Shown here piece by piece: positions 1-64,000 of a DNA stretch of 64,000 nucleotides. The notes beneath the pieces were generated by a model. The model was not told where the DNA came from. It saw only the letters and a program-made list of their open reading frames with translations, and searched no databases. Numbering within the stretch: the first letter of the stretch is position 1; every line of letters begins with the position of its first letter. Both the position numbers and the translations under genes were made by a program. The stretch comes from Nocardioides sp. 1609 (lineage in GTDB: Bacteria; Actinomycetota; Actinomycetes; Propionibacteriales; Nocardioidaceae), in the NCBI RefSeq assembly GCF_004522105.1, contig NZ_SPUJ01000001.1:62001-126000 (forward strand). The letters run 5' to 3'.

Positions 1-770
1 ACGACGACAGTGGTGCCGAGCGGCGCGAAGTCCCACAGCGCGAGCGCGTCAGGCGTGGCCTGGCGGATGCAGCCGTGCGACTGCGGGGTGCCGAGCTGCG
101 CCTTGGTCTGCACCCGGGCGCCGTCGTCGACGGGGATCGTGTGGAACCCGATCGCCGCGCCGGTGTCGCCCTGGGTGAAGCGGACGAACCACTCCATCGT
201 GCCCGAGTCGTCGATGCCGATGGCGTCCTCGGAGCGGGAGTACACCTCGTAGGTGCCGGGGTCGAGGTTGTCGGTCAGGCTGCCCGAGACCAGGTAGGTG
301 CGCTCGATCTCGTCGTCCGCCCCGACCAGCCAGACCCGCTGCCGTCCCTCGCTGAAGACCACGCGCCGGCCCGTGCCGCTGTCGGCCGGCAGCACCGTCG
401 CGGTCTCCTCGGCCGACGGGCCCTGCGCCCCCGAGGTGGACTCCTCGTCGGAGGCCCCCGGCTCGGACGTCGGTGCGGAGGGCTCGGACGTCGGTGCGGA
501 GGGCTCGGACGTCGGCGCGGAGGGCTCCGACGTCGGCGCGGCGGTCGCGACGGCGTCGCGGGCGCCCCGGTCGTCGGCGTCGCCGGCGACGTCGGCGGCG
601 GCCACGGCGGCCCGGTTCTCGCCCTGCGGCTCGTCGTCGGCGGCCGAGGGCAGGACGCCGATGCTGCCGAGCAGCGCCACCGCGGTCGTGGCGAGCGAGA
701 CCCCCAGGACCACGAGGCGACCCTGCCGCGCGCGGTAGCGCGGCGGCGGGTCCATCCGGTGCCGGCTCAC
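1..770 (-). CDS. L,D-transpeptidase (YkuD family), 3' end cut by window edge
   Basis: Probable cell-wall enzyme making 3-3 peptidoglycan crosslinks outside the membrane. It runs off the left edge, so the extreme C-terminus is missing. Seen: a basic N-terminus, one hydrophobic segment (about residues 18-40) that could be a signal or anchor, a Ser/Pro/Thr-rich linker with four APTSEPS heptads, then the catalytic domain ending in GTPQSHGCIR, with the catalytic Cys near residue 234. The GTG start at 770 overlaps the ParA stop by four bases (GTGA), so the two are probably co-translated. Family call is firm; the exact substrate is inferred. Confidence 0.88.
   Translation of the reverse strand, partial: MSRHRMDPPPRYRARQGRLVVLGVSLATTAVALLGSIGVLPSAADDEPQGENRAAVAAADVAGDADDRGARDAVATAAPTSEPSAPTSEPSAPTSEPSAPTSEPGASDEESTSGAQGPSAEETATVLPADSGTGRRVVFSEGRQRVWLVGADDEIERTYLVSGSLTDNLDPGTYEVYSRSEDAIGIDDSGTMEWFVRFTQGDTGAAIGFHTIPVDDGARVQTKAQLGTPQSHGCIRQATPDALALWDFAPLGTTVV
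460..543 (-). repeat. 21-bp tandem repeat, four copies, in transpeptidase linker
   Basis: Four adjacent 21-base units (460-480, 481-501, 502-522, 523-543) with only a few substitutions encode the APTSEPS heptads of the extracellular linker. Copy number may vary between strains. Confidence 0.85.
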
Positions 771-1546
771 GACGTCCTCCCCGCTCGGGCGACCAGGTTG
801 GCGGCGACCGCCCGGTAGGCGGCGGCGCCCTTGCTGCTGCGGCTGGTGGCGAGGATCGACCGGCCGGCAGCGGGCGCCTCGGCGAACTTGATCGTCTTCG
901 GGATCGGCGGCTCCACGACCTCGAGGTCGTAGGTCTCCGAGATCGTCTCCAGCACGGTGCGCGCGTGGGTCGTGCGGCCGTCGTACAGCGTCGGCAGGAC
1001 GCCCCACACCACCAGGTCGCGGTTGGTGAACCGCTTGACGTCGTGGACGGTGTCGAGGAGCTGCCCGACGCCGCGGTGCGACAGCGTCTCGCACTGCAGC
1101 GGGATGAGGACGCCGTCGGCGGCGGTCAGCGCGGCGACCGTGAGCACCCCGAGCGACGGCGGGCAGTCGAGCAGGATCCAGTCGTAGTCGCTGCCCCGGG
1201 CGGCGAGGTCCTCGACCATGGAGCGCAGCACGTGCTCGCGCCCCGTGCGGGTCAGCAGGTCGGCCTCGGCCCGCGCCAGCTCGATCGTCGCGGGCATCAG
1301 CGCCACGCCGTCGTCGGTCTCGAGCACCACCTCGGTGGGGTCGAGCCCCTTGGTCAGCACGTGGTGGACCGAGAGCTCGAGGTCCTCCGGGTCGATGCCG
1401 AGGGAGAACGTCAGGCACGCCTGCGGGTCGAGGTCGACGAGCAGGACGGAGTGACCGAGCTCGGCGAGCGCGGCACCGATGGAGGCGACGCTGGTCGTCT
1501 TGGCGACGCCGCCCTTCTGGTTGGCGATCGCGAGGGTCGTGGTCAT
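767..1546 (-). CDS. ParA/Soj-like P-loop ATPase
   Basis: 259-residue ATPase of the ParA/MinD class. The deviant Walker A motif KGGVAKTT lies at residues 11-18 (Ala where Gly is usual), followed by switch motif LVDLDPQA near 36-43 and a Walker B-like LLDCPPS. Its length matches Soj-type proteins without an N-terminal HTH, so it is unlikely to repress its own promoter. No ParB gene or parS site was noticed nearby, so this is probably an orphan ParA positioning another cargo rather than the chromosomal partition protein. It is translationally coupled to the downstream transpeptidase gene. Confidence 0.88.
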   Translation of the reverse strand: MTTTLAIANQKGGVAKTTSVASIGAALAELGHSVLLVDLDPQACLTFSLGIDPEDLELSVHHVLTKGLDPTEVVLETDDGVALMPATIELARAEADLLTRTGREHVLRSMVEDLAARGSDYDWILLDCPPSLGVLTVAALTAADGVLIPLQCETLSHRGVGQLLDTVHDVKRFTNRDLVVWGVLPTLYDGRTTHARTVLETISETYDLEVVEPPIPKTIKFAEAPAAGRSILATSRSSKGAAAYRAVAANLVARAGRTS

Positions 1547-1661
1547 CGGCTCCCATCATGCCCGACCGCGACTCCTGAGCGGCGCAGGTCCCCCGGCGTG
1601 CTGCCCGACGACGTGACCTGTGTCGTGCGCGGCGGGTGGTGCCCCTGCGACGATGCCTGCC

Positions 1662-2414
1662 ATGCCCACCGCACTCGTCACCGGCGCCACCGCCGGCATC
1701 GGCCACGCCTTCGCCGTCCACCTCGCCCGCCGCGGGCACGACCTCGTGCTGGTCGCGCGCGACGCCACCCGACTCGACCAGGTCGCGGCGGACCTCCGGA
1801 CGGCGCACGGCGTGGAGGTGGAGGTCCTGGTCGCCGACCTCGTCGAGCCCGACCAGCTCGCCCGGGTCGAGGCCCGCGTCGCCGACCGCGAGCGGGCGGT
1901 CGACCTGCTGGTCAACAACGCCGGGTTCGGGCTGAAGAAGCGCTTCCTCGACAACCCGGTCGAGACGGAGGAGGCGATGCTCGCCGTCCTGGTCACCGCG
2001 GTGCTCCGGCTCAGCCACGCCGCCCTCGGCGCGATGACCGAGCGCGGCAGCGGCGGCATCATCAACGTGTCCAGCGTCGCGGCGTTCCTCCCCCGCGGCT
2101 CGTACTCCGCCGCCAAGGCGTGGGTCAACAGCTTCAGCGAGTGGGCCGCCCACGAGTACCGCGGCCAGGGCGTCACCGTGATGGCGCTGTGTCCGGGGTT
2201 CACCAAGACCGAGTTCCACGAGCGGATGGAGGTCAAGCGCGGCGACGGCCTCATGTGGCTCGACGTCGACTTCCTCGTCGAGAAGGCGCTCGAGGACTTC
2301 GCCAAGGGGCGGGTCCTCTCGATCCCCGGGGCGCAGTACAAGACCGTCATCGCCCTGACCCGCCTCGTCCCGAACCGGGCGCTGCAGGCCCTCCAGTCCA
2401 TCGGGCGTCGGTAG
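1662..2414 (+). CDS. short-chain dehydrogenase/reductase (SDR)
   Basis: NAD(P)-dependent oxidoreductase of the classical SDR family, 250 residues from the ATG at 1662. Seen: nucleotide motif TGATAGIG at residues 7-14, NNAG motif, catalytic Ser in NVSS and the YSAAK catalytic pair. I chose 1662 because the Rossmann strand begins at once and a GACGAT hexamer lies seven bases upstream, as at other probable leaderless starts here. In-frame starts at 1653 and 1620 are possible but add atypical sequence. Substrate unknown. Confidence 0.87.
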   Translation: MPTALVTGATAGIGHAFAVHLARRGHDLVLVARDATRLDQVAADLRTAHGVEVEVLVADLVEPDQLARVEARVADRERAVDLLVNNAGFGLKKRFLDNPVETEEAMLAVLVTAVLRLSHAALGAMTERGSGGIINVSSVAAFLPRGSYSAAKAWVNSFSEWAAHEYRGQGVTVMALCPGFTKTEFHERMEVKRGDGLMWLDVDFLVEKALEDFAKGRVLSIPGAQYKTVIALTRLVPNRALQALQSIGRR

Positions 2415-2426
2415 CGGGTCCGGTCT

Positions 2427-2460
2427 AGCGGGTCCGGCGAGGAGCGAGCCGGAACCCGCT
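2427..2460 (+). terminator. hairpin with GAGGAGCGA loop after SDR gene
   Basis: A 12-13 bp stem (AGCGGGTCCGGC at 2427-2438 with GCCGGAACCCGCT at 2448-2460, one bulged base) encloses the nine-base loop GAGGAGCGA. It lies 13 bases past the SDR stop, between convergent genes. Probable terminator or RNA-stabilising structure. Confidence 0.65.
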
Positions 2461-2572
2461 ACGTCGGTCGTCGAGCGGGCGGCGCGGGCCGAGACGCCTG
2501 GCCCACCGAGGCCGGGTCGACGAGGCGGGTCGGCACGGAGGCGCCAGGGGTTTCGTCGGCGCGCTCGCCGGC
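2461..2572. repeat. dispersed intergenic repeat, copy A
   Basis: Non-coding remainder between convergent genes. It contains GTCGTCGAGCGGGCGGCGCG, then GCCCACCGAGGCCGGG and TCGTCGGCGCGCTC, blocks that recur in similar order at 33219-33345 and in part near 61000. No ORF of interest. Confidence 0.6.
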
Positions 2573-3445
2573 TCAGGATCCGGGGGTCACCACCGCCGGC
2601 ACCGGGCGACCGGAGGCGGCCGCGGCGTCGGCCGCCCGGTCGAGGAGCCGCTCGTACTCCTCGACGGCGGTGGTGTGGCAGCCGAGCTCGTGGTCGGTCT
2701 TGCCGAGACCGTGGTGGTCGCTGGAGCCGGTGGCGACCAGGTCGAGGTCGCGGGCCAGCCCCCGCAGCTCGTCGCGGACGCCGGCGTCGTGGTCCTGGTG
2801 GTCGACCTCGAGGCCGGCGAGGCCGAGCCGGGCGAGGGTGGCGAGCTCGTCGGGCGGCAGCGCGGCCCGTCGGCCGCGGCCCCACGGGTGCGCGACCACG
2901 CTCACGCCGCCCGCGGCCGTGACCGCCTCGATCATGCCGGTCAACGGCGCGGCGTAGCGGTCGACGTAGGCCGGTCGCCCTTCGTCGAGGTAGCGGGCGA
3001 ACGCCTCGTCGCGGGTCGCCACGACGCCGGCGCGCACGAGCGCGTCGGCGACGTGCGGACGACCGGGGACGCCGTCCGTGGCGATGTCGTCGAGGGTGAG
3101 CTCGATGCCGAGGGCGTGGAGCGCGGCGAGCATCGCGGGCGCCCGGCTGCCGCGACCGTCGACGATCCGCTCGAGCTCCGCGCGCAGCCCGGGGTGCTCC
3201 GGGTCGGGCAGGTAGGCGAGCAGGTGGACGCCCTGGCCCCGGTGCCGGGTGCTGATCTCCATGCCGCGCACCAGGGTGGTGCCCACCGCCAGCGCGGCCT
3301 CGGCCGCCTCGTCCCACCCTGCCGCCGTGTCGTGGTCGGTGAGCGCGACGACGTCAAGCCCGGCCGCGCGCGCCGCCACGACGAGCTCGGTGGGCGTCTG
3401 GGTGCCGTCGCTGACCCGGGAGTGGGTGTGGAGGTCGATGCGCAC
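2573..3445 (-). CDS. PHP-domain phosphoesterase
   Basis: 290-residue metal-dependent phosphoesterase of the YciV/RNase AM type, which hydrolyses 3',5'-nucleoside bisphosphates or trims short 5' RNA ends. The four PHP motifs are present: DLHTHSRVSDG at the N-terminus, TDHDT, VAHPWGRG and GSSDHHG near the C-terminus. Length is normal for the family. The GTG start at 3445 has a TAGGCT hexamer six bases upstream and no ribosome-binding site, suggesting a leaderless message. Substrate is inferred from the family only. Confidence 0.85.
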   Translation of the reverse strand: MRIDLHTHSRVSDGTQTPTELVVAARAAGLDVVALTDHDTAAGWDEAAEAALAVGTTLVRGMEISTRHRGQGVHLLAYLPDPEHPGLRAELERIVDGRGSRAPAMLAALHALGIELTLDDIATDGVPGRPHVADALVRAGVVATRDEAFARYLDEGRPAYVDRYAAPLTGMIEAVTAAGGVSVVAHPWGRGRRAALPPDELATLARLGLAGLEVDHQDHDAGVRDELRGLARDLDLVATGSSDHHGLGKTDHELGCHTTAVEEYERLLDRAADAAAASGRPVPAVVTPGS

Positions 3446-3451
3446 CCGGGC

Positions 3452-3457
3452 AGCCTA
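3452..3457 (-). promoter_or_regulatory. -10 hexamer TAGGCT for leaderless PHP gene
   Basis: TAGGCT on the minus strand six bases before the GTG start. Fits the TANNNT actinobacterial -10 with transcription starting at or near the start codon. Confidence 0.5.
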
Positions 3458-3462
3458 GGGCG

Positions 3463-4110
3463 TCACCACGTGGGTGCCGGTCCCCCGAACGGCAGCTCGA
3501 CCAGGGAGGGGCCCGACCGCGAGGCGTCGCGCAGGATCCACTCCTCGCGCAGCAGCAGCAACGCCGACGCCGGGCGCAGCACGAGCCACAACCAGCGGCC
3601 GTGCGCCTCGCCCGCCAGCACGGAGCGGTCCTGCTCACGGCCGGCGAGGTCCGGCCCCGGGTTCGTCGAGACCGCCCACAGCGGCACCACCTTGGTGTCC
3701 AGACGCACCTTGACCACCGGCGGCCCGGCCCCGATCTCGGGTCCGGGGTCCTGGTGCGCGGTGCCGGCGATCCGGGCCCCGAGCCCGGTGCCGGCCTCCT
3801 CGGTGACCACGAGGACGTCGACCGGGCCGTCGAGCGCACTCGGGCCCGAGGCGCAGGTCATCGTGGCGCGGGCCCGCTCCGGGTCGGACCCGACGACCGC
3901 GAAGTCGCTGACGCTCCAGCCCGGGCTCAGGGGCCAGGGAAGGTAGCTCGGGACCGCACGGGATCGGTGCAGGTGGTCGGCGAACGCCTCGTAGGTGACC
4001 TCAGCGGGACGCCACAGCGGCTCGATGTCGGCGTGCTCCAGGCAGACCCAACCGTTGGCGGTCTCCGTGACGGGGGCCGCACAGCGAGGACAGCCCGCCG
4101 AGAGCGACAT
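3463..4110 (-). CDS. DUF6758 family protein
   Basis: 215-residue cytoplasmic protein conserved in Actinobacteria, function unknown. An N-terminal CPRC pair followed by WVCLEHAD looks like a small zinc site. The body contains the family blocks YLPWPLSPGW and EEAGTGLGARIAG. I chose the ATG at 4110, eight residues before the CxxC; a GTG at 4119 would add three residues. It sits between the PHP and histidine phosphatase genes on the same strand, 17 bases before the PHP start. Confidence 0.75.
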   Translation of the reverse strand: MSLSAGCPRCAAPVTETANGWVCLEHADIEPLWRPAEVTYEAFADHLHRSRAVPSYLPWPLSPGWSVSDFAVVGSDPERARATMTCASGPSALDGPVDVLVVTEEAGTGLGARIAGTAHQDPGPEIGAGPPVVKVRLDTKVVPLWAVSTNPGPDLAGREQDRSVLAGEAHGRWLWLVLRPASALLLLREEWILRDASRSGPSLVELPFGGPAPTW

Positions 4111-4143
4111 GGCGACCACGGTCGCGGGAGGGCGGGCTCCCCG

Positions 4144-4707
4144 TCAAGAGTTCCAGCGGATGACGACCGGCGACTCCCGCTCGTGGCCGAGCAGGGAGAT
4201 GGTGGCGGTGTCGAGCTTGAACAGCCGGCCCTCGCTCACCGGCAACCCCAGCCAGCGGGCCGTCAGCACCCGGAGCGAGTGCCCGTGCGCGAACGCGATC
4301 ACCGGACCGGACGCCGCCAGCACGGTCGCCACGACGCGGTCGAGCCGCGCGCCGACCTCGTCGGGGCTCTCCCCGCCCGGGCAGCCGTCGGACCAGATGT
4401 TCCAGCCGGGTCGCTGCTCGCGGATCGCCGGGGTGGTGATGCCCTCGTACTCGCCGTAGCCCCACTCGGTCAGGTCGTCGTCGACCTGGGCGTCGGCGAA
4501 GCCCGCCAGCTCGGCGGTACGACGCGCGCGCAGTCGCGGGCTCGTGAGGACCAGCGCCGGGTCGAGGCCCGAGAGACGCTCACCCAGCGCGCGGGCGTCG
4601 TCCTCGCCGTCCTCGAGGAGGGGCAGGTCGGTGGCGGAGGTGTGCCGCCCGGACCGGCTCCACTCGGTGGGGCCGTGGCGGACGATCCAGAGCTCGTTCC
4701 CAGTCAC
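4144..4707 (-). CDS. histidine phosphatase family protein
   Basis: 187-residue phosphatase of the phosphoglycerate mutase-like branch. Seen: the RHG phospho-acceptor motif near residues 10-12 (IVRHGPTEW), the acidic segment EYEGITTP and a second catalytic His in AFAHGHSLRVL. Cytoplasmic, with no signal peptide. Small actinobacterial members act on varied phosphomonoesters, so the substrate cannot be called. Divergent from the secreted beta-helix protein 25 bases away. Confidence 0.83.
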   Translation of the reverse strand: MTGNELWIVRHGPTEWSRSGRHTSATDLPLLEDGEDDARALGERLSGLDPALVLTSPRLRARRTAELAGFADAQVDDDLTEWGYGEYEGITTPAIREQRPGWNIWSDGCPGGESPDEVGARLDRVVATVLAASGPVIAFAHGHSLRVLTARWLGLPVSEGRLFKLDTATISLLGHERESPVVIRWNS

Positions 4708-4732
4708 CGCCGCAGTCTGTCACGATCGCCGG

Positions 4733-5959
4733 GTGCGACCTGTCCGCCTGCTGCTCGCGGTCCCCCTGGCCGCGGTCGTCGTGGCCGGGTCGGTCGCGCC
4801 GTGCGCGCCGGCCGACCCCGCGCCGGGTCCGCGGACCTGGCGGGTGGGCCCCGAGCGTGCCCTCACGACTCCGAGCGCCGCCGCGGCCGTGGCCCGCGAC
4901 GGGGACACGGTGCTCATTGATGCCGGGGCCTACCCGGGCGACGTCGCCACCTGGACCCAGGACGACGTCACGCTGAGAGCCGTCGGGGGCCGGGTCCGAC
5001 TCACCGCCGACGGTCGCAGCGCGCAGGGCAAGGCGATCTGGGTCGTCGCCGGCGACCGCACCCGGGTCGAGGCGATCGAGTTCAGCGGCGCCGCCGTGCC
5101 CGACCGCAACGGCGCGGGGATCCGCCAGGAGGGCACCGGCCTGACCGTCGTCCGCTCGGTCTTCCACCACAACGAGAACGGCATCCTGGCCGGCGCCGAC
5201 GCGGCCAGCGACATCCGCATCCACCGGTCGCGGTTCCACGCCAACGGCGCCGGCGACGGCTACTCGCACAACGTCTACGTCGGCGAGGTGCGGTCGCTCA
5301 CCGTGACCGGCAGCGTGCTGGGGGGCGCGTCGGTGGGCCACGAGCTCAAGTCGCGCGCGCTCCGCACGACCGTGACCGGCAACCGGATCGTCGACGGCGC
5401 CGGCACGGCGAGCTACTCGATCGACGTCCCGAACGGCGGCGAGACGCTGATCGCCGGCAACGTCGTGGAGCAGGGCGCCTCCTCGCAGAACCCCGTGCTC
5501 GTGGCGTACGGAGCCGAGGGCCTCACCCACCCGGGGTCGCGGCTGTGGGTCGTCAACAACACCCTCGTGAACCGCGGTGCGTCGGCCACCCACGTCGCCC
5601 TCTTCGGCACCGGCGCCGAGACGCACCTGTGGAACAACCTGCTGGTCGGCCCCGGCGACCTCACCGACGGCGCGGCCGAGCGGCGCGGCAACCGGCGCGC
5701 CGGCGCGCGCGGGTTCGTCGACGCGGCAGCCCACGACTTCCGTCTCCTCGCCCGGTCCCCCGCCCGCGACCGCGGCGTCCGACCGCCTCGCCGCTGGCGC
5801 GCCCGCTGGATCTACGTCGCTCCGCTCCGCCTCGCTCCCCGCCCCCGCGCGGGCCGGCTCGACGTCGGCGCGTACGAGTTCGTGCCGCGGCGTCGCCGGC
5901 AGCGCGCCGCGGGCGACGGTCCCGGGACCCCCGCGCGCCGTGCCGTGCCACGGGCGTGA
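4733..5959 (+). CDS. secreted right-handed beta-helix repeat protein
   Basis: 408 residues from the GTG at 4733. An N-terminal signal peptide (VRLLLAVPLAAVVVAGSVAP) is followed by a parallel beta-helix of NosD/pectate-lyase type, with recurrent coils such as GIRQEGTGLTVVRSVFHHNENGI and WVVNNTLVN in shortened form. The C-terminus becomes Arg/Pro rich. Such folds bind or cleave polysaccharides, but no catalytic residues can be assigned. A CACGAT hexamer six bases before the GTG suggests a leaderless start; upstream in-frame starts would run through the phosphatase gene. Confidence 0.75.
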   Translation: MRPVRLLLAVPLAAVVVAGSVAPCAPADPAPGPRTWRVGPERALTTPSAAAAVARDGDTVLIDAGAYPGDVATWTQDDVTLRAVGGRVRLTADGRSAQGKAIWVVAGDRTRVEAIEFSGAAVPDRNGAGIRQEGTGLTVVRSVFHHNENGILAGADAASDIRIHRSRFHANGAGDGYSHNVYVGEVRSLTVTGSVLGGASVGHELKSRALRTTVTGNRIVDGAGTASYSIDVPNGGETLIAGNVVEQGASSQNPVLVAYGAEGLTHPGSRLWVVNNTLVNRGASATHVALFGTGAETHLWNNLLVGPGDLTDGAAERRGNRRAGARGFVDAAAHDFRLLARSPARDRGVRPPRRWRARWIYVAPLRLAPRPRAGRLDVGAYEFVPRRRRQRAAGDGPGTPARRAVPRA

Positions 5960-5994
5960 CTCCCGGGCGTGACTCCGGGGGCGTGACTCCGGGG
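5952..5994. repeat. 13-14 bp tandem repeat, three copies
   Basis: Units of GGGCGTGACTCCS at 5952, 5965 and 5978. The first covers the stop codon of the beta-helix gene; the others fill the spacer before the MFS gene. Probably slippage-derived. Confidence 0.7.
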
Positions 5995-6050
5995 CTGGTC
6001 GGTCGCGTGATCTCCACCCTCGCGCGGCCGGTCGGTGCGACGATCGGCGC

Positions 6051-7214
6051 GTGACCCCACCGACCGACGTGTCCGCCGGCCTCGCCCGGCACCGCCGGGC
6101 GACCGTGCTGGCCTTCGCGAGCCAGGGGCTGGTGTTCATCAGCCTCACCACCCGGCTGCCCGACTTCGCCGACCGGTGGGACCTCGGCGAGCTCGAGCTG
6201 TCGCTGCTCCTGCTGCTCATGGTGCTGCTCGCCGGGGTCGGCTCGGTCGTCGCCGAGCGGCTCGCCGCCCGCCACGACAGCGCGACCGTGCTGCGGGCCG
6301 GGCTGCTGCTCACCGCGGTCGCGGTCCCGACGCTCGCGCTGGCGCCGGCCTTCGCGGCGTTCGTGGTCGGGCTGGCGGCGTACGGCGTCGCGCTCGGCGT
6401 CGTCGACGCCACCGCCAACATGCAGGCCGTCGCGATCGAGCACGGCTACGGCCGGCCGATCCTGCCCTCGTTCCACGGCGCCTGGACGGCGGGCGGCGTG
6501 GTCGGCGCGGCCGTCACCCTGGCGACGTCGGGGCTGGCCAGCGGCACCGCTGCCGCCGTGGCCGCGCTGCCGCTCGCGGTCGCCCTCACCGCGGGGTTCC
6601 TCCCGCGGGCCGAGGTGCCGGGCGAGGGGGTCGCGGTCACCGTGCCGTGGCGTCCGATCGTGCTGGTCGGGTTGGGGATGGTCGTCTTCTACATGGTCGA
6701 CACCGCCGCCACGACCTGGGGCGCGACCTACCTCGACGACACCGTCGTCGCGCCGTCGGGCCTGGTCGCGCTGGCGACCCTCCCCTACCTGCTGGCCAGC
6801 CTCGTGGTCCGGCTCGCCGGCGACCGGCTGGTGCAGACCCACGGCGTGGTCGCGGTGCTGCGCACCGGCGCCGTCGTCGCGTGCGTCGGACTGGCCACCG
6901 TCGTCCTCGCCCCGGACTGGCCGGTCGCCGTCCTCGGGTTCACGGTCGCCGGCGCGGGCGTCGCAGTGGTCGCCCCGCTCAGCTTCTCCGCCGCGGCGCG
7001 GATCGCGGGTGGCTCGCAGGCCCAGGTGGACGCCGTCGTGGCGCGCTTCAACCAGTTCAACTACGTCGGAGCGCTGCTCGGCGCGGTCCTCACCGGCGTC
7101 GTCGGCAGCGACTCGCTGCGGGTCGGTTTCGCCGTCCCCGCCGTCCTCGTGCTCGCGCTGGTGCCGCTGGCGCGGGCGTTCGCCGCCGACGAGCCGGGTC
7201 GTCAGTCGGCCTGA
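6051..7214 (+). CDS. MFS transporter
   Basis: 387-residue integral membrane protein with about 11-12 hydrophobic helices, typical of the major facilitator superfamily. The first helix begins near residue 17 and is followed by the TRLPDFADRW loop common in actinobacterial exporters of this group. The GTG at 6051 has GACGAT six bases upstream and no clear ribosome-binding site. Substrate unknown; a sugar or drug exporter is possible. The last 13 bases overlap the convergent MaoC gene. Confidence 0.85.
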   Translation: MTPPTDVSAGLARHRRATVLAFASQGLVFISLTTRLPDFADRWDLGELELSLLLLLMVLLAGVGSVVAERLAARHDSATVLRAGLLLTAVAVPTLALAPAFAAFVVGLAAYGVALGVVDATANMQAVAIEHGYGRPILPSFHGAWTAGGVVGAAVTLATSGLASGTAAAVAALPLAVALTAGFLPRAEVPGEGVAVTVPWRPIVLVGLGMVVFYMVDTAATTWGATYLDDTVVAPSGLVALATLPYLLASLVVRLAGDRLVQTHGVVAVLRTGAVVACVGLATVVLAPDWPVAVLGFTVAGAGVAVVAPLSFSAAARIAGGSQAQVDAVVARFNQFNYVGALLGAVLTGVVGSDSLRVGFAVPAVLVLALVPLARAFAADEPGRQSA

Positions 7215-7735
7215 GGTCCGGGCCAGTGCCTGTCGGGCTGGGGCACCGGTCGGCCGGGCTGCTCACCGCCACGCGCCTGGAGGTAGCTGTCCTTCGGGAC
7301 CATCACCTTGCGCCGGAAGATGCACACGACCTGGCCGTCCTGGTTGTAGCCGATCGTCTCGACGTGGACGACGCCGCGGTCGTCCTTGCTCCGGCTCTCG
7401 GTCTTGGCGAGCACGGTGGTCTCGCCGTACAGCGTGTCGCCGTGGAACGTCGGTGCGACGTGGCGCAGCGACTCGACCTCGAGGTTGGCGATGGCCTTGC
7501 CGGAGATGTCGGCGACCGACATGCCGAGCAGGATCGAGTAGACGTAGTTGCCCACGACGACGTTCCTGCCGAACTGCGTGGTCTCCCCGGCGTAGTGCGC
7601 GTCGAGGTGCAGCGGGTGGTGGTTCATCGTGAGCAGGCAGAAGAGGTGGTCGTCGTACTCGGTGACCGTCTTGCCCGGCCAGTGCTTGTACGTGGCCCCG
7701 ACCTCGAACTCCTCGTAGCTGCGCCCGAACTGCAC
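7202..7735 (-). CDS. MaoC family dehydratase
   Basis: 177-residue hot-dog fold protein, probably an acyl-CoA hydratase. The segment WPGKTVTEYDDHLFCLLTMN followed by HPLH carries the catalytic Asp/His pattern of the family. I chose the GTG at 7735 because the strong AGGAGAGG lies just before it; the GTG at 7750 would bury that site in coding sequence. Close relatives act on mesaconyl-type or other branched enoyl-CoAs. It overlaps the MFS gene 3' end and is about 3.5 kb from the acyl-CoA dehydrogenase, so a shared pathway is only a guess. Confidence 0.85.
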   Translation of the reverse strand: MQFGRSYEEFEVGATYKHWPGKTVTEYDDHLFCLLTMNHHPLHLDAHYAGETTQFGRNVVVGNYVYSILLGMSVADISGKAIANLEVESLRHVAPTFHGDTLYGETTVLAKTESRSKDDRGVVHVETIGYNQDGQVVCIFRRKVMVPKDSYLQARGGEQPGRPVPQPDRHWPGPQAD

Positions 7736-7815
7736 GATGCCTCTCCTCACTCACGGGGTCCCGCCCGGGTTACCGGTGGGTACGTCGAGGGTGAGTCTGT
7801 CAGGTCGGCGCGGCG

Positions 7816-8004
7816 TCAGCTGCCTCCCCCACCGGCCTTGCGACGGTGCATCTTGGGGGCGTTGTCGCTGACCTCGGACCCGTGGGCCTTCTCGTGGACG
7901 GGGCCGTCCTGGTGCACGCCCTTCTCGTGGGTGTTCTTGCGGTCGAGCGCCTCGCGCATCTTGGCCTTGAGGTCGTCGTTGGTGGAGCCCGAAGAATCCG
8001 TCAT
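7816..8004 (-). CDS. DUF5302 small protein
   Basis: 62-residue, highly charged soluble protein, rich in Lys, His and Asp, ending in Gly-rich AGGGGS. It matches the short actinobacterial DUF5302 family (N-terminal DDLKAKMREALDRK helix). Function unknown. The ATG at 8004 is preferred over longer in-frame extensions that would consist of Arg/Ala repeats. Confidence 0.7.
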   Translation of the reverse strand: MTDSSGSTNDDLKAKMREALDRKNTHEKGVHQDGPVHEKAHGSEVSDNAPKMHRRKAGGGGS

Positions 8005-8071
8005 GCCCACCACCCTGGCACGGGCACCCTGACGCGTCGACCGGCTTTTCCGGGTCGCGACGCCCGGTGCC

Positions 8072-9364
8072 TCAGGGGCGACGTCGCAGTCGCGCCCGCA
8101 CACCGGTGCGCGCCGGGGCGGACGTGCGAGCCCGGCCACCCTTGCCGCCCTGACCGCCCTGACCGCCCTGACCGCCCTGACCGCCCTTGCCGCCGCCCTT
8201 GCCGCCGCCCTTGCCACCGTTGGCGCCCTTGCCGGCACCCTGGCTGCCGTGACCGCGGGTCGGGCCGAGGTTGCGGACCGGCTTGCGCGCGATCTGGTCG
8301 AGGATCCCGGCGGCCGCGCCGACCGGGACGCCGGTGGTGGCCAGCAGGTCGCGCAGGACGTCGAACCCGCCCTCGTGGTCGTGCAGGGTCAGGGTCGTGC
8401 GCGGGTGGTCGGCGGCCGCGGCGAGCAGCCTCGCCAGGACCTCCAGGTCCTGCCGCGGCGCGGCCTGGGGCTGGTGCGAGCCCTCCTCGGGCCCGACCTC
8501 GACGAGGAAGCCGAGGTCGTGCAGCGTGTCGTAGTCCTCGAGCGTCGTGAGGGCGTAGATGCGCCTCAGGTAGCGCTCGCGCACCTCGTCGGACAGGTCC
8601 AGCCGCGACAGCGTGCGCAGCGCACGGACGACCGGGATCCGGCTGGTGCGGTAGACCGCCCGCGACCTGGACGTGGCCAGGGTCATCCACTTGCGCGAGA
8701 ACTCCTCGGCCGTGGCGGAGTCGAGGTGCAGCATCCGCAGGCCCGGGTCGGTGCTGGCCTTGGCGAAGCGGCCCGCGCCGTTCTTGACGACGTGCAGGCC
8801 CATCCGCACGTCGTCGCGGACCCGGACGCCGCGCTTGCCGCGCACGTGCCCGTGGAAGTAGGCCTTGTTGTTCGGCTCGGCGATCAGGCCGAGGACCCGG
8901 AGGACGTTCAGCTCGCCGTCGCGCAGCAGCCGCTTGAAGTGGGTGACCTCGCCGCTCGGCCACGCCTCGCGGGAGACCGCCTCGAGCGGGTCGAGCTTGA
9001 AGGAGCGGGTGCTCGCGGGGAGCGCGGCGACGACGTCGCGATCGATCAGCGCGATCTCGTCGCCGTCGATGTGGACGATCCACTCCGCCCAGTCGAACGG
9101 CGCCAGCAGCACGCGGGTCAGGTTGGCGGCGGTGCGCTGCCGCACGTTGAGGTCGTCGGAGCGGTGCTCACCCCACCAGCCGCGTCCGGTGGGCACGTGC
9201 GTGACGTGGGGGTGCGCGTCGAGGAAGGCCTCGGCCGCGGACCCGGTGTCCTCGGTGAAGACGACCAGGTGGTCGATGCCGTTGGCGAGGTTGCGGGTGA
9301 CGTAGCGGCGGACGTTGTCGGCCGTGTCCTTCACCGTGCTGACAGCGACGATCATCCCGGGCAT
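8072..9364 (-). CDS. glycosyltransferase, family 2-like, with Gly/Lys/Gln-rich tail
   Basis: 430 residues from the ATG at 9364 (a second ATG at 9355). It resembles the Glyco_tranf_2_4 group: a Rossmann start (MIVAVSTVKDTADNVRRYV), RQRTAAN, the metal-binding HIDGDE and FHGHVRGKRGVR. It is a paralogue of the gene at 23678, sharing these blocks. Unlike that copy it ends in low-complexity GGKGGGKGG/GGQGG sequence and an Arg-rich tip, encoded by 9-bp DNA repeats. No membrane segment. Sugar donor and acceptor unknown; a surface glycan is inferred from neighbours of the second copy. Confidence 0.75.
   Translation of the reverse strand: MPGMIVAVSTVKDTADNVRRYVTRNLANGIDHLVVFTEDTGSAAEAFLDAHPHVTHVPTGRGWWGEHRSDDLNVRQRTAANLTRVLLAPFDWAEWIVHIDGDEIALIDRDVVAALPASTRSFKLDPLEAVSREAWPSGEVTHFKRLLRDGELNVLRVLGLIAEPNNKAYFHGHVRGKRGVRVRDDVRMGLHVVKNGAGRFAKASTDPGLRMLHLDSATAEEFSRKWMTLATSRSRAVYRTSRIPVVRALRTLSRLDLSDEVRERYLRRIYALTTLEDYDTLHDLGFLVEVGPEEGSHQPQAAPRQDLEVLARLLAAAADHPRTTLTLHDHEGGFDVLRDLLATTGVPVGAAAGILDQIARKPVRNLGPTRGHGSQGAGKGANGGKGGGKGGGKGGQGGQGGQGGQGGKGGRARTSAPARTGVRARLRRRP
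8141..8218. repeat. 9-bp tandem repeats encoding Gly-rich tail
   Basis: Runs of the 9-base unit GACCGCCCT, then CTTGCCGCCGCC-type units, encode the GQGGQGG and GKGGGKGG stretches of the glycosyltransferase tail. Confidence 0.8.
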
Positions 9365-9420
9365 GCGGCGATCCAACCACGACTCCGGCCCGTCGCGCGG
9401 CTCGGCCCGCCGGGGGTCGC

Positions 9421-10512
9421 TCAGGCCGGGACCGGGTCGCCGTCGCCGGCACGCTCCCAGTCGCACGGCACCCCGTGACCCCGCGAGCGGCCGAGGAACC
9501 GGCGGGCCGCACCGCTCGAAGGCCACGACTCGAGCACCACCCAGAACTCGTGGTCCTCGGCCGGGCTCCGGCGGGTCGGCTCGAGGAAGAGGTGGGCGAA
9601 GGGTCGCTCGTCGGAGGCGGCGGTGCCGAGCTCCTCGAGCCGGGAGCGGACGCGGTCCTGCTCGGCCCGGCCGAGGTACTGCCACATCACGCTGTGCCAC
9701 ACCACCGTGAGGGCGTCGTCGGGTCCGTCGGCGAGGTCGATCGAGTCGACGAGGTCGGCGGCCGACTGCGCCCGCACCTGTGGCGGCACCCGCGTGGCCA
9801 CCGCGAGCGCGCCGCGCAGCCGCTCGTGGCGGTGCACCTGGTCGGCCCAGACGTACGCCGTGAGCGTGAGCCGTCCCTCGGTCGTCGCGACGTCGACGGG
9901 CAGGACGTCGCTCCCGGTGCGCTCGACGATGCGCGGCCACGGCGCATCGACCGGGACCGGCCCGGTCCAGGCGTCGTCGATCACGACAGGCGCGTCACGC
10001 GGCCCGACGTCGCGGCCGTCGCGGGTGCGGTAGCGGTAGTGGTCGGCGAGCAGGTTCAGCCCTCCCGACGACCCGAGCTCGAAGAGGCGGACCGGGCGGC
10101 CCGGCCAGGCGGCGCCCAGCTCCAGGAGCCCGCCCAGGAGAGCCGCGGAGCGGCCGACCTCGTTGGTCTGCGGCGGACGGTCGAGCCACTCGCGGACGGC
10201 GGCCGGCTGGTCCGCGAGGAGGTCGCGGACCGCCGCCCACCCGGCGTCGGCCGCCCAGGCGCCGCCCACGCTGGGGTAGTACGCGGCCACCGGGCCGGCG
10301 CGCCGCTCGAGCACCAGCCGGTGCACGGAGCCGGCGAGCCGCAGCGCGACGGCCGACGGACCGGGCTCGTCCTCGTAGCCGGCCAGGACGGCCGCCGTCG
10401 GGCCGCCGGCCACGATGTCGTCGGCTGCACGGGACAGCAGGTCGGCGTACATCGGGGAGCCGAGGCGCCCGCACGCCTCGGCCTGGTTCCGGAACGCGGT
10501 CTCGAGATCCAC
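9421..10512 (-). CDS. DUF2332 family protein
   Basis: 363-residue cytoplasmic protein of the actinobacterial/proteobacterial DUF2332 family. Characteristic blocks are QTNEVGRSAAL in the middle and LFELGSSGGLNLLADHYRY, whose Gly-rich loop resembles a Rossmann nucleotide- or SAM-binding site, then VVWHSVMWQYL. Function not established to my knowledge. It lies 56 bases upstream of the glycosyltransferase on the same strand and 33 bases downstream of the hydrolase start. Confidence 0.8.
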   Translation of the reverse strand: MDLETAFRNQAEACGRLGSPMYADLLSRAADDIVAGGPTAAVLAGYEDEPGPSAVALRLAGSVHRLVLERRAGPVAAYYPSVGGAWAADAGWAAVRDLLADQPAAVREWLDRPPQTNEVGRSAALLGGLLELGAAWPGRPVRLFELGSSGGLNLLADHYRYRTRDGRDVGPRDAPVVIDDAWTGPVPVDAPWPRIVERTGSDVLPVDVATTEGRLTLTAYVWADQVHRHERLRGALAVATRVPPQVRAQSAADLVDSIDLADGPDDALTVVWHSVMWQYLGRAEQDRVRSRLEELGTAASDERPFAHLFLEPTRRSPAEDHEFWVVLESWPSSGAARRFLGRSRGHGVPCDWERAGDGDPVPA

Positions 10513-10545
10513 CCGCTCACCCTGGCACGCCGCCGCGGGCGGTGG

Positions 10546-11220
10546 TCACCGGCCGAGGAACGCCACCGTCCGCTCCCAGGCGGTCGCCGCGTGACCGGGG
10601 TGGTGCTCGGGCCGCCCGGGCTCGGCGAACCAGTGCTCGGCGTCCGGGTAGACCTCCAGGGTCGCGTCGAGGCCGGCGTCGACCATCGCCTGCTGCATCT
10701 CCTCGATGTACTCCAGCGGGTCCATCTCGTCGCGCTCCCCGAAGTGGTGCAGCACCCGGGCCCGGACCTTGGACCAGTCGGCCTCGGCCGCGCCGTAGTA
10801 GAGGACGACGGCGTCGACGTGCTCGGGATCGGCCTCGGCGAGCTCGACCGCCCAGCCCGCGCCGAGCGAGGCGCCGACGACCGCGACCGTGTCGCGCCCG
10901 GTGCGGGCCAGCAGCTCGTCGCGGGCGGCCTCGACGATCGCCCGGCCGGTCTCGTGCGGGACGGTGCGTCGCAGCGCGTCGGCGTCGTCGATCGTGGTCG
11001 CCACCCGGCCGCCGAACAGGTCGGGCGCCAGCGCGGTGAACCCGGCGGCGGCGAGGTCGTCGCACCACCGGCGGAAGTCGTCGTTGAGGCCCCACCAGGC
11101 GTGCAGCACGAGCACGGCGGGTCCGCCGCCGCCCGGGCTCGCGCCGACCGGGGTGGCGAGGTGGGCGGCGGCCGCGCCGGCCGGGGTGTCGAGGGTGAGC
11201 TCGGTCGTCTCGGTGTCCAT
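10546..11220 (-). CDS. dienelactone hydrolase-family alpha/beta hydrolase
   Basis: 224-residue alpha/beta hydrolase. Seen: LVLHAWWGLND oxyanion region, nucleophile elbow GASLGAGW (Ser where classical dienelactone hydrolases carry Cys), GERDEMDP with the acidic residue and DAEHWF with the catalytic His. The Ser nucleophile points to esterase or thioesterase activity on an unknown substrate rather than true dienelactone hydrolysis. Start ATG at 11220. Located between the acyl-CoA dehydrogenase and DUF2332 genes on one strand. Confidence 0.82.
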   Translation of the reverse strand: MDTETTELTLDTPAGAAAAHLATPVGASPGGGGPAVLVLHAWWGLNDDFRRWCDDLAAAGFTALAPDLFGGRVATTIDDADALRRTVPHETGRAIVEAARDELLARTGRDTVAVVGASLGAGWAVELAEADPEHVDAVVLYYGAAEADWSKVRARVLHHFGERDEMDPLEYIEEMQQAMVDAGLDATLEVYPDAEHWFAEPGRPEHHPGHAATAWERTVAFLGR

Positions 11221-11275
11221 GGCGACACTCTCCCCGACTCCGCGGACGAAGCGCGTCCGCGTACCCCCGCCGGGC

Positions 11276-12481
11276 TCAGCCCTTCAGCTGGTAGTCCTTG
11301 AGGAGCGCACGGCCGATGATCATCTTCTGGATGTCGCTGGTGCCCTCGCCGATGAGCATGAACGCCGCCTCGCGGTAGAGCCGCTCGATCTCGTACTCCT
11401 TGGAGTAGCCGTAGCCGCCGTGGATCCGGAAGGAGTCCTGGACGACCTCGTTGCAGTACTCCGCGGCGAGCATCTTGGCCATCCCGGCCTCGACGTCGTT
11501 GCGCTGGCCCTTGTCCTTGAGCCGGGCGGCCTTGACCATCATCGAGTGCGAGGTCTCGACCTTGGTCGCCATCTCCGCGAGCCGGAACAGGATCGCCTGG
11601 TGCTCCACGATCGGCTTGCCGAAGGTCTCGCGCTGCTGGGCGTAGGCGATGGCGAGCTCGAAGGCGCGGTTGGCGATGCCGCAGGCGCGCGCGGCGACGT
11701 TCACGCGCCCGACCTCGACGCCGTCCATCATCTGGTAGAAGCCCCTGCCGGGCTCGCCGCCCAGGACCTGCTCGGCGGAGACGCGGTGGCCCTCGAGGAC
11801 CATCTCGGTGGTGTCGACGCCCTTGTAGCCCATCTTGTCGATCTTGCCCGGGATGGTCAGCCCGGGCGCGGTCTCGCCGAAGCCGGGCTCCTTCTCGAGG
11901 AGGAAGGTCGTCATCCGCTTGTAGACCGACACGTCGTCGGCGTGGCCCTCGTCGGTCTTGACCAGGGTCGCGACCAGGGTGGACGTGCCGCCGTTGGTCA
12001 GCCACATCTTCTGGCCGTCGATGACGTAGTCGTCGCCATCCCTCACGGCCTTCGTCTTGATCGCGGCCACGTCGGAGCCCAGGCCGGGCTCGGACATCGA
12101 GAACGCGCCGCGGACCTCGCCGGTCGCCATCCGCGGCAGGTACCTCTGCTTCTGCTCCTCGGTGCCGTGCTGCATCAGCATGTAGGCCACGATGAAGTGG
12201 GTGTTGATCACGCCGGAGACGCTCATCCAGCCGCGCGCGATCTCCTCCACGCACAGGGCGTAGGTCAGCAGCGACTCACCGAGGCCGTCGTACTCCTCGG
12301 GGATCATCAGCCCGAAGATCCCCAGCTCCTTGAGCCCCTCGACGATCTCGGTGGGGTACTCGTCGGCGTGCTCGAGCTCCGTGGCGACCGGCAGGATCCT
12401 CTCCTCGACGAAGACCCGCACCGCCTTGAGGATCTCGCTCTGGTCGTCGGTCAGTCCGTCGGTCTGGCACAGTCGCGGCAT
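11276..12481 (-). CDS. acyl-CoA dehydrogenase
   Basis: 401-residue FAD flavoenzyme that introduces the alpha-beta double bond into acyl-CoAs. Seen: the flavin-binding AFSMSEPGLGSDVAAIKT block, MWLTNGG, RRETFGKPI-like QQRETFGKPI, and the C-terminal IGEGTSDIQKMIIGR, whose Glu is the usual catalytic base. Length is standard. Upstream is a GGGAG ribosome-binding site and a TACTGGTCAGTA inverted repeat, suggesting control by a TetR-type fatty-acid regulator not in this window. Chain-length preference cannot be told. Confidence 0.92.
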   Translation of the reverse strand: MPRLCQTDGLTDDQSEILKAVRVFVEERILPVATELEHADEYPTEIVEGLKELGIFGLMIPEEYDGLGESLLTYALCVEEIARGWMSVSGVINTHFIVAYMLMQHGTEEQKQRYLPRMATGEVRGAFSMSEPGLGSDVAAIKTKAVRDGDDYVIDGQKMWLTNGGTSTLVATLVKTDEGHADDVSVYKRMTTFLLEKEPGFGETAPGLTIPGKIDKMGYKGVDTTEMVLEGHRVSAEQVLGGEPGRGFYQMMDGVEVGRVNVAARACGIANRAFELAIAYAQQRETFGKPIVEHQAILFRLAEMATKVETSHSMMVKAARLKDKGQRNDVEAGMAKMLAAEYCNEVVQDSFRIHGGYGYSKEYEIERLYREAAFMLIGEGTSDIQKMIIGRALLKDYQLKG

Positions 12482-12497
12482 CGCTCGGTGTCTCCCT

Positions 12498-12509
12498 TAC
12501 TGGTCAGTA
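12498..12509. promoter_or_regulatory. inverted-repeat operator TACTGGTCAGTA before acyl-CoA dehydrogenase
   Basis: TACTG and CAGTA half-sites around a two-base centre lie between a -10 candidate TAGATT (12515-12520, minus strand) and the start codon at 12481, where a repressor would block transcription. Confidence 0.5.
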
Positions 12510-12579
12510 CGGGCAATCTACCGACGCCGCCGCCCTCCTGACGGGTGGCGGCCCTCGATGAGACGACGATCACAACCTC

Positions 12580-12585
12580 TAGGGT
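12580..12585 (+). promoter_or_regulatory. -10 hexamer TAGGGT, leaderless sulfotransferase gene
   Basis: TAGGGT seven bases before the ATG at 12593; no ribosome-binding site in between. Confidence 0.5.
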
Positions 12586-12592
12586 TCTGGCC

Positions 12593-13699
12593 ATGCGCCG
12601 CGACCTGATCCTCCACATCGGGGCCAGCAAGACCGGGACGTCGGCGCTGCAGCGGGGGCTCTTCGACTCCGCCCCCCAGCTCGAGGCCGCCGGCATCGGC
12701 CTGCCCTACCTGAGCCGCGACGAGTCGCTGCGCGGGATCCTGCGCCCGTTCGGGTGGCGCACGGCGCGCGGCTTCGCCGAGCCGTTCGACGAGGCCAGGG
12801 TCGCCCGGATCGGACGCCGGCTGCGCCGGACCCCGGGCGATCGCCTCCTCGTCACCAACGAGGACCTCTGCGAGGCGCGGGTCGACCGCATCCAGCGGTT
12901 CGTCGACATCGCCGACGACGCCGGCCTCGACACCCGCGTGGTCCTCAGCGTCCGGGTCATCACCTCGGTGGTCCCCTCGGAGTGGCAGCAGTTCCTCAAG
13001 CACCGGATGACGCTCGACTACCCCACGTTCCTCGAGCGGCTCCACACGCGCGAGGGTCCCTGGGCCGAGCACTTCTGGCAGCGCCAGGACGTCGCCGCCA
13101 CCCTGCAGCGCTGGGGCTCGGTCGTCGGCACCGACCGGCTCGACGTCGTCGTCACCCCCGACCGCGCCACCGACCCGGACGGCCTCTACCGGCACTTCGG
13201 GGCCCTGCTGGGCTTCGACCCGACGGTGATGAGCTGGCCGACCGACGACATCAACGCGTCGTGGGGCTACACCGAGGCCGAGGTCTACCGGCGCGCCAAC
13301 GCCGCCCTCGGCAGCCGGCTCCCGTCGTACGAGACCGACTACGTGCCCGGGTTGCGCACCTGGCTGGTCCGGGGCGCCCTCAAGCGCGGCGCCAGTGCCC
13401 GCATCACCGTCCCGCCGGATGCCGTCGCCTGGCTGCGCGACGTCGCCCACGGCCACGTCGCGGCGGTGCGCGACGTCGGGATCCGCGCCCACGGCGACCT
13501 CGACGCCCTGGTGCCCGACGCCGACGCCGGCAGCCCGTTGCCGGAGCTGCGCGACGACGAGATCGCCGAGGCCGCGATCAGCACCATCGCCGACATGGCC
13601 GTCATGCAGCTGCGGGCCCGCCGGCGCGAGGAGTCCGGCGCCGCGCCGCGCCGCGCCGCCGACGTCCGGCGCGAGCAGCAGCAGCCGGAGCGGCCGTAG
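12593..13699 (+). CDS. sulfotransferase-fold protein 1
   Basis: 368 residues. The N-terminal HIGASKTGTSALQ is the PAPS 5'-phosphosulfate-binding loop of P-loop sulfotransferases. The mid-protein SVRVITSVVPSEWQQFLKH supplies an Arg-x7-Ser 3'-phosphate site, and NASWGYTEAEVYRRANAAL matches a block shared by the four paralogues nearby. The C-terminus is Arg/Gln rich. Probably transfers sulfate to a glycan, but no member has a function I can name. Start at 12593 is supported by the upstream TAGGGT. Convergent with the next gene, 12 bases apart. Confidence 0.75.
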   Translation: MRRDLILHIGASKTGTSALQRGLFDSAPQLEAAGIGLPYLSRDESLRGILRPFGWRTARGFAEPFDEARVARIGRRLRRTPGDRLLVTNEDLCEARVDRIQRFVDIADDAGLDTRVVLSVRVITSVVPSEWQQFLKHRMTLDYPTFLERLHTREGPWAEHFWQRQDVAATLQRWGSVVGTDRLDVVVTPDRATDPDGLYRHFGALLGFDPTVMSWPTDDINASWGYTEAEVYRRANAALGSRLPSYETDYVPGLRTWLVRGALKRGASARITVPPDAVAWLRDVAHGHVAAVRDVGIRAHGDLDALVPDADAGSPLPELRDDEIAEAAISTIADMAVMQLRARRREESGAAPRRAADVRREQQQPERP

Positions 13700-13711
13700 C
13701 AGCGAGGCCCG

Positions 13712-14953
13712 TCAGGAGCTCGTCGGGGAGCCGGTCAGGCGGTGCGCCGGGTCGCCGGAGATCGCGACGCCGAGCACGGTCGCGACCTGGGTGACGGCGT
13801 CCTCGAGATCGCCCGGGAGCGGCGCGGTGAGCTCGTCGGGCAGGACGAGCCCCTCCTCGGCGCACCACGCGAGCGCACCGGCGAACAGCGCCTCGCCCGC
13901 CCGGCGCACCTCCTCGTCACCGACCTGCACCGGCACGTCGCCGGCATCGACGGTGGCGTCGGGGGCGAGCTCGACGGGCAGGTCGCCGGCCTCCCCGACC
14001 AGGGTCGCGTGGGTCGCGATCGCGGCCAGGCTGCGGGCGTTGAGGTCGAGGGCGAACGCCGCCGTGACCGCGTCGACGCGTGGTCGGGACTCGTGCTCGC
14101 GCAGGGCGAGCAGCCGGTCGTGGGTGAGACGGCGCAGCACCCGGCGGTAGGCGCTGGGGGGCTCGGCCGCGAGACCGGCGTCGTTGACCCGCCGGAGCAG
14201 GTCGCACGAGCCGTACCCGAGCTGCGGGTTGTCGAAGGCAGCGCCGGTGTCGGTCAGGGCGGCGTCGACACCGACGACGTCGAGGAACCGCTCCCACAGC
14301 AGCGTGCGCGGCCGGTCCGCGCCGGCCGGCACGGTGACGGCGGCGAACCGCTCCGGGGTCAGGGACTCGCCCCACGTGCGGACCATCCGGGGGACGTCCT
14401 GGGTGCGCCGGAACGCCCGGGTGCCGGGGTGCGGCGGACGCTTCCCCCGGACCCGGGCCGCGGTCGCGAACTCCGGCCACGAGCTCCGGTGGGCGTTGCG
14501 GACCAGGCTCTGCCACTGCGAGGGCAGCGCCCGGACGGCGTCACGGACCGTGAGCACGACGTGCAGGTCGAGCCCGTGGGTGCTCTCGAGCACCCGCTGC
14601 ACGCCCGGCCGCTTCGAGTAGCTGAGGAACTCCATCGACACGATGGCGCCGTGGCAGCCCGGCTCCGCGGTGCGCGCCCGCACGTCGTCCATCAGCGCCA
14701 CCCAGCGGGGGGCGTCGGCCAGGGTGGGCGACGCGCCGGCGCGCGCGGAGCCCACCGCCGAGTCGGTCAGCGCCAGCAGCTCGCGGGTGGCGCGCACGAC
14801 CGCGCGCTGCTCGGGGACGTACCACCCGAGCCCGCCCAGGGTCTCGGCGTTGGCGATCAGGAGGTCCTGGACGAAGGTCGTGCCGGTCTTCATCGCCCCG
14901 ATGTGGAGGACCAGGCGCGGCGCCGACCCGGTCGCGGTGCTGCTCGCTGACAT
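13712..14953 (-). CDS. sulfotransferase-fold protein 2
   Basis: 413 residues. HIGAMKTGTTFVQ near residue 17 is the PAPS-binding loop. VLTVRDAVRALPSQWQSLVR gives the Arg-x7-Ser motif. Later LWERFLDVVGVD and NPQLGYGSCDLLRRVNDAG match the paralogue pattern. No signal peptide or membrane segment, so it acts in the cytoplasm. A GAGGAG ribosome-binding site precedes the ATG at 14953, with a TATCGT -10 candidate at 15006-15011. Divergent from the EEP gene at 15082. Confidence 0.75.
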   Translation of the reverse strand: MSASSTATGSAPRLVLHIGAMKTGTTFVQDLLIANAETLGGLGWYVPEQRAVVRATRELLALTDSAVGSARAGASPTLADAPRWVALMDDVRARTAEPGCHGAIVSMEFLSYSKRPGVQRVLESTHGLDLHVVLTVRDAVRALPSQWQSLVRNAHRSSWPEFATAARVRGKRPPHPGTRAFRRTQDVPRMVRTWGESLTPERFAAVTVPAGADRPRTLLWERFLDVVGVDAALTDTGAAFDNPQLGYGSCDLLRRVNDAGLAAEPPSAYRRVLRRLTHDRLLALREHESRPRVDAVTAAFALDLNARSLAAIATHATLVGEAGDLPVELAPDATVDAGDVPVQVGDEEVRRAGEALFAGALAWCAEEGLVLPDELTAPLPGDLEDAVTQVATVLGVAISGDPAHRLTGSPTSS

Positions 14954-15005
14954 GCTGGTGCGGTTCTCCTCGACGGTGGCGGGCGCTCGCGCGAAACCTG
15001 GGCGA

Positions 15006-15045
15006 CGATAGCAGTCCGGGGACCGCGGGCTCCCCCCGTACAGTT
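15006..15045. promoter_or_regulatory. divergent promoter region, sulfotransferase 2 and EEP protein 1
   Basis: Back-to-back -10 candidates: TATCGT on the minus strand at 15006-15011 and TACAGT on the plus strand at 15040-15045. -35 boxes are not clear. Confidence 0.4.
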
Positions 15046-15081
15046 CTGCTTCGCGAGCCGAGGAGCAGACGACGAGAGGCA

Positions 15082-16140
15082 GTGCGAGGGCCGGTGGAAC
15101 CGAAGAGCTGGTCGGCTGCCCCGGCGACCGTCGCCCTCGTGGTGATGCTCGTCGTCGGCGCGTTCGCCGTCCTCGTCCTCGCCCCGGACGACGACGCGCC
15201 CGACGCCGCGGCCACGAGCCCGGCCGGCTCCGTCACCTCGCCGGTGGACCCGACGACCGCCTCCACCTCGGTCCCGCCGACGACCACGCCACCGGCGGAC
15301 CCCCAGGGAACCCGGACCCTGCAGCCGACGGCGCCCGGTGACCCCCAGACGGTGTGCGTGCCCCAGGAGTCGAGCGTCGACCTCCGGGTCGTCACCTACA
15401 ACATCCACTCGGCCCGGCCCTACGAGGGAGGCAGCCGGCTCGCCCGGATCGGCGACGAGATCGCCCGGCTGGAGGCGGACGTCGTCCTGCTCCAGGAGGT
15501 CGACCGCGGCCGCGCCTGGACCTACGGCGTCGACATGCCGGTCGTGCTCGCGGAGCGCCTGGGCATGTCGTGGGTGTTCGGGGCCAACGTGCGCCGCTCG
15601 CCGACCAACCTCTACGGCACCGCGATCCTGTCGCGCTACCCGATCACCGACTCGGTCAACATCGCGCTCCCCCGCCCCGGCTCCACCCAGCAGCGCGGTC
15701 TGCTGCACGCGACGATCGACGTCGACGGCATCGCGACGAGCTTCTACAACACCCACCTCGAGCCGGGGGCGCCCGGCGCCCGCGAGGCGCAGATGCGCCT
15801 GGCGATGGACACCGTCCGGGCCGACCCGAACCCCGTGTTCCTCGGCGGCGACCTCAACACCTCACCGTCCTCCCCGACCCTCGCCCCGGTCCGCGCGAGG
15901 CTGACCGACACCTGGAGCGTCCTGGGATCCGGCGCCGGCTTCACCGCCTCGTCGGGCAACCCCCGGATCCGCATCGACTACCTCTTCTTCGGCAGCGGGA
16001 CGCGCGGCGAGGTCACCCCCTCGACCGTCCGCGTGGTCGCGACCCGGGCCTCCGACCACCTCCCGCTGGTCGCCGACTACCGGGTGAGCGTCGACGACGG
16101 CGAGGTCTGCGTGCCGGTCTTCCCCGGCGACACGCCGTAG
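15082..16140 (+). CDS. membrane-anchored EEP-family phosphodiesterase 1
   Basis: 352-residue endonuclease/exonuclease/phosphatase-fold protein. One N-terminal transmembrane segment (about residues 11-33) and a Thr/Pro/Asp-rich linker put the domain outside the cell. All catalytic motifs are intact: TYNIHS, LLQEVDRG, YNTHLE, GGDLNTS, RIDYLFF and SDHLPL. The family cleaves phosphodiesters or phosphomonoesters (DNA, phospholipids, inositol phosphates). GTG at 15082 is used; GTG at 15094 is an alternative because the ribosome-binding site is ambiguous. Convergent with sulfotransferase 3. Confidence 0.82.
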   Translation: MRGPVEPKSWSAAPATVALVVMLVVGAFAVLVLAPDDDAPDAAATSPAGSVTSPVDPTTASTSVPPTTTPPADPQGTRTLQPTAPGDPQTVCVPQESSVDLRVVTYNIHSARPYEGGSRLARIGDEIARLEADVVLLQEVDRGRAWTYGVDMPVVLAERLGMSWVFGANVRRSPTNLYGTAILSRYPITDSVNIALPRPGSTQQRGLLHATIDVDGIATSFYNTHLEPGAPGAREAQMRLAMDTVRADPNPVFLGGDLNTSPSSPTLAPVRARLTDTWSVLGSGAGFTASSGNPRIRIDYLFFGSGTRGEVTPSTVRVVATRASDHLPLVADYRVSVDDGEVCVPVFPGDTP

Positions 16141-16162
16141 CGCGTGCCGGGCGCCCGTCAGG

Positions 16163-17440
16163 TCACGCGCGGCGCGGCGGCAGCGGCCACCGCCGGCGCT
16201 GGGCCTGCAGCTCCTCGACCGTCCCGCTGAGCTCCTCGACCCGGGCGGCCAGCTCGTCGCGCTCCCGGGTCAGCTCGCCCTTCTCGGTCTCCAGGTCCCG
16301 AGCGGCGATGCGCAGGTCGCGGACGTGCAGCAGCATCCGCGCGATCACCCGGGGCAGCCCGGCGTACATGTCCTCGACGGCGACGTCGTCGGGGTGCCGC
16401 GCGTCGGGCGCGGCGTCGCCCGGGAAGAGCTCGGCGAGATCGCCGTGCACCGGGTAGCCGACCCGTTCGACGACCTCGATCCAGTGCCGCGTGACGTCGA
16501 CCAGCCGGTCGCCGACCGCGGCCGGTGCCTGCGGCTTGCCCGAGCGCGCGGTGCTGAGGACCGTCTGGGCGAACCAGCGCTTCGCGACCACGGCGTACCA
16601 GGGCTGCTCGAGACGGTCGTCCTCGGTCTCGCCGATCTCCTCGAGACCGGCCAGGACGTGCCGCATGACCGCGATCTGGGCGACGCCGAGCGACTCGTTG
16701 TGCCGCGGCGTGCTCGCGACGTCGACGAGGTCGGACGGGATCCCGATAGCCGAGCAGAACCGGCGCCAGAGCACGTCGGGGCCGGTGCCGCCGGGCGGCG
16801 TCACGACCAGGTGGATCCGCTCGGGCGGCAGGAACCGCTTCCACCGCTTGATGACCCAGAGCAGGTTCTGGCCGCGCCAGAACCCGACCATGTCGTCGTC
16901 CATCTCCTCGGGGACGCCGTCGAGGATGTCGTCGGCGAACGACGCGAAGGACTGGTCGTGGCCGTTCTTGACCCGCTCCTGCCACTGGGCGGTGAGCGTC
17001 TGCGCGAGGTTGCGGACCGTGATGACCAGGTGCACCTCGTAGTCGGGCACCCGGTCCAAGATCGCCTTGGCCTGGGTGCCGTTCGCGGCGCTGAAGATCT
17101 CGTGGCTGAGGACGACGTCGCCGCCGAGCCGCCGACCGCGCCGCACGAGGTGGTCGAACGTGCCCTCGACCCGGTCGCGGCCCACGCCCCACTGGTCGGG
17201 GTTGCCGGCCATCTCGAGGGCAGCGTGGAACATCCCCTCCTGGCGCACGTAGGGGTAGGTGAACCCGTGCTCGCGCAACAGGCCCCGGTTCTCGCCGAGC
17301 AGCGACTGCAGGAACGTCGAGCCGCTCTTGGGCAGGCCGATGTGCAGGAACAGCCGTCGGGGCGGCTCCGGGACGACCTCGACCCGGGCGGCTCCGAGCT
17401 CCTCACCGGTGACCTCGACCTCCGGCGTCGGGGAGGTCAT
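16163..17440 (-). CDS. sulfotransferase-fold protein 3 with C-terminal coiled coil
   Basis: 425 residues. HIGLPKSGSTFLQSLLGEN near residue 33 is the PAPS-binding loop. In the 3'-phosphate site, VRNLAQTLTAQWQ, Ala occupies the usual Ser position, so cofactor binding may be altered. WKRFLPPERIHLVVTPPGG and NESLGVAQIAVMRHV follow the paralogue pattern. The last 60 residues form a charged coiled coil, possibly for oligomerisation. The ATG at 17440 is preferred; longer versions add low-complexity sequence. Downstream of sulfotransferase 4 on the same strand with a 127-base gap. Confidence 0.75.
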   Translation of the reverse strand: MTSPTPEVEVTGEELGAARVEVVPEPPRRLFLHIGLPKSGSTFLQSLLGENRGLLREHGFTYPYVRQEGMFHAALEMAGNPDQWGVGRDRVEGTFDHLVRRGRRLGGDVVLSHEIFSAANGTQAKAILDRVPDYEVHLVITVRNLAQTLTAQWQERVKNGHDQSFASFADDILDGVPEEMDDDMVGFWRGQNLLWVIKRWKRFLPPERIHLVVTPPGGTGPDVLWRRFCSAIGIPSDLVDVASTPRHNESLGVAQIAVMRHVLAGLEEIGETEDDRLEQPWYAVVAKRWFAQTVLSTARSGKPQAPAAVGDRLVDVTRHWIEVVERVGYPVHGDLAELFPGDAAPDARHPDDVAVEDMYAGLPRVIARMLLHVRDLRIAARDLETEKGELTRERDELAARVEELSGTVEELQAQRRRWPLPPRRA

Positions 17441-17567
17441 CGCGCCGCACTCCTCGGCGGGCGGGTGACTGGCATGCGGGGACCTTCCGGACGGGAGCGA
17501 CGGCGTGTCGACCCTAGTGGGGACGGGCGAACGGACGGCGTCGGGCCGGTGTCGCCGACGGGTCGGG

Positions 17568-18725
17568 TCACCGGCCGATCCGGCGCCGGAGCCTGCCGAC
17601 CACGCCGGTCGGGTCGCCCGCGACGTCGCCCTCGGACAGGGTCTGGCGGTCCGGCACCGGATCGGCGCCGATCCGGCCGTCACGGACCCGGGCCACCTCG
17701 GCACCGCGTCGCGCCAGGATCGTCGCCAGTGCGGCGACGGACGCCGACGCCACCTCCTCCTCCAGGGCGACCACCGGCTCGTCGGTGAACGCCTCCCGCG
17801 GGCAGGCGAGGTCGTCGAGCGACCCCTCCAGGGCGTAGCCGCCGGTCTCGATCGCCGTGCGCTGCGCGGCGGTGACCTCCTCGCACCACGCCTCGAACCG
17901 TCGGGGCACCAGGATCTTGCGGGGCTGCTGCCTCACCAGGACGCCGGCGCTGAACCCGCGCTTGACCACCTCGGCGTAGATCCACCGGCGGTGCACCTCG
18001 GGGGGCAGCTCGGCGTTGACCCGGCGCAGCACCTCGGCCTGGACGAGCCCGAGGCTGGAGTTGCTCGGCCGGTCCTCCGGCTCGACGTGCGTCGGGTCGA
18101 AGCCGACGGCGCGGGCGAACCGCTCCAGGAGCTCGGTGGTCGGGGCCCCGCTCGGCGGGACGGTCACCACGTGCAGCCGCTCGGCCGGCACCACCTCGGC
18201 CCACCGCGACAGCACCAGCGCCGGGTCGAGGTGGATCCACGGGTGCCCGCCCTTGCCCGCGCGCTGGGCGCGACGCAGCTGGCGCAGGTACGCCGGGAGG
18301 TCGACCGTGCTGCCGGCCTTCAGCTCCTGCTGCCAGGACGACGACAGCTGGCGGGCCAGGTCGCGGACCGTGACGACCACGTGCACCTCGCGCTCGCCGC
18401 AGAGCTGGAGCAGCCGGGCGATCTGGCGCGGGCCGGCCCCGGCCAGCGACTCCTGGCTGTAGACGGCCCGCTCCCCCGACGCCTTGGCCAGCCGCTGCGT
18501 GAACCGCTCGAGGGTCGCCCGGTCGGTGGCCGGGTCACGGCGCCCCTCGTAGCGGTCGCGGAGCACGACCATCAGGTCGAAGCACTCGCGCTTGGTCGGC
18601 GGCACCAGGTCGGTCCCCGCAGCGGCGAGCCGGTCGCTGCTGCGGAGCATCGCGTCCTGCAGGTAGGAGGTGCCGGTCTTCTGCATGCCGACGTGCACGA
18701 ACAGCTGCTGACGGGCGCGCGACAT
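17568..18725 (-). CDS. sulfotransferase-fold protein 4
   Basis: 385 residues. HVGMQKTGTSYLQD near residue 11 is the PAPS-binding loop. VVTVRDLARQLSSSWQQELK gives an intact Arg-x7-Ser site, followed by LSRWAEVVPAERLHVVTVPP and NSSLGLVQAEVLRRVNAEL. The C-terminus has a helical region and a basic end. It is the clearest representative of the five paralogues. Located 47 bases after the EEP-PLD fusion gene start-side neighbour, same strand, so probably one transcript with it. Confidence 0.77.
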   Translation of the reverse strand: MSRARQQLFVHVGMQKTGTSYLQDAMLRSSDRLAAAGTDLVPPTKRECFDLMVVLRDRYEGRRDPATDRATLERFTQRLAKASGERAVYSQESLAGAGPRQIARLLQLCGEREVHVVVTVRDLARQLSSSWQQELKAGSTVDLPAYLRQLRRAQRAGKGGHPWIHLDPALVLSRWAEVVPAERLHVVTVPPSGAPTTELLERFARAVGFDPTHVEPEDRPSNSSLGLVQAEVLRRVNAELPPEVHRRWIYAEVVKRGFSAGVLVRQQPRKILVPRRFEAWCEEVTAAQRTAIETGGYALEGSLDDLACPREAFTDEPVVALEEEVASASVAALATILARRGAEVARVRDGRIGADPVPDRQTLSEGDVAGDPTGVVGRLRRRIGR

Positions 18726-18772
18726 GGCCACACTCTGGCGGGTCACCGAGAAGCCCGGCAACCCGGCCGGGT

Positions 18773-20173
18773 TCAGCGGGCGTTCGCGACGAGGGCGAAG
18801 AGGCGTCGGCCCTCGTCGAGGGCCTCGGCGCCGGTGCTGACCCGGACCGAGGACGGCTCGGTCAGCAGCGGCGTGGAGAACTGGCGGGTCGTGTCCCAGC
18901 GCACCTCGGAGCCGCTCGCGAGGCGCACCTGGAGCAGTCCGTTGATCGTGCCGGTCGCGGCCCGGGCCTGCAGCTTCCACTCCTGGACGCACGTGGTCGT
19001 GCACTGGCGCACCCAGCTCCCGCGGACCCCGCGGCGGGCGAGGAGGGAGCCGAGGTTCTGCTCCCGCGGCGCCCACTTCCTGCCGAGCTTGACGAACTGG
19101 ACCTGGACGCCGCGCTTCGCGGCCCGGCGCAGCTCCTTGACCAGGAAGTACAGGTCGAGGCGGCTGGTCACGACCCGGACGACGTCGCCGGCCTGCGCCG
19201 AGCGGATCCCGGTCGCGAGGCTGCGGAGCACGGCGCGGCGGGCGGCCTGGTCACCGCTCGGGTCGTTGGCCACCACCTGGGTGTCGGAGGGGGCGTCGCC
19301 GAGCCAGTGGAACCCCGCCGTGACGGCGTCGTGGTCGGAGTTCAGCTCGGTGCTGAAGTGCTGGTCGGGCGCCAGCGTCCCGGCTCCGCGGTTGAAGATG
19401 TAGTCGATCGTCGCGCCGTGGTGGTCACCGGTGGCGAAGAAGGAACCGAGGGTGTCGAACGTCGGCTCCAGCTGGGCCGCCGACAGGAGGTCGGAGGGGT
19501 AGCGCGAGCTGCGGTAGTGGAAGTTGAAGTCGCCGCCGACCAGGACCGGACCCGACGGCGCGAGCTTCTCGACCAGCCCGCCGAGGCGGGTCACCGAGGG
19601 ACGGGCGAGGTCGGGCATGCCGCGGACGTTCGGGGCGACGTGCACCGCGACCACGGACAGGGTGCGGCCCTCGACGTCCTGGAGCGTGACCCAGTTGGCG
19701 AAGCGGCGGCCGAGCTCGGTGACCCGGCCCGGGGGCTTGCCCCGCCAGTTCGACAACCGGTACGTGCCCTCGGCGACCATCGTCCACCGGTCCGTGCGCC
19801 ACGCGACCGCGGTGGCGGAGGTGTAGCGGTTGGTCGAGCTGCGGTGGATGTCGTAGCCGGTCGGCGCCATCACCGCGTCCGTGCGGAACGGGACCTCGTT
19901 GTAGGTGACGAAGTCGGGAAGCGGCGCGAGCACGGTCCGGACGTCGGCCTGGAACCGCTTGACGTTCAGACCCGTGTAGATGTTGGCGTGGGTCATCATG
20001 ATCGGGCTCGGCGTCACCACGGCCGCGCGGGCGGCGGTGGTCGGCGCGGCGGCCGGGGCCGCCGAGCCGGTGGGGACCGCGGCCATCGTGAGCGCGACGG
20101 CGGCCACGGCGGCCGCCGCGACGGCGGTCCGCACCCGGGTGGCGGCGGTGGTCGGCGAGAGTCGTGCACCCAT
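18773..20173 (-). CDS. secreted EEP phosphodiesterase 2 fused to degenerate PLD-like half
   Basis: 466 residues. An Ala-rich signal sequence (about residues 15-55) precedes an EEP domain with MTHANIY, YNEVPF, VVAVHVAPN, GGDFNFHY, TIDYIF and SDHDAV, all catalytic positions present. From about residue 300 the sequence resembles the first half of the PLD-like protein at 27684: RAVLRSLATGI, a RRAAKRGVQVQFV strand and GVRGSWVRQCTTTC. Where PLD proteins have HxK the sequence here is EWK, so this half looks inactive and may bind substrate. Extracellular phosphodiesterase is the best call; substrate unknown. Confidence 0.78.
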   Translation of the reverse strand: MGARLSPTTAATRVRTAVAAAAVAAVALTMAAVPTGSAAPAAAPTTAARAAVVTPSPIMMTHANIYTGLNVKRFQADVRTVLAPLPDFVTYNEVPFRTDAVMAPTGYDIHRSSTNRYTSATAVAWRTDRWTMVAEGTYRLSNWRGKPPGRVTELGRRFANWVTLQDVEGRTLSVVAVHVAPNVRGMPDLARPSVTRLGGLVEKLAPSGPVLVGGDFNFHYRSSRYPSDLLSAAQLEPTFDTLGSFFATGDHHGATIDYIFNRGAGTLAPDQHFSTELNSDHDAVTAGFHWLGDAPSDTQVVANDPSGDQAARRAVLRSLATGIRSAQAGDVVRVVTSRLDLYFLVKELRRAAKRGVQVQFVKLGRKWAPREQNLGSLLARRGVRGSWVRQCTTTCVQEWKLQARAATGTINGLLQVRLASGSEVRWDTTRQFSTPLLTEPSSVRVSTGAEALDEGRRLFALVANAR

Positions 20174-20323
20174 GCGTGTGGCTCCTCGGAGGGGGGGCGC
20201 GGCCCTGCGTGGGCCGGAGCATCACGAATCACACCACTCCCACCAGCCACATACAACACAAACGCGTGAACTACGCGCATGTAGTTCTTCTCGGCGTGTC
20301 GGATCCGGGTGGGACGGCGTGCC
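20174..20323. promoter_or_regulatory. AT-richer spacer with GAACTAC/GTAGTTC inverted repeat
   Basis: 150 bases upstream of EEP protein 2, visibly poorer in GC than the surroundings. GAACTAC (20268-20274) and GTAGTTC (20281-20287) form a 7-bp inverted repeat around GCGCAT, either an operator or the terminator hairpin of the acyltransferase. No gene seen. Confidence 0.4.
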
Positions 20324-22483
20324 TCAGCGCAGGTCGAGCGCCCGGGCCAGCGGCGTCGCGAGCCAGCGTGCGTAGTCGGGCGTGACGTGCTCGGAGTCGC
20401 GCATCGTGATGAAGCTGCCCACCACGGCGGGGCACAGCCCCTCGGCGCAGAACCACTTCTTCGCGTTCACGCGGTCGGCGCCGACGGCCTCCGCGGCCGC
20501 GAACGACGCCTGGGCCACCTTCTCCGAGTACGGCCCGGGCGCGAACGCGCAGTCGCCGAGGTCCGGGTCACCGTCGGTCAGGCAGACGCCGGGCTCGTCG
20601 GGCAGCTTCGGGGTGTTGCCGACGACCGCCACCCGGTCGGAGGACTCGAGCAGCGTCGTGAACAGCTCGCGCCAACCCTGGTCGAGGGCCTCGAAGTAGC
20701 CGGGGTCGTCGCCGCCGACGGTCCGGCCGGTCTCGGGGTCGGTGAAGCGACCCACGTCGGTGCCGATCACGGTCAGGTCGGGCTGGAGGTCCTCGATCGT
20801 GCCGAGCGCGAAGTCCTTGAAGTCCTCGCAGCCCTCCCAGGCACGATCGGTCTCCCGGTCGATCTGGGTCAGGCTCGTGGCCGAGCAACCGCTGTAGACG
20901 AGCACGTAGACCCGGTAGCCGAGCTCGTCGCCGATCTTCTCGAAGGCCGGCGACAGGGCGCGTGCGTGGGAGTCACCGAGCACCACGATCGACCGGTCGG
21001 CGTCCGGGTCGCCGATCGCGCACAGCTCGGTCGTGCCGGTGCGGTAGTCGCAGTCGCCGAGCGACGCGGTCTGCTTGCGCAGGTCGATCAGCCCCGGGGT
21101 GAGGTCGCTCGGGACGGCGGCGCCGTCCTTGGCCGCGGCCACGGAGGCCTTCACCAGCGCGACGTGCTCGTCGTCGCCGGCCTTGTCGGGGGCGTACTCG
21201 GCCACGGTGATGGCCGGGTTGTCGTCGAACTCGCCGAGCTGGTAGCGCACCACCTGGTTGCTCACCAGGACGGTCGCGACGACGGTGGCGATGCTCACCG
21301 GGTAGATCAGCAGCGAGCGACCGGTCCGCCTCCAGGTGCCGCGACGGAAGGGGTTCTCGATCCACCGGTAGCTCGCCCAGCTGAGCAGGAAGATGAGCGC
21401 GAGCGTGGCCAGCTGCACCGGCAGCGTGCCGAACCGCTCACCGCCGAGGTTGCCGCGCAGCAGCACGATCACCGGCCAGTGCCACAGGTAGAGGGAGTAG
21501 GACCAGTCGCCGATCACGACCGCGGGGCGCAGCGAGAGCAGGCGCCCGACCACCGTCTCCTGGCCCGGCTGGCCGGACCCGCCGGCGACGACCAGGGCGA
21601 CGGTGCCGAGCACCGGGAGCGCGGCGTGCCAGCTGGGGAACGCCGTGCTCTCCGAGAAGGTGAGGGCGGTGCCGGCGATCAGCAGCAGCCCGGCGCCACC
21701 GAGGAGCGTCCGCGCGAGCCGGGTCAGGATCGTGAGCCGCGGGAGCAGCGCGCAGGCCGCGCCGGCGCCGAGCTCGTAGGCACGGGTGAAGGAGGAGAAG
21801 TACGCGGTGACCGGCGACTCGTAGGTCGCCCACACCGACCAGGCGAGGGAGCCGAGGATCGCGACGCCGATGAGGACGCTCGCCGCACGCCGGAACCGGC
21901 GGTCGAGGTCGGCGTCGCCGCGGCGGCGCAGGACGACGAGCAACAGCACCAGCAGGGCGGGCCAGACGAGGTAGAACTGCTCCTCGACCGCCAGCGACCA
22001 GTAGTGGCGCAGCGGTGACGGCGGCTGGCCCTCGGCGAAGTAGTCGGTGCCGACCCGCGCCATCCGGACGTTCGCGGCGAAGAACGTCGCCCACACGGCG
22101 TCGGAGAGGATGTCCTTGACCCGCAGCAGCGGCAGCGTCAGCAGGGCGACGACCACGGTCGCCAGCGTCACGACCGCGGCCGCCGGGATGATGCGACGGG
22201 CCCGCCGGGCGTAGAAGTCGACGAGCGAGATCCGTCCCTCGCGCCGTCCCTCCTTCAGCAGCAGCGAGGTGATCAGGAAGCCGGACACGACGAAGAACAC
22301 GTCGACGCCGATGAACCCGCCGGCGAGCCGGCCCGGGAAGAGGTGGTTGACGACGACCAGCAGCACCGCGAGGGCGCGGATGCCCTGGATGTCGGGCCTG
22401 AAGCCCGAGGAGCCCGAGGAACTCGGGGGCGACCCCGGTGCGGCTGCGGTGGTCCTGGTCGGTCCGGTGGCCTCAGCCGACAT
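20324..22483 (-). CDS. OafA-type membrane acyltransferase with C-terminal SGNH domain
   Basis: 719 residues. The N-terminal half is an acyltransferase-3 domain with about ten membrane helices, opening with RALAVLLVVVNHLFPG and GFIGVDVFFVVSGFLI. The C-terminal half is an extracellular SGNH domain with GDSHARALS (block I), GN (block III) and RDSEH (block V). This architecture O-acetylates cell-surface or secreted polysaccharides: the membrane part passes the acyl group across, the SGNH part transfers it. It overlaps the upstream EEP gene by 11 bases, so the two are probably co-expressed. Confidence 0.9.
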   Translation of the reverse strand: MSAEATGPTRTTAAAPGSPPSSSGSSGFRPDIQGIRALAVLLVVVNHLFPGRLAGGFIGVDVFFVVSGFLITSLLLKEGRREGRISLVDFYARRARRIIPAAAVVTLATVVVALLTLPLLRVKDILSDAVWATFFAANVRMARVGTDYFAEGQPPSPLRHYWSLAVEEQFYLVWPALLVLLLVVLRRRGDADLDRRFRRAASVLIGVAILGSLAWSVWATYESPVTAYFSSFTRAYELGAGAACALLPRLTILTRLARTLLGGAGLLLIAGTALTFSESTAFPSWHAALPVLGTVALVVAGGSGQPGQETVVGRLLSLRPAVVIGDWSYSLYLWHWPVIVLLRGNLGGERFGTLPVQLATLALIFLLSWASYRWIENPFRRGTWRRTGRSLLIYPVSIATVVATVLVSNQVVRYQLGEFDDNPAITVAEYAPDKAGDDEHVALVKASVAAAKDGAAVPSDLTPGLIDLRKQTASLGDCDYRTGTTELCAIGDPDADRSIVVLGDSHARALSPAFEKIGDELGYRVYVLVYSGCSATSLTQIDRETDRAWEGCEDFKDFALGTIEDLQPDLTVIGTDVGRFTDPETGRTVGGDDPGYFEALDQGWRELFTTLLESSDRVAVVGNTPKLPDEPGVCLTDGDPDLGDCAFAPGPYSEKVAQASFAAAEAVGADRVNAKKWFCAEGLCPAVVGSFITMRDSEHVTPDYARWLATPLARALDLR

Positions 22484-23597
22484 GGGCCATGGCGCTGATG
22501 AAGAAGTGGTCGCTGATCCGGTTGTCGGTGGCGGCGGTGTCGCGCCAGTAGCCGGTCCAGCTCACGTCGGGCGTGCTGACGACCCAGTCGACCGGGATCG
22601 GGCCCGGAGGCGGGTTGCACCCGCCGCCGTAGCTGCCCCCGCTGGAGGACACCAGGCCCCCGACGGCGACACCCTGGCAGAAGAAGGGCTCGCGGTCGTT
22701 CATGTCGCCGGTGACGAAGACCGGCAGCCCCTCGGACTTCAACCCGTTGACGACACCGATCAACGTCGCCCGCCCGCGTGCCCGCTCGGCGGCGTAGCGA
22801 CCGCCCCCGGCCGAGGGGTGGGTGTTGACGACGTAGAACTCCCGGCCGGTCTCCCGGACCCGGAGCTTGAGGATCGGCTGGGGGCGGGGGCGGCCCATGA
22901 AGGTGATCGTGAAGCTGTCGCCGCTGACCATCTCGAAGCGGCCGTCGTCGTAGAGGATCGAGTTGTCGGTCTCCTTCGAGCCCCAGGCGAGGCCGGGGTA
23001 GGCAGCCATCCCGGTGCGTCCCTGGATGGCGCGCAGCTGGTCGTCCTGGAGCTCCTGCGTGCCGACGATGTCGACGCCGTGCTTGGACATCAGGTTGGCC
23101 GCGCCCACCGACCGGGTCGACGCAGCCGGGTAGGGGCGGGGGCCGCCCGGGCCGGTGTGCTGGCTGCCGAGGACGTTGAAGGAGCCCACCCTCACGTCGA
23201 ACGGCTGGTTCCTCAGCGCCTCGATCCGGGCCAGGCGGGCCTCGCGGCGGGCGACCTTGTCGGCGACGTCCCGCTTCTCGTCGATCTGCGCGGCGCGGGC
23301 CTCGGCCTTCCGGGCCACCACCCGCTGGACCCGCTGCTGCTCCTCGGCGACCGCCTCCTCGGCGGCCAGGGCCTCCGCCTCGTCGTCGGCGTCGTCGGTG
23401 GCGCGGGTCGCGTCGTCGTCGGGACCGAGCGGGGTCGTGGGCGCGGGGTCCTCGGCCGTCGGCGTGCCGGGCTCCCGGTCGGCGAGGAACAGACCGGCCA
23501 GCACGAGGGCGAGGACGAGGAGTCCGACCAGGCCGAGGAGACCTCGGCGGGGGCCTCTCGCGGCGCCTTCGGGAGCGCGATGGGAGGGCTGGACCAC
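22473..23597 (-). CDS. membrane-anchored EEP phosphodiesterase 3 with coiled-coil stalk
   Basis: 374 residues from a GTG. One transmembrane helix (about residues 18-40), an acidic linker, then a long charged coiled coil (about 75-125) lead to an extracellular EEP domain. Motifs: GSFNVLG, GTQELQDDQL, VVNTHPS, TGDMNDREPF, VDWVVS and SDHFFIS, all intact. The stalk would hold the enzyme away from the membrane. First gene of a probable operon with the acyltransferase, whose start it overlaps. Substrate unknown. Confidence 0.82.
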   Translation of the reverse strand: MVQPSHRAPEGAARGPRRGLLGLVGLLVLALVLAGLFLADREPGTPTAEDPAPTTPLGPDDDATRATDDADDEAEALAAEEAVAEEQQRVQRVVARKAEARAAQIDEKRDVADKVARREARLARIEALRNQPFDVRVGSFNVLGSQHTGPGGPRPYPAASTRSVGAANLMSKHGVDIVGTQELQDDQLRAIQGRTGMAAYPGLAWGSKETDNSILYDDGRFEMVSGDSFTITFMGRPRPQPILKLRVRETGREFYVVNTHPSAGGGRYAAERARGRATLIGVVNGLKSEGLPVFVTGDMNDREPFFCQGVAVGGLVSSSGGSYGGGCNPPPGPIPVDWVVSTPDVSWTGYWRDTAATDNRISDHFFISAMAHVG

Positions 23598-23664
23598 GTG
23601 CCGGACCTTAACACGGGGGGCCTGCCGCGCCGGGGTTCGCGAGCGCGCCCGCGGGCGCGCTGAC

Positions 23665-23670
23665 TACGGT
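23665..23670 (+). promoter_or_regulatory. -10 hexamer TACGGT before glycosyltransferase 2
   Basis: TACGGT lies seven bases before the ATG at 23678 and overlaps the alternative GTG at 23669, which favours the ATG. Confidence 0.45.
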
Positions 23671-23677
23671 GGCGACC

Positions 23678-24739
23678 ATGTTCTTCACCGCCTCGACCAT
23701 CAAGGACTCGGTCGACAACGTCGCCTTCTTCGTCGCGGCGAACCTGGCCTCCGGGGTCGACCACATGTTCGTGTTCCTCGACGCGCCGAAGGACGCGGGG
23801 CAGCGCGAGGTGGCCGCGGCGCTGGCCGACCACCCCCACGTGACCTGCCTCCCGACGACCCGCGGCGGCTGGTGGGACGGCGACCGGCCGCACGGGTTGA
23901 ACGTGCGTCAGCGCACCAACGCGAACTGGGCGCGCGCGGTCCTCGAGCCGTTCGGGTGGGCGCAGTGGCTCTTCCACGTCGACGGCGACGAGGTGGCGCG
24001 CCTCGACCGCGACGCCCTGGACGCCGTCCCCCCGGCGCTCGACGCGGTCTGGCTGCCGCCGTGGGAGGCGGTGAGCACCTGGGACAGCACCCGCCCCACG
24101 CAGTTCAAGACGCTGCTCGACGATCCCGACCTCACGCTCCTGCACGTCCTGGGCCGGATCGAGGAGCCCACCAACCAGGCCTACTTCCACGGCCACGTGA
24201 TGGGCAAGTCCGGCGTCCGCCCCGGCTCCGGCCTGGGACTGACCCTGCACGACGCGGTCTCCCCCGACGGTCACAAGCAGGAGCGGCACCACGACCCGCG
24301 GCTCAGCGTGCTGCACTACGACGCGCCGTCGGGCGAGGAGTTCGTGCGCAAGTGGACCGCGCTCGCGCACGCCGGCCCGGCGCGCTACCGCGCGTCGCGG
24401 GCGCCCTCGGCCCAGGCGCTGCGCACCCTAGTGACCCGCGACCTGCCCGACGACGTCCGCGGGCGCTACCTGCGCGAGATCTACGAGCGCACCACCCAGG
24501 ACGACGTCGCCGCCCTCGCCGACCTCGGTCTCCTGGTCGAGGCCGACCCGGTGGGCCGCGGGCTGAGCCCGCGCGCCCTGGACGACGGGCAGCGCCGCGC
24601 GCTCGCCGACCGGGTCGCCGAGCTCGCGGAGCGACCGAAGGCCGACTTCCTCGTCGAGGACGCCCGAGGGAGCGACGCCGCGCGGCCGAGCCGCAAGGAG
24701 CAGCTGGGCCGGCTCAACCCTCTCGGTCGCCGCGGCTGA
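23678..24739 (+). CDS. glycosyltransferase, family 2-like (paralogue of 8072 gene)
   Basis: 353 residues from the ATG at 23678; GTG at 23669 would add three. It shares order and spacing of motifs with the gene at 8072: STIKDSVDNVAFFV, RGGWW, LNVRQRTNANWAR, the DxD-like HVDGDE and YFHGHVMGKSGVR. It lacks the Gly-rich tail. Its position beside sulfotransferase and LicD-like genes suggests a glycan substrate. The 3' end overlaps the convergent sulfotransferase 5 by 26 bases. Confidence 0.77.
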   Translation: MFFTASTIKDSVDNVAFFVAANLASGVDHMFVFLDAPKDAGQREVAAALADHPHVTCLPTTRGGWWDGDRPHGLNVRQRTNANWARAVLEPFGWAQWLFHVDGDEVARLDRDALDAVPPALDAVWLPPWEAVSTWDSTRPTQFKTLLDDPDLTLLHVLGRIEEPTNQAYFHGHVMGKSGVRPGSGLGLTLHDAVSPDGHKQERHHDPRLSVLHYDAPSGEEFVRKWTALAHAGPARYRASRAPSAQALRTLVTRDLPDDVRGRYLREIYERTTQDDVAALADLGLLVEADPVGRGLSPRALDDGQRRALADRVAELAERPKADFLVEDARGSDAARPSRKEQLGRLNPLGRRG

Positions 24740-25841
24740 GACGGGCTCGCGCCCGCACCCCCGCGCGGCCGGCCAGGTCGCGCAACCGCGACAGCCGACC
24801 CGCGCCGCCGTCGCCGGCGCCGCCCTGGCGCTGCCGCAGGCTGCGGACGTCGTCGAGCATCGAGGCCACCAGGTCGACCGCGACGGCCGCGACCTCGGCG
24901 TCGGTGACCGAGGCCGGCACCCGACGCTCGTCGAGCTCGTCGGGGACCAGGAGGTCGTCGAGCTCGCCCACGACGTCGAACGGGGCGCTGCGCAGGTAGT
25001 CGACGGTCGCCCGGCCGCGCTCGCGGCAGTCGGCGACCTGGTCGGGCTCGGGCCAGAAGCGCTCGCCGCCCTGCGGCACGAGCCGCTCGTCGGCGAGGTA
25101 GGTGCGCAGGTAGACCCCGCGGTCGAACGCGCTGCCGAACCCGTCGAGGCGGGCGTTGACCCGGCGCAGCGTCTCGGCCTGCGCCACGCCCATCGAGGAG
25201 TTCGGGAAGGACTCCGACAGGTCGATGCCGGCGGTGTCGAACCCGACGATGCCGGCGAACCTGTGCCACACGTCGTCCCGCGGCGCGGTCGGGTCGAGGG
25301 CCAGCACGTGGACCCGCTCGGGCGGGACCGCCTCGGTCCACCGCCGCAGGACCAGGCCGAGGTCGAGGGTGCGCCAGTTCCAGATGTCGCTCGGCCGCCT
25401 CGACACCGTGCGGCCGTAGTCGGGCAGGGCCGTCGTCGCGCCGTTCTTGAGGCTCTCCTGCCAGCTCGCCGCGAACAGGCCGAGCGGCTCGCGGGCCGTC
25501 ACGACCAGGTGCACCTCGGCCGGGGCCAGCGCAGCGACCATGGCGGCGGCCTGCCGCGCGCTGGCGGCCGCGAAGAACTCGTGGCTGATCAGTCCGGTGC
25601 CGCTCGACCCGGCCAGCTCGCGACGCACCCGGTCCCAGGCCGTCCGCTGCCGCTCGGGGGCACGCTCCTGCTTGCGCTCCTCGCGCACGGTGCGCGAGGC
25701 CCACAGGTGGTCACGGCGCTCCCGGCCGGGGACGACGACGCCCCGCTCGCGCAGCGTGTCGCGGTGCGCCCAGATGATGGTCTGGAGGTACGACGTCGCG
25801 GTCTTCGGCAGCCCGATGTGCACGAAGACGGTGTCGACCAC
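24714..25841 (-). CDS. sulfotransferase-fold protein 5
   Basis: 375 residues from a GTG at 25841. HIGLPKTATSYLQTIIW near residue 8 is the PAPS loop (Ala in place of Gly). The 3'-phosphate region reads AREPLGLFAASWQESLKNG, with Ser shifted one place. NSSMGVAQAETLRRVNARL is the shared block. The C-terminus has an Asp/Gln helix and a basic tail. The start codon sits inside a 16-bp perfect palindrome. Last gene of a probable four-gene operon starting at 29090. Confidence 0.75.
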   Translation of the reverse strand: MVDTVFVHIGLPKTATSYLQTIIWAHRDTLRERGVVVPGRERRDHLWASRTVREERKQERAPERQRTAWDRVRRELAGSSGTGLISHEFFAAASARQAAAMVAALAPAEVHLVVTAREPLGLFAASWQESLKNGATTALPDYGRTVSRRPSDIWNWRTLDLGLVLRRWTEAVPPERVHVLALDPTAPRDDVWHRFAGIVGFDTAGIDLSESFPNSSMGVAQAETLRRVNARLDGFGSAFDRGVYLRTYLADERLVPQGGERFWPEPDQVADCRERGRATVDYLRSAPFDVVGELDDLLVPDELDERRVPASVTDAEVAAVAVDLVASMLDDVRSLRQRQGGAGDGGAGRLSRLRDLAGRAGVRARARLSRGDREG

Positions 25842-25850
25842 TAGTGGTCG
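25835..25850. promoter_or_regulatory. 16-bp perfect palindrome over the sulfotransferase 5 start codon
   Basis: CGACCACTAGTGGTCG is fully self-complementary and contains the GTG start at 25839-25841. It could be an operator or a hairpin that hides the start codon. Confidence 0.45.
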
Positions 25851-25878
25851 CCCCCGTCGCCGGTGGCCCCGTGGGTCA

Positions 25879-26100
25879 CTAGAGCGACCTCTGGAACCGC
25901 TCGATCGCCTCCGCCACGGCGGCCTCGTCGCGCGTGGCCAGCGGCACGAGCAGCTCCTGGACGACGTCGGCGAGCTCAGCGAGGCGCACCTGGTGCCGGC
26001 GCAGCTCGGTCAGGTCGGTCTCGAGGTCGGCGACCCGCTCCTCGAGACGCTTGATCGTCGCTCGCGAGCCCCCGGGTCGGAGATCACTCACCTGCACCAC
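25879..26100 (-). CDS. small coiled-coil protein, DUF6752-like
   Basis: 73 residues from a GTG. Nearly all of it is a heptad-like helix (IKRLEERVADLETDLTELRR) followed by a short helix ending ERFQRSL. It resembles the C-terminal coiled coil of sulfotransferase 3 and short proteins I recall as DUF6752. It lies one base after the LicD/methyltransferase gene and 37 before sulfotransferase 5, so it may be an assembly partner for one of them. Confidence 0.65.
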   Translation of the reverse strand: MVQVSDLRPGGSRATIKRLEERVADLETDLTELRRHQVRLAELADVVQELLVPLATRDEAAVAEAIERFQRSL

Positions 26101-26101
26101 G

Positions 26102-27676
26102 TCACCACACTCCTACGACTCGCACGACCGGACGGGCGGGACCCTTCCGGTGGATGACCCTAACGTTCCTCGCACCGGCGTCGCGCAGCAGCGCGACGAA
26201 CACGTCGACGTCGGGACGACCGAGCATCCACTCCTCGCGCGTGGGGTCCGGCTCCCCGCGCTCCACGACCGCCGGGTGGAACTCGGCGAGCAGCTGACCC
26301 CCCTCGCGCAGCGCCATCGAGCACAATCGCGCCAGCGACTCGCGGCCGTGGGACGACGTCGCGTCGACGACGTGCCGGGCGAGGACCACCCGCTTGCCGG
26401 GCCGGTGGGCCAGGCGCGCGCCCTCGGCGAACAGCGAGCGCCGATCGGTGAGGTTGAGGTGGCGGACCTCCAGCGGCAGCGACTCCGCCTCCGCCTGCGC
26501 CGCCACCAGGTCGAGGCCGCGCGGCACGTAGTCGTAGGCGGTGACCGCGAGCCCCTGGCGGGCCAGCCAGATGCTGTCGCGGCCGCGGCCGGCGCCGACG
26601 TCGAGCACCTCGGTCGCGCCGATGTCGCGCGCGATGACCGAGGCGCGACGTCCCAGGGCACTCGGCTCCGCGCGGGGCGGCTTGCGCTTGGTGTGGTGCG
26701 AGCGCCGGTCCCAGTAGCGGATGCCGGGCTGGGTGCCGCGGAACCAGTCGTCGAACGCGCGGATCGTGTGGGCCGGCGTGGTGAACTTGAACGCCGGGTC
26801 GGGCACCTGCCAGCCGGGGCCGTACATCGCCTCGAGCAGCTTCTCCGGTCGCGCCGGCACGGGCATCGGTCGCCCGTCGAGCAGGGCGGTGCCAAGGGGG
26901 CTGATCCACGACGGCTCGAACGGCGTGTTGATCTCGCCCATCAGGTGCAGGCGGCCCCCGTCGAAGAAGCCGCCGAACACGTCGAGGCCGCGGGTGACGT
27001 CCTCCTCGGTGACCGAGATCTTGAACGACGCCCCGCTGTAGCGCGCGATCGCGTAGCCGCGCTCGGCGAGGTGGCGCTGGATCCGGTAGGACTCGAGCGC
27101 GACCTCGACCGGCGTCGTGAACCGGCTGACGTAGCCGAGGTCGGCGTCGGAGTCGTGACCGAGCACCCGGCCCTCCCGAACGGCGCCGAGCAGCGTCCCG
27201 TAGGCGATGAACGGCTCGACGCCGGTCTCGCGCAGCGCGGCCAGGACGGCGTCCGTGGCGTCGAGCAGCGCGTCGATGTCGCGCTCGGTGCGGGTGGCGA
27301 AGGTCGGGACCAGCCGGCCGGACTTGTCGATGCCCAGCTCGACACCGCGACGGTTCTCCACCGCGATGGTGCCCTCGCCGTCGCCGAGGGTGAGCCGCCG
27401 GTCGTGGAGGACCCGACCGGTCACCGAGTCACGCACGCTCACCCGGCTGCTGCCGTTGAGGTGCCCGCGCAGCGGCTTGGGCCACGCCGCGTGCCGCAGC
27501 GGCCACGGCCCGCGGATCCAGTCGGCCCCGACCGGGTCGCTGTCGCGCCGGCTCCAGAACGTCCAGACCCGCCGTCCGTCGAAGCAGACGTCGACGGGAC
27601 GGTCGTCCCCCACGAGGAGGGAGACGCCGTCGTCGTCGACGCGCCGGATCCGGACGGCGGGACCCAGTCGTACCAC
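26102..27676 (-). CDS. LicD-like nucleotidyltransferase domain fused to SAM methyltransferase
   Basis: 524 residues from a GTG. Residues 1-120 form a beta-rich domain. Residues about 130-330 resemble LicD/phosphocholine-transferase proteins: FIAYGTLLGAVREGRVLGHD followed by SDADLGY, the family's nucleotidyltransferase-fold motif. Residues about 345-520 are a Rossmann methyltransferase with VLDVGAGRGRDSIWLA. LicD proteins attach phosphate-linked groups to teichoic acids or glycans, so this may add and methylate a phospho-substituent on a surface polymer. It is seven bases downstream of the PLD-like gene. Confidence 0.72.
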   Translation of the reverse strand: MVRLGPAVRIRRVDDDGVSLLVGDDRPVDVCFDGRRVWTFWSRRDSDPVGADWIRGPWPLRHAAWPKPLRGHLNGSSRVSVRDSVTGRVLHDRRLTLGDGEGTIAVENRRGVELGIDKSGRLVPTFATRTERDIDALLDATDAVLAALRETGVEPFIAYGTLLGAVREGRVLGHDSDADLGYVSRFTTPVEVALESYRIQRHLAERGYAIARYSGASFKISVTEEDVTRGLDVFGGFFDGGRLHLMGEINTPFEPSWISPLGTALLDGRPMPVPARPEKLLEAMYGPGWQVPDPAFKFTTPAHTIRAFDDWFRGTQPGIRYWDRRSHHTKRKPPRAEPSALGRRASVIARDIGATEVLDVGAGRGRDSIWLARQGLAVTAYDYVPRGLDLVAAQAEAESLPLEVRHLNLTDRRSLFAEGARLAHRPGKRVVLARHVVDATSSHGRESLARLCSMALREGGQLLAEFHPAVVERGEPDPTREEWMLGRPDVDVFVALLRDAGARNVRVIHRKGPARPVVRVVGVW

Positions 27677-27683
27677 CGGGTCC

Positions 27684-29090
27684 CTAGTTCCCGGTCATGT
27701 TGGCGTACGGGTCGACGCCGGTGGTGCTGTAGGGCGTCCCGTCCTCGTAGACGGCGTTCGCGCCGGAGCCGAAGACGAGGTGGTCGCCGGACGGCGGCGT
27801 CGTGGCGCCGCGGAAGCTCGGCACGGTCCGCGCGCTGGCGCCGCCGAAGCGGCCGTACCAGTACTGGATGTGGGACTCGTAGCGCTGGGTGTCGCGCTTG
27901 CTGCGGTAGATGCCGAGGTTCTCGTCGCTGACCGCGGACAGGCCGGACCAGTTCGCCGAGCCGTTCAGGACGGCGTACGCGGAGGCGTCGTTGCCGAGCT
28001 TGCCGACGACCGACATCGCCTTGAGGTGGAAGTAGTTGTCGAACTCGCCGTCGTCGTCGACGTCCTGGACCAGGTGACGCATGGGCACCGGACCGCGGGG
28101 GCCGGGAGCACGCAGCATCCGGCCGACGTCGATGCCGAGGACGGTGTAGCCGATCTGGATGTCACAGCCGTTGTTCCACAGGGCACGGACCTTCTTGCCC
28201 AGGCGCATGCCGCGGTCCTGCCGGATCACGTCGGGAGCGATCCGGATCCGGGTGCGGCCGGAGGCGGTGTTCTTCGCGCCCGAGCAGCGCACCTGGTTGA
28301 GCAGCTGCATGACCGGGTCCTTGGAGGTGGCCATCGGGAACTGGATCAGCCGGAAACCGCTCTCGAAGCGCTGCGTGACGTACGGCTTGGCGGCCCGCCG
28401 GTCCCTCGAGGACTCACGGAAGATCTTGGCGTAGAACTTCCACACGTTCTTGCTCCGCGTGTGGGTGTAGATGTCGTTCCACTGGTTGTTGGTCGAGGCC
28501 AGCGTCAGGTTGGCCGAGCCCTGCATGACGACGCGCGGGACCTTGCCGGCCTTGGAGAACATGAAGAACTTGGAGTGCGAGGACCCGGTGCCGCCACGGC
28601 AGGAGCCCTTGCAGACGCGGGCCCAGCTGCGGACGCCGTCCTTGCGCTTCTTGTTGTTCTTGGCGAGCTCGGCCTTCAGCCGCCGGAACGGCTGGTTGGG
28701 GACCTCGACGTTGTTGCGGTTGTCCATGAGGAGACGCACCCGGACGCCGCGGCCCTGGGCGCGCAGCAGCGCGTCGGTGCCCTCGCTGGTGAGGAAGTTC
28801 CAGGTGAAGAAGTTGATCTGCTCGCCCTTGGGCGTGGAGTCGATCGACCGGACGATCTTGCGGAAGATCGAGCGCCGCTCGGTCACGCCGCCGAGCGGGC
28901 TGTTGAACGTCGCGCCCGGGCGGGGGTTGAAGTTGTCGGGGGTGGGGGTCCGGAAGGTGTCGGGCTCGGCACTCTTGAAGGTGCCGCGCTCGCCCTTCCC
29001 GCCCGGGTCCGGGGTCGCACTCGCGGACGTCTGGGAGGCAGGTACCGAGAGCGCTGCGACGGCAACGATCAACGCGAGAAGTTTGGCCAC
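27684..29090 (-). CDS. secreted phospholipase D-like protein
   Basis: 468 residues from a GTG. Signal peptide about residues 1-27, then two PLD half-domains: SSHSKFFMF with GSANLTLAS, and YFHLKAMSVVG with GSANWSGLS. Both keep His-x-Lys and the GSxN Asn but lack the Asp of the full HKD motif (Ser and Val at that place). PLD-fold enzymes cleave phosphodiesters of lipids or nucleic acids through a phospho-His intermediate. Extracellular action is likely. First gene of a probable operon with the LicD fusion, the coiled-coil protein and sulfotransferase 5. Confidence 0.83.
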   Translation of the reverse strand: MAKLLALIVAVAALSVPASQTSASATPDPGGKGERGTFKSAEPDTFRTPTPDNFNPRPGATFNSPLGGVTERRSIFRKIVRSIDSTPKGEQINFFTWNFLTSEGTDALLRAQGRGVRVRLLMDNRNNVEVPNQPFRRLKAELAKNNKKRKDGVRSWARVCKGSCRGGTGSSHSKFFMFSKAGKVPRVVMQGSANLTLASTNNQWNDIYTHTRSKNVWKFYAKIFRESSRDRRAAKPYVTQRFESGFRLIQFPMATSKDPVMQLLNQVRCSGAKNTASGRTRIRIAPDVIRQDRGMRLGKKVRALWNNGCDIQIGYTVLGIDVGRMLRAPGPRGPVPMRHLVQDVDDDGEFDNYFHLKAMSVVGKLGNDASAYAVLNGSANWSGLSAVSDENLGIYRSKRDTQRYESHIQYWYGRFGGASARTVPSFRGATTPPSGDHLVFGSGANAVYEDGTPYSTTGVDPYANMTGN

Positions 29091-29196
29091 AGCCAGGTGA
29101 TCCCATCGGGTCGGGTGTCGTTCGGTGCCGGTCCGGGACGGACGGGCACTGGTGGGAGATTGTGTGTCAAGTCCTCCCGATCGGAAAATTCCGGTG
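29091..29196. promoter_or_regulatory. promoter-bearing spacer before PLD-like operon
   Basis: A/T-richer patch with TTGACA on the minus strand (29165-29170), ACAATC (29158-29163) and CGGAA-AA-TTCCG inverted repeat (29182-29193). A promoter is likely; exact boxes are uncertain. Confidence 0.35.
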
Positions 29197-29685
29197 TCAG
29201 CCACGGCACCGGGCCACGGCGTCGCCGTAGTCGGGGTCCTGCGCCAGCGGACCCGAGGTCTCGGTGATGTCGCTGCCGGCGACGGCGTAGAAGCGGTCGG
29301 CGTAGCGGACGATCCGCTGGCCCGAGGAGCAGCCGAGCCGGTCGGCCGCCACGAGGGTCTCGCCCTCGGCGCAGCCGGAGTAGGTGCGCGGCAGGGTCGC
29401 GCCGGCGACCCAGACGTCGGCACAGGTCGGGGTGCCCTCGGGGACCGGGACCGCCGACGTCGTCGGCTCACCGGTCTCGGTCGGCGCGGCGGTGTCGTCG
29501 GGTCCCTCGGTGGCGCTGGCGGTGTCGCTGGGCGCGTCGCCCGTCGAGGAGGACGGGGAGCCGGACGTGGGCCCGGTCGCGTCGCCGTCGTCGTCCGAGC
29601 CGCACCCGGTCAGGACCACGCCGGCGAGGAGCAGCGCGACGAGCGCGGCGCCGGCGCGCGGTGGGAGGGTCGGGGTGAGCGCCAT
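29197..29685 (-). CDS. lipoprotein of unknown function
   Basis: 162 residues from the ATG at 29685. A signal sequence ends in the lipobox VVLTGCGS (Cys near residue 27), so the protein should be lipid-anchored outside. A Ser/Thr/Asp-rich linker leads to a small domain with four Cys (CADVW, SGCAEGE, LGCSSGQ, ARCRG), probably two disulfides. No family recognised. Divergent from the MgtE-N gene. Confidence 0.7.
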   Translation of the reverse strand: MALTPTLPPRAGAALVALLLAGVVLTGCGSDDDGDATGPTSGSPSSSTGDAPSDTASATEGPDDTAAPTETGEPTTSAVPVPEGTPTCADVWVAGATLPRTYSGCAEGETLVAADRLGCSSGQRIVRYADRFYAVAGSDITETSGPLAQDPDYGDAVARCRG

Positions 29686-29765
29686 GGATGGAGTGTAGGT
29701 CCCGTTCACGCCGATCGCCGTGACCTCGCTCGGACCGTCGCGTCGTCCGGACCGTCGTCCCCGGG

Positions 29766-29771
29766 TAGCGT
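29766..29771 (+). promoter_or_regulatory. -10 hexamer TAGCGT, leaderless PRC/MgtE-N gene
   Basis: TAGCGT eight bases before the GTG at 29780. Confidence 0.45.
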
Positions 29772-29779
29772 GCGACAAC

Positions 29780-31063
29780 GTGAGCAGTCCCGCGCGCGTC
29801 TACGTCGCCCGTCTGGTGGGTCTGCCGATCTTCGACCCCCAGGGCGACCAGGTCGGCAAGGTGCGCGACCTCGTCGTCGCGATGCGCTCCGAGGCGAGCC
29901 AGCCCCGCGTGCTGGGCCTGGTCGGCGAGGTGTTCGGGCGGCGCCGGATCTTCGTGCCGATGACCCGGGTCACCAACGTCGACGCCGGGCAGGTCTACAC
30001 GACCGGCCTGCTCAACATGCGTCGCTTCGAGCAGCGCTCGACCGAGACGCTCGTCGTGGGACAGCTCTTCGACCGGCAGGTGACGATCCCGGGCGGACCG
30101 GGCGGGCCGGGCGGCGGCGGCACGATCACCGGCACCATCTACGACGTCGCGATGGAGCAGGGCCGCACGCGCGACTGGGTGCTCAGCCGCGTCGCCGTCC
30201 AGGAGCCGGCCAAGGCGCTGCGCCGCCGCGGTCAGACCCACGTCGTGGAGTGGCGCGACGTCCACGGCCTGACCCGCCCGGGCGGCGACACGCAGGGGGC
30301 GACCGCCCTGCTGCACGCGCTCAACGAGATGCGCCCGGCCGATGCGGCCACGATGATCCACGACCTGCCCCCGGAGCGTCGCGCCGCCGTGGTGGCCGCC
30401 CTCGACGACGAGCGGCTCGCCGACGTCCTCGAGGAGATGCCGGAGGAGGACCAGGTCGAGATCCTCGAGCACCTCGACTCGGAGCGGGCCGCCGACGTCC
30501 TCGAGGAGATGTCGGCCGACGACGCCGCCGACCTGATCGCCGACCTCCCGCCGGAGACCGCCGAGATCCTGCTCGACCTGATGGAGCCCGAGGAGGCCAA
30601 GGACGTCCGCCGGCTGATGTCGTACGTCGAGAACACCGCCGGCGCGATGATGACGCCGGAGCCGGTGGTGCTCGGTACCGACGCCACCGTCGCCGACGCG
30701 CTGGCCCTGGTCCGCAACCCGGACCTCACCCCGGCGCTGGCCGCGCTGGTCTACGTCTGCCGCCCGCCGCTCGAGACGCCGACCGGCCGGCTGATCGGGG
30801 TGGCCCACATCCAGCGGCTGCTGCGCGAGCCGCCGTCCACGCTGGTCGCCGGCGCGCTCGACGAGTCGATGGAGAACCTGCGCCCGGAAGCCACGATCGA
30901 CCAGGTCGCCGCGCACCTCGCGACGTACAACCTCGTCTGCGCGCCCGTCGTCGACGAGAACGGCCACCTGCTCGGTGCCGTCACCGTCGACGACCTGCTC
31001 GACCACATGCTGCCGGCCAACTGGCGCGACCGCGGCCTGAGCGAGGGCGGACGCCGTGGCTGA
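29780..31063 (+). CDS. PRC-barrel, MgtE N-terminal and CBS domain protein without membrane part
   Basis: 427 residues. Residues 1-90 hold a PRC-barrel-like domain (YVARLVGLPIFDPQGDQVGK). About 180-290 is the MgtE intracellular N domain with repeats such as ADVLEEMPEEDQVEILEHL. About 290-415 is a CBS pair (AGAMMTPEPVV, LLGAVTVDDLLDHM). The transmembrane channel of MgtE is absent, so this is a cytosolic Mg2+/nucleotide sensor-type protein rather than a transporter. It overlaps the DUF1003 membrane protein by eight bases, which may be its partner. Confidence 0.83.
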   Translation: MSSPARVYVARLVGLPIFDPQGDQVGKVRDLVVAMRSEASQPRVLGLVGEVFGRRRIFVPMTRVTNVDAGQVYTTGLLNMRRFEQRSTETLVVGQLFDRQVTIPGGPGGPGGGGTITGTIYDVAMEQGRTRDWVLSRVAVQEPAKALRRRGQTHVVEWRDVHGLTRPGGDTQGATALLHALNEMRPADAATMIHDLPPERRAAVVAALDDERLADVLEEMPEEDQVEILEHLDSERAADVLEEMSADDAADLIADLPPETAEILLDLMEPEEAKDVRRLMSYVENTAGAMMTPEPVVLGTDATVADALALVRNPDLTPALAALVYVCRPPLETPTGRLIGVAHIQRLLREPPSTLVAGALDESMENLRPEATIDQVAAHLATYNLVCAPVVDENGHLLGAVTVDDLLDHMLPANWRDRGLSEGGRRG

Positions 31064-31658
31064 GCGTCCCGAGCGGCCCGAGCGCCGCGAGCGGCTCGAC
31101 ACCCCGCGCGACAACCGCCGCCAGCTGGTGCGCCGCCCGGCCTACGACTCCGACTCGTTCGGCGTCTTCGCCGAGCAGTTCGCGCGGTTCATGGGGACCG
31201 CGACGTTCCTGGCCTACATGACGCTCTTCGTCGTCCTGTGGGTCGGCTGGAACGCCCTGGTGCCCTCGAGCGCCCAGTGGGACGGCTACCCGTTCATCTT
31301 CCTGACCCTGATGCTCAGCCTGCAGGCGTCGTACGCCGCCCCGCTGATCCTGCTCGCGCAGAACCGGCAGGAGCAGCGCGACAAGGTGATCAACGAGCAG
31401 GACCGGCAGGCCAACGCCCGGGCGCACGCCGACATGGAGTTCCTGGCCCGCGAGGTCGCCTCGCTCCGGATGGCGGTCGGTGAGGTCGCGACCCGCGACT
31501 ACGTGCGCTCCGAGCTGCGCTCGCTGCTCGCCGAGCTCGACGAGCGCACTACCGAGACCGCGCGGGCGGTCGCCCGGGAGGCGGCGCGCGAGGTCGGACC
31601 CGGGCGTGGGCCGGGTCACGACGACGCCGCCGACCGTCCGGGACCACCCGGAACCTAG
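31056..31658 (+). CDS. DUF1003 membrane protein
   Basis: 200 residues from a GTG overlapping the upstream gene. Two transmembrane helices (FLAYMTLFVVLWVGWNAL and YPFIFLTLMLSLQASYAAP) are followed by the family block LLAQNRQEQRDK and a long charged helical tail (about 120-185). DUF1003 proteins are widespread and commonly sit beside MgtE-N/CBS genes; function is unproven, with a role in cation homeostasis inferred from context. Confidence 0.83.
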   Translation: MAERPERPERRERLDTPRDNRRQLVRRPAYDSDSFGVFAEQFARFMGTATFLAYMTLFVVLWVGWNALVPSSAQWDGYPFIFLTLMLSLQASYAAPLILLAQNRQEQRDKVINEQDRQANARAHADMEFLAREVASLRMAVGEVATRDYVRSELRSLLAELDERTTETARAVAREAAREVGPGRGPGHDDAADRPGPPGT

Positions 31659-31661
31659 ACT
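31656..31661 (+). promoter_or_regulatory. -10 hexamer TAGACT, leaderless mrp
   Basis: TAGACT overlaps the DUF1003 stop codon and ends nine bases before the ATG at 31671. Confidence 0.45.
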
Positions 31662-31670
31662 GGGACCACC

Positions 31671-32834
31671 ATGACTTCACCCACTCGCGAGCAGGTCGAC
31701 GCCGCCCTGGCGACCGTGCAGGACCCCGAGATCAAGCGGCCCATCACCGAGCTCGGGATGGTCGACACCGTCGAGATCACCGACAACGGGCTGGTGCGCC
31801 TCACGGTGCTCCTCACCGTGGCCGGCTGCCCCCTCAAGGACACCATCACCCGCGACGTCAACACCGCCCTCGGCCGGGTCGCCGGGGTCACCGACGTCGA
31901 CCTGACGCTCGGCGTGATGACGGCCGAGCAGCGTGCGGGCCTCAAGGAGGTCCTGCAGGGTGGGCAGGCGCAGCGCGAGATCCCGTTCTCCCAGCCCGGC
32001 AACCTCACGAAGGTCTTCGCCGTCGCCAGCGGCAAGGGCGGCGTCGGCAAGTCGTCGGTCACCGTCAACCTCGCGATCGCGATGGCCAAGCAGGGGCTGA
32101 AGGTGGGCGTCGTGGACGCCGACATCTACGGCCACTCGGTGCCGGCCATGCTCGGTGTCGCCGACTCGCGCCCCACCCAGGTCGACGACCTCATCATGCC
32201 GGTGCCCACGTCGTCCGGGGTGTCGGTGATCTCGATCGGGATGCTCAAGCCCCGCCGCGACCAGGTGGTGGCGTGGCGTGGTCCGATGCTCGACCGCGCA
32301 CTCGTGCAGATGCTGTCCGACGTCTACTGGGGCGACCTCGACGTCCTGCTCCTCGACCTGCCGCCGGGCACCGGCGACGTCGCCATCTCGCTGGGCCAGC
32401 ACCTGCCGGGTGCCGAGGTCGTGGTCGTGACGACCCCCCAGGAGGCCGCGGCCGAGGTGGCCGAGCGGGCCGGCACGATGGCCTCGATGATGCACCAGCG
32501 CGTCGTCGGCGTCGTCGAGAACATGAGCCACCTCCCCTGCCCCCACTGCACCCCGGAGGGCAAGGAGCACCGCCTGGAGATCTTCGGCTCGGGCGGTGGC
32601 GACCGGGTCGCCACGACCCTCGGCCAGCGCTTCGGCTACGACGTCCCGGTGCTCGGCCGGATCCCGATCGACGTCTCGCTCCGCGAGGGTGGCGACGTCG
32701 GCAAGCCGATCGTCGACGCCGACCCGACCGCCCCGGCCGCGCTCGAGCTGACCGCGATCGCCGACCAGCTGTCGGGCCGCAGCCGCGGTCTCGCCGGCAT
32801 GCAGCTCGGCCTCACCCCGAGCAACCGGTTCTGA
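31671..32834 (+). CDS. mrp: Mrp/NBP35-family iron-sulfur carrier ATPase
   Basis: 387 residues. An N-terminal MIP18/DUF59 domain (about 1-90) precedes the P-loop ATPase with SGKGGVGKSSVTVNLAIA, switch VVDADIYGHS and the scaffold motif LPCPHC, whose Cys pair can hold a bridging 4Fe-4S cluster in a dimer. It delivers iron-sulfur clusters to apoproteins. Length and domain order are typical of ApbC/Mrp. The leaderless-type promoter suggests it can be expressed apart from the two genes before it. Confidence 0.92.
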   Translation: MTSPTREQVDAALATVQDPEIKRPITELGMVDTVEITDNGLVRLTVLLTVAGCPLKDTITRDVNTALGRVAGVTDVDLTLGVMTAEQRAGLKEVLQGGQAQREIPFSQPGNLTKVFAVASGKGGVGKSSVTVNLAIAMAKQGLKVGVVDADIYGHSVPAMLGVADSRPTQVDDLIMPVPTSSGVSVISIGMLKPRRDQVVAWRGPMLDRALVQMLSDVYWGDLDVLLLDLPPGTGDVAISLGQHLPGAEVVVVTTPQEAAAEVAERAGTMASMMHQRVVGVVENMSHLPCPHCTPEGKEHRLEIFGSGGGDRVATTLGQRFGYDVPVLGRIPIDVSLREGGDVGKPIVDADPTAPAALELTAIADQLSGRSRGLAGMQLGLTPSNRF

Positions 32835-32843
32835 GGGCCTGAC

Positions 32844-33182
32844 GTGTTCGGGGTCGGCCTGCCGGAGCTGACGGTCCTCGCCCTCGTCGCGGTGTTCGTC
32901 TTCGGCCCCGACAAGCTGCCCGAGCTCGCCCGGCAGGCCGGTGCGCTGGCCCGGAAGGTCCGCACCCTGGCCAACTCCGCCCGCGACGACCTGCGCAACG
33001 AGCTGGGGCCGGAGTACGCCGACCTCGAGCTGCGCGACCTCGATCCCCGCGCGATCGTGCGCAAGCACATCATCGAGGCGATGGAGGACGCCGGCGACGA
33101 GGCCGCCCAGCCCCGCAGCAAGCGCTCTGCCCGCCCACTGCTCCAGCACGAGGCTCCCCCCTTCGACACCGACGCGACCTGA
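32844..33182 (+). CDS. tatB: Sec-independent translocase subunit TatB
   Basis: 112 residues from a GTG. One N-terminal membrane helix (MFGVGLPELTVLALVAVFVF), the GPDKLPELAR hinge and a charged amphipathic helix are the TatA/B signature; length and the acidic C-terminal region favour TatB. It helps recognise twin-arginine substrates. No tatA or tatC is in the window. Nine bases after mrp, a pairing often seen in Actinobacteria. Confidence 0.88.
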   Translation: MFGVGLPELTVLALVAVFVFGPDKLPELARQAGALARKVRTLANSARDDLRNELGPEYADLELRDLDPRAIVRKHIIEAMEDAGDEAAQPRSKRSARPLLQHEAPPFDTDAT

Positions 33183-33218
33183 CGAGGGTCGCGCGAGCGA
33201 AGCGAGTGCGAACCCTCG
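33183..33218 (+). terminator. hairpin after tatB
   Basis: CGAGGGTCGCGC (33183-33194) pairs with GTGCGAACCCTCG (33206-33218), loop GAGCGAAGCGA. Directly after the tatB stop. Confidence 0.6.
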
Positions 33219-33396
33219 TCGAAGGTGGTCGAGCGAGCGGCGCGGCTGAGGGACGAAGCCGCGACCCGCGTGTCGAGACCCCCTGACCCACCGAGGCCGA
33301 GCCACCACCGCCGGTCACCGTCGCCGCTGGGGCCTGTCGGCGCGCTGAATCCCGCTTGCTCAGCCGCCCTGGCGAGGCCGGCACCCTCGGGACCGG
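33219..33396. repeat. dispersed intergenic repeat, copy B, with GAGGGACGA-loop hairpin
   Basis: Spacer between convergent genes. GTGGTCGAGCGAGCGGCGCG is followed by hairpin CGCGGCT/AGCCGCG (33241-33263) with loop GAGGGACGA, then GTGTCGAGACC, CCCACCGAGGCCGAG and GTCGGCGCGCTG, the same blocks as copy A. No gene seen. Confidence 0.6.
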
Positions 33397-33930
33397 TCAG
33401 CGGCTCTGCACGGCCGCCAGGGCGGTGAAGGCCACCAACGTCACGTGCGGCGGCTCGCCGACGACGATCTCGACGAAGTCCTGACCGACCCGGCGCAGGG
33501 CGCCGTCGTGGCGGGCGCCGTCGAGCCGGTGCAGGACGCAGCGCTCCCCCGCGTCGGCGAGCCGACGCAGGGCGGATCCCAGGCCGAGCCGGGCGAGCGG
33601 TGACCAGGCGACCTGGGGCACCGCCCGGTCGGAGGCGCCGTCGACGGCGGCCACGGCCGCGAGCGGGAGGATCCAGTCGCCGGTCGGGCCGGCGACCAGG
33701 CACCAGTCGTGGGCGACCCGGTCGAGGCGTCCGGCGAGGACACCGAGTCCGGTGACGTGGAGGGTCACCTCGCGTCCGACCGAGGACATCAGGCGGGTCG
33801 CGAGCGGCACCTGCTGGTACTCGGCCCGGGACCGGTCGGCGAGCTCCGGCGCCCGCTCGGCGTCGTACATCGCCTCGGCCTGCTGCTCGAGGTCGTCGAG
33901 CACCCCGAAGAGATCGGCTTCCCACCCCAT
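33397..33930 (-). CDS. conserved hypothetical protein
   Basis: 177-residue soluble protein. The N-terminus has a short acidic helix (EADLFGVLDDLEQQAEAMY). The rest is beta-rich with TGLGVLAGRLDRVAHDWCLV and repeated short strands, suggesting a small barrel. I recognise it only as an actinobacterial conserved hypothetical. A TAGGGT hexamer six bases before the ATG suggests a leaderless message. Confidence 0.7.
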   Translation of the reverse strand: MGWEADLFGVLDDLEQQAEAMYDAERAPELADRSRAEYQQVPLATRLMSSVGREVTLHVTGLGVLAGRLDRVAHDWCLVAGPTGDWILPLAAVAAVDGASDRAVPQVAWSPLARLGLGSALRRLADAGERCVLHRLDGARHDGALRRVGQDFVEIVVGEPPHVTLVAFTALAAVQSR

Positions 33931-33936
33931 CGCCCG

Positions 33937-33942
33937 ACCCTA
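33937..33942 (-). promoter_or_regulatory. -10 hexamer TAGGGT before hypothetical gene
   Basis: Minus-strand TAGGGT ending six bases from the ATG at 33930. Confidence 0.45.
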
Positions 33943-33964
33943 GCCCGGGCCTGTGGAGGAACCC

Positions 33965-34012
33965 TTGACGACCGATGACAACAAGCGTTGAGTGATGCAA
34001 ACGAACGCAAAC
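33965..34012 (+). promoter_or_regulatory. promoter and GCAAAC direct repeats before LysM gene
   Basis: TTGACG (33965-33970), 17-base spacer, TTGAGT (33988-33993). Two GCAAAC copies start 10 bases apart (33997, 34007), just past the expected transcription start; possible regulator sites. The patch is much less GC-rich than its surroundings. Confidence 0.45.
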
Positions 34013-34027
34013 ACAGAGGTTCTCGGG

Positions 34028-34693
34028 ATGTCGCTAAGGGCGCTGCGCGGTGGGTTGGTGTGGGCGAGCATGGCGGCCCTCACGGCGGTGACCGCCGGCT
34101 GGGCCGCGGCCGGCGTCGACCTCGACGCCCGTCTCGACCTCGTCCTGGTCGACGTCGCCACGGTGGCGCTCGCGCTCTGTGCCGGCTGGGCGTGGGTGGT
34201 CACCACCGTCGTCCTGGCGCAGGTGCTCCGGGCCGGGGCGCGGCCGGGCCCGGCCCGACCGCTGCGGGGCGTCCCGGCGTGGGCGGCCCGCGCGGTCCTC
34301 GTCGCGTGCGGGCTCGCGGTGCTGACGGCGGCCCCCGGCCAGGCCTCCGACGGCGCCCACGCTCCGGCGCCGGCACCCGCGGCGCCGCCGTCCCTCGACG
34401 GGCTGCCGCTCCCCGACCGCCCCAGCGGACCCGCTCGCCCACCGGCCCCTCCTGCCGGACGGGCCGACCGGTCCGACCCGGCGCCCGCGGCCGGACGAGT
34501 CGTCGTCCGGCCGGGCGACAGCCTGTGGTCGATCGCGAGATCGCGGATCGCCCCCGCAGCAGCCGACGACGCCGCCGTCGCCCGCGCCACCGCCGCCCTG
34601 TACGCGGCCAACCGGGACGCCGTCGGACCCGACCCCGACCTGATCCATCCCGGCCTGCACCTCCGGGCGCCCGAGCGGCGTCCGGACCACTGA
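34028..34693 (+). CDS. membrane protein with C-terminal LysM domain
   Basis: 221 residues. Two or three N-terminal hydrophobic helices, a Pro/Ala-rich linker, and from about residue 158 a LysM-type peptidoglycan-binding domain (VVVRPGDSLWSIARSRI). It probably links membrane and wall. ATG 34028 is chosen because AGAGG lies eight bases before it; the GTG at 33992 is inside the promoter. It leads into the Rv3235-like gene 12 bases on. Confidence 0.8.
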   Translation: MSLRALRGGLVWASMAALTAVTAGWAAAGVDLDARLDLVLVDVATVALALCAGWAWVVTTVVLAQVLRAGARPGPARPLRGVPAWAARAVLVACGLAVLTAAPGQASDGAHAPAPAPAAPPSLDGLPLPDRPSGPARPPAPPAGRADRSDPAPAAGRVVVRPGDSLWSIARSRIAPAAADDAAVARATAALYAANRDAVGPDPDLIHPGLHLRAPERRPDH

Positions 34694-34705
34694 GAGGAGA
34701 CCACC

Positions 34706-35203
34706 GTGGCGACGACCCGTCACCGCACCAGTCCGTTCCACGACAACGTGGTGCCCCTCCGGGTGCCGGCGCCCCTCACGGCGGTGCAGGGCACGCTGGC
34801 CCTGGACCTGCAGCCGCGGCTGGACCCGCCCGCCGTGCCCGGACCGGACCTGCGCCGACGCCGTGACGTCGACCGGTGGGCGCACCGCTTCGCCCAGGCC
34901 GCCGTCGAGATCGTCGGCGGCGACCGCCCGGCCAGCCAGCTGCTGCGGTGGACCAGCCGCGAGGTGCAGCAGGACCTCGAGCGTCGCGCGATGCTCGTGG
35001 CCCGCGCCGGCGGGCACACTCCTGGGGTCGCCCGGGTGCAACCGGTGCGGCCCCGGGTGCAGTCGGTGCACAGCTGCTTCACCGCGGTCGACGTGGCCGA
35101 GGTGGGCGTGCACGTGCGCTACGGCGAGCGCTCGCGCGCGGTCGCCGCGCGCTTCGAGCGGCGGGGCGACCGCTGGCTCTGCACCGCCCTGGAGTTCGCG
35201 TGA
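34706..35203 (+). CDS. Rv3235 family protein
   Basis: 165 residues from a GTG. After a Pro-rich N-terminus, the family core spans about residues 50-165 with WAHRFAQAAVEIVGGDRPASQ, VHSCFTAVDVAEVGV and the ending DRWLCTALEFA. Actinobacterial family often beside secA; function unknown. Cytoplasmic. Follows the LysM gene in a likely two-gene operon and converges on secA. Confidence 0.8.
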   Translation: MATTRHRTSPFHDNVVPLRVPAPLTAVQGTLALDLQPRLDPPAVPGPDLRRRRDVDRWAHRFAQAAVEIVGGDRPASQLLRWTSREVQQDLERRAMLVARAGGHTPGVARVQPVRPRVQSVHSCFTAVDVAEVGVHVRYGERSRAVAARFERRGDRWLCTALEFA

Positions 35204-35207
35204 CGAC

Positions 35208-35279
35208 GCTGCCCGAGGCACGAGGGCAGCCTCGTCGGAGGTCGTCGAGCAAGCGGCACGACCGAGGAACGAGGTCGTG
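35208..35279. repeat. two GAGGNRCGA-loop hairpins (copy D)
   Basis: GCTGCCC/GGGCAGC around GAGGCACGA (35208-35230) and CACGACC/GGTCGTG around GAGGAACGA (35257-35279), joined by a GTCGTCGAGCAAGCGGC block similar to copies A and B. Confidence 0.65.
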
Positions 35280-35305
35280 ACCCGCGTGACGAGACGCTAC
35301 GAGGT

Positions 35306-35342
35306 CGACGGCTACCCGACCTGGGGGGTCGGGTAGCCGTCG
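35306..35342. terminator. 16-bp perfect hairpin
   Basis: CGACGGCTACCCGACC with its exact complement, loop TGGGG. Between convergent Rv3235-like gene and secA; may serve both. Confidence 0.7.
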
Positions 35343-35414
35343 CCGCCAGGTGTCGTCGGCGCTCGCGGACGCTCGCTCGCTCGACCTCGAGGGCCGGCGT
35401 TGGCTGCCCGCGAA

Positions 35415-35457
35415 CGTCGACGGCCACCGGACCCGGTGGGTCTGGTGGCCGTCGACG
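35415..35457. terminator. 20-bp hairpin downstream of secA
   Basis: Arms 35415-35434 and 35438-35457 pair over 20 positions with one G-T pair, loop GGT, ten bases past the secA stop. Core sequence resembles the hairpin at 35306. Confidence 0.72.
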
Positions 35458-35466
35458 ACGTACGGG

Positions 35467-38319
<2,853 letters not shown>

Positions 38320-38403
38320 GTCGGTGGACTCCTGGAGCTCGGGGGTGCGCGTGCGTCGGCACGGCCGTCGACCATCCTAACGATCGGGGCCAGCACCCCG
38401 TTC

Positions 38404-38421
38404 CGCGGTGCCGCGGTGCCG
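38404..38421. repeat. short GCGGTGCC tandem repeat
   Basis: GTGCCGCG-type units repeat about two and a half times between secA and the glycosylase gene. Only simple-sequence repetition is visible. Confidence 0.4.
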
Positions 38422-38423
38422 CG

Positions 38424-39626
38424 TCACAGGTGGGTGAGGAGCTCGGGAGCGAGGTCTCCCCCGCCGTCGAGGACGACGTCGCCGAGGCCCAGCCACCCGG
38501 CGATCCGGTGCAGCTCCGCGGCCAGCTCGGCGGCGGTGTCGTCGGGCGCGCCGTCCTCGGCGTGGGCGCCCTTGACCAGCAGCCGGCCGGTGGCGCGGTC
38601 GGCCTTGAGGTCGACCCGGCCGACGAGCTCGTCACGGAGCAGGAACGGCAGCACGTAGTAGCCGTAGACCCGCTTCTCGGCCGGGGTGTAGATCTCGATG
38701 CGGTAGTGGAAGTCGAAGAGCTGCTCGGTGCGCTCGCGCTCCCACACCACCGGGTCGAACGGGCTGAGCAGGGCCCGGGCGCCGATCGCCCGCGGACGAC
38801 GGGCGTCCCGGTGGAGGTAGGCCGGACGCTTCCAGCCCTCGATCGTCACCGGCTCGAGCTCACCGGCCTCGACCATGACCGCCACGGCGCGCGCGGTGTC
38901 GTCGGTGCTCATCCGGTAGTAGTCGGCCAGGCAGCGCACCGTCGCGACGCCGTGGGACAGCGCGGCGCGGCGCACCAGCGCGAGGTGCTGCTCCGCGGTC
39001 GTCAGGTCGGGCGCGGCGAGGACGGCGTCGGGCAGCACCCGCTCGGGCAGGTCGTGGAGCACCTCGAACTGCTTGGTGCGCCCGGCGATCGCGACGACGC
39101 CGGCGGAGCACAGGTAGTCGAGCATCCGCCGGGTGCTCGACCAGTTCCAGCCCCAGTTGTCCTTGCTGCGCGGCAGCCCGTCGTCGAGGTCGCGCGCGGT
39201 GCACGCACCCCGCTCGGCGAGCTCGGCGAGCAGCCGGGCCTCCAGGGCGTCGTCCTCGGCGACGAAGGACCACTTGCCACGACGCTCGCGGTGGTGGTCG
39301 CGCCGGTGGGCCATCGCCGGCCACAGCTCGACGGGCATGAACGCCTGCACGTGCGCCCAGTACTCCACGAGGCGCCGCTCCCGGCGCCCGGACGACGCCC
39401 GCTCGAGCAGGGACCGGTCGTAGGGCCCCATCCGCGAGTACAGCGGCATGTAGTGCGCCCGCGCCAGCACGTTGACCGAGTCGACCTGCAGCACGCCGGT
39501 GCGGTCGAGGGTGCGCGCGAGGGTGCGCATCGTGGGCGGGTCGTGCGGCTTGTCGAGGAATCCCTGCGCCGCCAGCGCGATCCGCCGCGCCTGGGCCCGC
39601 GAGAGCGACTGCGGTCGTGGGGTCAC
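38424..39626 (-). CDS. winged-helix DNA glycosylase, YcaQ/AlkZ-like (HTH_42)
   Basis: 400 residues. Family members excise damaged bases and unhook interstrand crosslinks. Seen: GVLQVDSVNVLARAHYMPLY with the catalytic Gln-x-Asp motif, LVEYWAHVQAFMP, and three predicted winged-helix segments, including SHGVATVRCLADYYRM. Length is normal. Start is the ATG-equivalent GTG at 39626. It stands 104 bases upstream of the secA start, same strand. The exact lesion is unknown. Confidence 0.85.
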   Translation of the reverse strand: MTPRPQSLSRAQARRIALAAQGFLDKPHDPPTMRTLARTLDRTGVLQVDSVNVLARAHYMPLYSRMGPYDRSLLERASSGRRERRLVEYWAHVQAFMPVELWPAMAHRRDHHRERRGKWSFVAEDDALEARLLAELAERGACTARDLDDGLPRSKDNWGWNWSSTRRMLDYLCSAGVVAIAGRTKQFEVLHDLPERVLPDAVLAAPDLTTAEQHLALVRRAALSHGVATVRCLADYYRMSTDDTARAVAVMVEAGELEPVTIEGWKRPAYLHRDARRPRAIGARALLSPFDPVVWERERTEQLFDFHYRIEIYTPAEKRVYGYYVLPFLLRDELVGRVDLKADRATGRLLVKGAHAEDGAPDDTAAELAAELHRIAGWLGLGDVVLDGGGDLAPELLTHL

Positions 39627-39733
39627 GGCACCGTTCTACCGGACGCCGGGGACAGTCCCCCCGAGCACGGCCGCACGACCGAGCGCGAGCCCACCACCGG
39701 AGGTCGAGCGCCGTCGAAACCACCGGCCTCCAG

Positions 39734-40426
39734 CTACGGGAGCTCGAGGAGGTTCTCGCGGACGGCGTACATGACGGCCTCCATGCGGGAGTGGAGCTGG
39801 AGCTTCTCGAGCATGTTGCGCACGTGGTTCTTGACGGTGTTCTCGCTGATGAACAGCCGCGCCGCGATCTCCTTGTTGCTGTGGCCCTGGGCCACGAGCC
39901 GCAGGACGTCGAGCTCCCGCTCGGTCAGGCGCAGCGCCGGACCGGTCTCCCGCTCGGGGCGCGACATCTGCTTGAACTCGTCGATCAGCTTGATCGCCAT
40001 CGACGGGCTGATCAGTGACTGGCCGTCGGCGACGACGCGGATCGCCTGGGCGACCTCCTCGATGGAGGAGTCCTTGAGCAGGTAGCCCGAGGCGCCGCTC
40101 TTGACGGCCTCGTAGAGGTCGGCCTCCTCGTCGGAGACGGTGAGCATGATGATCTTGGCGGTCGGGACCGACTCCTTGATCGCGCGGCACGCCTCGATGC
40201 CGGAGCGCTTCGGCATCCGCACGTCGAGCAGGACGACGTCGGGTGCGGCCGTCTCGGCGAGCTGCGTGCCCTCGACGCCGTCACCGGCCTCGCCGACGAC
40301 CTCGAGGCCCGGCTCGACGGCCAGGAGCATCGTCAGCCCCCGGCGGAAGAGCTGTTGGTCGTCGACGACCAGCACCCGGATCGGCTCGCGATCGGCCGCT
40401 GCCCCTGTCCCCACGACGTCCGCCAC
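39734..40426 (-). CDS. NarL/LuxR-family response regulator
   Basis: 230 residues. Receiver domain (about 15-130) with the acidic pair VVDDQQLF and phospho-acceptor Asp in VVLLDVRMPKRSG, then a LuxR helix-turn-helix (LTERELDVLRLVAQGHSNKE, ENTVKNHVRNMLEKL) near the C-terminus. No sensor kinase gene is adjacent, so it is an orphan here. GTG 40426 has GATGAT six bases upstream and a CTGACG -35 candidate at 40457-40462. An 11-bp repeat array lies upstream and probably controls it. Confidence 0.9.
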   Translation of the reverse strand: MADVVGTGAAADREPIRVLVVDDQQLFRRGLTMLLAVEPGLEVVGEAGDGVEGTQLAETAAPDVVLLDVRMPKRSGIEACRAIKESVPTAKIIMLTVSDEEADLYEAVKSGASGYLLKDSSIEEVAQAIRVVADGQSLISPSMAIKLIDEFKQMSRPERETGPALRLTERELDVLRLVAQGHSNKEIAARLFISENTVKNHVRNMLEKLQLHSRMEAVMYAVRENLLELP

Positions 40427-40494
40427 CCCCGGATCATCGCACGGCGACGGTCAGGTCGTCAGCGCTTCCCGCCGCGCGTCGACGCCCCACCGGC

Positions 40495-40570
40495 GGACAG
40501 GTGTCGGGCGGCTGGGCGGACAGCAGGCGGACAGGAGAGGGACAGCAGACGGACAGCATGTGGACAGGGT
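40495..40570. promoter_or_regulatory. phased GGACAG array (11-bp tandem repeat) upstream of response regulator
   Basis: GGACAG occurs at 40495, 40518, 40529, 40540, 40551 and 40562. The last five are exactly 11 bases apart (units of consensus GCGGACAGCAG over 40516-40570); the first is 23 away, two turns. Lies 69-144 bases before the GTG start, a typical activator position. Confidence 0.6.
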
Positions 40571-40601
40571 CCGGCGGCCGGCGACCGGCCGGCCGCCGGA
40601 C
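40569..40601 (-). terminator. hpf terminator hairpin
   Basis: GTCCGGCGGCCGG (40569-40581) pairs exactly with CCGGCCGCCGGAC (40589-40601), five bases past the hpf stop. Confidence 0.65.
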
Positions 40602-40605
40602 GGGC

Positions 40606-41232
40606 TCAGGACTCCAGGTCCAGCGAGATCACGCCGTAGTCGTAGCCGCGCCGGCGGTAGACGACGGCCGGTCGCTCGCTCTCCTTGTCGACGAAGAGGT
40701 AGAAGTCGTGGCCGACCAGCTCCATCTCGTACATGGCCTGGTCGAGCGTCATCGGGGTCGCGGGGTGGGTCTTCTCACGGACGACGAGGGGCCCGTCGCC
40801 GGTGACGTCGATCGGTCCGACCGAGCGGTCCTGGGTGTCGTCGGCGGCGCCGTCGTCGGCGGGGTCGGTGAGGTCGGGCACGACGTCGGCGAGGGCCTGC
40901 CCGACCGAGACCGGTGCCCGACGGCCGCGGTGCACGCGACGCCGGTCGGCGGCGCGGCGCATCTGCGAGGCCATCTTGTCCAGGGCCAGGTCGAGCGCAC
41001 CCATCTGGTGGTCGGCGGCCGCCTCGGCGCGGACCACGGGGCCCTTGGAGAACGCGGTGAGCTCGACGTGGATGGACTTGTCGTGCTGGCGGGGGTTGGG
41101 CTCGCACTCCACCTCGACGTGGACCCGGATGATCCGGTGGTCGTGCTTCTCGAGCTTCTCGAGCTTCTCGGCGCAGTGCCCCCGAAATGCGTCGGTGATC
41201 TCGCAGTGTCGACCGGTGACGACAACATCCAT
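40606..41232 (-). CDS. hpf: long-form ribosome hibernation promoting factor
   Basis: 208 residues from the ATG at 41232 with GGGAGG six bases upstream. The N-terminal domain (about 1-105: MDVVVTGRHCEITDAFRGHC, HVEVECEPNPRQHDKSIHVE in parts) binds the 30S A/P sites. A linker leads to the C-terminal dimerisation domain (about 150-208: TLDQAMYEMELVGHDFYLFV, YRRRGYDYGVISLD). Long HPF dimerises 70S ribosomes into inactive 100S particles in stress or stationary phase. Confidence 0.93.
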   Translation of the reverse strand: MDVVVTGRHCEITDAFRGHCAEKLEKLEKHDHRIIRVHVEVECEPNPRQHDKSIHVELTAFSKGPVVRAEAAADHQMGALDLALDKMASQMRRAADRRRVHRGRRAPVSVGQALADVVPDLTDPADDGAADDTQDRSVGPIDVTGDGPLVVREKTHPATPMTLDQAMYEMELVGHDFYLFVDKESERPAVVYRRRGYDYGVISLDLES

Positions 41233-41623
41233 GGTGAACCTCCCGCTAGCAGCTGGTTTCTCAGGGTGCGACAGCTGACGCTGTCGGTACAGCTGGAGTC
41301 CGTCCGGCCGACCTGGTCTTCGACCCCACAACCGCCTGCTGAGACGTTCGCAGCTTCTCTGCCACTACTGGCCTTCTCCCGACGCCCGCGCCGGCGGACC
41401 GGCGTGGGCTGACCGCATGTGACGGCCGGGACGGGGCAGGACTTACCTCTAAGCCGCACCGTGATCCTCGTGCCCCCGCCGGGGCGGGGGTGTGCACGGC
41501 GCCAGGGGCACCGGGCACCGAGTTACGTGGGCCGTTTCGCCTGCGACTGGCATCGGCTAGCCGTGCGGGGTGGACACCCCGGACGACGCAACCACGGACC
41601 CGGACGGACTCCATACACAGACG
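41233..41623. promoter_or_regulatory. 391-base leader/promoter region of hpf and comF terminator
   Basis: No gene seen. Contains a CGACAGC-TGAC-GCTGTCG hairpin (41269-41286) near the hpf start and a CCCCCGCC/GGCGGGGG hairpin (41473-41490) suited to ending comF. The length suggests regulated hpf transcription or a long leader. No known riboswitch recognised. Confidence 0.45.
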
Positions 41624-42373
41624 TTAGTGGGTGGCCACACCCGGTGGAACATCCGGTGGCTGTGAAGGCGCTGAGGACGGGGCGGCGCGCCGCGGCGTGG
41701 CGGCCACGCACGCGATCCCGGCGATGACCACCCCGACCGCCTCGAGGGCGCGCTGGGCCTCCCGCGCGGTGCTGCCGGTGGTGAGGACGTCGTCGCAGAC
41801 GACCACGTGCGCCGGCGTGCCGCGCCGGGCCAGCGCGCGCAGCGGGCCGGGGCGGCAGGCCATGGACCCGGCGAGGTTGGCGCGCCGGTGCTCGAGGTCG
41901 AGGCCGGCCTGGTCGACGACGCCGACCCGCGAGCGCAGCAGCGGGACGACGTCCGCGCCGAGGTGCCGGGCGGCCCGGACGACGACGGCCCGGGTCGGGT
42001 CGTGCCCGCGGGCCCGGACGGCGCCCGCCCGCGACGGCACCGGGACCAGCACGACCGGGGCCGGGCCGAGCGTCCTGAGCCGGTCGCCGAGGAGGGCGGC
42101 CACCGCTTGCGCCAGGAGTCGTCCGAGCACCGGCGTGAGCGCGAGCAGGCGGCGCTCCTTGTGTCCTGCGACGACCTCGCGCACGACGTCCTCGTAGCGG
42201 GCGGCGGCGTACGCCGGCGCCAGGCCGGCCGGCGGGGGCGACGGCGCGCACGGCACCGCTCCGGCGGGCAGCCCCGCGAGGCACGCCGGGCACAGCACCC
42301 GGCCGGGTCGGCCGCACCCGACGCAGGTGCCGCCGAGCAGCAGGTCGAGGGTGGCGTCGCGCAGCCCGATCAC
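41624..42373 (-). CDS. comF: ComF family phosphoribosyltransferase-like protein
   Basis: 249 residues. An N-terminal zinc ribbon (GGTCVGCGRPGRVLCPACLAG) precedes a type I phosphoribosyltransferase fold with the PRPP loop VVVCDDVLTTGSTAREA and the RGHDPTRAV segment. ComF aids DNA uptake in competent bacteria; in Actinobacteria its job is unclear, possibly nucleotide or DNA metabolism. The C-terminus is Pro/Ser rich. Conserved position between lpqB and hpf. Confidence 0.87.
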   Translation of the reverse strand: MIGLRDATLDLLLGGTCVGCGRPGRVLCPACLAGLPAGAVPCAPSPPPAGLAPAYAAARYEDVVREVVAGHKERRLLALTPVLGRLLAQAVAALLGDRLRTLGPAPVVLVPVPSRAGAVRARGHDPTRAVVVRAARHLGADVVPLLRSRVGVVDQAGLDLEHRRANLAGSMACRPGPLRALARRGTPAHVVVCDDVLTTGSTAREAQRALEAVGVVIAGIACVAATPRRAAPSSAPSQPPDVPPGVATH

Positions 42374-42463
42374 CCGGTCATCGCACCAGCCCGGCCCGTC
42401 GGTCCGCCACCGGCGGGCGGGGACCTGTGGACGGGCCGGGGTGACCCGCGCGCCGCGCGCGGT

Positions 42464-44278
42464 TCAGCCGGCGTAGCCGATGCCGGTCGCGGGGTCGCCC
42501 ACGAAGCCGTAGGTGCTGCGGTCGCTGAGGTCGATCAGCCCGCTCCGGGTGAGCCCGTAGATGGGCAGGCCCGTCACGGGGGTGCCCGCCAGCCCGAGCA
42601 CCCGGTCGGTGAGGGGGCCCGCGAGCGGCTCGGAGCTGGCCGGCGACCCGTCGACGCTGACCACCCGGACGTCGTAGATGGCGCCCGGGTCGAGCGGGCT
42701 CAGCAGCGCGATCGTGGTCGGCGAGGTCCAGGCGATGTCACGGATCCGGATGCCGGAGCCCGACTCGACCGCGATCTGCTCGGTCCGGGCGACTCCGTCG
42801 AGGGCGCCGCGGTCGTCGACCTCGATCCGGCCGATCCGCAGCTCGTCGCCGGCCGGCTCGCGCACGACCGCGACGAACCGGGTGGCGTCGCGGGACACCA
42901 GGAACGACCGGACGTCGCGGTCGCTGACACCGGGCACGTCCAGGCGCCGGGCCCGGCCGTTGCTGACGACCCGGACGACGGCGCCGCGGCTCGTGCGGTC
43001 GACGGTCCAGATCCGTCCGGCGAAGTCCCAGGTCGGGCGCAGCAGGTCGGTGCCGCGCAGGGGACGACGCACCGGGACCGCCACACCCTCCTCGGGCTCG
43101 ACGATCGGCGCGACGACCAGCAGGCTGCCCCCGGCGGTGACCCCGGCGGCGGCGTCGCCGGCGATGTCGACCGTGGCGCTCTCGATCGCGAGCTGGCCGG
43201 TGCCGAACGGGCCGACCACCGGGACCAGCTCGTTGCCGTCGCGCTCGGCCAGGGCCCCGTTGCGGATCCCGAAGAGCCCGTCGGTCGCCGGCGACCCGGC
43301 GGGGTCGAACCGGTCGGCGTCGCTGACGCGGTACTCCTCCTGACCACCGGGACCGGCCAGGACCAGGTCGTTGAGGGTCACCCGCACCGCGTCGATCGTC
43401 GGGTCCTGGCGCAGCGTCCAGGCGAGCTGGGCGAGCATCCGCTCGACCGACTCCCCCGTCTGGACGCCGGCCTCCCCGACGAGCGGCACCGTCGCGACGC
43501 CGTCGGCGGAGACCGGGACGGAGACCTCGACCCGTAGGCCGGGGGGCACGAAGGACCGCATCACCCGCCGCTGGTCGGGACCGGGACCGGCCAGCAGCCG
43601 CGCGATGATCGTCGAGGTCAGCTGCTCGCCCCGGGGCACGTAGATCGGCTCCGGCACCAGGATCCGGCCGCTCGGGTCGAAGTAGTACAGCGAGGCCACC
43701 TGGAAGCGCTGGGCGAACCACGAGTCGGGCACCACCAGCGCGTCCGGCGGGTCGAGGATCCGGTACTGGCCGTCCTCGATGGTCAGGTCGAGGGCCAGCT
43801 CCTGCTCCTCCGGGGGCAGCCGGCCGGCCCAGACGCCGTCGCGGCCGATCCGCTCGGCGTCGTTGAGGGTGAGGGTGAAGCGCAGGTTGTCCTCGCGCGG
43901 CAGCGGCTGCCCGACGTAGGTGATGGTCGCGGCGCCGGGGTCCCACTCCCCGGCGGCCGAGGTGGCGAGGTACTGCTGGACCACCTCGGTGTCGGTCGGC
44001 CAGGCGGTCATCGCCTTGAGGAAGCCAAGGACGATCTCGTCGGGGGTGGCGTCGGCGACGGGCGGGACGGCGTTCACCTCGTCGGGCTCGCGCTCGTTGA
44101 CCTGGGACTCGGTGCCGGCCTCGACCACGGGACCCGAGTCGGGCAGGCCGGTGCACGCCGTCACGGGCAGGAGGCACACCAGCGCGAGCAGCACGGCCGG
44201 CCACCGCCTGGAGGGGCGCCGGGAGGGGCGCCGGGAGGGGCGCCGGGAGGGACGCCGGGAGGGACGCCGGGGGCTCAT
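42464..44278 (-). CDS. lpqB: lipoprotein LpqB, MtrAB-associated
   Basis: 604 residues. A signal peptide with an unusual N-region of five RRPS repeats ends in lipobox LLPVTACTG (Cys near residue 42). A GerMN-like domain (about 180-320: LLAGPGPDQRRVMRSFVPPG) precedes a beta-propeller-like C-terminus. LpqB modulates MtrB signalling and cell-wall homeostasis. Its ATG overlaps the mtrB stop (ATGA), giving translational coupling. Confidence 0.92.
   Translation of the reverse strand: MSPRRPSRRPSRRPSRRPSRRPSRRWPAVLLALVCLLPVTACTGLPDSGPVVEAGTESQVNEREPDEVNAVPPVADATPDEIVLGFLKAMTAWPTDTEVVQQYLATSAAGEWDPGAATITYVGQPLPREDNLRFTLTLNDAERIGRDGVWAGRLPPEEQELALDLTIEDGQYRILDPPDALVVPDSWFAQRFQVASLYYFDPSGRILVPEPIYVPRGEQLTSTIIARLLAGPGPDQRRVMRSFVPPGLRVEVSVPVSADGVATVPLVGEAGVQTGESVERMLAQLAWTLRQDPTIDAVRVTLNDLVLAGPGGQEEYRVSDADRFDPAGSPATDGLFGIRNGALAERDGNELVPVVGPFGTGQLAIESATVDIAGDAAAGVTAGGSLLVVAPIVEPEEGVAVPVRRPLRGTDLLRPTWDFAGRIWTVDRTSRGAVVRVVSNGRARRLDVPGVSDRDVRSFLVSRDATRFVAVVREPAGDELRIGRIEVDDRGALDGVARTEQIAVESGSGIRIRDIAWTSPTTIALLSPLDPGAIYDVRVVSVDGSPASSEPLAGPLTDRVLGLAGTPVTGLPIYGLTRSGLIDLSDRSTYGFVGDPATGIGYAG
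44211..44270 (-). repeat. 12-bp tandem repeat, five copies, in lpqB signal sequence
   Basis: Units GAGGGGCGCCGG/GAGGGACGCCGG at 44211, 44223, 44235, 44247 and 44259 encode the Pro-Ser-Arg-Arg repeats. Confidence 0.85.
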
Positions 44279-45927
44279 GCGGTCACCTCGTCGCGGTCGT
44301 CGGCGTCGTCGGGCTGCAGCGGGAGGGGGCTCCGGCGCAGGGCGTGGTCGCTGCGGCGGGGCAGGGTCAGGCGGAACTGGGCCCCGCGCCCCGGGCGGCC
44401 CCAGGCCTGGAGCCAGCCGCCGTGCAGGTGGGTGTCCTCGAGCGCGATCGAGAGGCCGAGCCCGGTGCCGCCGCTGGTGCGGGCCCGGGCCGGGTCGGCG
44501 CGCCAGAAGCGGTTGAACACCATCGCCGACTCCCCCGGCTCGAGCCCGACGCCGTAGTCGCGGACGGCGACGGCCGAGGCGTCGTCGTCGACGCCGAGCC
44601 GGATCACGATGCCGGGGTCGCGGCCGCCGACGGCGGCGTGGTCGATGGCGTTGGTGACCAGGTTGCGCACGATCCGCTCGACGCGCCGGGCGTCGGCCTC
44701 GGCGAGGCAGGCCCGGTCGGCGTCCTCGACGGCGATCCGGACCCCGCGCTGCTCGGCGAGGACCTTCGTCGAGTCGACGACGCGGCGCACCACGTCGCCG
44801 ACGTTGACGTCCTCGAGGTCGAGCACGGCGGCGCCGGCGTCGAACCGGCTGATCTCGAGGAGGTCGGCGAGCAGCGTCTCGAAGCGGTCCAGCTCGGTCT
44901 GGAGGAGCTCGGCGGCGCGAGCCGTGCCCGGGTCGAAGCTCGAGCGCGCGTCGTGCAGGACGTCGCCGGCCATCCGCACGGTCGTCAGCGGCGTCCGCAG
45001 CTCGTGGGACACGTCGGAGACGAAGCGGCGCTGCACGCGGCTGAGCTCCTCGAGCTGCCGGATCTGGCGCTGCAGGTTGCTCGCCATCTGGTTGAACGAC
45101 GTCGCGAGCCGCGCGAGGTCGTCCTCGCCGGTGACCCGCAGGCGCTCCTGGAGCCGGCCGGCGGCCAAGCGTTCGGCGACCTGACGCGCGAGCCGGACCG
45201 GCGTCACGACCTGGCGGGTGACCAGCCAGGTGATGCCGGCCACCAGGACCAGGAGCAGGACGGCGGCCGTCAGCAGGGCCTGGGTGACCAGGCCGAGCGT
45301 CTCCTGCTCCTCCGCGAGCGGGTAGACGACGTAGAGGGCGTAGGTGCGCCCGTCGGCGGGCAGCCGGAGCTGGGAGGCGACGACGATCCCGGGGACGGAG
45401 CCGTCCTCGGCCTCGTCGCTGATGACGTCGGTCTCGACGGTGCGGGCCGAGATGACCTCGGTGTAGGTCCACGCCGGCCCGGCGCCCACCGCCGACATCC
45501 GGTCGAGCAGCGCGGCCGGCAGGGTCGCGACGACGTCGAGGCCGGCGCTGTAGGTCGCGACCGCGTCACTGAGCGGGACGCCGGCGTCGACCGGGCCGGT
45601 GATGACGACCTGGTAGCCACGGGTGTCGGCGCGCCCGATGATCTCGCGGGCCAGGTCCTGGACCTGGCTGGCGGCGTCGGTGCCACCGGCCGGCGCGGCC
45701 TGCAGCCGACCCTGCGCGTCGCGGGTGGCCGAGGCCGACTCGGCGAGCACGGCGTCCACGCGGTTCTCGAGCAGTCCGTCGCGGGTCTGGCGCAGGAGGT
45801 ACCACCCGACCGCACTGATCACCACCGCCGACAGGACGAGGGTGCTTGCGACCACCCGGGCCTGGATGGAGCGCCGCCAGAAGGTGGGCGCCCGGCGCAG
45901 ACGCGACGGCACCCGCGGGGCCCACAC
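44275..45927 (-). CDS. mtrB: sensor histidine kinase MtrB
   Basis: 550 residues. Two transmembrane helices (about 28-48 and 215-237) bracket an extracellular domain, followed by HAMP, the H-box FVSDVSHELRTPLTTV and an ATPase domain with RNLVTNAIDHA (N box), DYGVGLEP and TSGGTGLGLSI. It phosphorylates MtrA and governs division, wall metabolism and osmotic response. Three bases downstream of mtrA and coupled to lpqB. Confidence 0.96.
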   Translation of the reverse strand: MWAPRVPSRLRRAPTFWRRSIQARVVASTLVLSAVVISAVGWYLLRQTRDGLLENRVDAVLAESASATRDAQGRLQAAPAGGTDAASQVQDLAREIIGRADTRGYQVVITGPVDAGVPLSDAVATYSAGLDVVATLPAALLDRMSAVGAGPAWTYTEVISARTVETDVISDEAEDGSVPGIVVASQLRLPADGRTYALYVVYPLAEEQETLGLVTQALLTAAVLLLVLVAGITWLVTRQVVTPVRLARQVAERLAAGRLQERLRVTGEDDLARLATSFNQMASNLQRQIRQLEELSRVQRRFVSDVSHELRTPLTTVRMAGDVLHDARSSFDPGTARAAELLQTELDRFETLLADLLEISRFDAGAAVLDLEDVNVGDVVRRVVDSTKVLAEQRGVRIAVEDADRACLAEADARRVERIVRNLVTNAIDHAAVGGRDPGIVIRLGVDDDASAVAVRDYGVGLEPGESAMVFNRFWRADPARARTSGGTGLGLSIALEDTHLHGGWLQAWGRPGRGAQFRLTLPRRSDHALRRSPLPLQPDDADDRDEVTA

Positions 45928-45930
45928 GTC

Positions 45931-46644
45931 CTAGGCCTTGCCGGCCTTGTAGCCGACCCCGCGGACGGTCACCACGATCTCGGGGTGCTCGGGGTCGTGC
46001 TCGACCTTCGACCTCAGGCGCTGCACGTGCACGTTGACCAGGCGGGTGTCGGCGGCGTGCCGGTAGCCCCACACCTTCTCGAGCAGCATCTCGCGGGTGA
46101 AGACCTGCCACGGCTTGCGCGCCAGGCACAGGAGCAGGTCGAACTCGAGGGGCGTCAGCCCGATCGGCTCCCCCGCCCGGCTGACGGCGTGCCCCGCGAC
46201 GTCGATCTCGAGGTCACCGATCGCCAGCGCGTCGGTCTGCTCCGGACCGGCGGTCTCCTTGCGGCGCACCCGCGCCCGGATCCGCGCGACGAGCTCCTTC
46301 GGCTTGAACGGCTTGACGACGTAGTCGTCGGCACCGGACTCGAGTCCCACCACGATGTCGACGGTGTCGCCCTTGGCGGTGAGCATCACGATAGGGACGC
46401 CGGACTCGGCGCGGATCTCCTTGCACACGTCGATGCCGTCGCGGCCGGGCAGCATCAGGTCGAGCAGCACGACGTCGGGCCGGTAGTCGCGGAAGGCCTC
46501 CATGGCCCGGTCGCCCCGGCTGACGGTGCGCGAGTCGAAGCCCTCCTGCCGCAGCACGATCGACAACATCTCGGCCAGGGCCGCGTCGTCGTCGACGACC
46601 AGCACGCGACCGTTGGTCGCGAGGTCGTTCGACGGCTCTGTCAT
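45931..46644 (-). CDS. mtrA: response regulator MtrA (OmpR family)
   Basis: 237 residues from the ATG at 46644; an ATG at 46653 would add three. Receiver domain with VLVVDDDAALAEML and phospho-acceptor in LLDLMLPGRDG, then an OmpR winged helix (LTPLEFDLLLCLARKPWQVF, DTRLVNVHVQRLRSKVE). An essential regulator of wall hydrolases, division and replication genes in Actinobacteria. First gene of the mtrA-mtrB-lpqB operon. Confidence 0.96.
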   Translation of the reverse strand: MTEPSNDLATNGRVLVVDDDAALAEMLSIVLRQEGFDSRTVSRGDRAMEAFRDYRPDVVLLDLMLPGRDGIDVCKEIRAESGVPIVMLTAKGDTVDIVVGLESGADDYVVKPFKPKELVARIRARVRRKETAGPEQTDALAIGDLEIDVAGHAVSRAGEPIGLTPLEFDLLLCLARKPWQVFTREMLLEKVWGYRHAADTRLVNVHVQRLRSKVEHDPEHPEIVVTVRGVGYKAGKA

Positions 46645-46689
46645 GGACCCCATTGTGTCACCGGGCCGCTGAGCGCCAGGAACGTGCAC

Positions 46690-46785
46690 CCCGGTGGTCG
46701 AGCGAGCGGGGCCGGAGCCGGCGACCCGAGCACCACCGGAGGTCGAGCAAGCAGGCACGAGCGGGCGCCGACGAGACCCCGGAAC
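46690..46785. repeat. dispersed intergenic repeat, diverged copy E
   Basis: GGTGGTCGAGCGAGCGGGGCCGG and a second GGTCGAGCAAGCAGGCACGAG with GACGAGACCCC, similar to the GTCGAGCGAGC...GAGACC blocks of copies A, B and D, upstream of mtrA. Confidence 0.5.
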
Positions 46786-46789
46786 CGGA

Positions 46790-46830
46790 AAGCCGAACGC
46801 CACCACGGGTTCCGTGGTGGCGTTCGGCTT
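46790..46830 (-). terminator. ahcY terminator, 19-bp perfect hairpin
   Basis: AAGCCGAACGCCACCACGG and its exact complement flank the loop GTT, 52 bases past the ahcY stop; separates ahcY from mtrA transcription. Confidence 0.8.
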
Positions 46831-46882
46831 CAGGCTGACGAGGTGCTGCTGGGCGCGGCCTCGCGAGCTCGGCCGCACTCGG

Positions 46883-48313
<1,431 letters not shown>

Positions 48314-48403
48314 GGGTGCTCCTGTGTGCTGTTCGATGCGGATGAAGCGCGTGGTACAAGGCTAGGACTGCGCATCGCCGTACGAAGAATCGTTGGAGCA
48401 CCA

Positions 48404-48424
48404 CACCCCTGTGATACCGGGGTG
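48404..48424 (-). terminator. short hairpin after DUF808 gene
   Basis: CACCCC/GGGGTG around nine bases, 18 bases past the DUF808 stop and upstream of ahcY. Confidence 0.4.
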
Positions 48425-48441
48425 GGCGGCCGGGGCCGGGC

Positions 48442-49395
48442 TCAGTGAGCGGCGCCGTGCTTCTTGCCGAACGGCAGCACGTGCATGACGGCGACGACGA
48501 TCGCGCCGACGACCAGGCCGACGACCGCGGAGGCCGCGGTGTTGGTGAGCCAGCCGAGGACGCCGCCGAGGGCGCCGACCGCGTCGTGGACGGCCACCTC
48601 GAGGTGGTGGACCGCGTCGTAGGGCGGGTCGACACCGAGCTCGTGCAGCTGGGCCAGCAGGATGTGCCCGCCGACCCAGAGCATCGCGGCGATGCCGACG
48701 ACGGAGATCGTGGCGAGCAGCCGGGGCATCGCCTTGACGAGGCCGAGCCCGATGCGCTGGGCGGCGGCCGAGGGGCGCTGCGCGAGGCTCAGCCCGACGT
48801 CGTCCATCTTCACGATCGCCGCGACCACGCCGTAGACGAGGATCGTGATGCCGACGGCCACGACGGCCAGGATGACCGCGCGCGCCACGAACGCCTCGGC
48901 GGCGACCTCGTTGAGGGCGATCACCATGATCTCGGCGGAGAGGATGAAGTCGGTGCGCACCGCACCGGCGATCATCGTCTTCTCCTGCTCGGGGCTGATC
49001 TCGGCCGCGGGCGCGTCGTCGGCGGCGGCGCCGTGGCCGCTCACCCGCTCCCAGATCTTCTCCGCACCCTCGTAGGCCAGGAACGTGCCGCCGCAGATGA
49101 GGATGACGGGCAGCACCCAGTCGGGCGCGAACTCGCTGAGCAGCAGCGCCGCGGGGAGGATGAAGAGCAGCTTGTTGCGCAGCGAGCCGATCGCGATCTT
49201 CTTGATGATCGGCAACTCGCGCTTCGCGGCGACGCCCTGGACGTACTGCGGCGTGACGGCGGTGTCGTCGACGACGACGCCCGCTGCCTTGGCGCTGGCG
49301 CGGGCCGCCGCGGCGCCGACGTCGTCGACCGACGCGGCCGCCAGCTTGGCGAGCACGGCGATGTCGTCGAGGAGTCCGAACAGCCCAGCGCTCAT
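48442..49395 (-). CDS. DUF808 membrane protein
   Basis: 317 residues with about six to seven hydrophobic helices. The conserved N-terminus (FGLLDDIAVLAKLAAASVDD) and KRELPIIKKIAIGSLRNKL are family hallmarks. Function is unknown; DUF808 (YedI-like) proteins are inner-membrane. In related genomes a cation transporter often sits at this place beside ahcY, but this sequence is DUF808. ATG start. Confidence 0.85.
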   Translation of the reverse strand: MSAGLFGLLDDIAVLAKLAAASVDDVGAAAARASAKAAGVVVDDTAVTPQYVQGVAAKRELPIIKKIAIGSLRNKLLFILPAALLLSEFAPDWVLPVILICGGTFLAYEGAEKIWERVSGHGAAADDAPAAEISPEQEKTMIAGAVRTDFILSAEIMVIALNEVAAEAFVARAVILAVVAVGITILVYGVVAAIVKMDDVGLSLAQRPSAAAQRIGLGLVKAMPRLLATISVVGIAAMLWVGGHILLAQLHELGVDPPYDAVHHLEVAVHDAVGALGGVLGWLTNTAASAVVGLVVGAIVVAVMHVLPFGKKHGAAH

Positions 49396-49488
49396 GCGGC
49401 AGAGGCTATACGAGCACGCGGTGACGCCCGCGTGCCGTCCGCCCGCTGCCGGGTCCCCGGCCGGCGCCGCCGTCGCGCCCGGCCCGGT

Positions 49489-50523
49489 TCAGTCCTCGAC
49501 GATGCCCAGCCGCAGGTACTCCGCGGCGTAGGTGCCGGTGAGCAGCAGCGAGGCGTACCGGGCGACCTCGCTGGGGGCCTCGCTGGTGACCGTCTCGACC
49601 CGGACGCCCCGCCCGTCGGCCGCGGCGCCGAGGCGGCCGCGGTGCTCGCGGACGACGGGGTCGTCGGCGCCGTCGTCGAGGACGACGAGCACGGGACGCA
49701 GGTCCCCGCCGGACCCCGGCTCGCTCGCGAAGGGGTCGACGAAGACGTCGCGGGGCCGGGTCGCCTCGAGGACCGGCAGCAGGTGCTCGGCGTCGCCGGC
49801 CAGGGCCGTCCGCCCGCTCGAGCGGCGGATGGACTCGGCGACGCGGCGGGCGGCCCGCGCCGCGAGGACCGACCCGCCCCACACCAGCGGGTTGGCGTCG
49901 GCGAGCGAGATCGCGAGCATCTTCGCCGGGTTGATCGAGATGTCGCGGTGCGGCGAGCAGGAGATCGCGACGTCGTCGAGGGCCTGGGCGACGCCGTCGG
50001 GGGCGGCGTCCGGGCCGAGGCCGACGCGGTGCAGGTAGGTGAGCATGACCACGGCCGTGGCCAGCTGGTCGTCGGCGACGGTCGGGAGCAGGGTGCTCCA
50101 GCGCCCGTCGGCGTGCTCGGCGACCATGGACGCTGGCGGGCAGGCCACCACGACCTGGCAGCCGCGGCGCACGGCCTCGGCGACCGCGGACGCCGTCCCG
50201 GTGTCGGAGCCGTTCGGGGCCAGCACGACGACCAGGTCGAGGCTCCCCGCCCAGCCCGGCAGACCCTGCCCGGGCCACGCGACGAACGGCACCGGGCACC
50301 AGGGCTCGAGCACGGCGCGCAGCAGCCGCGAGTCGGGGCCGGCGGCGATCACCGCGCGCGGGCGGGCGTCCTGGGCGCGCTCGACCGCGATCGCGGTCGC
50401 GGCAGCGGCGTTCTCGGCCTCGCGGCGCACCCGCGCGCCGGACTCGGCCAGGGTGCGCAGCCGCAGGTCGGAGGCGCCCAGGGCCATCTCGTCGTCGAGG
50501 CGGGACTCGTCGAACCAGGTCAT
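49489..50523 (-). CDS. SIS-domain protein, phosphomannose isomerase-like
   Basis: 344 residues from the ATG at 50523. Related to the bifunctional phosphoglucose/phosphomannose isomerases (TobH group) found beside manB in Actinobacteria. Two SIS-like halves: LDLVVVLAPNGSDTGTASAV holds the phosphosugar-binding Ser/Thr loop, and LAGDAEHLLPVLEA lies in the second. It probably supplies mannose-6-phosphate or senses it; several residues in the active-site region are not certain. Follows the Trm112 gene by 16 bases. Confidence 0.75.
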   Translation of the reverse strand: MTWFDESRLDDEMALGASDLRLRTLAESGARVRREAENAAAATAIAVERAQDARPRAVIAAGPDSRLLRAVLEPWCPVPFVAWPGQGLPGWAGSLDLVVVLAPNGSDTGTASAVAEAVRRGCQVVVACPPASMVAEHADGRWSTLLPTVADDQLATAVVMLTYLHRVGLGPDAAPDGVAQALDDVAISCSPHRDISINPAKMLAISLADANPLVWGGSVLAARAARRVAESIRRSSGRTALAGDAEHLLPVLEATRPRDVFVDPFASEPGSGGDLRPVLVVLDDGADDPVVREHRGRLGAAADGRGVRVETVTSEAPSEVARYASLLLTGTYAAEYLRLGIVED

Positions 50524-50539
50524 CGCGTCGTCCTCCCGG

Positions 50540-50752
50540 TCAGGCCGGGCGGCGGGCTTCGTCGACGAGCAGCACCGGGATGTCGTCGCGCACCGGGTAG
50601 GCGAGACCACAGGCCTGGCACACCAGCTCGGTGGCGCCGTCCGCCGTCACGACGGCCAGGTCGCCGCGGCAGTCGGGGCACACGATGATCTCGAGCAGCG
50701 CGGGGTCGATCCCGCCCGTCCCGCCCGTGCTGCTGCCAGTGGTGTCGGTCAT
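50540..50752 (-). CDS. Trm112 family zinc protein
   Basis: 70 residues. A zinc ribbon of CPDC and CQAC pairs, with [14 protein letters not shown] and [15 protein letters not shown], is the Trm112/YcaR signature. Eukaryotic members activate methyltransferases; bacterial ones are poorly known. The ATG overlaps the manB stop (ATGA), so expression is coupled to manB. Confidence 0.85.
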
Positions 50753-52119
50753 CGATTTCCTCCGCGGATCAGGGCGAGCGCCTCGTCGCGCGTCGCCGTC
50801 ATGGTTCGGTGGTCGGCGCCCTCGACGTTGAGCCGCAGCAGCGGCTCGGTGTTGGACATCCGCAGGTTGAGCTGCCAGTCGGCGTGGCTGATGGTGAGCC
50901 CGTCGAGGTGGTCGGTGGTGGCGCCGGGCCGGCCGGCGAAGGCGCCCTCGACCGCGGCGACGGCGGCGGCCGGGTCGGCGACGGTCGAGTTGATCTCGCC
51001 CGACAGCGGGTAGCGGTCGTAGCGTGCCATCAGCGCCGACAGCGGCCGGTCGCCGCCGGCCAGCGCCGCGAGGGCGTGCAGCGCGGCGAGCATGCCGGAG
51101 TCGGCGCGCCAGAAGTCGCGGAAGTAGAAGTGACCGCTGTGCTCGCCGCCGAAGACGGCGTCGGTCTCGGCCATCGTGGCCTTGATGTAGGAGTGGCCGA
51201 CCCGCGTGCGCACCGGGCGACCGCCCAGCTCGGTGACGATCTCGGGCACGGCGCGGCTGGTGATGAGGTTGTGGATGACCACCGAGCCCGGGTGCCGGGC
51301 GAGCTCGCGCTCGGCGATCAGCGCGGTCAGCGCCGACGGCGACACGGCGGCGCCGCGCTCGTCGACGAGGAAGCACCGGTCGGCGTCGCCGTCGAAGGCC
51401 AGGCCGATGTCGGCGCCGACCTCCAGGACCGTGCGCTGCAGGTCGACGAGGGTGCTCGGGTCGATCGGGTTGGCCTCGTGGTGCGGGAAGGTGCCGTCGA
51501 GCTCGAAGTAGAGCGGCACGAGCTCGACCTGCGTGCCGAGACGGGCGAAGACGGCGGGCGCGGTGTGACCGGCCATCCCGTTGCCGGCGTCCACGACGAC
51601 CTTGAGCGGCCGCCCGGTGACCGGGGAGAGCGAGATCAGGTGGGCCGCGTAGGCCTCCAGGACGTCGTGCTCGGTGATCGAGCCACCGCCCGAGCCGCTC
51701 GGCGCGTGCCCGGCGGCGACGAGGTCGCGGATCGCGGTGAGCCCGGTGTCGGTGCCGACCGGCTGCGCCCCGGCCCGGCAGAGCTTGATGCCGTTGTACT
51801 GCGCCGGGTTGTGGCTGGCGGTGAACATCGCGCCCGGCAGCCCAAGGAGCCCGGAGGCGAAGTAGAGCTGGTCGGTGGAGGCCAGCCCGATCAGGGTCAC
51901 GTCGGCGCCGGCCCGGTTGGCGCCGTCGGCGAAGGCACCGGCGAGACCGGGCGAGCTGGGCCGCATGTCGTACCCGACGACGACCTCGCGCGCCCCGACG
52001 ACCTCCACGAACGCCGCACCGGTGGCCGCGGCGAGCTCCTCGTCGACCTGGTCGGGGACGGTGCCCCGCACGTCGTAGGCCTTGAAGACGGCGTGGACCG
52101 TACCGGGGTCGAGTGCCAT
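50749..52119 (-). CDS. manB: phosphomannomutase/phosphoglucomutase
   Basis: 456 residues of the alpha-D-phosphohexomutase family. The phospho-Ser loop is [11 protein letters not shown], the metal loop FDGDADRCF, the sugar loop GEHSGHFYF and the phosphate-binding loop [12 protein letters not shown]. Converts mannose-6-P to mannose-1-P, the substrate of the ManC-type enzyme at 61091, for GDP-mannose. TAGGCT six bases before the ATG suggests a leaderless promoter. Confidence 0.93.
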
Positions 52120-52125
52120 GCGCAG

Positions 52126-52131
52126 AGCCTA
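52126..52131 (-). promoter_or_regulatory. -10 hexamer TAGGCT, leaderless manB
   Basis: Minus-strand TAGGCT ending six bases from the ATG at 52119. Confidence 0.5.
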
Positions 52132-52161
52132 GTGGGGCCGGGTGGGCCGCCGGTCAGTCGG

Positions 52162-52518
52162 TCAGTCGGTGGTGAGGACCCGCAGGTGGCCGCGGCGGCT
52201 GGTCTCGCGACCACCCTCCTCGGCGGGGCGGGTGCGCTCCACGGGCGCCGGCCGGCCCGCCTCGCGGACCGCGTCGGCGAGCGCGAGCAAATCGTCGGAG
52301 CTGGGTCCGGTGTCGCGGACGTCGGAGGCCAGGCGGAGCACCTCCCACCCCCGGGGGGCGGAGAGCCGCTCGCTGTGCACGGCGCACAGGTCGTAGGCGT
52401 GCGGCTCGGCGAAGGTCGCCAGCGGGCCGAGGACGGCGGTCTGGTCGGCGTAGACGTAGGTGAGGGTCTGCACGGCGGGGCGACCGCAGGGGGTGCGCGA
52501 ACAGCGCCGGAGACTCAC
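52162..52518 (-). CDS. DUF3499 family protein
   Basis: 118 residues. Starts RRCSRTPCGRPAVQTLTYVYAD in the family pattern, with later YDLCAVHSERL; the Cys/His spacing suggests a zinc site. Small, soluble, actinobacterial, unknown function, conserved next to manB. Divergent from the zincin gene 49 bases away. Confidence 0.85.
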   Translation of the reverse strand: MSLRRCSRTPCGRPAVQTLTYVYADQTAVLGPLATFAEPHAYDLCAVHSERLSAPRGWEVLRLASDVRDTGPSSDDLLALADAVREAGRPAPVERTRPAEEGGRETSRRGHLRVLTTD

Positions 52519-52555
52519 GGAGGAGACGGTACCCGTGCCGACCGCGGTTGCCGCC

Positions 52556-52561
52556 TAGGCT
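52556..52561 (+). promoter_or_regulatory. -10 hexamer TAGGCT, leaderless zincin gene
   Basis: TAGGCT six bases before the GTG at 52568. Confidence 0.5.
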
Positions 52562-52567
52562 CGCGGG

Positions 52568-53029
52568 GTGGCACAGCACGCAGGTCCCGGGGGCACCGGT
52601 CGACGACGCAGCCGGACCAGGGACCGGCGCGACCGCGGCATGCGCGGGCCGGCGGTCCTCCCCCGTGACCCCCGCACGCCCGAGCTCCGGACCCGTCGCG
52701 ACCGGTTCGACGACCTGGTGCTCGCCGTCGTCGCCGACATCGAGGACCGCTGGCAGGAGCACCTCGGCCTGGTGGAGTACGCCGTCGAGGACGCCCCCCA
52801 GGTGCCCGACGACTGGGAGTCGGGCACCGTGCCGCTCTCCTCGCTGGTGCGCGGCACCGGCACCCGACCGACCCGGCTGGTGGTCTTCCGGCGCCCGATC
52901 GAGCACCGCAGCTCCTCCCGCGGCGAGCTCGAGGCACTGGTGCACCGCGTCGTCGTCGAGCAGGTCGCCGAGCTGCTCGGCATCGACCCGGAGCAGGTCG
53001 ACCCGCGCTTCGACGACACCGACGACTGA
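52568..53029 (+). CDS. metallopeptidase-family (zincin-like) protein with altered HExxH
   Basis: 153 residues from a GTG. After a basic N-terminus, the core (RFDDLVLAVVADIEDRWQEH, VEYAVEDAP, RLVVFRRPIEHR) matches the Rv3259/DUF1025 family. Where zincins have HExxH this protein has LVHRVVVEQVAELLG: Arg replaces the catalytic Glu and Gln the second His. It is therefore unlikely to be an active protease. Cytoplasmic. Conserved neighbour of DUF3499 and whiB2. Confidence 0.8.
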   Translation: MAQHAGPGGTGRRRSRTRDRRDRGMRGPAVLPRDPRTPELRTRRDRFDDLVLAVVADIEDRWQEHLGLVEYAVEDAPQVPDDWESGTVPLSSLVRGTGTRPTRLVVFRRPIEHRSSSRGELEALVHRVVVEQVAELLGIDPEQVDPRFDDTDD

Positions 53030-53090
53030 GCCGGCGGGGCGGGCGGGCGGTTCGGCGGTCGGGCAGGGTCCGGGCGCGCGGTCCGGGGGG

Positions 53091-54488
53091 TCAGGGCAGG
53101 CCGGGGGCGACATCGGGCACCAGACCGGTGGTGACCGGAGCCCGGACGGGGACCAGCGTCGCGCCGTCGTCGTTGGTGACCAGCACGACCGAGGTGGCCG
53201 CGACGCCGGCGACCGTCACCAGGCGGGCCTCGGCGGGCAGGTCGACGACGTTCGCCCGGTCGCTGGCGACCTCGACCCGCTGCTCGGGCAGGGTCGCGCC
53301 GTCGGCGTCCCACAGCGTGACGGTGACCGCGCCCGGGCCGGCCGCGCCGCCCAGCACCAGGCTCTTGCTGCCGGCCGGCAGGACGGCGGTGCCGGGACCG
53401 TCGGGCCGCGCGACGGGCGAGGAGCGCACCAGGTCGCCGCGGTAGAACATCTGCAGGCTGGCGGTCGTCGGGACGGTGGACTCGACGAGCACCCCCAGTG
53501 CTCGCTCCGCACCGGTGCCGACCTCGGCGAGCACGCGGGTCAGCCGCACCGGCACGACCGACCGCGGCGGGAGCACGACGTCCTCGAGCCCGGCCGGGGT
53601 GAAGGCGGAGTCGGCGGTGACCACCTTGACGGTGGCGCGCTCCTGGGTCGGGCCCGGGTTCGTGACGAACAGGATCCGCGGCCCGCTGCCCCCGGGGACG
53701 CCGAGCAGGAGGTTCTCGGTGGCGGGCGCGTCCTGCGAGCCGAGCCCGTCGTCCCCGGCCCGGCTGCCGCCGATGCCGCGCACGGCGTCACGGACGCTCG
53801 CCGCGATCCGGCCCCGCACGACGCTCACGTGGAGGGTGAGCTCGTCGCGCCGCGGCAGGGTGGCGGCGAGGCCGATGGTGCGGGACTCCCCGCCCTGCAC
53901 GGCGACCCCGCGCAGGCCCGGGGCGTCCACGACGCCCTCGCTGCCCAGCACCTCGACGTCGACGACGGCGCGGCCCTCGTCGGGGTTGACCAGCTGCAGG
54001 ACCGACTGGTGCCGGGCGCCGGCGCCGACCCCGGTGAACCAGTGGTCGAAGACCGGGGCTCGGCAGTCGAAGCTGGCCAGCGGTCGCGAGAAGCTCGCGG
54101 CGACCAGCCCGGGCGCCAGGTCGCCGTCGCCGACGACGACGGCGGCGCGCTCACCGGTGTCGACCTCGGTGGACCGGCCCGGTGCGACGGCGACGTCGAG
54201 GTCGTCCCCGCGGCCGCTGCGTACGGTCAGGTCGCCACGGGCGCCCGACGTCGAGGCGACCTGGATGCCGCTGCCGCCGGCGGGACACACGACGCTGGCC
54301 GTGGACAGCGCGGTCTCCTCCGGTGCGACGTCGGGACGCGGCTCGGAGCCGGTGTCGACGAGCAGGGCGGCCAGCACGGCGAGCACCGGCAGCACGACGG
54401 CGGCGAGGGTGGTCACGTCGAAGCGGGCGCGGGCGGCGCGTCCGCCGGTGGCCGCCCGGCGTCCGGTCGTGGGGGTCGGGTCGCTCAC
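53091..54488 (-). CDS. DUF5719 family secreted/anchored protein
   Basis: 465 residues from a GTG. One N-terminal transmembrane segment (about 26-45) and a long beta-rich extracellular part with repeated short strands such as LQLVNPDEGRAVVDVEVLG and ILFVTNPGPTQERATVKVV. Function unknown; the family sits next to the membrane glycosyltransferase in Actinobacteria. Its start overlaps the stop of a 24-codon ORF (GTGA). Confidence 0.82.
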   Translation of the reverse strand: MSDPTPTTGRRAATGGRAARARFDVTTLAAVVLPVLAVLAALLVDTGSEPRPDVAPEETALSTASVVCPAGGSGIQVASTSGARGDLTVRSGRGDDLDVAVAPGRSTEVDTGERAAVVVGDGDLAPGLVAASFSRPLASFDCRAPVFDHWFTGVGAGARHQSVLQLVNPDEGRAVVDVEVLGSEGVVDAPGLRGVAVQGGESRTIGLAATLPRRDELTLHVSVVRGRIAASVRDAVRGIGGSRAGDDGLGSQDAPATENLLLGVPGGSGPRILFVTNPGPTQERATVKVVTADSAFTPAGLEDVVLPPRSVVPVRLTRVLAEVGTGAERALGVLVESTVPTTASLQMFYRGDLVRSSPVARPDGPGTAVLPAGSKSLVLGGAAGPGAVTVTLWDADGATLPEQRVEVASDRANVVDLPAEARLVTVAGVAATSVVLVTNDDGATLVPVRAPVTTGLVPDVAPGLP

Positions 54489-54559
54489 GCGGGGCCTCCG
54501 GCGCGCCGTCCGGCGCGGGAGCGCGGCGCAGGAGCCGCTTGACGGGGTGGGGTGGTCAT
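54485..54559 (-). CDS. 24-residue basic peptide, translationally coupled
   Basis: Short ORF with a strong AGAGGAG about seven bases before the ATG at 54559. The start overlaps the glycosyltransferase stop (ATGA) and its stop overlaps the DUF5719 start (GTGA). The peptide is Pro/Ala rich with five Arg in its second half. It may be a real small protein or a device passing ribosomes from one gene to the next. It could also be an N-terminal remnant after a frameshift. Confidence 0.5.
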   Translation of the reverse strand: MTTPPRQAAPAPRSRAGRRAGGPA

Positions 54560-57459
54560 GGTCGTCTCCTCTGTCGCAGCGTCGGGGCCGCGAGCACCAG
54601 CACCAGCACCACGCCGAGACCCTGGACGACGAGGAGGACGGCCCGCACCACGCCCCGCGCCGCGGTGCCGTCGCCGGCGACGGCGTCCGGGTCGAGCGGC
54701 CGGTCGACCTCCCAGGCGCGGGTGCCGGCGTCGGAGCCGGCCTGGACCAGGCCGGACGTCGCGTCGAGGGCCGCGGCCACCGTGCCGTCGACCGGCGAGG
54801 TGAGCAGCACGTACTCGATGCCGAGCCCGCCCAGCCGGTCGACGACGTCGCCGGTGGGGCGGGACAGGAAGTCGCGGACGGTGGCCGCGTCGGCGGCGTC
54901 GGTGTCGCTGAGGGCGAGCACCTCGTCCTCGCCGAGGGTCACCCCGTCGCCGCGGCGCACGGTGTAGGTCAGGCCGGTCGCGACGCTGCCGCTGACGACC
55001 AGGACGCCGTGCTCGGGGCCGGTGGTCGAGCGCTGCACCATGTAGGCCGGGACGACGGAGGAGTCGGCGGAGGTGAGGTCGTCGTCGCCGGTGAGCCACC
55101 AGGCGATCCCCGTGAGGGGGACGACGACCGCGGCCGCGGCCGCGACCATCCCGATCGCGCGCAGCGGGCCGGCCAGGCCGGCCCGGGTGGCCCCCTGGGC
55201 GCCCAGCACGACCGCGACCACGAGGGCCGCCTGCGCCGCCAGCAGCGGCCCGCCGAGGCCGGCGGGGGTGTCGGTCGCGGCCAGGGCGACGGTCACGGTG
55301 CCGAGGACGGCGCCGACCGCGGCGGAGACCAGCGCGACCAGCCAGCACAGGGTGACCGGGATGCGCGTCGCGCGGGGCAGCAGCGCGAGCACCGCGAGCA
55401 CCACCAGCGCCAGGCCCGCCCAGGCGGGGGCGGCGAGGTCGCCGAGCCGGCCGGCGAGCAGGTCGAGCGGCGCGACGCCGTCGGAGGGCGGGCGCCCGGT
55501 GTCGAGCACGAGCGCGGCGCCCGAGCCGGTGGTCAGCGCCGGGACCCACCACGGGGCGAGGAGGACCACCGGGACGACGACGGCGGTGAGCGGGGGGAGC
55601 CACACGTCGCGGGCGGTGACCAGCCCGCGCGCGAGCAGCAGGCCGGTGCCGAGGACGACGAGGACCAGGACCGCCGCGACCAGCCAGGTCGTGGGCGCGA
55701 ACGCGGTGGTGAGGGTGAGCAGCATCCCCACCCGCCAGCCGGCGCGCCGGCGGCGGTCCGGCTCCGGCTCGGCGAACCCGAGCGCCGCGTGGGCCAGCCA
55801 CGGCAGCAGGGCGCCGGCGACCACGAGCCCGAGACGCCCGTGTCCCCAGGCGCCGGCGGCGACCGGGGCGACGGCGTACGCCGTGGCGCCGCCGACCAGG
55901 ATCCAGCGCGGCGCGCCGCGCGGGCTCACCAGGCGTCCGGCGACCCGCAGGAAGCGCCACGCACCCCACAGCGCGAACGGCGCGGAGCCGAGCAGCAGCA
56001 GGCTGACCGCCCCGATCGGGCCGAGGACGGTGCCGAGGAGGGCGAGCGGGAGGACGTACGGCGGCGCCGGGACGTCGGTCCCGAACCCGAGCTCGTGCCA
56101 GGAGGCGAGGTGCAGCGACCACCACGCACCGGCGCCGTCGGGGGCCGGGGCGAGGGCGCCGCCGCTGACCTGGCCCAGCGCGGTGCGGGCCGCCACCAGC
56201 ATCACGGCCACCACGAGCGTCATCGTGAGGGCGACCGGGTTGGTGAAGAACCGGGCGATCGCGCCGGAGTCGGCGAGCTCGTCGTCCTCGTCACGCTCGC
56301 GCTCGGCGCGGAGCCGGGTCGCCGCCTGGGACGACGGGTCGAGCTCGGCGGCCGCGACCCGGCGGCGCTCGGCGACGTCGGAGGCCTGCTGGGTGACGGC
56401 GGAGACGACGTCGCCGACGAAGTCGAGGCCGTGGCGGTACGGCAGCCACGGGGGCGGGAGCAACCGCTCGACGCGCTCCCGGTCGGGGCCACCCGCGGCA
56501 GCGCGCTCGCGCCGCTCGCGCCGCCCGGCGCGCACCTGGCCCGGCCGGAGGACGACGGCGACCAGCGCGGCGAGGTCGTCGAGGGCCTCGCCGACCGAGC
56601 GGACCAGGAGGAACCCGACCATCCGGACCAGCGTGCCGAGCGTGAGGCGCAGCACCCGCCACGGCAGCGCGGCGGCGCTGCTGTTGACGAGCAGCGTGTA
56701 GAGCGCGGCGCGCCGCTCCTGGTAGTGGGTGTGGCGGCCGGTCAGCGCGGTGCGGCGCAGCCCCCGGTGGGCGGCCTCGGCGTGGAAGACGACGGCGTCC
56801 GGGACGACCAGGGTGGCGTGGCCGGCGGCCGCGGCGCGCCAGCCGAGGTCGAGGTCGTTGCCGAACATGGGCAGTCGCGGGTCGAAGCCGCCCAGCGCCT
56901 CCAGCACGCGTCGACGCACGAGCATCCCGGCACTGTTGACGGCGAGGACCTCGCGCTCCTCGTCGTGCTGGCCCTGGTCGTACTCGCCGCGCTCGAGGCC
57001 GGTCTCGCGGCGTCCGGTGCCCGACAGGGTGACGCCGAGCTCGAGCAGGCGCCGCAGCGACGGCCACTCGCGCAGCTTGGGGCCGAGGACGTCGACGTCG
57101 CGACGCCGGGCGGCGGCCGCGAGCAGCGCGGCCAGCGCGCCGGGCGCGGGGCGGGAGTCGTCGTGCAGCAGCCAGACCCACTCGGTGTCCGGCGCCTGGG
57201 CGGCGACCCGCTCCAGCCCGATCCGGACGGCGTCCGGGTACGACGCCGACGACGTCGCCTCGACCAGGTCGTAGCCCTCGGGCAGCAGGTCGCGGCTGCC
57301 GTCGGTGCTGCCGGTGTCGACCGCGACGACGCCGGACAGGGCGGCGCCCTGCTCCGCGATCCCGTCGACGACCCCGGGCAGCCAGCGGGCGCCGTCGTGC
57401 GTCACCAGCAGGGCGACGACGCGGCCCGGCGGTGCGGACGGGACAGACGGGGCGGACAC
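54556..57459 (-). CDS. large membrane glycosyltransferase family 2 protein
   Basis: 967 residues from a GTG. Residues about 1-270 are a GT2 catalytic domain: VALLVTHDGARWLPG, VDTGSTDGS, LLHDDSRPAP with the metal-binding Asp pair, and MFGNDLDLGWR. About 12 transmembrane helices follow from about residue 280, plus an extracellular C-terminal region (TTGPEHGVLVVSGS). Probably uses a nucleotide sugar to build a wall or membrane glycan. TAGGCT eight bases before the start. Confidence 0.85.
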   Translation of the reverse strand: MSAPSVPSAPPGRVVALLVTHDGARWLPGVVDGIAEQGAALSGVVAVDTGSTDGSRDLLPEGYDLVEATSSASYPDAVRIGLERVAAQAPDTEWVWLLHDDSRPAPGALAALLAAAARRRDVDVLGPKLREWPSLRRLLELGVTLSGTGRRETGLERGEYDQGQHDEEREVLAVNSAGMLVRRRVLEALGGFDPRLPMFGNDLDLGWRAAAAGHATLVVPDAVVFHAEAAHRGLRRTALTGRHTHYQERRAALYTLLVNSSAAALPWRVLRLTLGTLVRMVGFLLVRSVGEALDDLAALVAVVLRPGQVRAGRRERRERAAAGGPDRERVERLLPPPWLPYRHGLDFVGDVVSAVTQQASDVAERRRVAAAELDPSSQAATRLRAERERDEDDELADSGAIARFFTNPVALTMTLVVAVMLVAARTALGQVSGGALAPAPDGAGAWWSLHLASWHELGFGTDVPAPPYVLPLALLGTVLGPIGAVSLLLLGSAPFALWGAWRFLRVAGRLVSPRGAPRWILVGGATAYAVAPVAAGAWGHGRLGLVVAGALLPWLAHAALGFAEPEPDRRRRAGWRVGMLLTLTTAFAPTTWLVAAVLVLVVLGTGLLLARGLVTARDVWLPPLTAVVVPVVLLAPWWVPALTTGSGAALVLDTGRPPSDGVAPLDLLAGRLGDLAAPAWAGLALVVLAVLALLPRATRIPVTLCWLVALVSAAVGAVLGTVTVALAATDTPAGLGGPLLAAQAALVVAVVLGAQGATRAGLAGPLRAIGMVAAAAAVVVPLTGIAWWLTGDDDLTSADSSVVPAYMVQRSTTGPEHGVLVVSGSVATGLTYTVRRGDGVTLGEDEVLALSDTDAADAATVRDFLSRPTGDVVDRLGGLGIEYVLLTSPVDGTVAAALDATSGLVQAGSDAGTRAWEVDRPLDPDAVAGDGTAARGVVRAVLLVVQGLGVVLVLVLAAPTLRQRRRP

Positions 57460-57467
57460 GATCTGCG

Positions 57468-57473
57468 AGCCTA
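57468..57473 (-). promoter_or_regulatory. -10 hexamer TAGGCT before membrane glycosyltransferase
   Basis: Minus-strand TAGGCT ending eight bases from the GTG at 57459. Confidence 0.45.
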
Positions 57474-57574
57474 GGCCAACCGTCCACGGGCCCCGAAGTC
57501 CTCACCGGCCGGGTCCCGTCGTCGACGCGACGCCGTCGGAGAAGTCCTCGGAGAAGTCGTCGGAAAAGCAGAGG

Positions 57575-57600
57575 CGCCCCGGCCGTCGTCGACCGGGGCG
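57575..57600 (-). terminator. whiB terminator
   Basis: CGCCCCGG (57575-57582) and CCGGGGCG (57593-57600); on the minus strand the stem is followed by CTCTGCTTTTCC. It lies 20 bases past the whiB stop. Confidence 0.65.
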
Positions 57601-57620
57601 TCCCTCTGGATGGTGCTGCG

Positions 57621-57875
57621 TCAGACCACGCGCTTCTTGAGCTTGCGCCGCTCCCGCTCGGAGAGCCCGCCCCAGATCCCGAACCGCTCGTCGTTCATCA
57701 GCGCCGACTCGAGGCAGTCGTTGCGCACCTCGCACGTGAGGCACACCTTCTTGGCCTCACGCGTCGACCCACCCTTCTCCGGGAAGAACGCCTCGGGATC
57801 GGTCTGAGCGCACAGCGCGCGCTCCTGCCATCCCGCGTCGTCCGTGTCCGGAGCCAGGAGAAAGAGCTCCCTCAT
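57621..57875 (-). CDS. whiB2: WhiB-family iron-sulfur regulator, WhiB2/WhmD type
   Basis: 84 residues. Four cluster Cys at 22, 45, 48 and 54 (C-x22-C-x2-C-x5-C), the turn GIWGG at about 67-71 and a basic C-terminal ERRKLKKRV that contacts DNA. WhiB2 binds a 4Fe-4S cluster and sigma factor and controls septation. AGGTGG six bases before the ATG. The gene order (membrane glycosyltransferase after, fbiA before) is the usual whiB2 context, so the subtype is inferred from both. Confidence 0.92.
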   Translation of the reverse strand: MRELFLLAPDTDDAGWQERALCAQTDPEAFFPEKGGSTREAKKVCLTCEVRNDCLESALMNDERFGIWGGLSERERRKLKKRVV

Positions 57876-58001
57876 GGTTCCACCTCTCGACCCGCTTCTT
57901 CACACTTCGACCCGTGCGATGTCGACACCTGGCGATCGGGTGCCACGCCGTGCCGGGTGGCCCGTCAAGCTGGTGGGAGATCCCGGAACAACAATGTTGG
58001 A

Positions 58002-58030
58002 ATTACATGCCTGTCGTGCAGGGAAGTCAA
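58002..58030 (-). promoter_or_regulatory. whiB promoter
   Basis: TTGACT (58025-58030), exactly 17 bases, TGTAAT (58002-58007) on the minus strand: a near-consensus housekeeping promoter giving about a 120-base leader before the whiB ATG. Confidence 0.65.
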
Positions 58031-58122
58031 GCGGATCTCTGGTATCGCCGGCGATGCCGGGGTCCGGTCTGGTCCGGACCCGTGGGTCCGCCGCGGCGGC
58101 GGGGGGCGGCAGAGTAGGGGCC

Positions 58123-59127
58123 ATGAAGAACATCACGGTGCTCTCCGGCGGCATGGGCGGCGCCCGGTTCCTGCAGGGGCTGCGGCACGCCGTGGCGCAC
58201 GGCACCCTGCCGGGCGTCGCCGCGGACGCCGAGATCACCGTCGTCGCCAACACCGCCGACGACCTCTGGATGCACGGCCTCAAGATCTGTCCCGACCTCG
58301 ACACCGTCATGTACACCCTCGGCGACGGCATCGATCTGGAGCGCGGCTGGGGCCGCCGCGACGAGTCGTGGAGCGTCAAGGACGAGCTGGCGGCGTACGG
58401 CGTCGAGCCGACCTGGTTCGGCCTCGGCGACCGCGACATCGCCACCCACCTGGTGCGCACCCAGATGCTGGACGCCGGGTACCCGCTCTCGGCGGTCACC
58501 GGCGCCCTCTGCAACCGCTGGCGTCCCGGGGTCCGCCTGCTGCCGATGACCGACGACCGGGTGGAGACCCACGTCGCGATCGCCGACCCGAGCGCCCCGA
58601 GCGGCCGCCGGGTCGTGCACTTCCAGGAGTACTGGGTGCGGCTGCGCGCCGCGGTGCCCGCCGAGGCGGTCGTCGTGGTCGGGCTCGAGGAGAGCACGCC
58701 GGCGCCCGGCGTCCTCGACGCGATCACCGGCGCCGACCTGGTGTTCCTGCCGCCGTCGAACCCGGTCGTCTCGGTCGGCACGATCCTCGGCGTGCCCGGC
58801 GTCCGTGACGCCCTGCGCGCGACCGAGGCCCCCGTGGTCGGCCTCTCCCCCATCGTCGGCGGCACCCACGTGCGCGGGATGGCCCACCAGATGCTCACCT
58901 CCATCGGGGTCGAGGTCACCGCCGGCGCCGTCGGGCTGCACTACGGCTCCCGCGCCGGCGCGGGAGCAGGCGGCGTGCTCGACGGCTGGCTCGTCGACGA
59001 GCAGGACGCCGACCAGGTCGACGCGGTCCGGGCGGCCGGGCTGGCCTGCGCCGCCGTCCCGCTGATGATGACCGACCTCGACGCCACCGCGGCGATGGCC
59101 GCGGCCGCCGTCGAGCTGGTCCGGTGA
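58123..59127 (+). CDS. fbiA: 2-phospho-L-lactate transferase-type enzyme, F420 pathway
   Basis: 334 residues. CofD/FbiA joins a phosphoenolpyruvyl- or lactyl-phospho-GDP/GMP donor to Fo to give (dehydro-)F420-0. Seen: N-terminal VLSGGMGGARFLQGL loop, VVANTADDLWMHGL, PLSAVTGALCNRW and LVFLPPSNPVVSVGTIL. Length is typical. ATG 58123 is chosen from the motif at residues 5-17; CAGAGT lies seven bases upstream. The stop overlaps the fbiB start (GTGA). Confidence 0.93.
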   Translation: MKNITVLSGGMGGARFLQGLRHAVAHGTLPGVAADAEITVVANTADDLWMHGLKICPDLDTVMYTLGDGIDLERGWGRRDESWSVKDELAAYGVEPTWFGLGDRDIATHLVRTQMLDAGYPLSAVTGALCNRWRPGVRLLPMTDDRVETHVAIADPSAPSGRRVVHFQEYWVRLRAAVPAEAVVVVGLEESTPAPGVLDAITGADLVFLPPSNPVVSVGTILGVPGVRDALRATEAPVVGLSPIVGGTHVRGMAHQMLTSIGVEVTAGAVGLHYGSRAGAGAGGVLDGWLVDEQDADQVDAVRAAGLACAAVPLMMTDLDATAAMAAAAVELVR

Positions 59128-60161
59128 CCGGGGCCGGCACCGGGGGCAGCCTCACCGCGTTCGCCCCCGACGGCGTCCCCGAGGTCCGTCCCGGCGACGA
59201 CCTCGCCGCGCTCCTCCTCGCCGCCCTCGGCACCGACCGGACCGACGGGCTCCCGGGCAGGCTCCCCGGTGGGCTCGTCGACGGAGACGTGGTCGTGGTG
59301 ACGAGCAAGGCGGTCAGCAAGGCCGAGGGCCGGGTCGTCGACGGGTCGCGCGAGGAGCACCTCGCCGCCGAGACCGCCCGCGTCGTCGCCCGCCGCGGGC
59401 CGACCACGATCGCCCGCACGCACCACGGCCTCACCCTGGCCGCCGCCGGCATCGACGGCTCCAACGTCGAGCGCGGCCGCGCCGTGCTGCTCCCCCTCGA
59501 CCCCGACGCGTCCGCCCGGCGGCTCCGCGCCGCGCTACGCGCGCGCACCGGCCGCACCCTCGGTGTCGTCGTCACCGACACCGCCGGACGGGCCTGGCGC
59601 GAGGGCCAGACCGACATCGCGGTCGGTGCGGCCGGCGTCCTGGTGGCCGAGGACTTCGCCGGCCGCGTCGACGGGCACGGCAACGAGCTCGCGGTGACCG
59701 CACCCGCGGTGGCCGACGAGATCGCCGGGCTCGCCGAGCTGGCCCAGGGCAAGCTCGGCGGCCGGCCCTTCGCCGTCGTCCGCGGGCGGGCAGACCTGGT
59801 CCTCCCCGACGGCGACGACGGCCCCGGCGCGGTCGCCCTGGTGCGGGCCGAGGACGCCGACATGTTCGGTCTCGGCGCCCGCGAGGCGGTGGTCCGGGCG
59901 CTGCGCGGCGACCCGGCCGACCGGACGCCGTTCGGCCGCCCGGCCCCGGCCGTGGAGCTCGCCGGTGCGCTCCTCGAGGCGCTCGACGTGGCTGCCGTCC
60001 GCGTCGACGACGACACCCTGGTGGTCCCGGCCGCGGCCGCTCCCCTGGCCGCAGTGGTGGCGTTCGCGTTCGGCTGGCACCTGGCTCCCGACGGTGGTCC
60101 CGACGGGGGTCCTGACGCCCGAGACGGTGCCGCTCGACAGATCCTCAAGGGCACTCCGTAG
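59124..60161 (+). CDS. fbiB: coenzyme F420-0:L-glutamate ligase, short form
   Basis: 345 residues from a GTG. The CofE domain (about 10-250) has VVVVTSKAVSKAEGRV, the catalytic-region TDTAGRAWREGQTDIAVG and ADEIAGLAELAQGK. It adds the glutamate tail to F420. Mycobacterial FbiB is about 450 residues with a C-terminal nitroreductase-like FMN domain; here only about 90 unrelated-looking residues follow, so that domain is missing or reduced. Coupled to fbiA. Confidence 0.88.
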   Translation: MTGAGTGGSLTAFAPDGVPEVRPGDDLAALLLAALGTDRTDGLPGRLPGGLVDGDVVVVTSKAVSKAEGRVVDGSREEHLAAETARVVARRGPTTIARTHHGLTLAAAGIDGSNVERGRAVLLPLDPDASARRLRAALRARTGRTLGVVVTDTAGRAWREGQTDIAVGAAGVLVAEDFAGRVDGHGNELAVTAPAVADEIAGLAELAQGKLGGRPFAVVRGRADLVLPDGDDGPGAVALVRAEDADMFGLGAREAVVRALRGDPADRTPFGRPAPAVELAGALLEALDVAAVRVDDDTLVVPAAAAPLAAVVAFAFGWHLAPDGGPDGGPDARDGAARQILKGTP

Positions 60162-60204
60162 ACTCTGCGCGACTCCCGACCCGTTGAATGAGGTAAGCCG
60201 ACCC

Positions 60205-60957
60205 GTGGCCAAGTCGTCCAAGTCCCAGAAGACCGAGCGCCAGAAGCTGATCGAGGAGACCCTGAAGAAGCAGCGGACCGCCGAGAAGAAGCGCGGAAAC
60301 GCGATCGTGCTGGTCGCGGTCGCGATCGCGGTCGTCATCATCGGGGTCGCGACGTACCCGATGGCCCGCGGCGCCTTCGAGGAGTCCAAGTACGAGGACG
60401 ACGCCCTCAGCGAGATCGGCGCTGCCGCCTCGACCTGCCAGGACGTCGTCGAGAAGGCCGGCAGCGACGTCGGCAGCCACGTCGACGAGCCGCAGCAGGT
60501 CACCTACGACGCCGCCCCGCCGGCGTACGGCGCGCACTGGAACGCCATCGGCGCCCCTGCGCCGTTCGAGGACAAGTTCTACGACGCCGACGACCGGCCC
60601 GAGCTCGAGCAGCTCGTGCACAACCTCGAGCACGGCTACACGATCCTCTGGTACGACGAGACGATCGCCGACGACGCCACCCAGCTGGGCCAGATCCGGG
60701 CGATCGCCAACAAGTTCAAGGAGAGCGGCGACGCGAAGAACTACCGCAACAAGTTCATCGCGGCTCCGTGGCTCGACTCCGACGAGGACGGCGCGAGGTT
60801 CCCCGACGGCCAGCACGTCGCCTTCACGCACTGGAAGGGCACCACGGAGGAGTCCACCGGCGTGTGGCAGTACTGCGGCGACGTCAGCGGCGCGGCGCTC
60901 GAGACCTTCATGGACACCTACCCCTACACCGACGCCCCCGAGGCCACGATCATCTGA
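60205..60957 (+). CDS. DUF3105 membrane-anchored protein
   Basis: 250 residues from a GTG with AGG upstream. A Lys-rich N-terminus and one transmembrane helix (about 32-54) precede an extracellular domain with the family blocks YGAHWNAIGAP, LVHNLEHGYTILWYDE and VAFTHWKG. The His residues suggest a metal site. Function unknown. A TAGACT hexamer overlaps the fbiB stop (60159-60164). Confidence 0.83.
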   Translation: MAKSSKSQKTERQKLIEETLKKQRTAEKKRGNAIVLVAVAIAVVIIGVATYPMARGAFEESKYEDDALSEIGAAASTCQDVVEKAGSDVGSHVDEPQQVTYDAAPPAYGAHWNAIGAPAPFEDKFYDADDRPELEQLVHNLEHGYTILWYDETIADDATQLGQIRAIANKFKESGDAKNYRNKFIAAPWLDSDEDGARFPDGQHVAFTHWKGTTEESTGVWQYCGDVSGAALETFMDTYPYTDAPEATII

Positions 60958-61077
60958 GCTGGGCGGGTCTCAGCGAGGAACGAGCTGAGGCCCGGTCCCA
61001 CCGAGGCCGGGCCGCCGCGGGCGGGCTGGCGGCGGAGCCCCGGACTTCTCGTCGGCGCTCAGGCAGGCCCGCCCAGC
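60958..61077. repeat. dispersed intergenic repeat, copy C
   Basis: GCTGGGCGGG (60958) and CCCGCCCAGC (61068) bracket the spacer. Inside are the hairpin above, CCCACCGAGGCCGGG and TCTCGTCGGCGCTC, as in copies A and B. Confidence 0.6.
60965..60993 (+). terminator. GAGGAACGA-loop hairpin after DUF3105 gene
   Basis: GGGTCTCAGC pairs with GCTGAGGCCC (one G-T pair) around GAGGAACGA, seven bases past the stop. Confidence 0.65.
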
Positions 61078-61090
61078 CGTGGGAGCCCCG

Positions 61091-62185
61091 CTACAGGAGG
61101 TCGCCGCGTCCGGCGTCACGCAGCGCCGCGACGATCGCCTTGACGTCCTGGGCGCGCTCGCGGGTGGTGACGAGGAGCGCGTCCGGGGTGTCGACGACGA
61201 CGACGTCGTCGAGGCCGACGACCGCGACCACCCGTCCGGACGCCGGGACGACGAGCCCGGTGGCGTCGCGGCCGAGCACGAGGGCGTCGTCGCCGAGGAC
61301 GGTCAGGCGGGCGCGGTCGGGGTCCTCGAGGAGGCCGGCGAGCGAGTCGAAGTCGCCGACGTCGTCCCAGCCGAGGGCGGCCGGCACCACGACGACCCGG
61401 CCGGCCGCGGCGGCCGGCTCGGCGACGGCGTGGTCGAGGGCGATCCGCGGGAGCGTCGGCCACACGTCGTCCAGGGTGTCGGGGTCGGCCGCGATCGAGC
61501 GCAGCGCGGCGGCGAACCCGGGGTCGCCGGCGGCGAGCAGGTCGAGCAGCACCGTGGGCCGGACGACGAACATGCCGGCGTTCCACCGGAACTCCCCGGT
61601 CGCCAGGTACTGCTCGGCGACGTCGGCCGACGGCTTCTCGACGAACGCCGCGACGTGCGCGGTGCCGGGGTGCCCGTCGAGCGGCGCGCCGAGGTGGATG
61701 TAGCCGAACGCGGTGGAGGCGAAGGTCGGCTCGATCCCGAGGGTGACCAGCCACCCGTCCTCGGCGGCCCGTACGGCGGCGCGCACGGCGGCCTCGAAGG
61801 CCTCCGGCTCGCTGATGACGTGGTCGGCGGCGAAGGACCCCAGGACGGCGTCCGGGTCGCGCCGCTCGAGGAGGGCGGCCGCCAGGCCGACCGCGGCCAT
61901 CGAGTCGCGCGCCGACGGCTCCGCCAGGACGGCGTCGGCGGTCAGGCCGGGGAGCTGGTCGACGACGGCGTCGCGGTGGGCGCGACCGGTGACGACGAGG
62001 AAGCGGTCCTCCACGAGCGGGGCGAGCCGCGCCCGGGTCTCCTGGAGCAGCGAGCGGCCGGTGCCGGTGAGGTCGCGCAGGAACTTCGGCGCCGACGAGC
62101 GCGACAGGGGCCAGAGCCGGGTGCCCGCTCCCCCGGCCGGCACGACGGCCCAGAGTCGGTCGATGGCGGGTCCGGGCGTCGTCAT
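61091..62185 (-). CDS. manC: mannose-1-phosphate guanylyltransferase
   Basis: 364 residues. The N-terminal nucleotidyltransferase signature PAGGAGTRLWPLSR and KFLRDLTGTGRSLLQ match GDP-mannose pyrophosphorylases, as does FVEKPSADVAEQYL with the RWNAGMFV segment. Makes GDP-mannose from GTP and the ManB product. It lacks a C-terminal isomerase domain, so it is monofunctional. TAGTCT seven bases before the ATG. Confidence 0.9.
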   Translation of the reverse strand: MTTPGPAIDRLWAVVPAGGAGTRLWPLSRSSAPKFLRDLTGTGRSLLQETRARLAPLVEDRFLVVTGRAHRDAVVDQLPGLTADAVLAEPSARDSMAAVGLAAALLERRDPDAVLGSFAADHVISEPEAFEAAVRAAVRAAEDGWLVTLGIEPTFASTAFGYIHLGAPLDGHPGTAHVAAFVEKPSADVAEQYLATGEFRWNAGMFVVRPTVLLDLLAAGDPGFAAALRSIAADPDTLDDVWPTLPRIALDHAVAEPAAAAGRVVVVPAALGWDDVGDFDSLAGLLEDPDRARLTVLGDDALVLGRDATGLVVPASGRVVAVVGLDDVVVVDTPDALLVTTRERAQDVKAIVAALRDAGRGDLL

Positions 62186-62192
62186 GGGGCGG

Positions 62193-62198
62193 AGACTA
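62193..62198 (-). promoter_or_regulatory. -10 hexamer TAGTCT, leaderless manC
   Basis: Minus-strand TAGTCT ending seven bases from the ATG at 62185. Confidence 0.5.
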
Positions 62199-62229
62199 GC
62201 CAGTCGCCGGCCTGCGCGAGACTGCAGGC

Positions 62230-62961
62230 GTGCCTCCCGCCACGACGTTCGCCGCCGTCCTGACCGCCCAGCTGCGCCGCGACGCCGGGCGCCCGCTCGT
62301 CACGTTCTACGACGAGGCCACCGGGGAGCGCGTCGAGCTCTCGGTGACGACGTACGCGAACTGGGTGGCCAAGGCCGCCTCCCTGCTGGTCGACGAGCTC
62401 GACCTCGGGCGCGGCGCGACGCTGCGGGTCGACCTGCCGCCGCACTGGCTCGGCACCGTCTTCCTCGGCGCGGCCTGGACCGCCGGGCTCGTGGTCACCG
62501 ACGACGACGCCCCGGACGCCGTCGTGTGCGGGCCGGACTCGCTCGAGCGGTGGGCACCCCAGGCCGAGGACCGGGTGGTGCTGGCGTGCGCGCTGCTCCC
62601 GATGGGGGTGCGCTTCGCCGGGGGCGTCCCGGCCGGCGTCCACGACGTCGGCACCGAGATCTGGTCGCAGCCCGACGCGTTCACCGCGTGGGACCCTCCC
62701 GCGGGCGACGACGTCGCCCACGACCTCGGGGGCACCGCGGTGACGCAGGCCCAGCTGTGGCAAGCAGCCGCCGCCGGGACTCTCGTCACCGACGGCGGCC
62801 GCCTCCTGTCGGAGACGAACCCGGCTTCCCCACCGGGTGTCGCCTCCTTCACGGAGCCGCTGGCACGCAGCGGCTCTCTCGTCCTGGTCGTCCAGGCCGG
62901 ACGGGAGCGTCTCGAGGCGACCTACGTCGCCGAGCGCGCCACCGCCCGCTTCCCTGCCTGA
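62230..62961 (+). CDS. TIGR03089 family protein
   Basis: 243 residues from a GTG. Resembles the N-terminal part of AMP-forming acyl-CoA synthetases (PLVTFYDEATGERVELSVTT, NWVAKAASLLVDE, WLGTVFLGAAWTAGLV) but lacks the nucleotide-binding P-loop and the C-terminal domain. Actinobacterial family of unknown function; probably not an active ligase. Divergent from manC, 44 bases apart. Confidence 0.85.
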   Translation: MPPATTFAAVLTAQLRRDAGRPLVTFYDEATGERVELSVTTYANWVAKAASLLVDELDLGRGATLRVDLPPHWLGTVFLGAAWTAGLVVTDDDAPDAVVCGPDSLERWAPQAEDRVVLACALLPMGVRFAGGVPAGVHDVGTEIWSQPDAFTAWDPPAGDDVAHDLGGTAVTQAQLWQAAAAGTLVTDGGRLLSETNPASPPGVASFTEPLARSGSLVLVVQAGRERLEATYVAERATARFPA

Positions 62962-62989
62962 GCGACCGGACATCCTGGGGTGTCGGGCC

Positions 62990-64000
62990 TCACCCGATCC
63001 GGTCGTAGGCGTCGAAGCCGGTGCCGAGCAGGGTCGGTGCGCCGAACCCCTTGCGGTAGCCGCGGACCAGGTACATCTCGCCGGTGCCCTTCTTGCGCAC
63101 CACCAGGTCGGGGTGACCGACGAGGCCGACGTCGCTGATCCCGCTGGCGATGTCGTAAGGGCTCATGTCGAAGGTCATCGTCTTGATGGAGCCGGTGAGG
63201 CCGCCGGGACCGTTGCCGTGCAGGATCTGCAACCGGTTGCCGTTCCGGAACAGGCTGTCCGGGGCCCCGTCGGCGCCCCAGAGACCGATCGGGATCTGCC
63301 GGAACGCCGAGACCGCGCTGGAGGCGACGTAGCTGGCGCCGACGCCCTTGCCGCCGGCACCGGGGTAGATCCGCATCGAGCCGTTCTTCGGCTGGCCCAT
63401 CAGGTCCGGCCAGCCGTCGCCCGTCACGTCGCCGGCCGCGGCGAGCAGCCGCACGCCGGCGAAGCCCGTGGCGATGGGCATCCCGGTGCGGAAGCCGCCC
63501 TTGCCGTTGCCGCCGGCGAGGTACAGCCTGCCGTCGCCGCCGCGGACCATGATGTCGGAGAAGCCGTCCCGGTCCCAGTCACCGGCGTTGAAGAAGGCGG
63601 TGGCGCCGGCCAGGCTGACCTCGGTGACGATCGGCTTGCCAGCGACCACCGACGTCCCGCGCTTGACGAGGGGGACGACGACCGCCCGCCCGTCGGACTT
63701 GCGGCGCACCAGCACGTCGGGCTGGTCGGAGCCGGCGAGGTTCGACTCCAGCTGCCGGCCGGCGAACCCGGCCTGCGCCTGGGCGGCGAGCTTCCGGATC
63801 TCCGGCAGCTTCGCGTAGAGGTACCGCCCGGGGCAGGCCGTCGAGCCGGCGTCGCGGTGGCCGTTGATGGCCTGGAAGTTGCGTGAGGTGACGAACTGCT
63901 TCGTCGAGGCCGCCTTCACTCCGTGCAGCGAGAGCTTCCAGCCGAACAGCACGCCGTAGGCCTGGACCATGGCCTGCGAGGGCTGGGCGATGTCGTAGTT
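62990..64000 (-). CDS. PGRP-type N-acetylmuramoyl-L-alanine amidase with FG-GAP repeats, 5' end cut
   Basis: At least 336 residues, the N-terminus lies beyond the right edge. The visible amidase part (YDIAQPSQAM, LSLHGVK, INGHRDAGSTACPGRYLY) is the zinc-dependent PGRP/amidase-2 end, with ligand His and Cys. Then come FG-GAP/VCBS-like repeats of a beta-propeller (GDWDRDGFSDIMVR, GDVTGDGWPDLMGQ). Probably secreted and acting on peptidoglycan, with the propeller binding wall material. Confidence 0.87.
   Translation of the reverse strand, partial: NYDIAQPSQAMVQAYGVLFGWKLSLHGVKAASTKQFVTSRNFQAINGHRDAGSTACPGRYLYAKLPEIRKLAAQAQAGFAGRQLESNLAGSDQPDVLVRRKSDGRAVVVPLVKRGTSVVAGKPIVTEVSLAGATAFFNAGDWDRDGFSDIMVRGGDGRLYLAGGNGKGGFRTGMPIATGFAGVRLLAAAGDVTGDGWPDLMGQPKNGSMRIYPGAGGKGVGASYVASSAVSAFRQIPIGLWGADGAPDSLFRNGNRLQILHGNGPGGLTGSIKTMTFDMSPYDIASGISDVGLVGHPDLVVRKKGTGEMYLVRGYRKGFGAPTLLGTGFDAYDRIG

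Follow-up and report, generated by a model that had tools for sequence, protein, structure and literature searches.

A doubly coupled 24-codon ORF in Nocardioides sp. 1609 read as a copy of a short dispersed repeat at stop/start overlaps

The stretch of Nocardioides sp. 1609 DNA analysed here, 64,000 nucleotides in length and called the window below, contains a 24-codon ORF that is coupled at both ends to its neighbouring genes. On the evidence of sequence comparison, this ORF is one copy of a dispersed repeat of about 70 nt that occurs in Nocardioides genomes. We consider it very probable that the ORF belongs to a miniature element of this size, dispersed in many copies, which sits at DTGA overlaps of co-oriented genes, relays ribosomes from one gene to the next and is nearly neutral. 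The features of the locus are as follows.

54485-54559, minus strand: 24-codon ORF of the element, ATG...TGA, peptide MTTPPRQAAPAPRSRAGRRAGGPA
54556-57459, minus strand: upstream host gene, family 2 glycosyltransferase of 967 aa (PF13641, 3.7e-18)
53091-54488, minus strand: downstream host gene, DUF5719 protein of 465 aa with a GTG start (PF18986, 4.1e-37)
54489-54559, minus strand: apparently inserted element copy, 71 nt net relative to the sister genome G086 (G086 alignment; match to sequence model R1, 61.6 bits)
54566-54571, minus strand: Shine-Dalgarno-like GAGGAG before the ATG of the ORF (host sequence; precedes the DUF5719 start in the sister)
54495-54499, minus strand: GGAGG within the inserted copy, 6 nt upstream of the DUF5719 GTG (from the sequence)
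54496-54509, plus strand: hairpin arm, antisense to the genes (alignment A4, columns 9-22, coordinates converted by hand)
54539-54552, plus strand: second hairpin arm, antisense to the genes (alignment A4, columns 53-66, coordinates converted by hand)

The junction in the window and in relatives

The ATG of the ORF forms an ATGA overlap with the TGA stop of the glycosyltransferase gene (54556-54558), and its TGA (54485-54487) forms a GTGA overlap with the GTG start of the DUF5719 gene (54488). An earlier note on this DNA had described both overlaps as well as the upstream ribosome-binding site, and the sequence bears this description out. The GAGGAG motif belongs to the host, since in the sister G086, which is the nearest genome and has a 93% identical DUF5719 protein, it likewise occurs, immediately upstream of the DUF5719 GTG. 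The note was also right that length cut-offs would miss such an ORF, whose peptide matched no family in Pfam or NCBIfam. Rfam at gathering thresholds had nothing at its place, and a search of plasmid records for the window junction gave no match. Scanning the window with a sequence model revealed a single clear copy of the element, the next best match having an E value of 0.075. Elsewhere in the window, at 41299-41608 on the minus strand, Rfam placed a raiA RNA (RF03072) with 112.4 bits, above the gathering score.

An open 24-codon frame with a strong ribosome-binding site and overlaps on both sides is in keeping with a conserved small-protein gene of the operon, for which the earlier note had proposed, as its own check, that the ORF should be kept in relatives. 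However, at this junction the ORF was absent from 52 of the 52 other Nocardioides genomes, which were read in 55 loci (L054-L056 were counted as contigs of L032-L034) forming a fetched subset of the genus, where DUF5719 is present in 206 of 215 genomes including this one. Relative to the glycosyltransferase stop, the DUF5719 frame has a start codon at -1 in 42 loci, at -5 in 12 and at +2 in one, and because this start overlaps or touches the stop, there is no room for an extra ORF in any of the 55. Moreover, similar peptides adjoin unrelated genes, and no codon-position signal was found in the frame. A conserved small gene was rejected, as the frame is not kept in close relatives, and we find this reading hardly credible.

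The sister genome aligns on both sides of the junction and lacks exactly 71 nt that are present in the window: its sequence runs ...gacgacc up to the junction point and continues directly with GTGAGCGACC, while the window carries the 71 extra nucleotides there. From these alignments, the most plausible reading of the ORF is that it was inserted in this lineage and is not a conserved gene of the locus. We also considered a frameshifted or duplicated DUF5719 N-terminus, or a sequencing error, as the beginning of the insert resembles a DUF5719 start and, within the genus, the N-termini of this protein vary and are in many cases basic. Set against this are the alignment of the sister on both sides of the 71-nt gap and the match of the 71 nt, over nearly their whole length, to a dispersed family; since full-length matches were found at unrelated junctions, these explanations were rejected and appear highly improbable.

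Copies, range and architecture of the dispersed repeat

At other junctions, DNA matches to the 71 nt were full-length or nearly so, at 71-79%. A match in this genome stands beside an HMA-domain gene (Pfam), and in other genomes the translated flanks placed matches between argF and argR, before a sigma-factor gene, between ABC-transporter genes, and between folK and DUF3180. Among the host genes, Pfam further identified a protein kinase, ABC-type permeases and ATPases, alanine dehydrogenase, aldehyde dehydrogenase and a MaoC-like protein. Using a sequence model built on 7 copies (R1), with 22 candidates scored per genome, we found matches at E<=1e-3 in 153 of 215 Nocardioides genomes, and in 134 of the 191 good ones; this genome has at least 21 matches, and a fuller scan gave 24 at E<=0.01. 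A second model (R2) was built on 63 matches, some of which represent one copy held in two loci. With this model, 177 of 341 genomes of the taxonomic family, belonging to 7 of 26 genera, had matches, and by our own count 23 of the listed family genomes with matches lie outside the genus. In a phylum sample, for which 12 candidates were scored per genome under stricter filters, 1 of 395 other genomes (G320) gave a match; it is weaker (E=3e-6), yet keeps both overlaps, and it lies between genes that we named folP and folB from reading the sequence.

The architecture of the repeat was followed in 74 distinct copies with enough flank, taken from nhmmer matches in loci L058-L169, which are not a random sample because the loci were chosen mainly as best scorers and partly overlap the model-building loci. 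As many as 65 of the 74 copies begin at ATGA, GTGA or TTGA, the other 9 being without a clear TGA, and 56 carry NTGA at both ends, with a spacing of 2 mod 3 in 53 of these 56. Perfect double coupling was thus found in 53 of the 74 copies and was imperfect in 21. When random positions of the fetched loci were put to the same test, 303 of 200,000 passed, a number that overstates chance because these loci themselves contain elements. The argument that double coupling of this kind is not due to chance, made in the earlier note, is therefore upheld, whereas its check for retention of the ORF in relatives fails at this locus; it is the repeat, together with its overlaps, that recurs at other junctions.

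The sequences flanking the 53 double-coupled copies look coding. At least 60 open codons were present upstream in 48 and downstream in 47 of them, the G+C content by codon position was 0.74/0.57/0.87 upstream and 0.70/0.55/0.93 downstream, and the third codon position had the highest G+C in 41 of 53 upstream and 47 of 53 downstream flanks. Among the sites walked in this genome, 10 of 12 are perfect, holding 13 copies, and the remaining 2 are without right-hand coupling; the walked set leaves aside 9 of the 24 own matches that are weak or doubtful, most of them degenerate-looking and one resembling an ordinary gene start.

To compare occupancy between the two genomes, we searched G086 with the joined flanks of all 12 own sites, of which 11 aligned. 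Eight of the 12 sites are empty in the sister and 2 are occupied, one of the latter being an array with 3 tandem copies here versus 2 there. At site L120 the sister has a shorter, diverged piece, which was seen by alignment only, the joined query being unsuitable as the ORF continues for 303 codons, and site L121 had no match in G086. Tandem copies also occur in other genomes. For any single empty site, a loss in the sister rather than a gain here is possible; as the route by which the family spread, we infer transposition from these sequence comparisons. Two of the sites deserve separate mention. The array of 3 versus 2 copies (L124, G000:C15:231572-231781, versus G086:C1:300609-300752) is a possible typing locus, and at site L118 (locus L174 of G086), one of the eight counted as empty, 11 nt resembling the element remain between the two genes of the sister and may be the footprint of a deletion.

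Antisense hairpin and open frame

In 30 hand-picked copies, the strand antisense to the genes forms a 13-pair stem in which 95.9% of 390 cells are paired, as compared with 90.6% in shuffles and 48-61% when the stem was slid. Changes on both sides were seen in 8 of the 13 pairs, and none of 500 shuffles was as high on any measure. Because hand-picking had omitted many degenerate copies, we recounted the stem on all 54 distinct copies, where the antisense strand has 656 of 697 cells paired (94.1%) and the sense strand 555 (79.6%). Cells changed on both sides numbered 34, as compared with 5.7 on average and at most 13 in shuffles, while the number of pairs with both-side changes was 8, a value that some shuffles equal (mean 4.1, maximum 8). 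Two pairs are mostly G-U and are therefore A-C mismatches on the mRNA strand. Under RNA rules the antisense strand was the more stable in 30 of the 30 picked copies (mean -33.3 versus -20.9 kcal/mol), and under DNA rules in 29 of 30. RNAalifold gave no sense-strand structure on the 63-match alignment, and an 8-pair sense-strand structure obtained on 7 copies was not upheld on the 63 matches. Imperfect inverted repeats, which we looked at for likeness to MITEs, are present in the copies. The window copy itself keeps 9 of the 13 hairpin pairs, and as it is divergent in addition (71-79% to full-length matches elsewhere), its direct source is not seen.

Conservation of the hairpin would also fit another reading, in which the element is no near-neutral mobile repeat but is kept for a regulatory effect on the downstream gene, for instance as an internal or antisense promoter, and there is a precedent in that the MIRU-bearing senX3-regX3 intergenic region is reported to drive regX3 expression (PMC4213456). 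The host genes of the element are diverse, however, and 8 of its 12 own sites are empty in the sister, so that we hold a regulatory role of this kind to be unlikely and prefer the mobile repeat.

The entropy per codon position of the repeat is flat (0.487/0.545/0.487), and the peptide itself is therefore not evidently selected. What is evidently selected is the open frame and its length, and we infer that translation of the ORF would serve to relay ribosomes and not to make the peptide.

Proposed relay, candidate movers and known repeat families

According to our model, a ribosome terminating on the upstream gene would re-initiate on the ORF of the element and then again on the downstream gene, a double re-initiation made possible by the position of the ORF, which reaches from the stop of the first gene to the start of the second. 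Such a relay would spare the operon polar effects and thereby make an insertion nearly neutral, and the antisense hairpin, as single-stranded DNA or RNA, would be the substrate of a putative mobilising enzyme. More tentatively, and with slightly less than even confidence, we suggest that the copies form a non-autonomous family centred on Nocardioidaceae, in which an antisense mobility hairpin, whose wobble pairs turn into mismatches on the mRNA and so leave ribosomes unblocked, is combined with a relay ORF and served by a mover of a new kind.

Among known repeats, REP/BIME sequences with their RAYT transposases are short dispersed units whose hairpin is preserved mainly on one strand, and the element is likewise short, dispersed and endowed with a conserved hairpin. 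It differs from them in its coupled ORF and its sites at operon junctions, and in residing in a genome without the Y1 transposase family. If the element were REP-like and its mover a Y1 (RAYT/IS200-like) transposase, this would account for the better preservation of the hairpin on one strand and for the short fixed target, but the Y1 transposase (PF01797, Y1_Tnp) was found in a single genome (G161) of the 215 in the genus and is absent from the genome studied here, as against 153 genomes carrying element matches. A Y1 transposase is thus unsupported as the mover, and we regard a REP-like origin as improbable. Reverse transcriptase was present, by our own count, in 19 of 59 genus genomes and in 8 of the 18 genomes with at least 10 copies; it had no significant association with copy number (P=0.15, kinship being left uncorrected and the copy counts being lower bounds). 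This genome has one PF00078 match (G000:C14:570170-570793), and similar scores occur in several Nocardioides genomes.

Rickettsia palindromic elements are also short repeats with an open frame, and they lie inside ORFs and are tolerated where genes are dense; the Nocardioides element, in contrast, lies between genes at stop/start overlaps. The closest likeness in description is to the mycobacterial interspersed repetitive units (MIRUs), whose insertion target was reportedly given by Supply and co-workers in 1997 as DTGA. The element resembles them in being a short dispersed multi-copy repeat, in having an internal ORF that overlaps the flanking stop and start (53 of 74 copies), in occupying DTGA sites between co-oriented genes (65 of 74) that can be empty in the sister, and in forming tandem arrays of variable copy number (3 versus 2). 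As a 2025 review has it, MIRUs are mobile repeats that insert in stop/start overlaps and keep ribosomes moving (PMC12548453), and their arrays, as presented in another article, consist of tandem units of 77 and 53 bp and vary between strains (PMC4213456). By analogy, the element works like a MIRU in its architecture and behaviour, the two being likened by description and not by nucleotide homology. It differs in occurring in Nocardioides and relatives, in its length of about 70 nt and in its demonstrated covarying antisense hairpin.

Judged by titles and the openings of abstracts, the papers listed in searches of one open-access library gave no account of such elements in Nocardioides. Our results suggest that repeats of the MIRU type also exist outside the mycobacteria, and they provide a second family in which sites can be empty, tandem copies vary in number and a hairpin covaries, through which movement of the element and protection of operons by a relay ORF become testable in soil bacteria. 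They also explain why some very short ORFs are coupled on both sides, a class that escapes annotation or may be mistaken for small proteins. Finally, a sub-type of the element with one extra base at its right end was seen at locus L208 (G158:C11:365800-367000), where tandem copies are in frame with each other and with the next gene and thus form an N-terminal extension, not a separate ORF.
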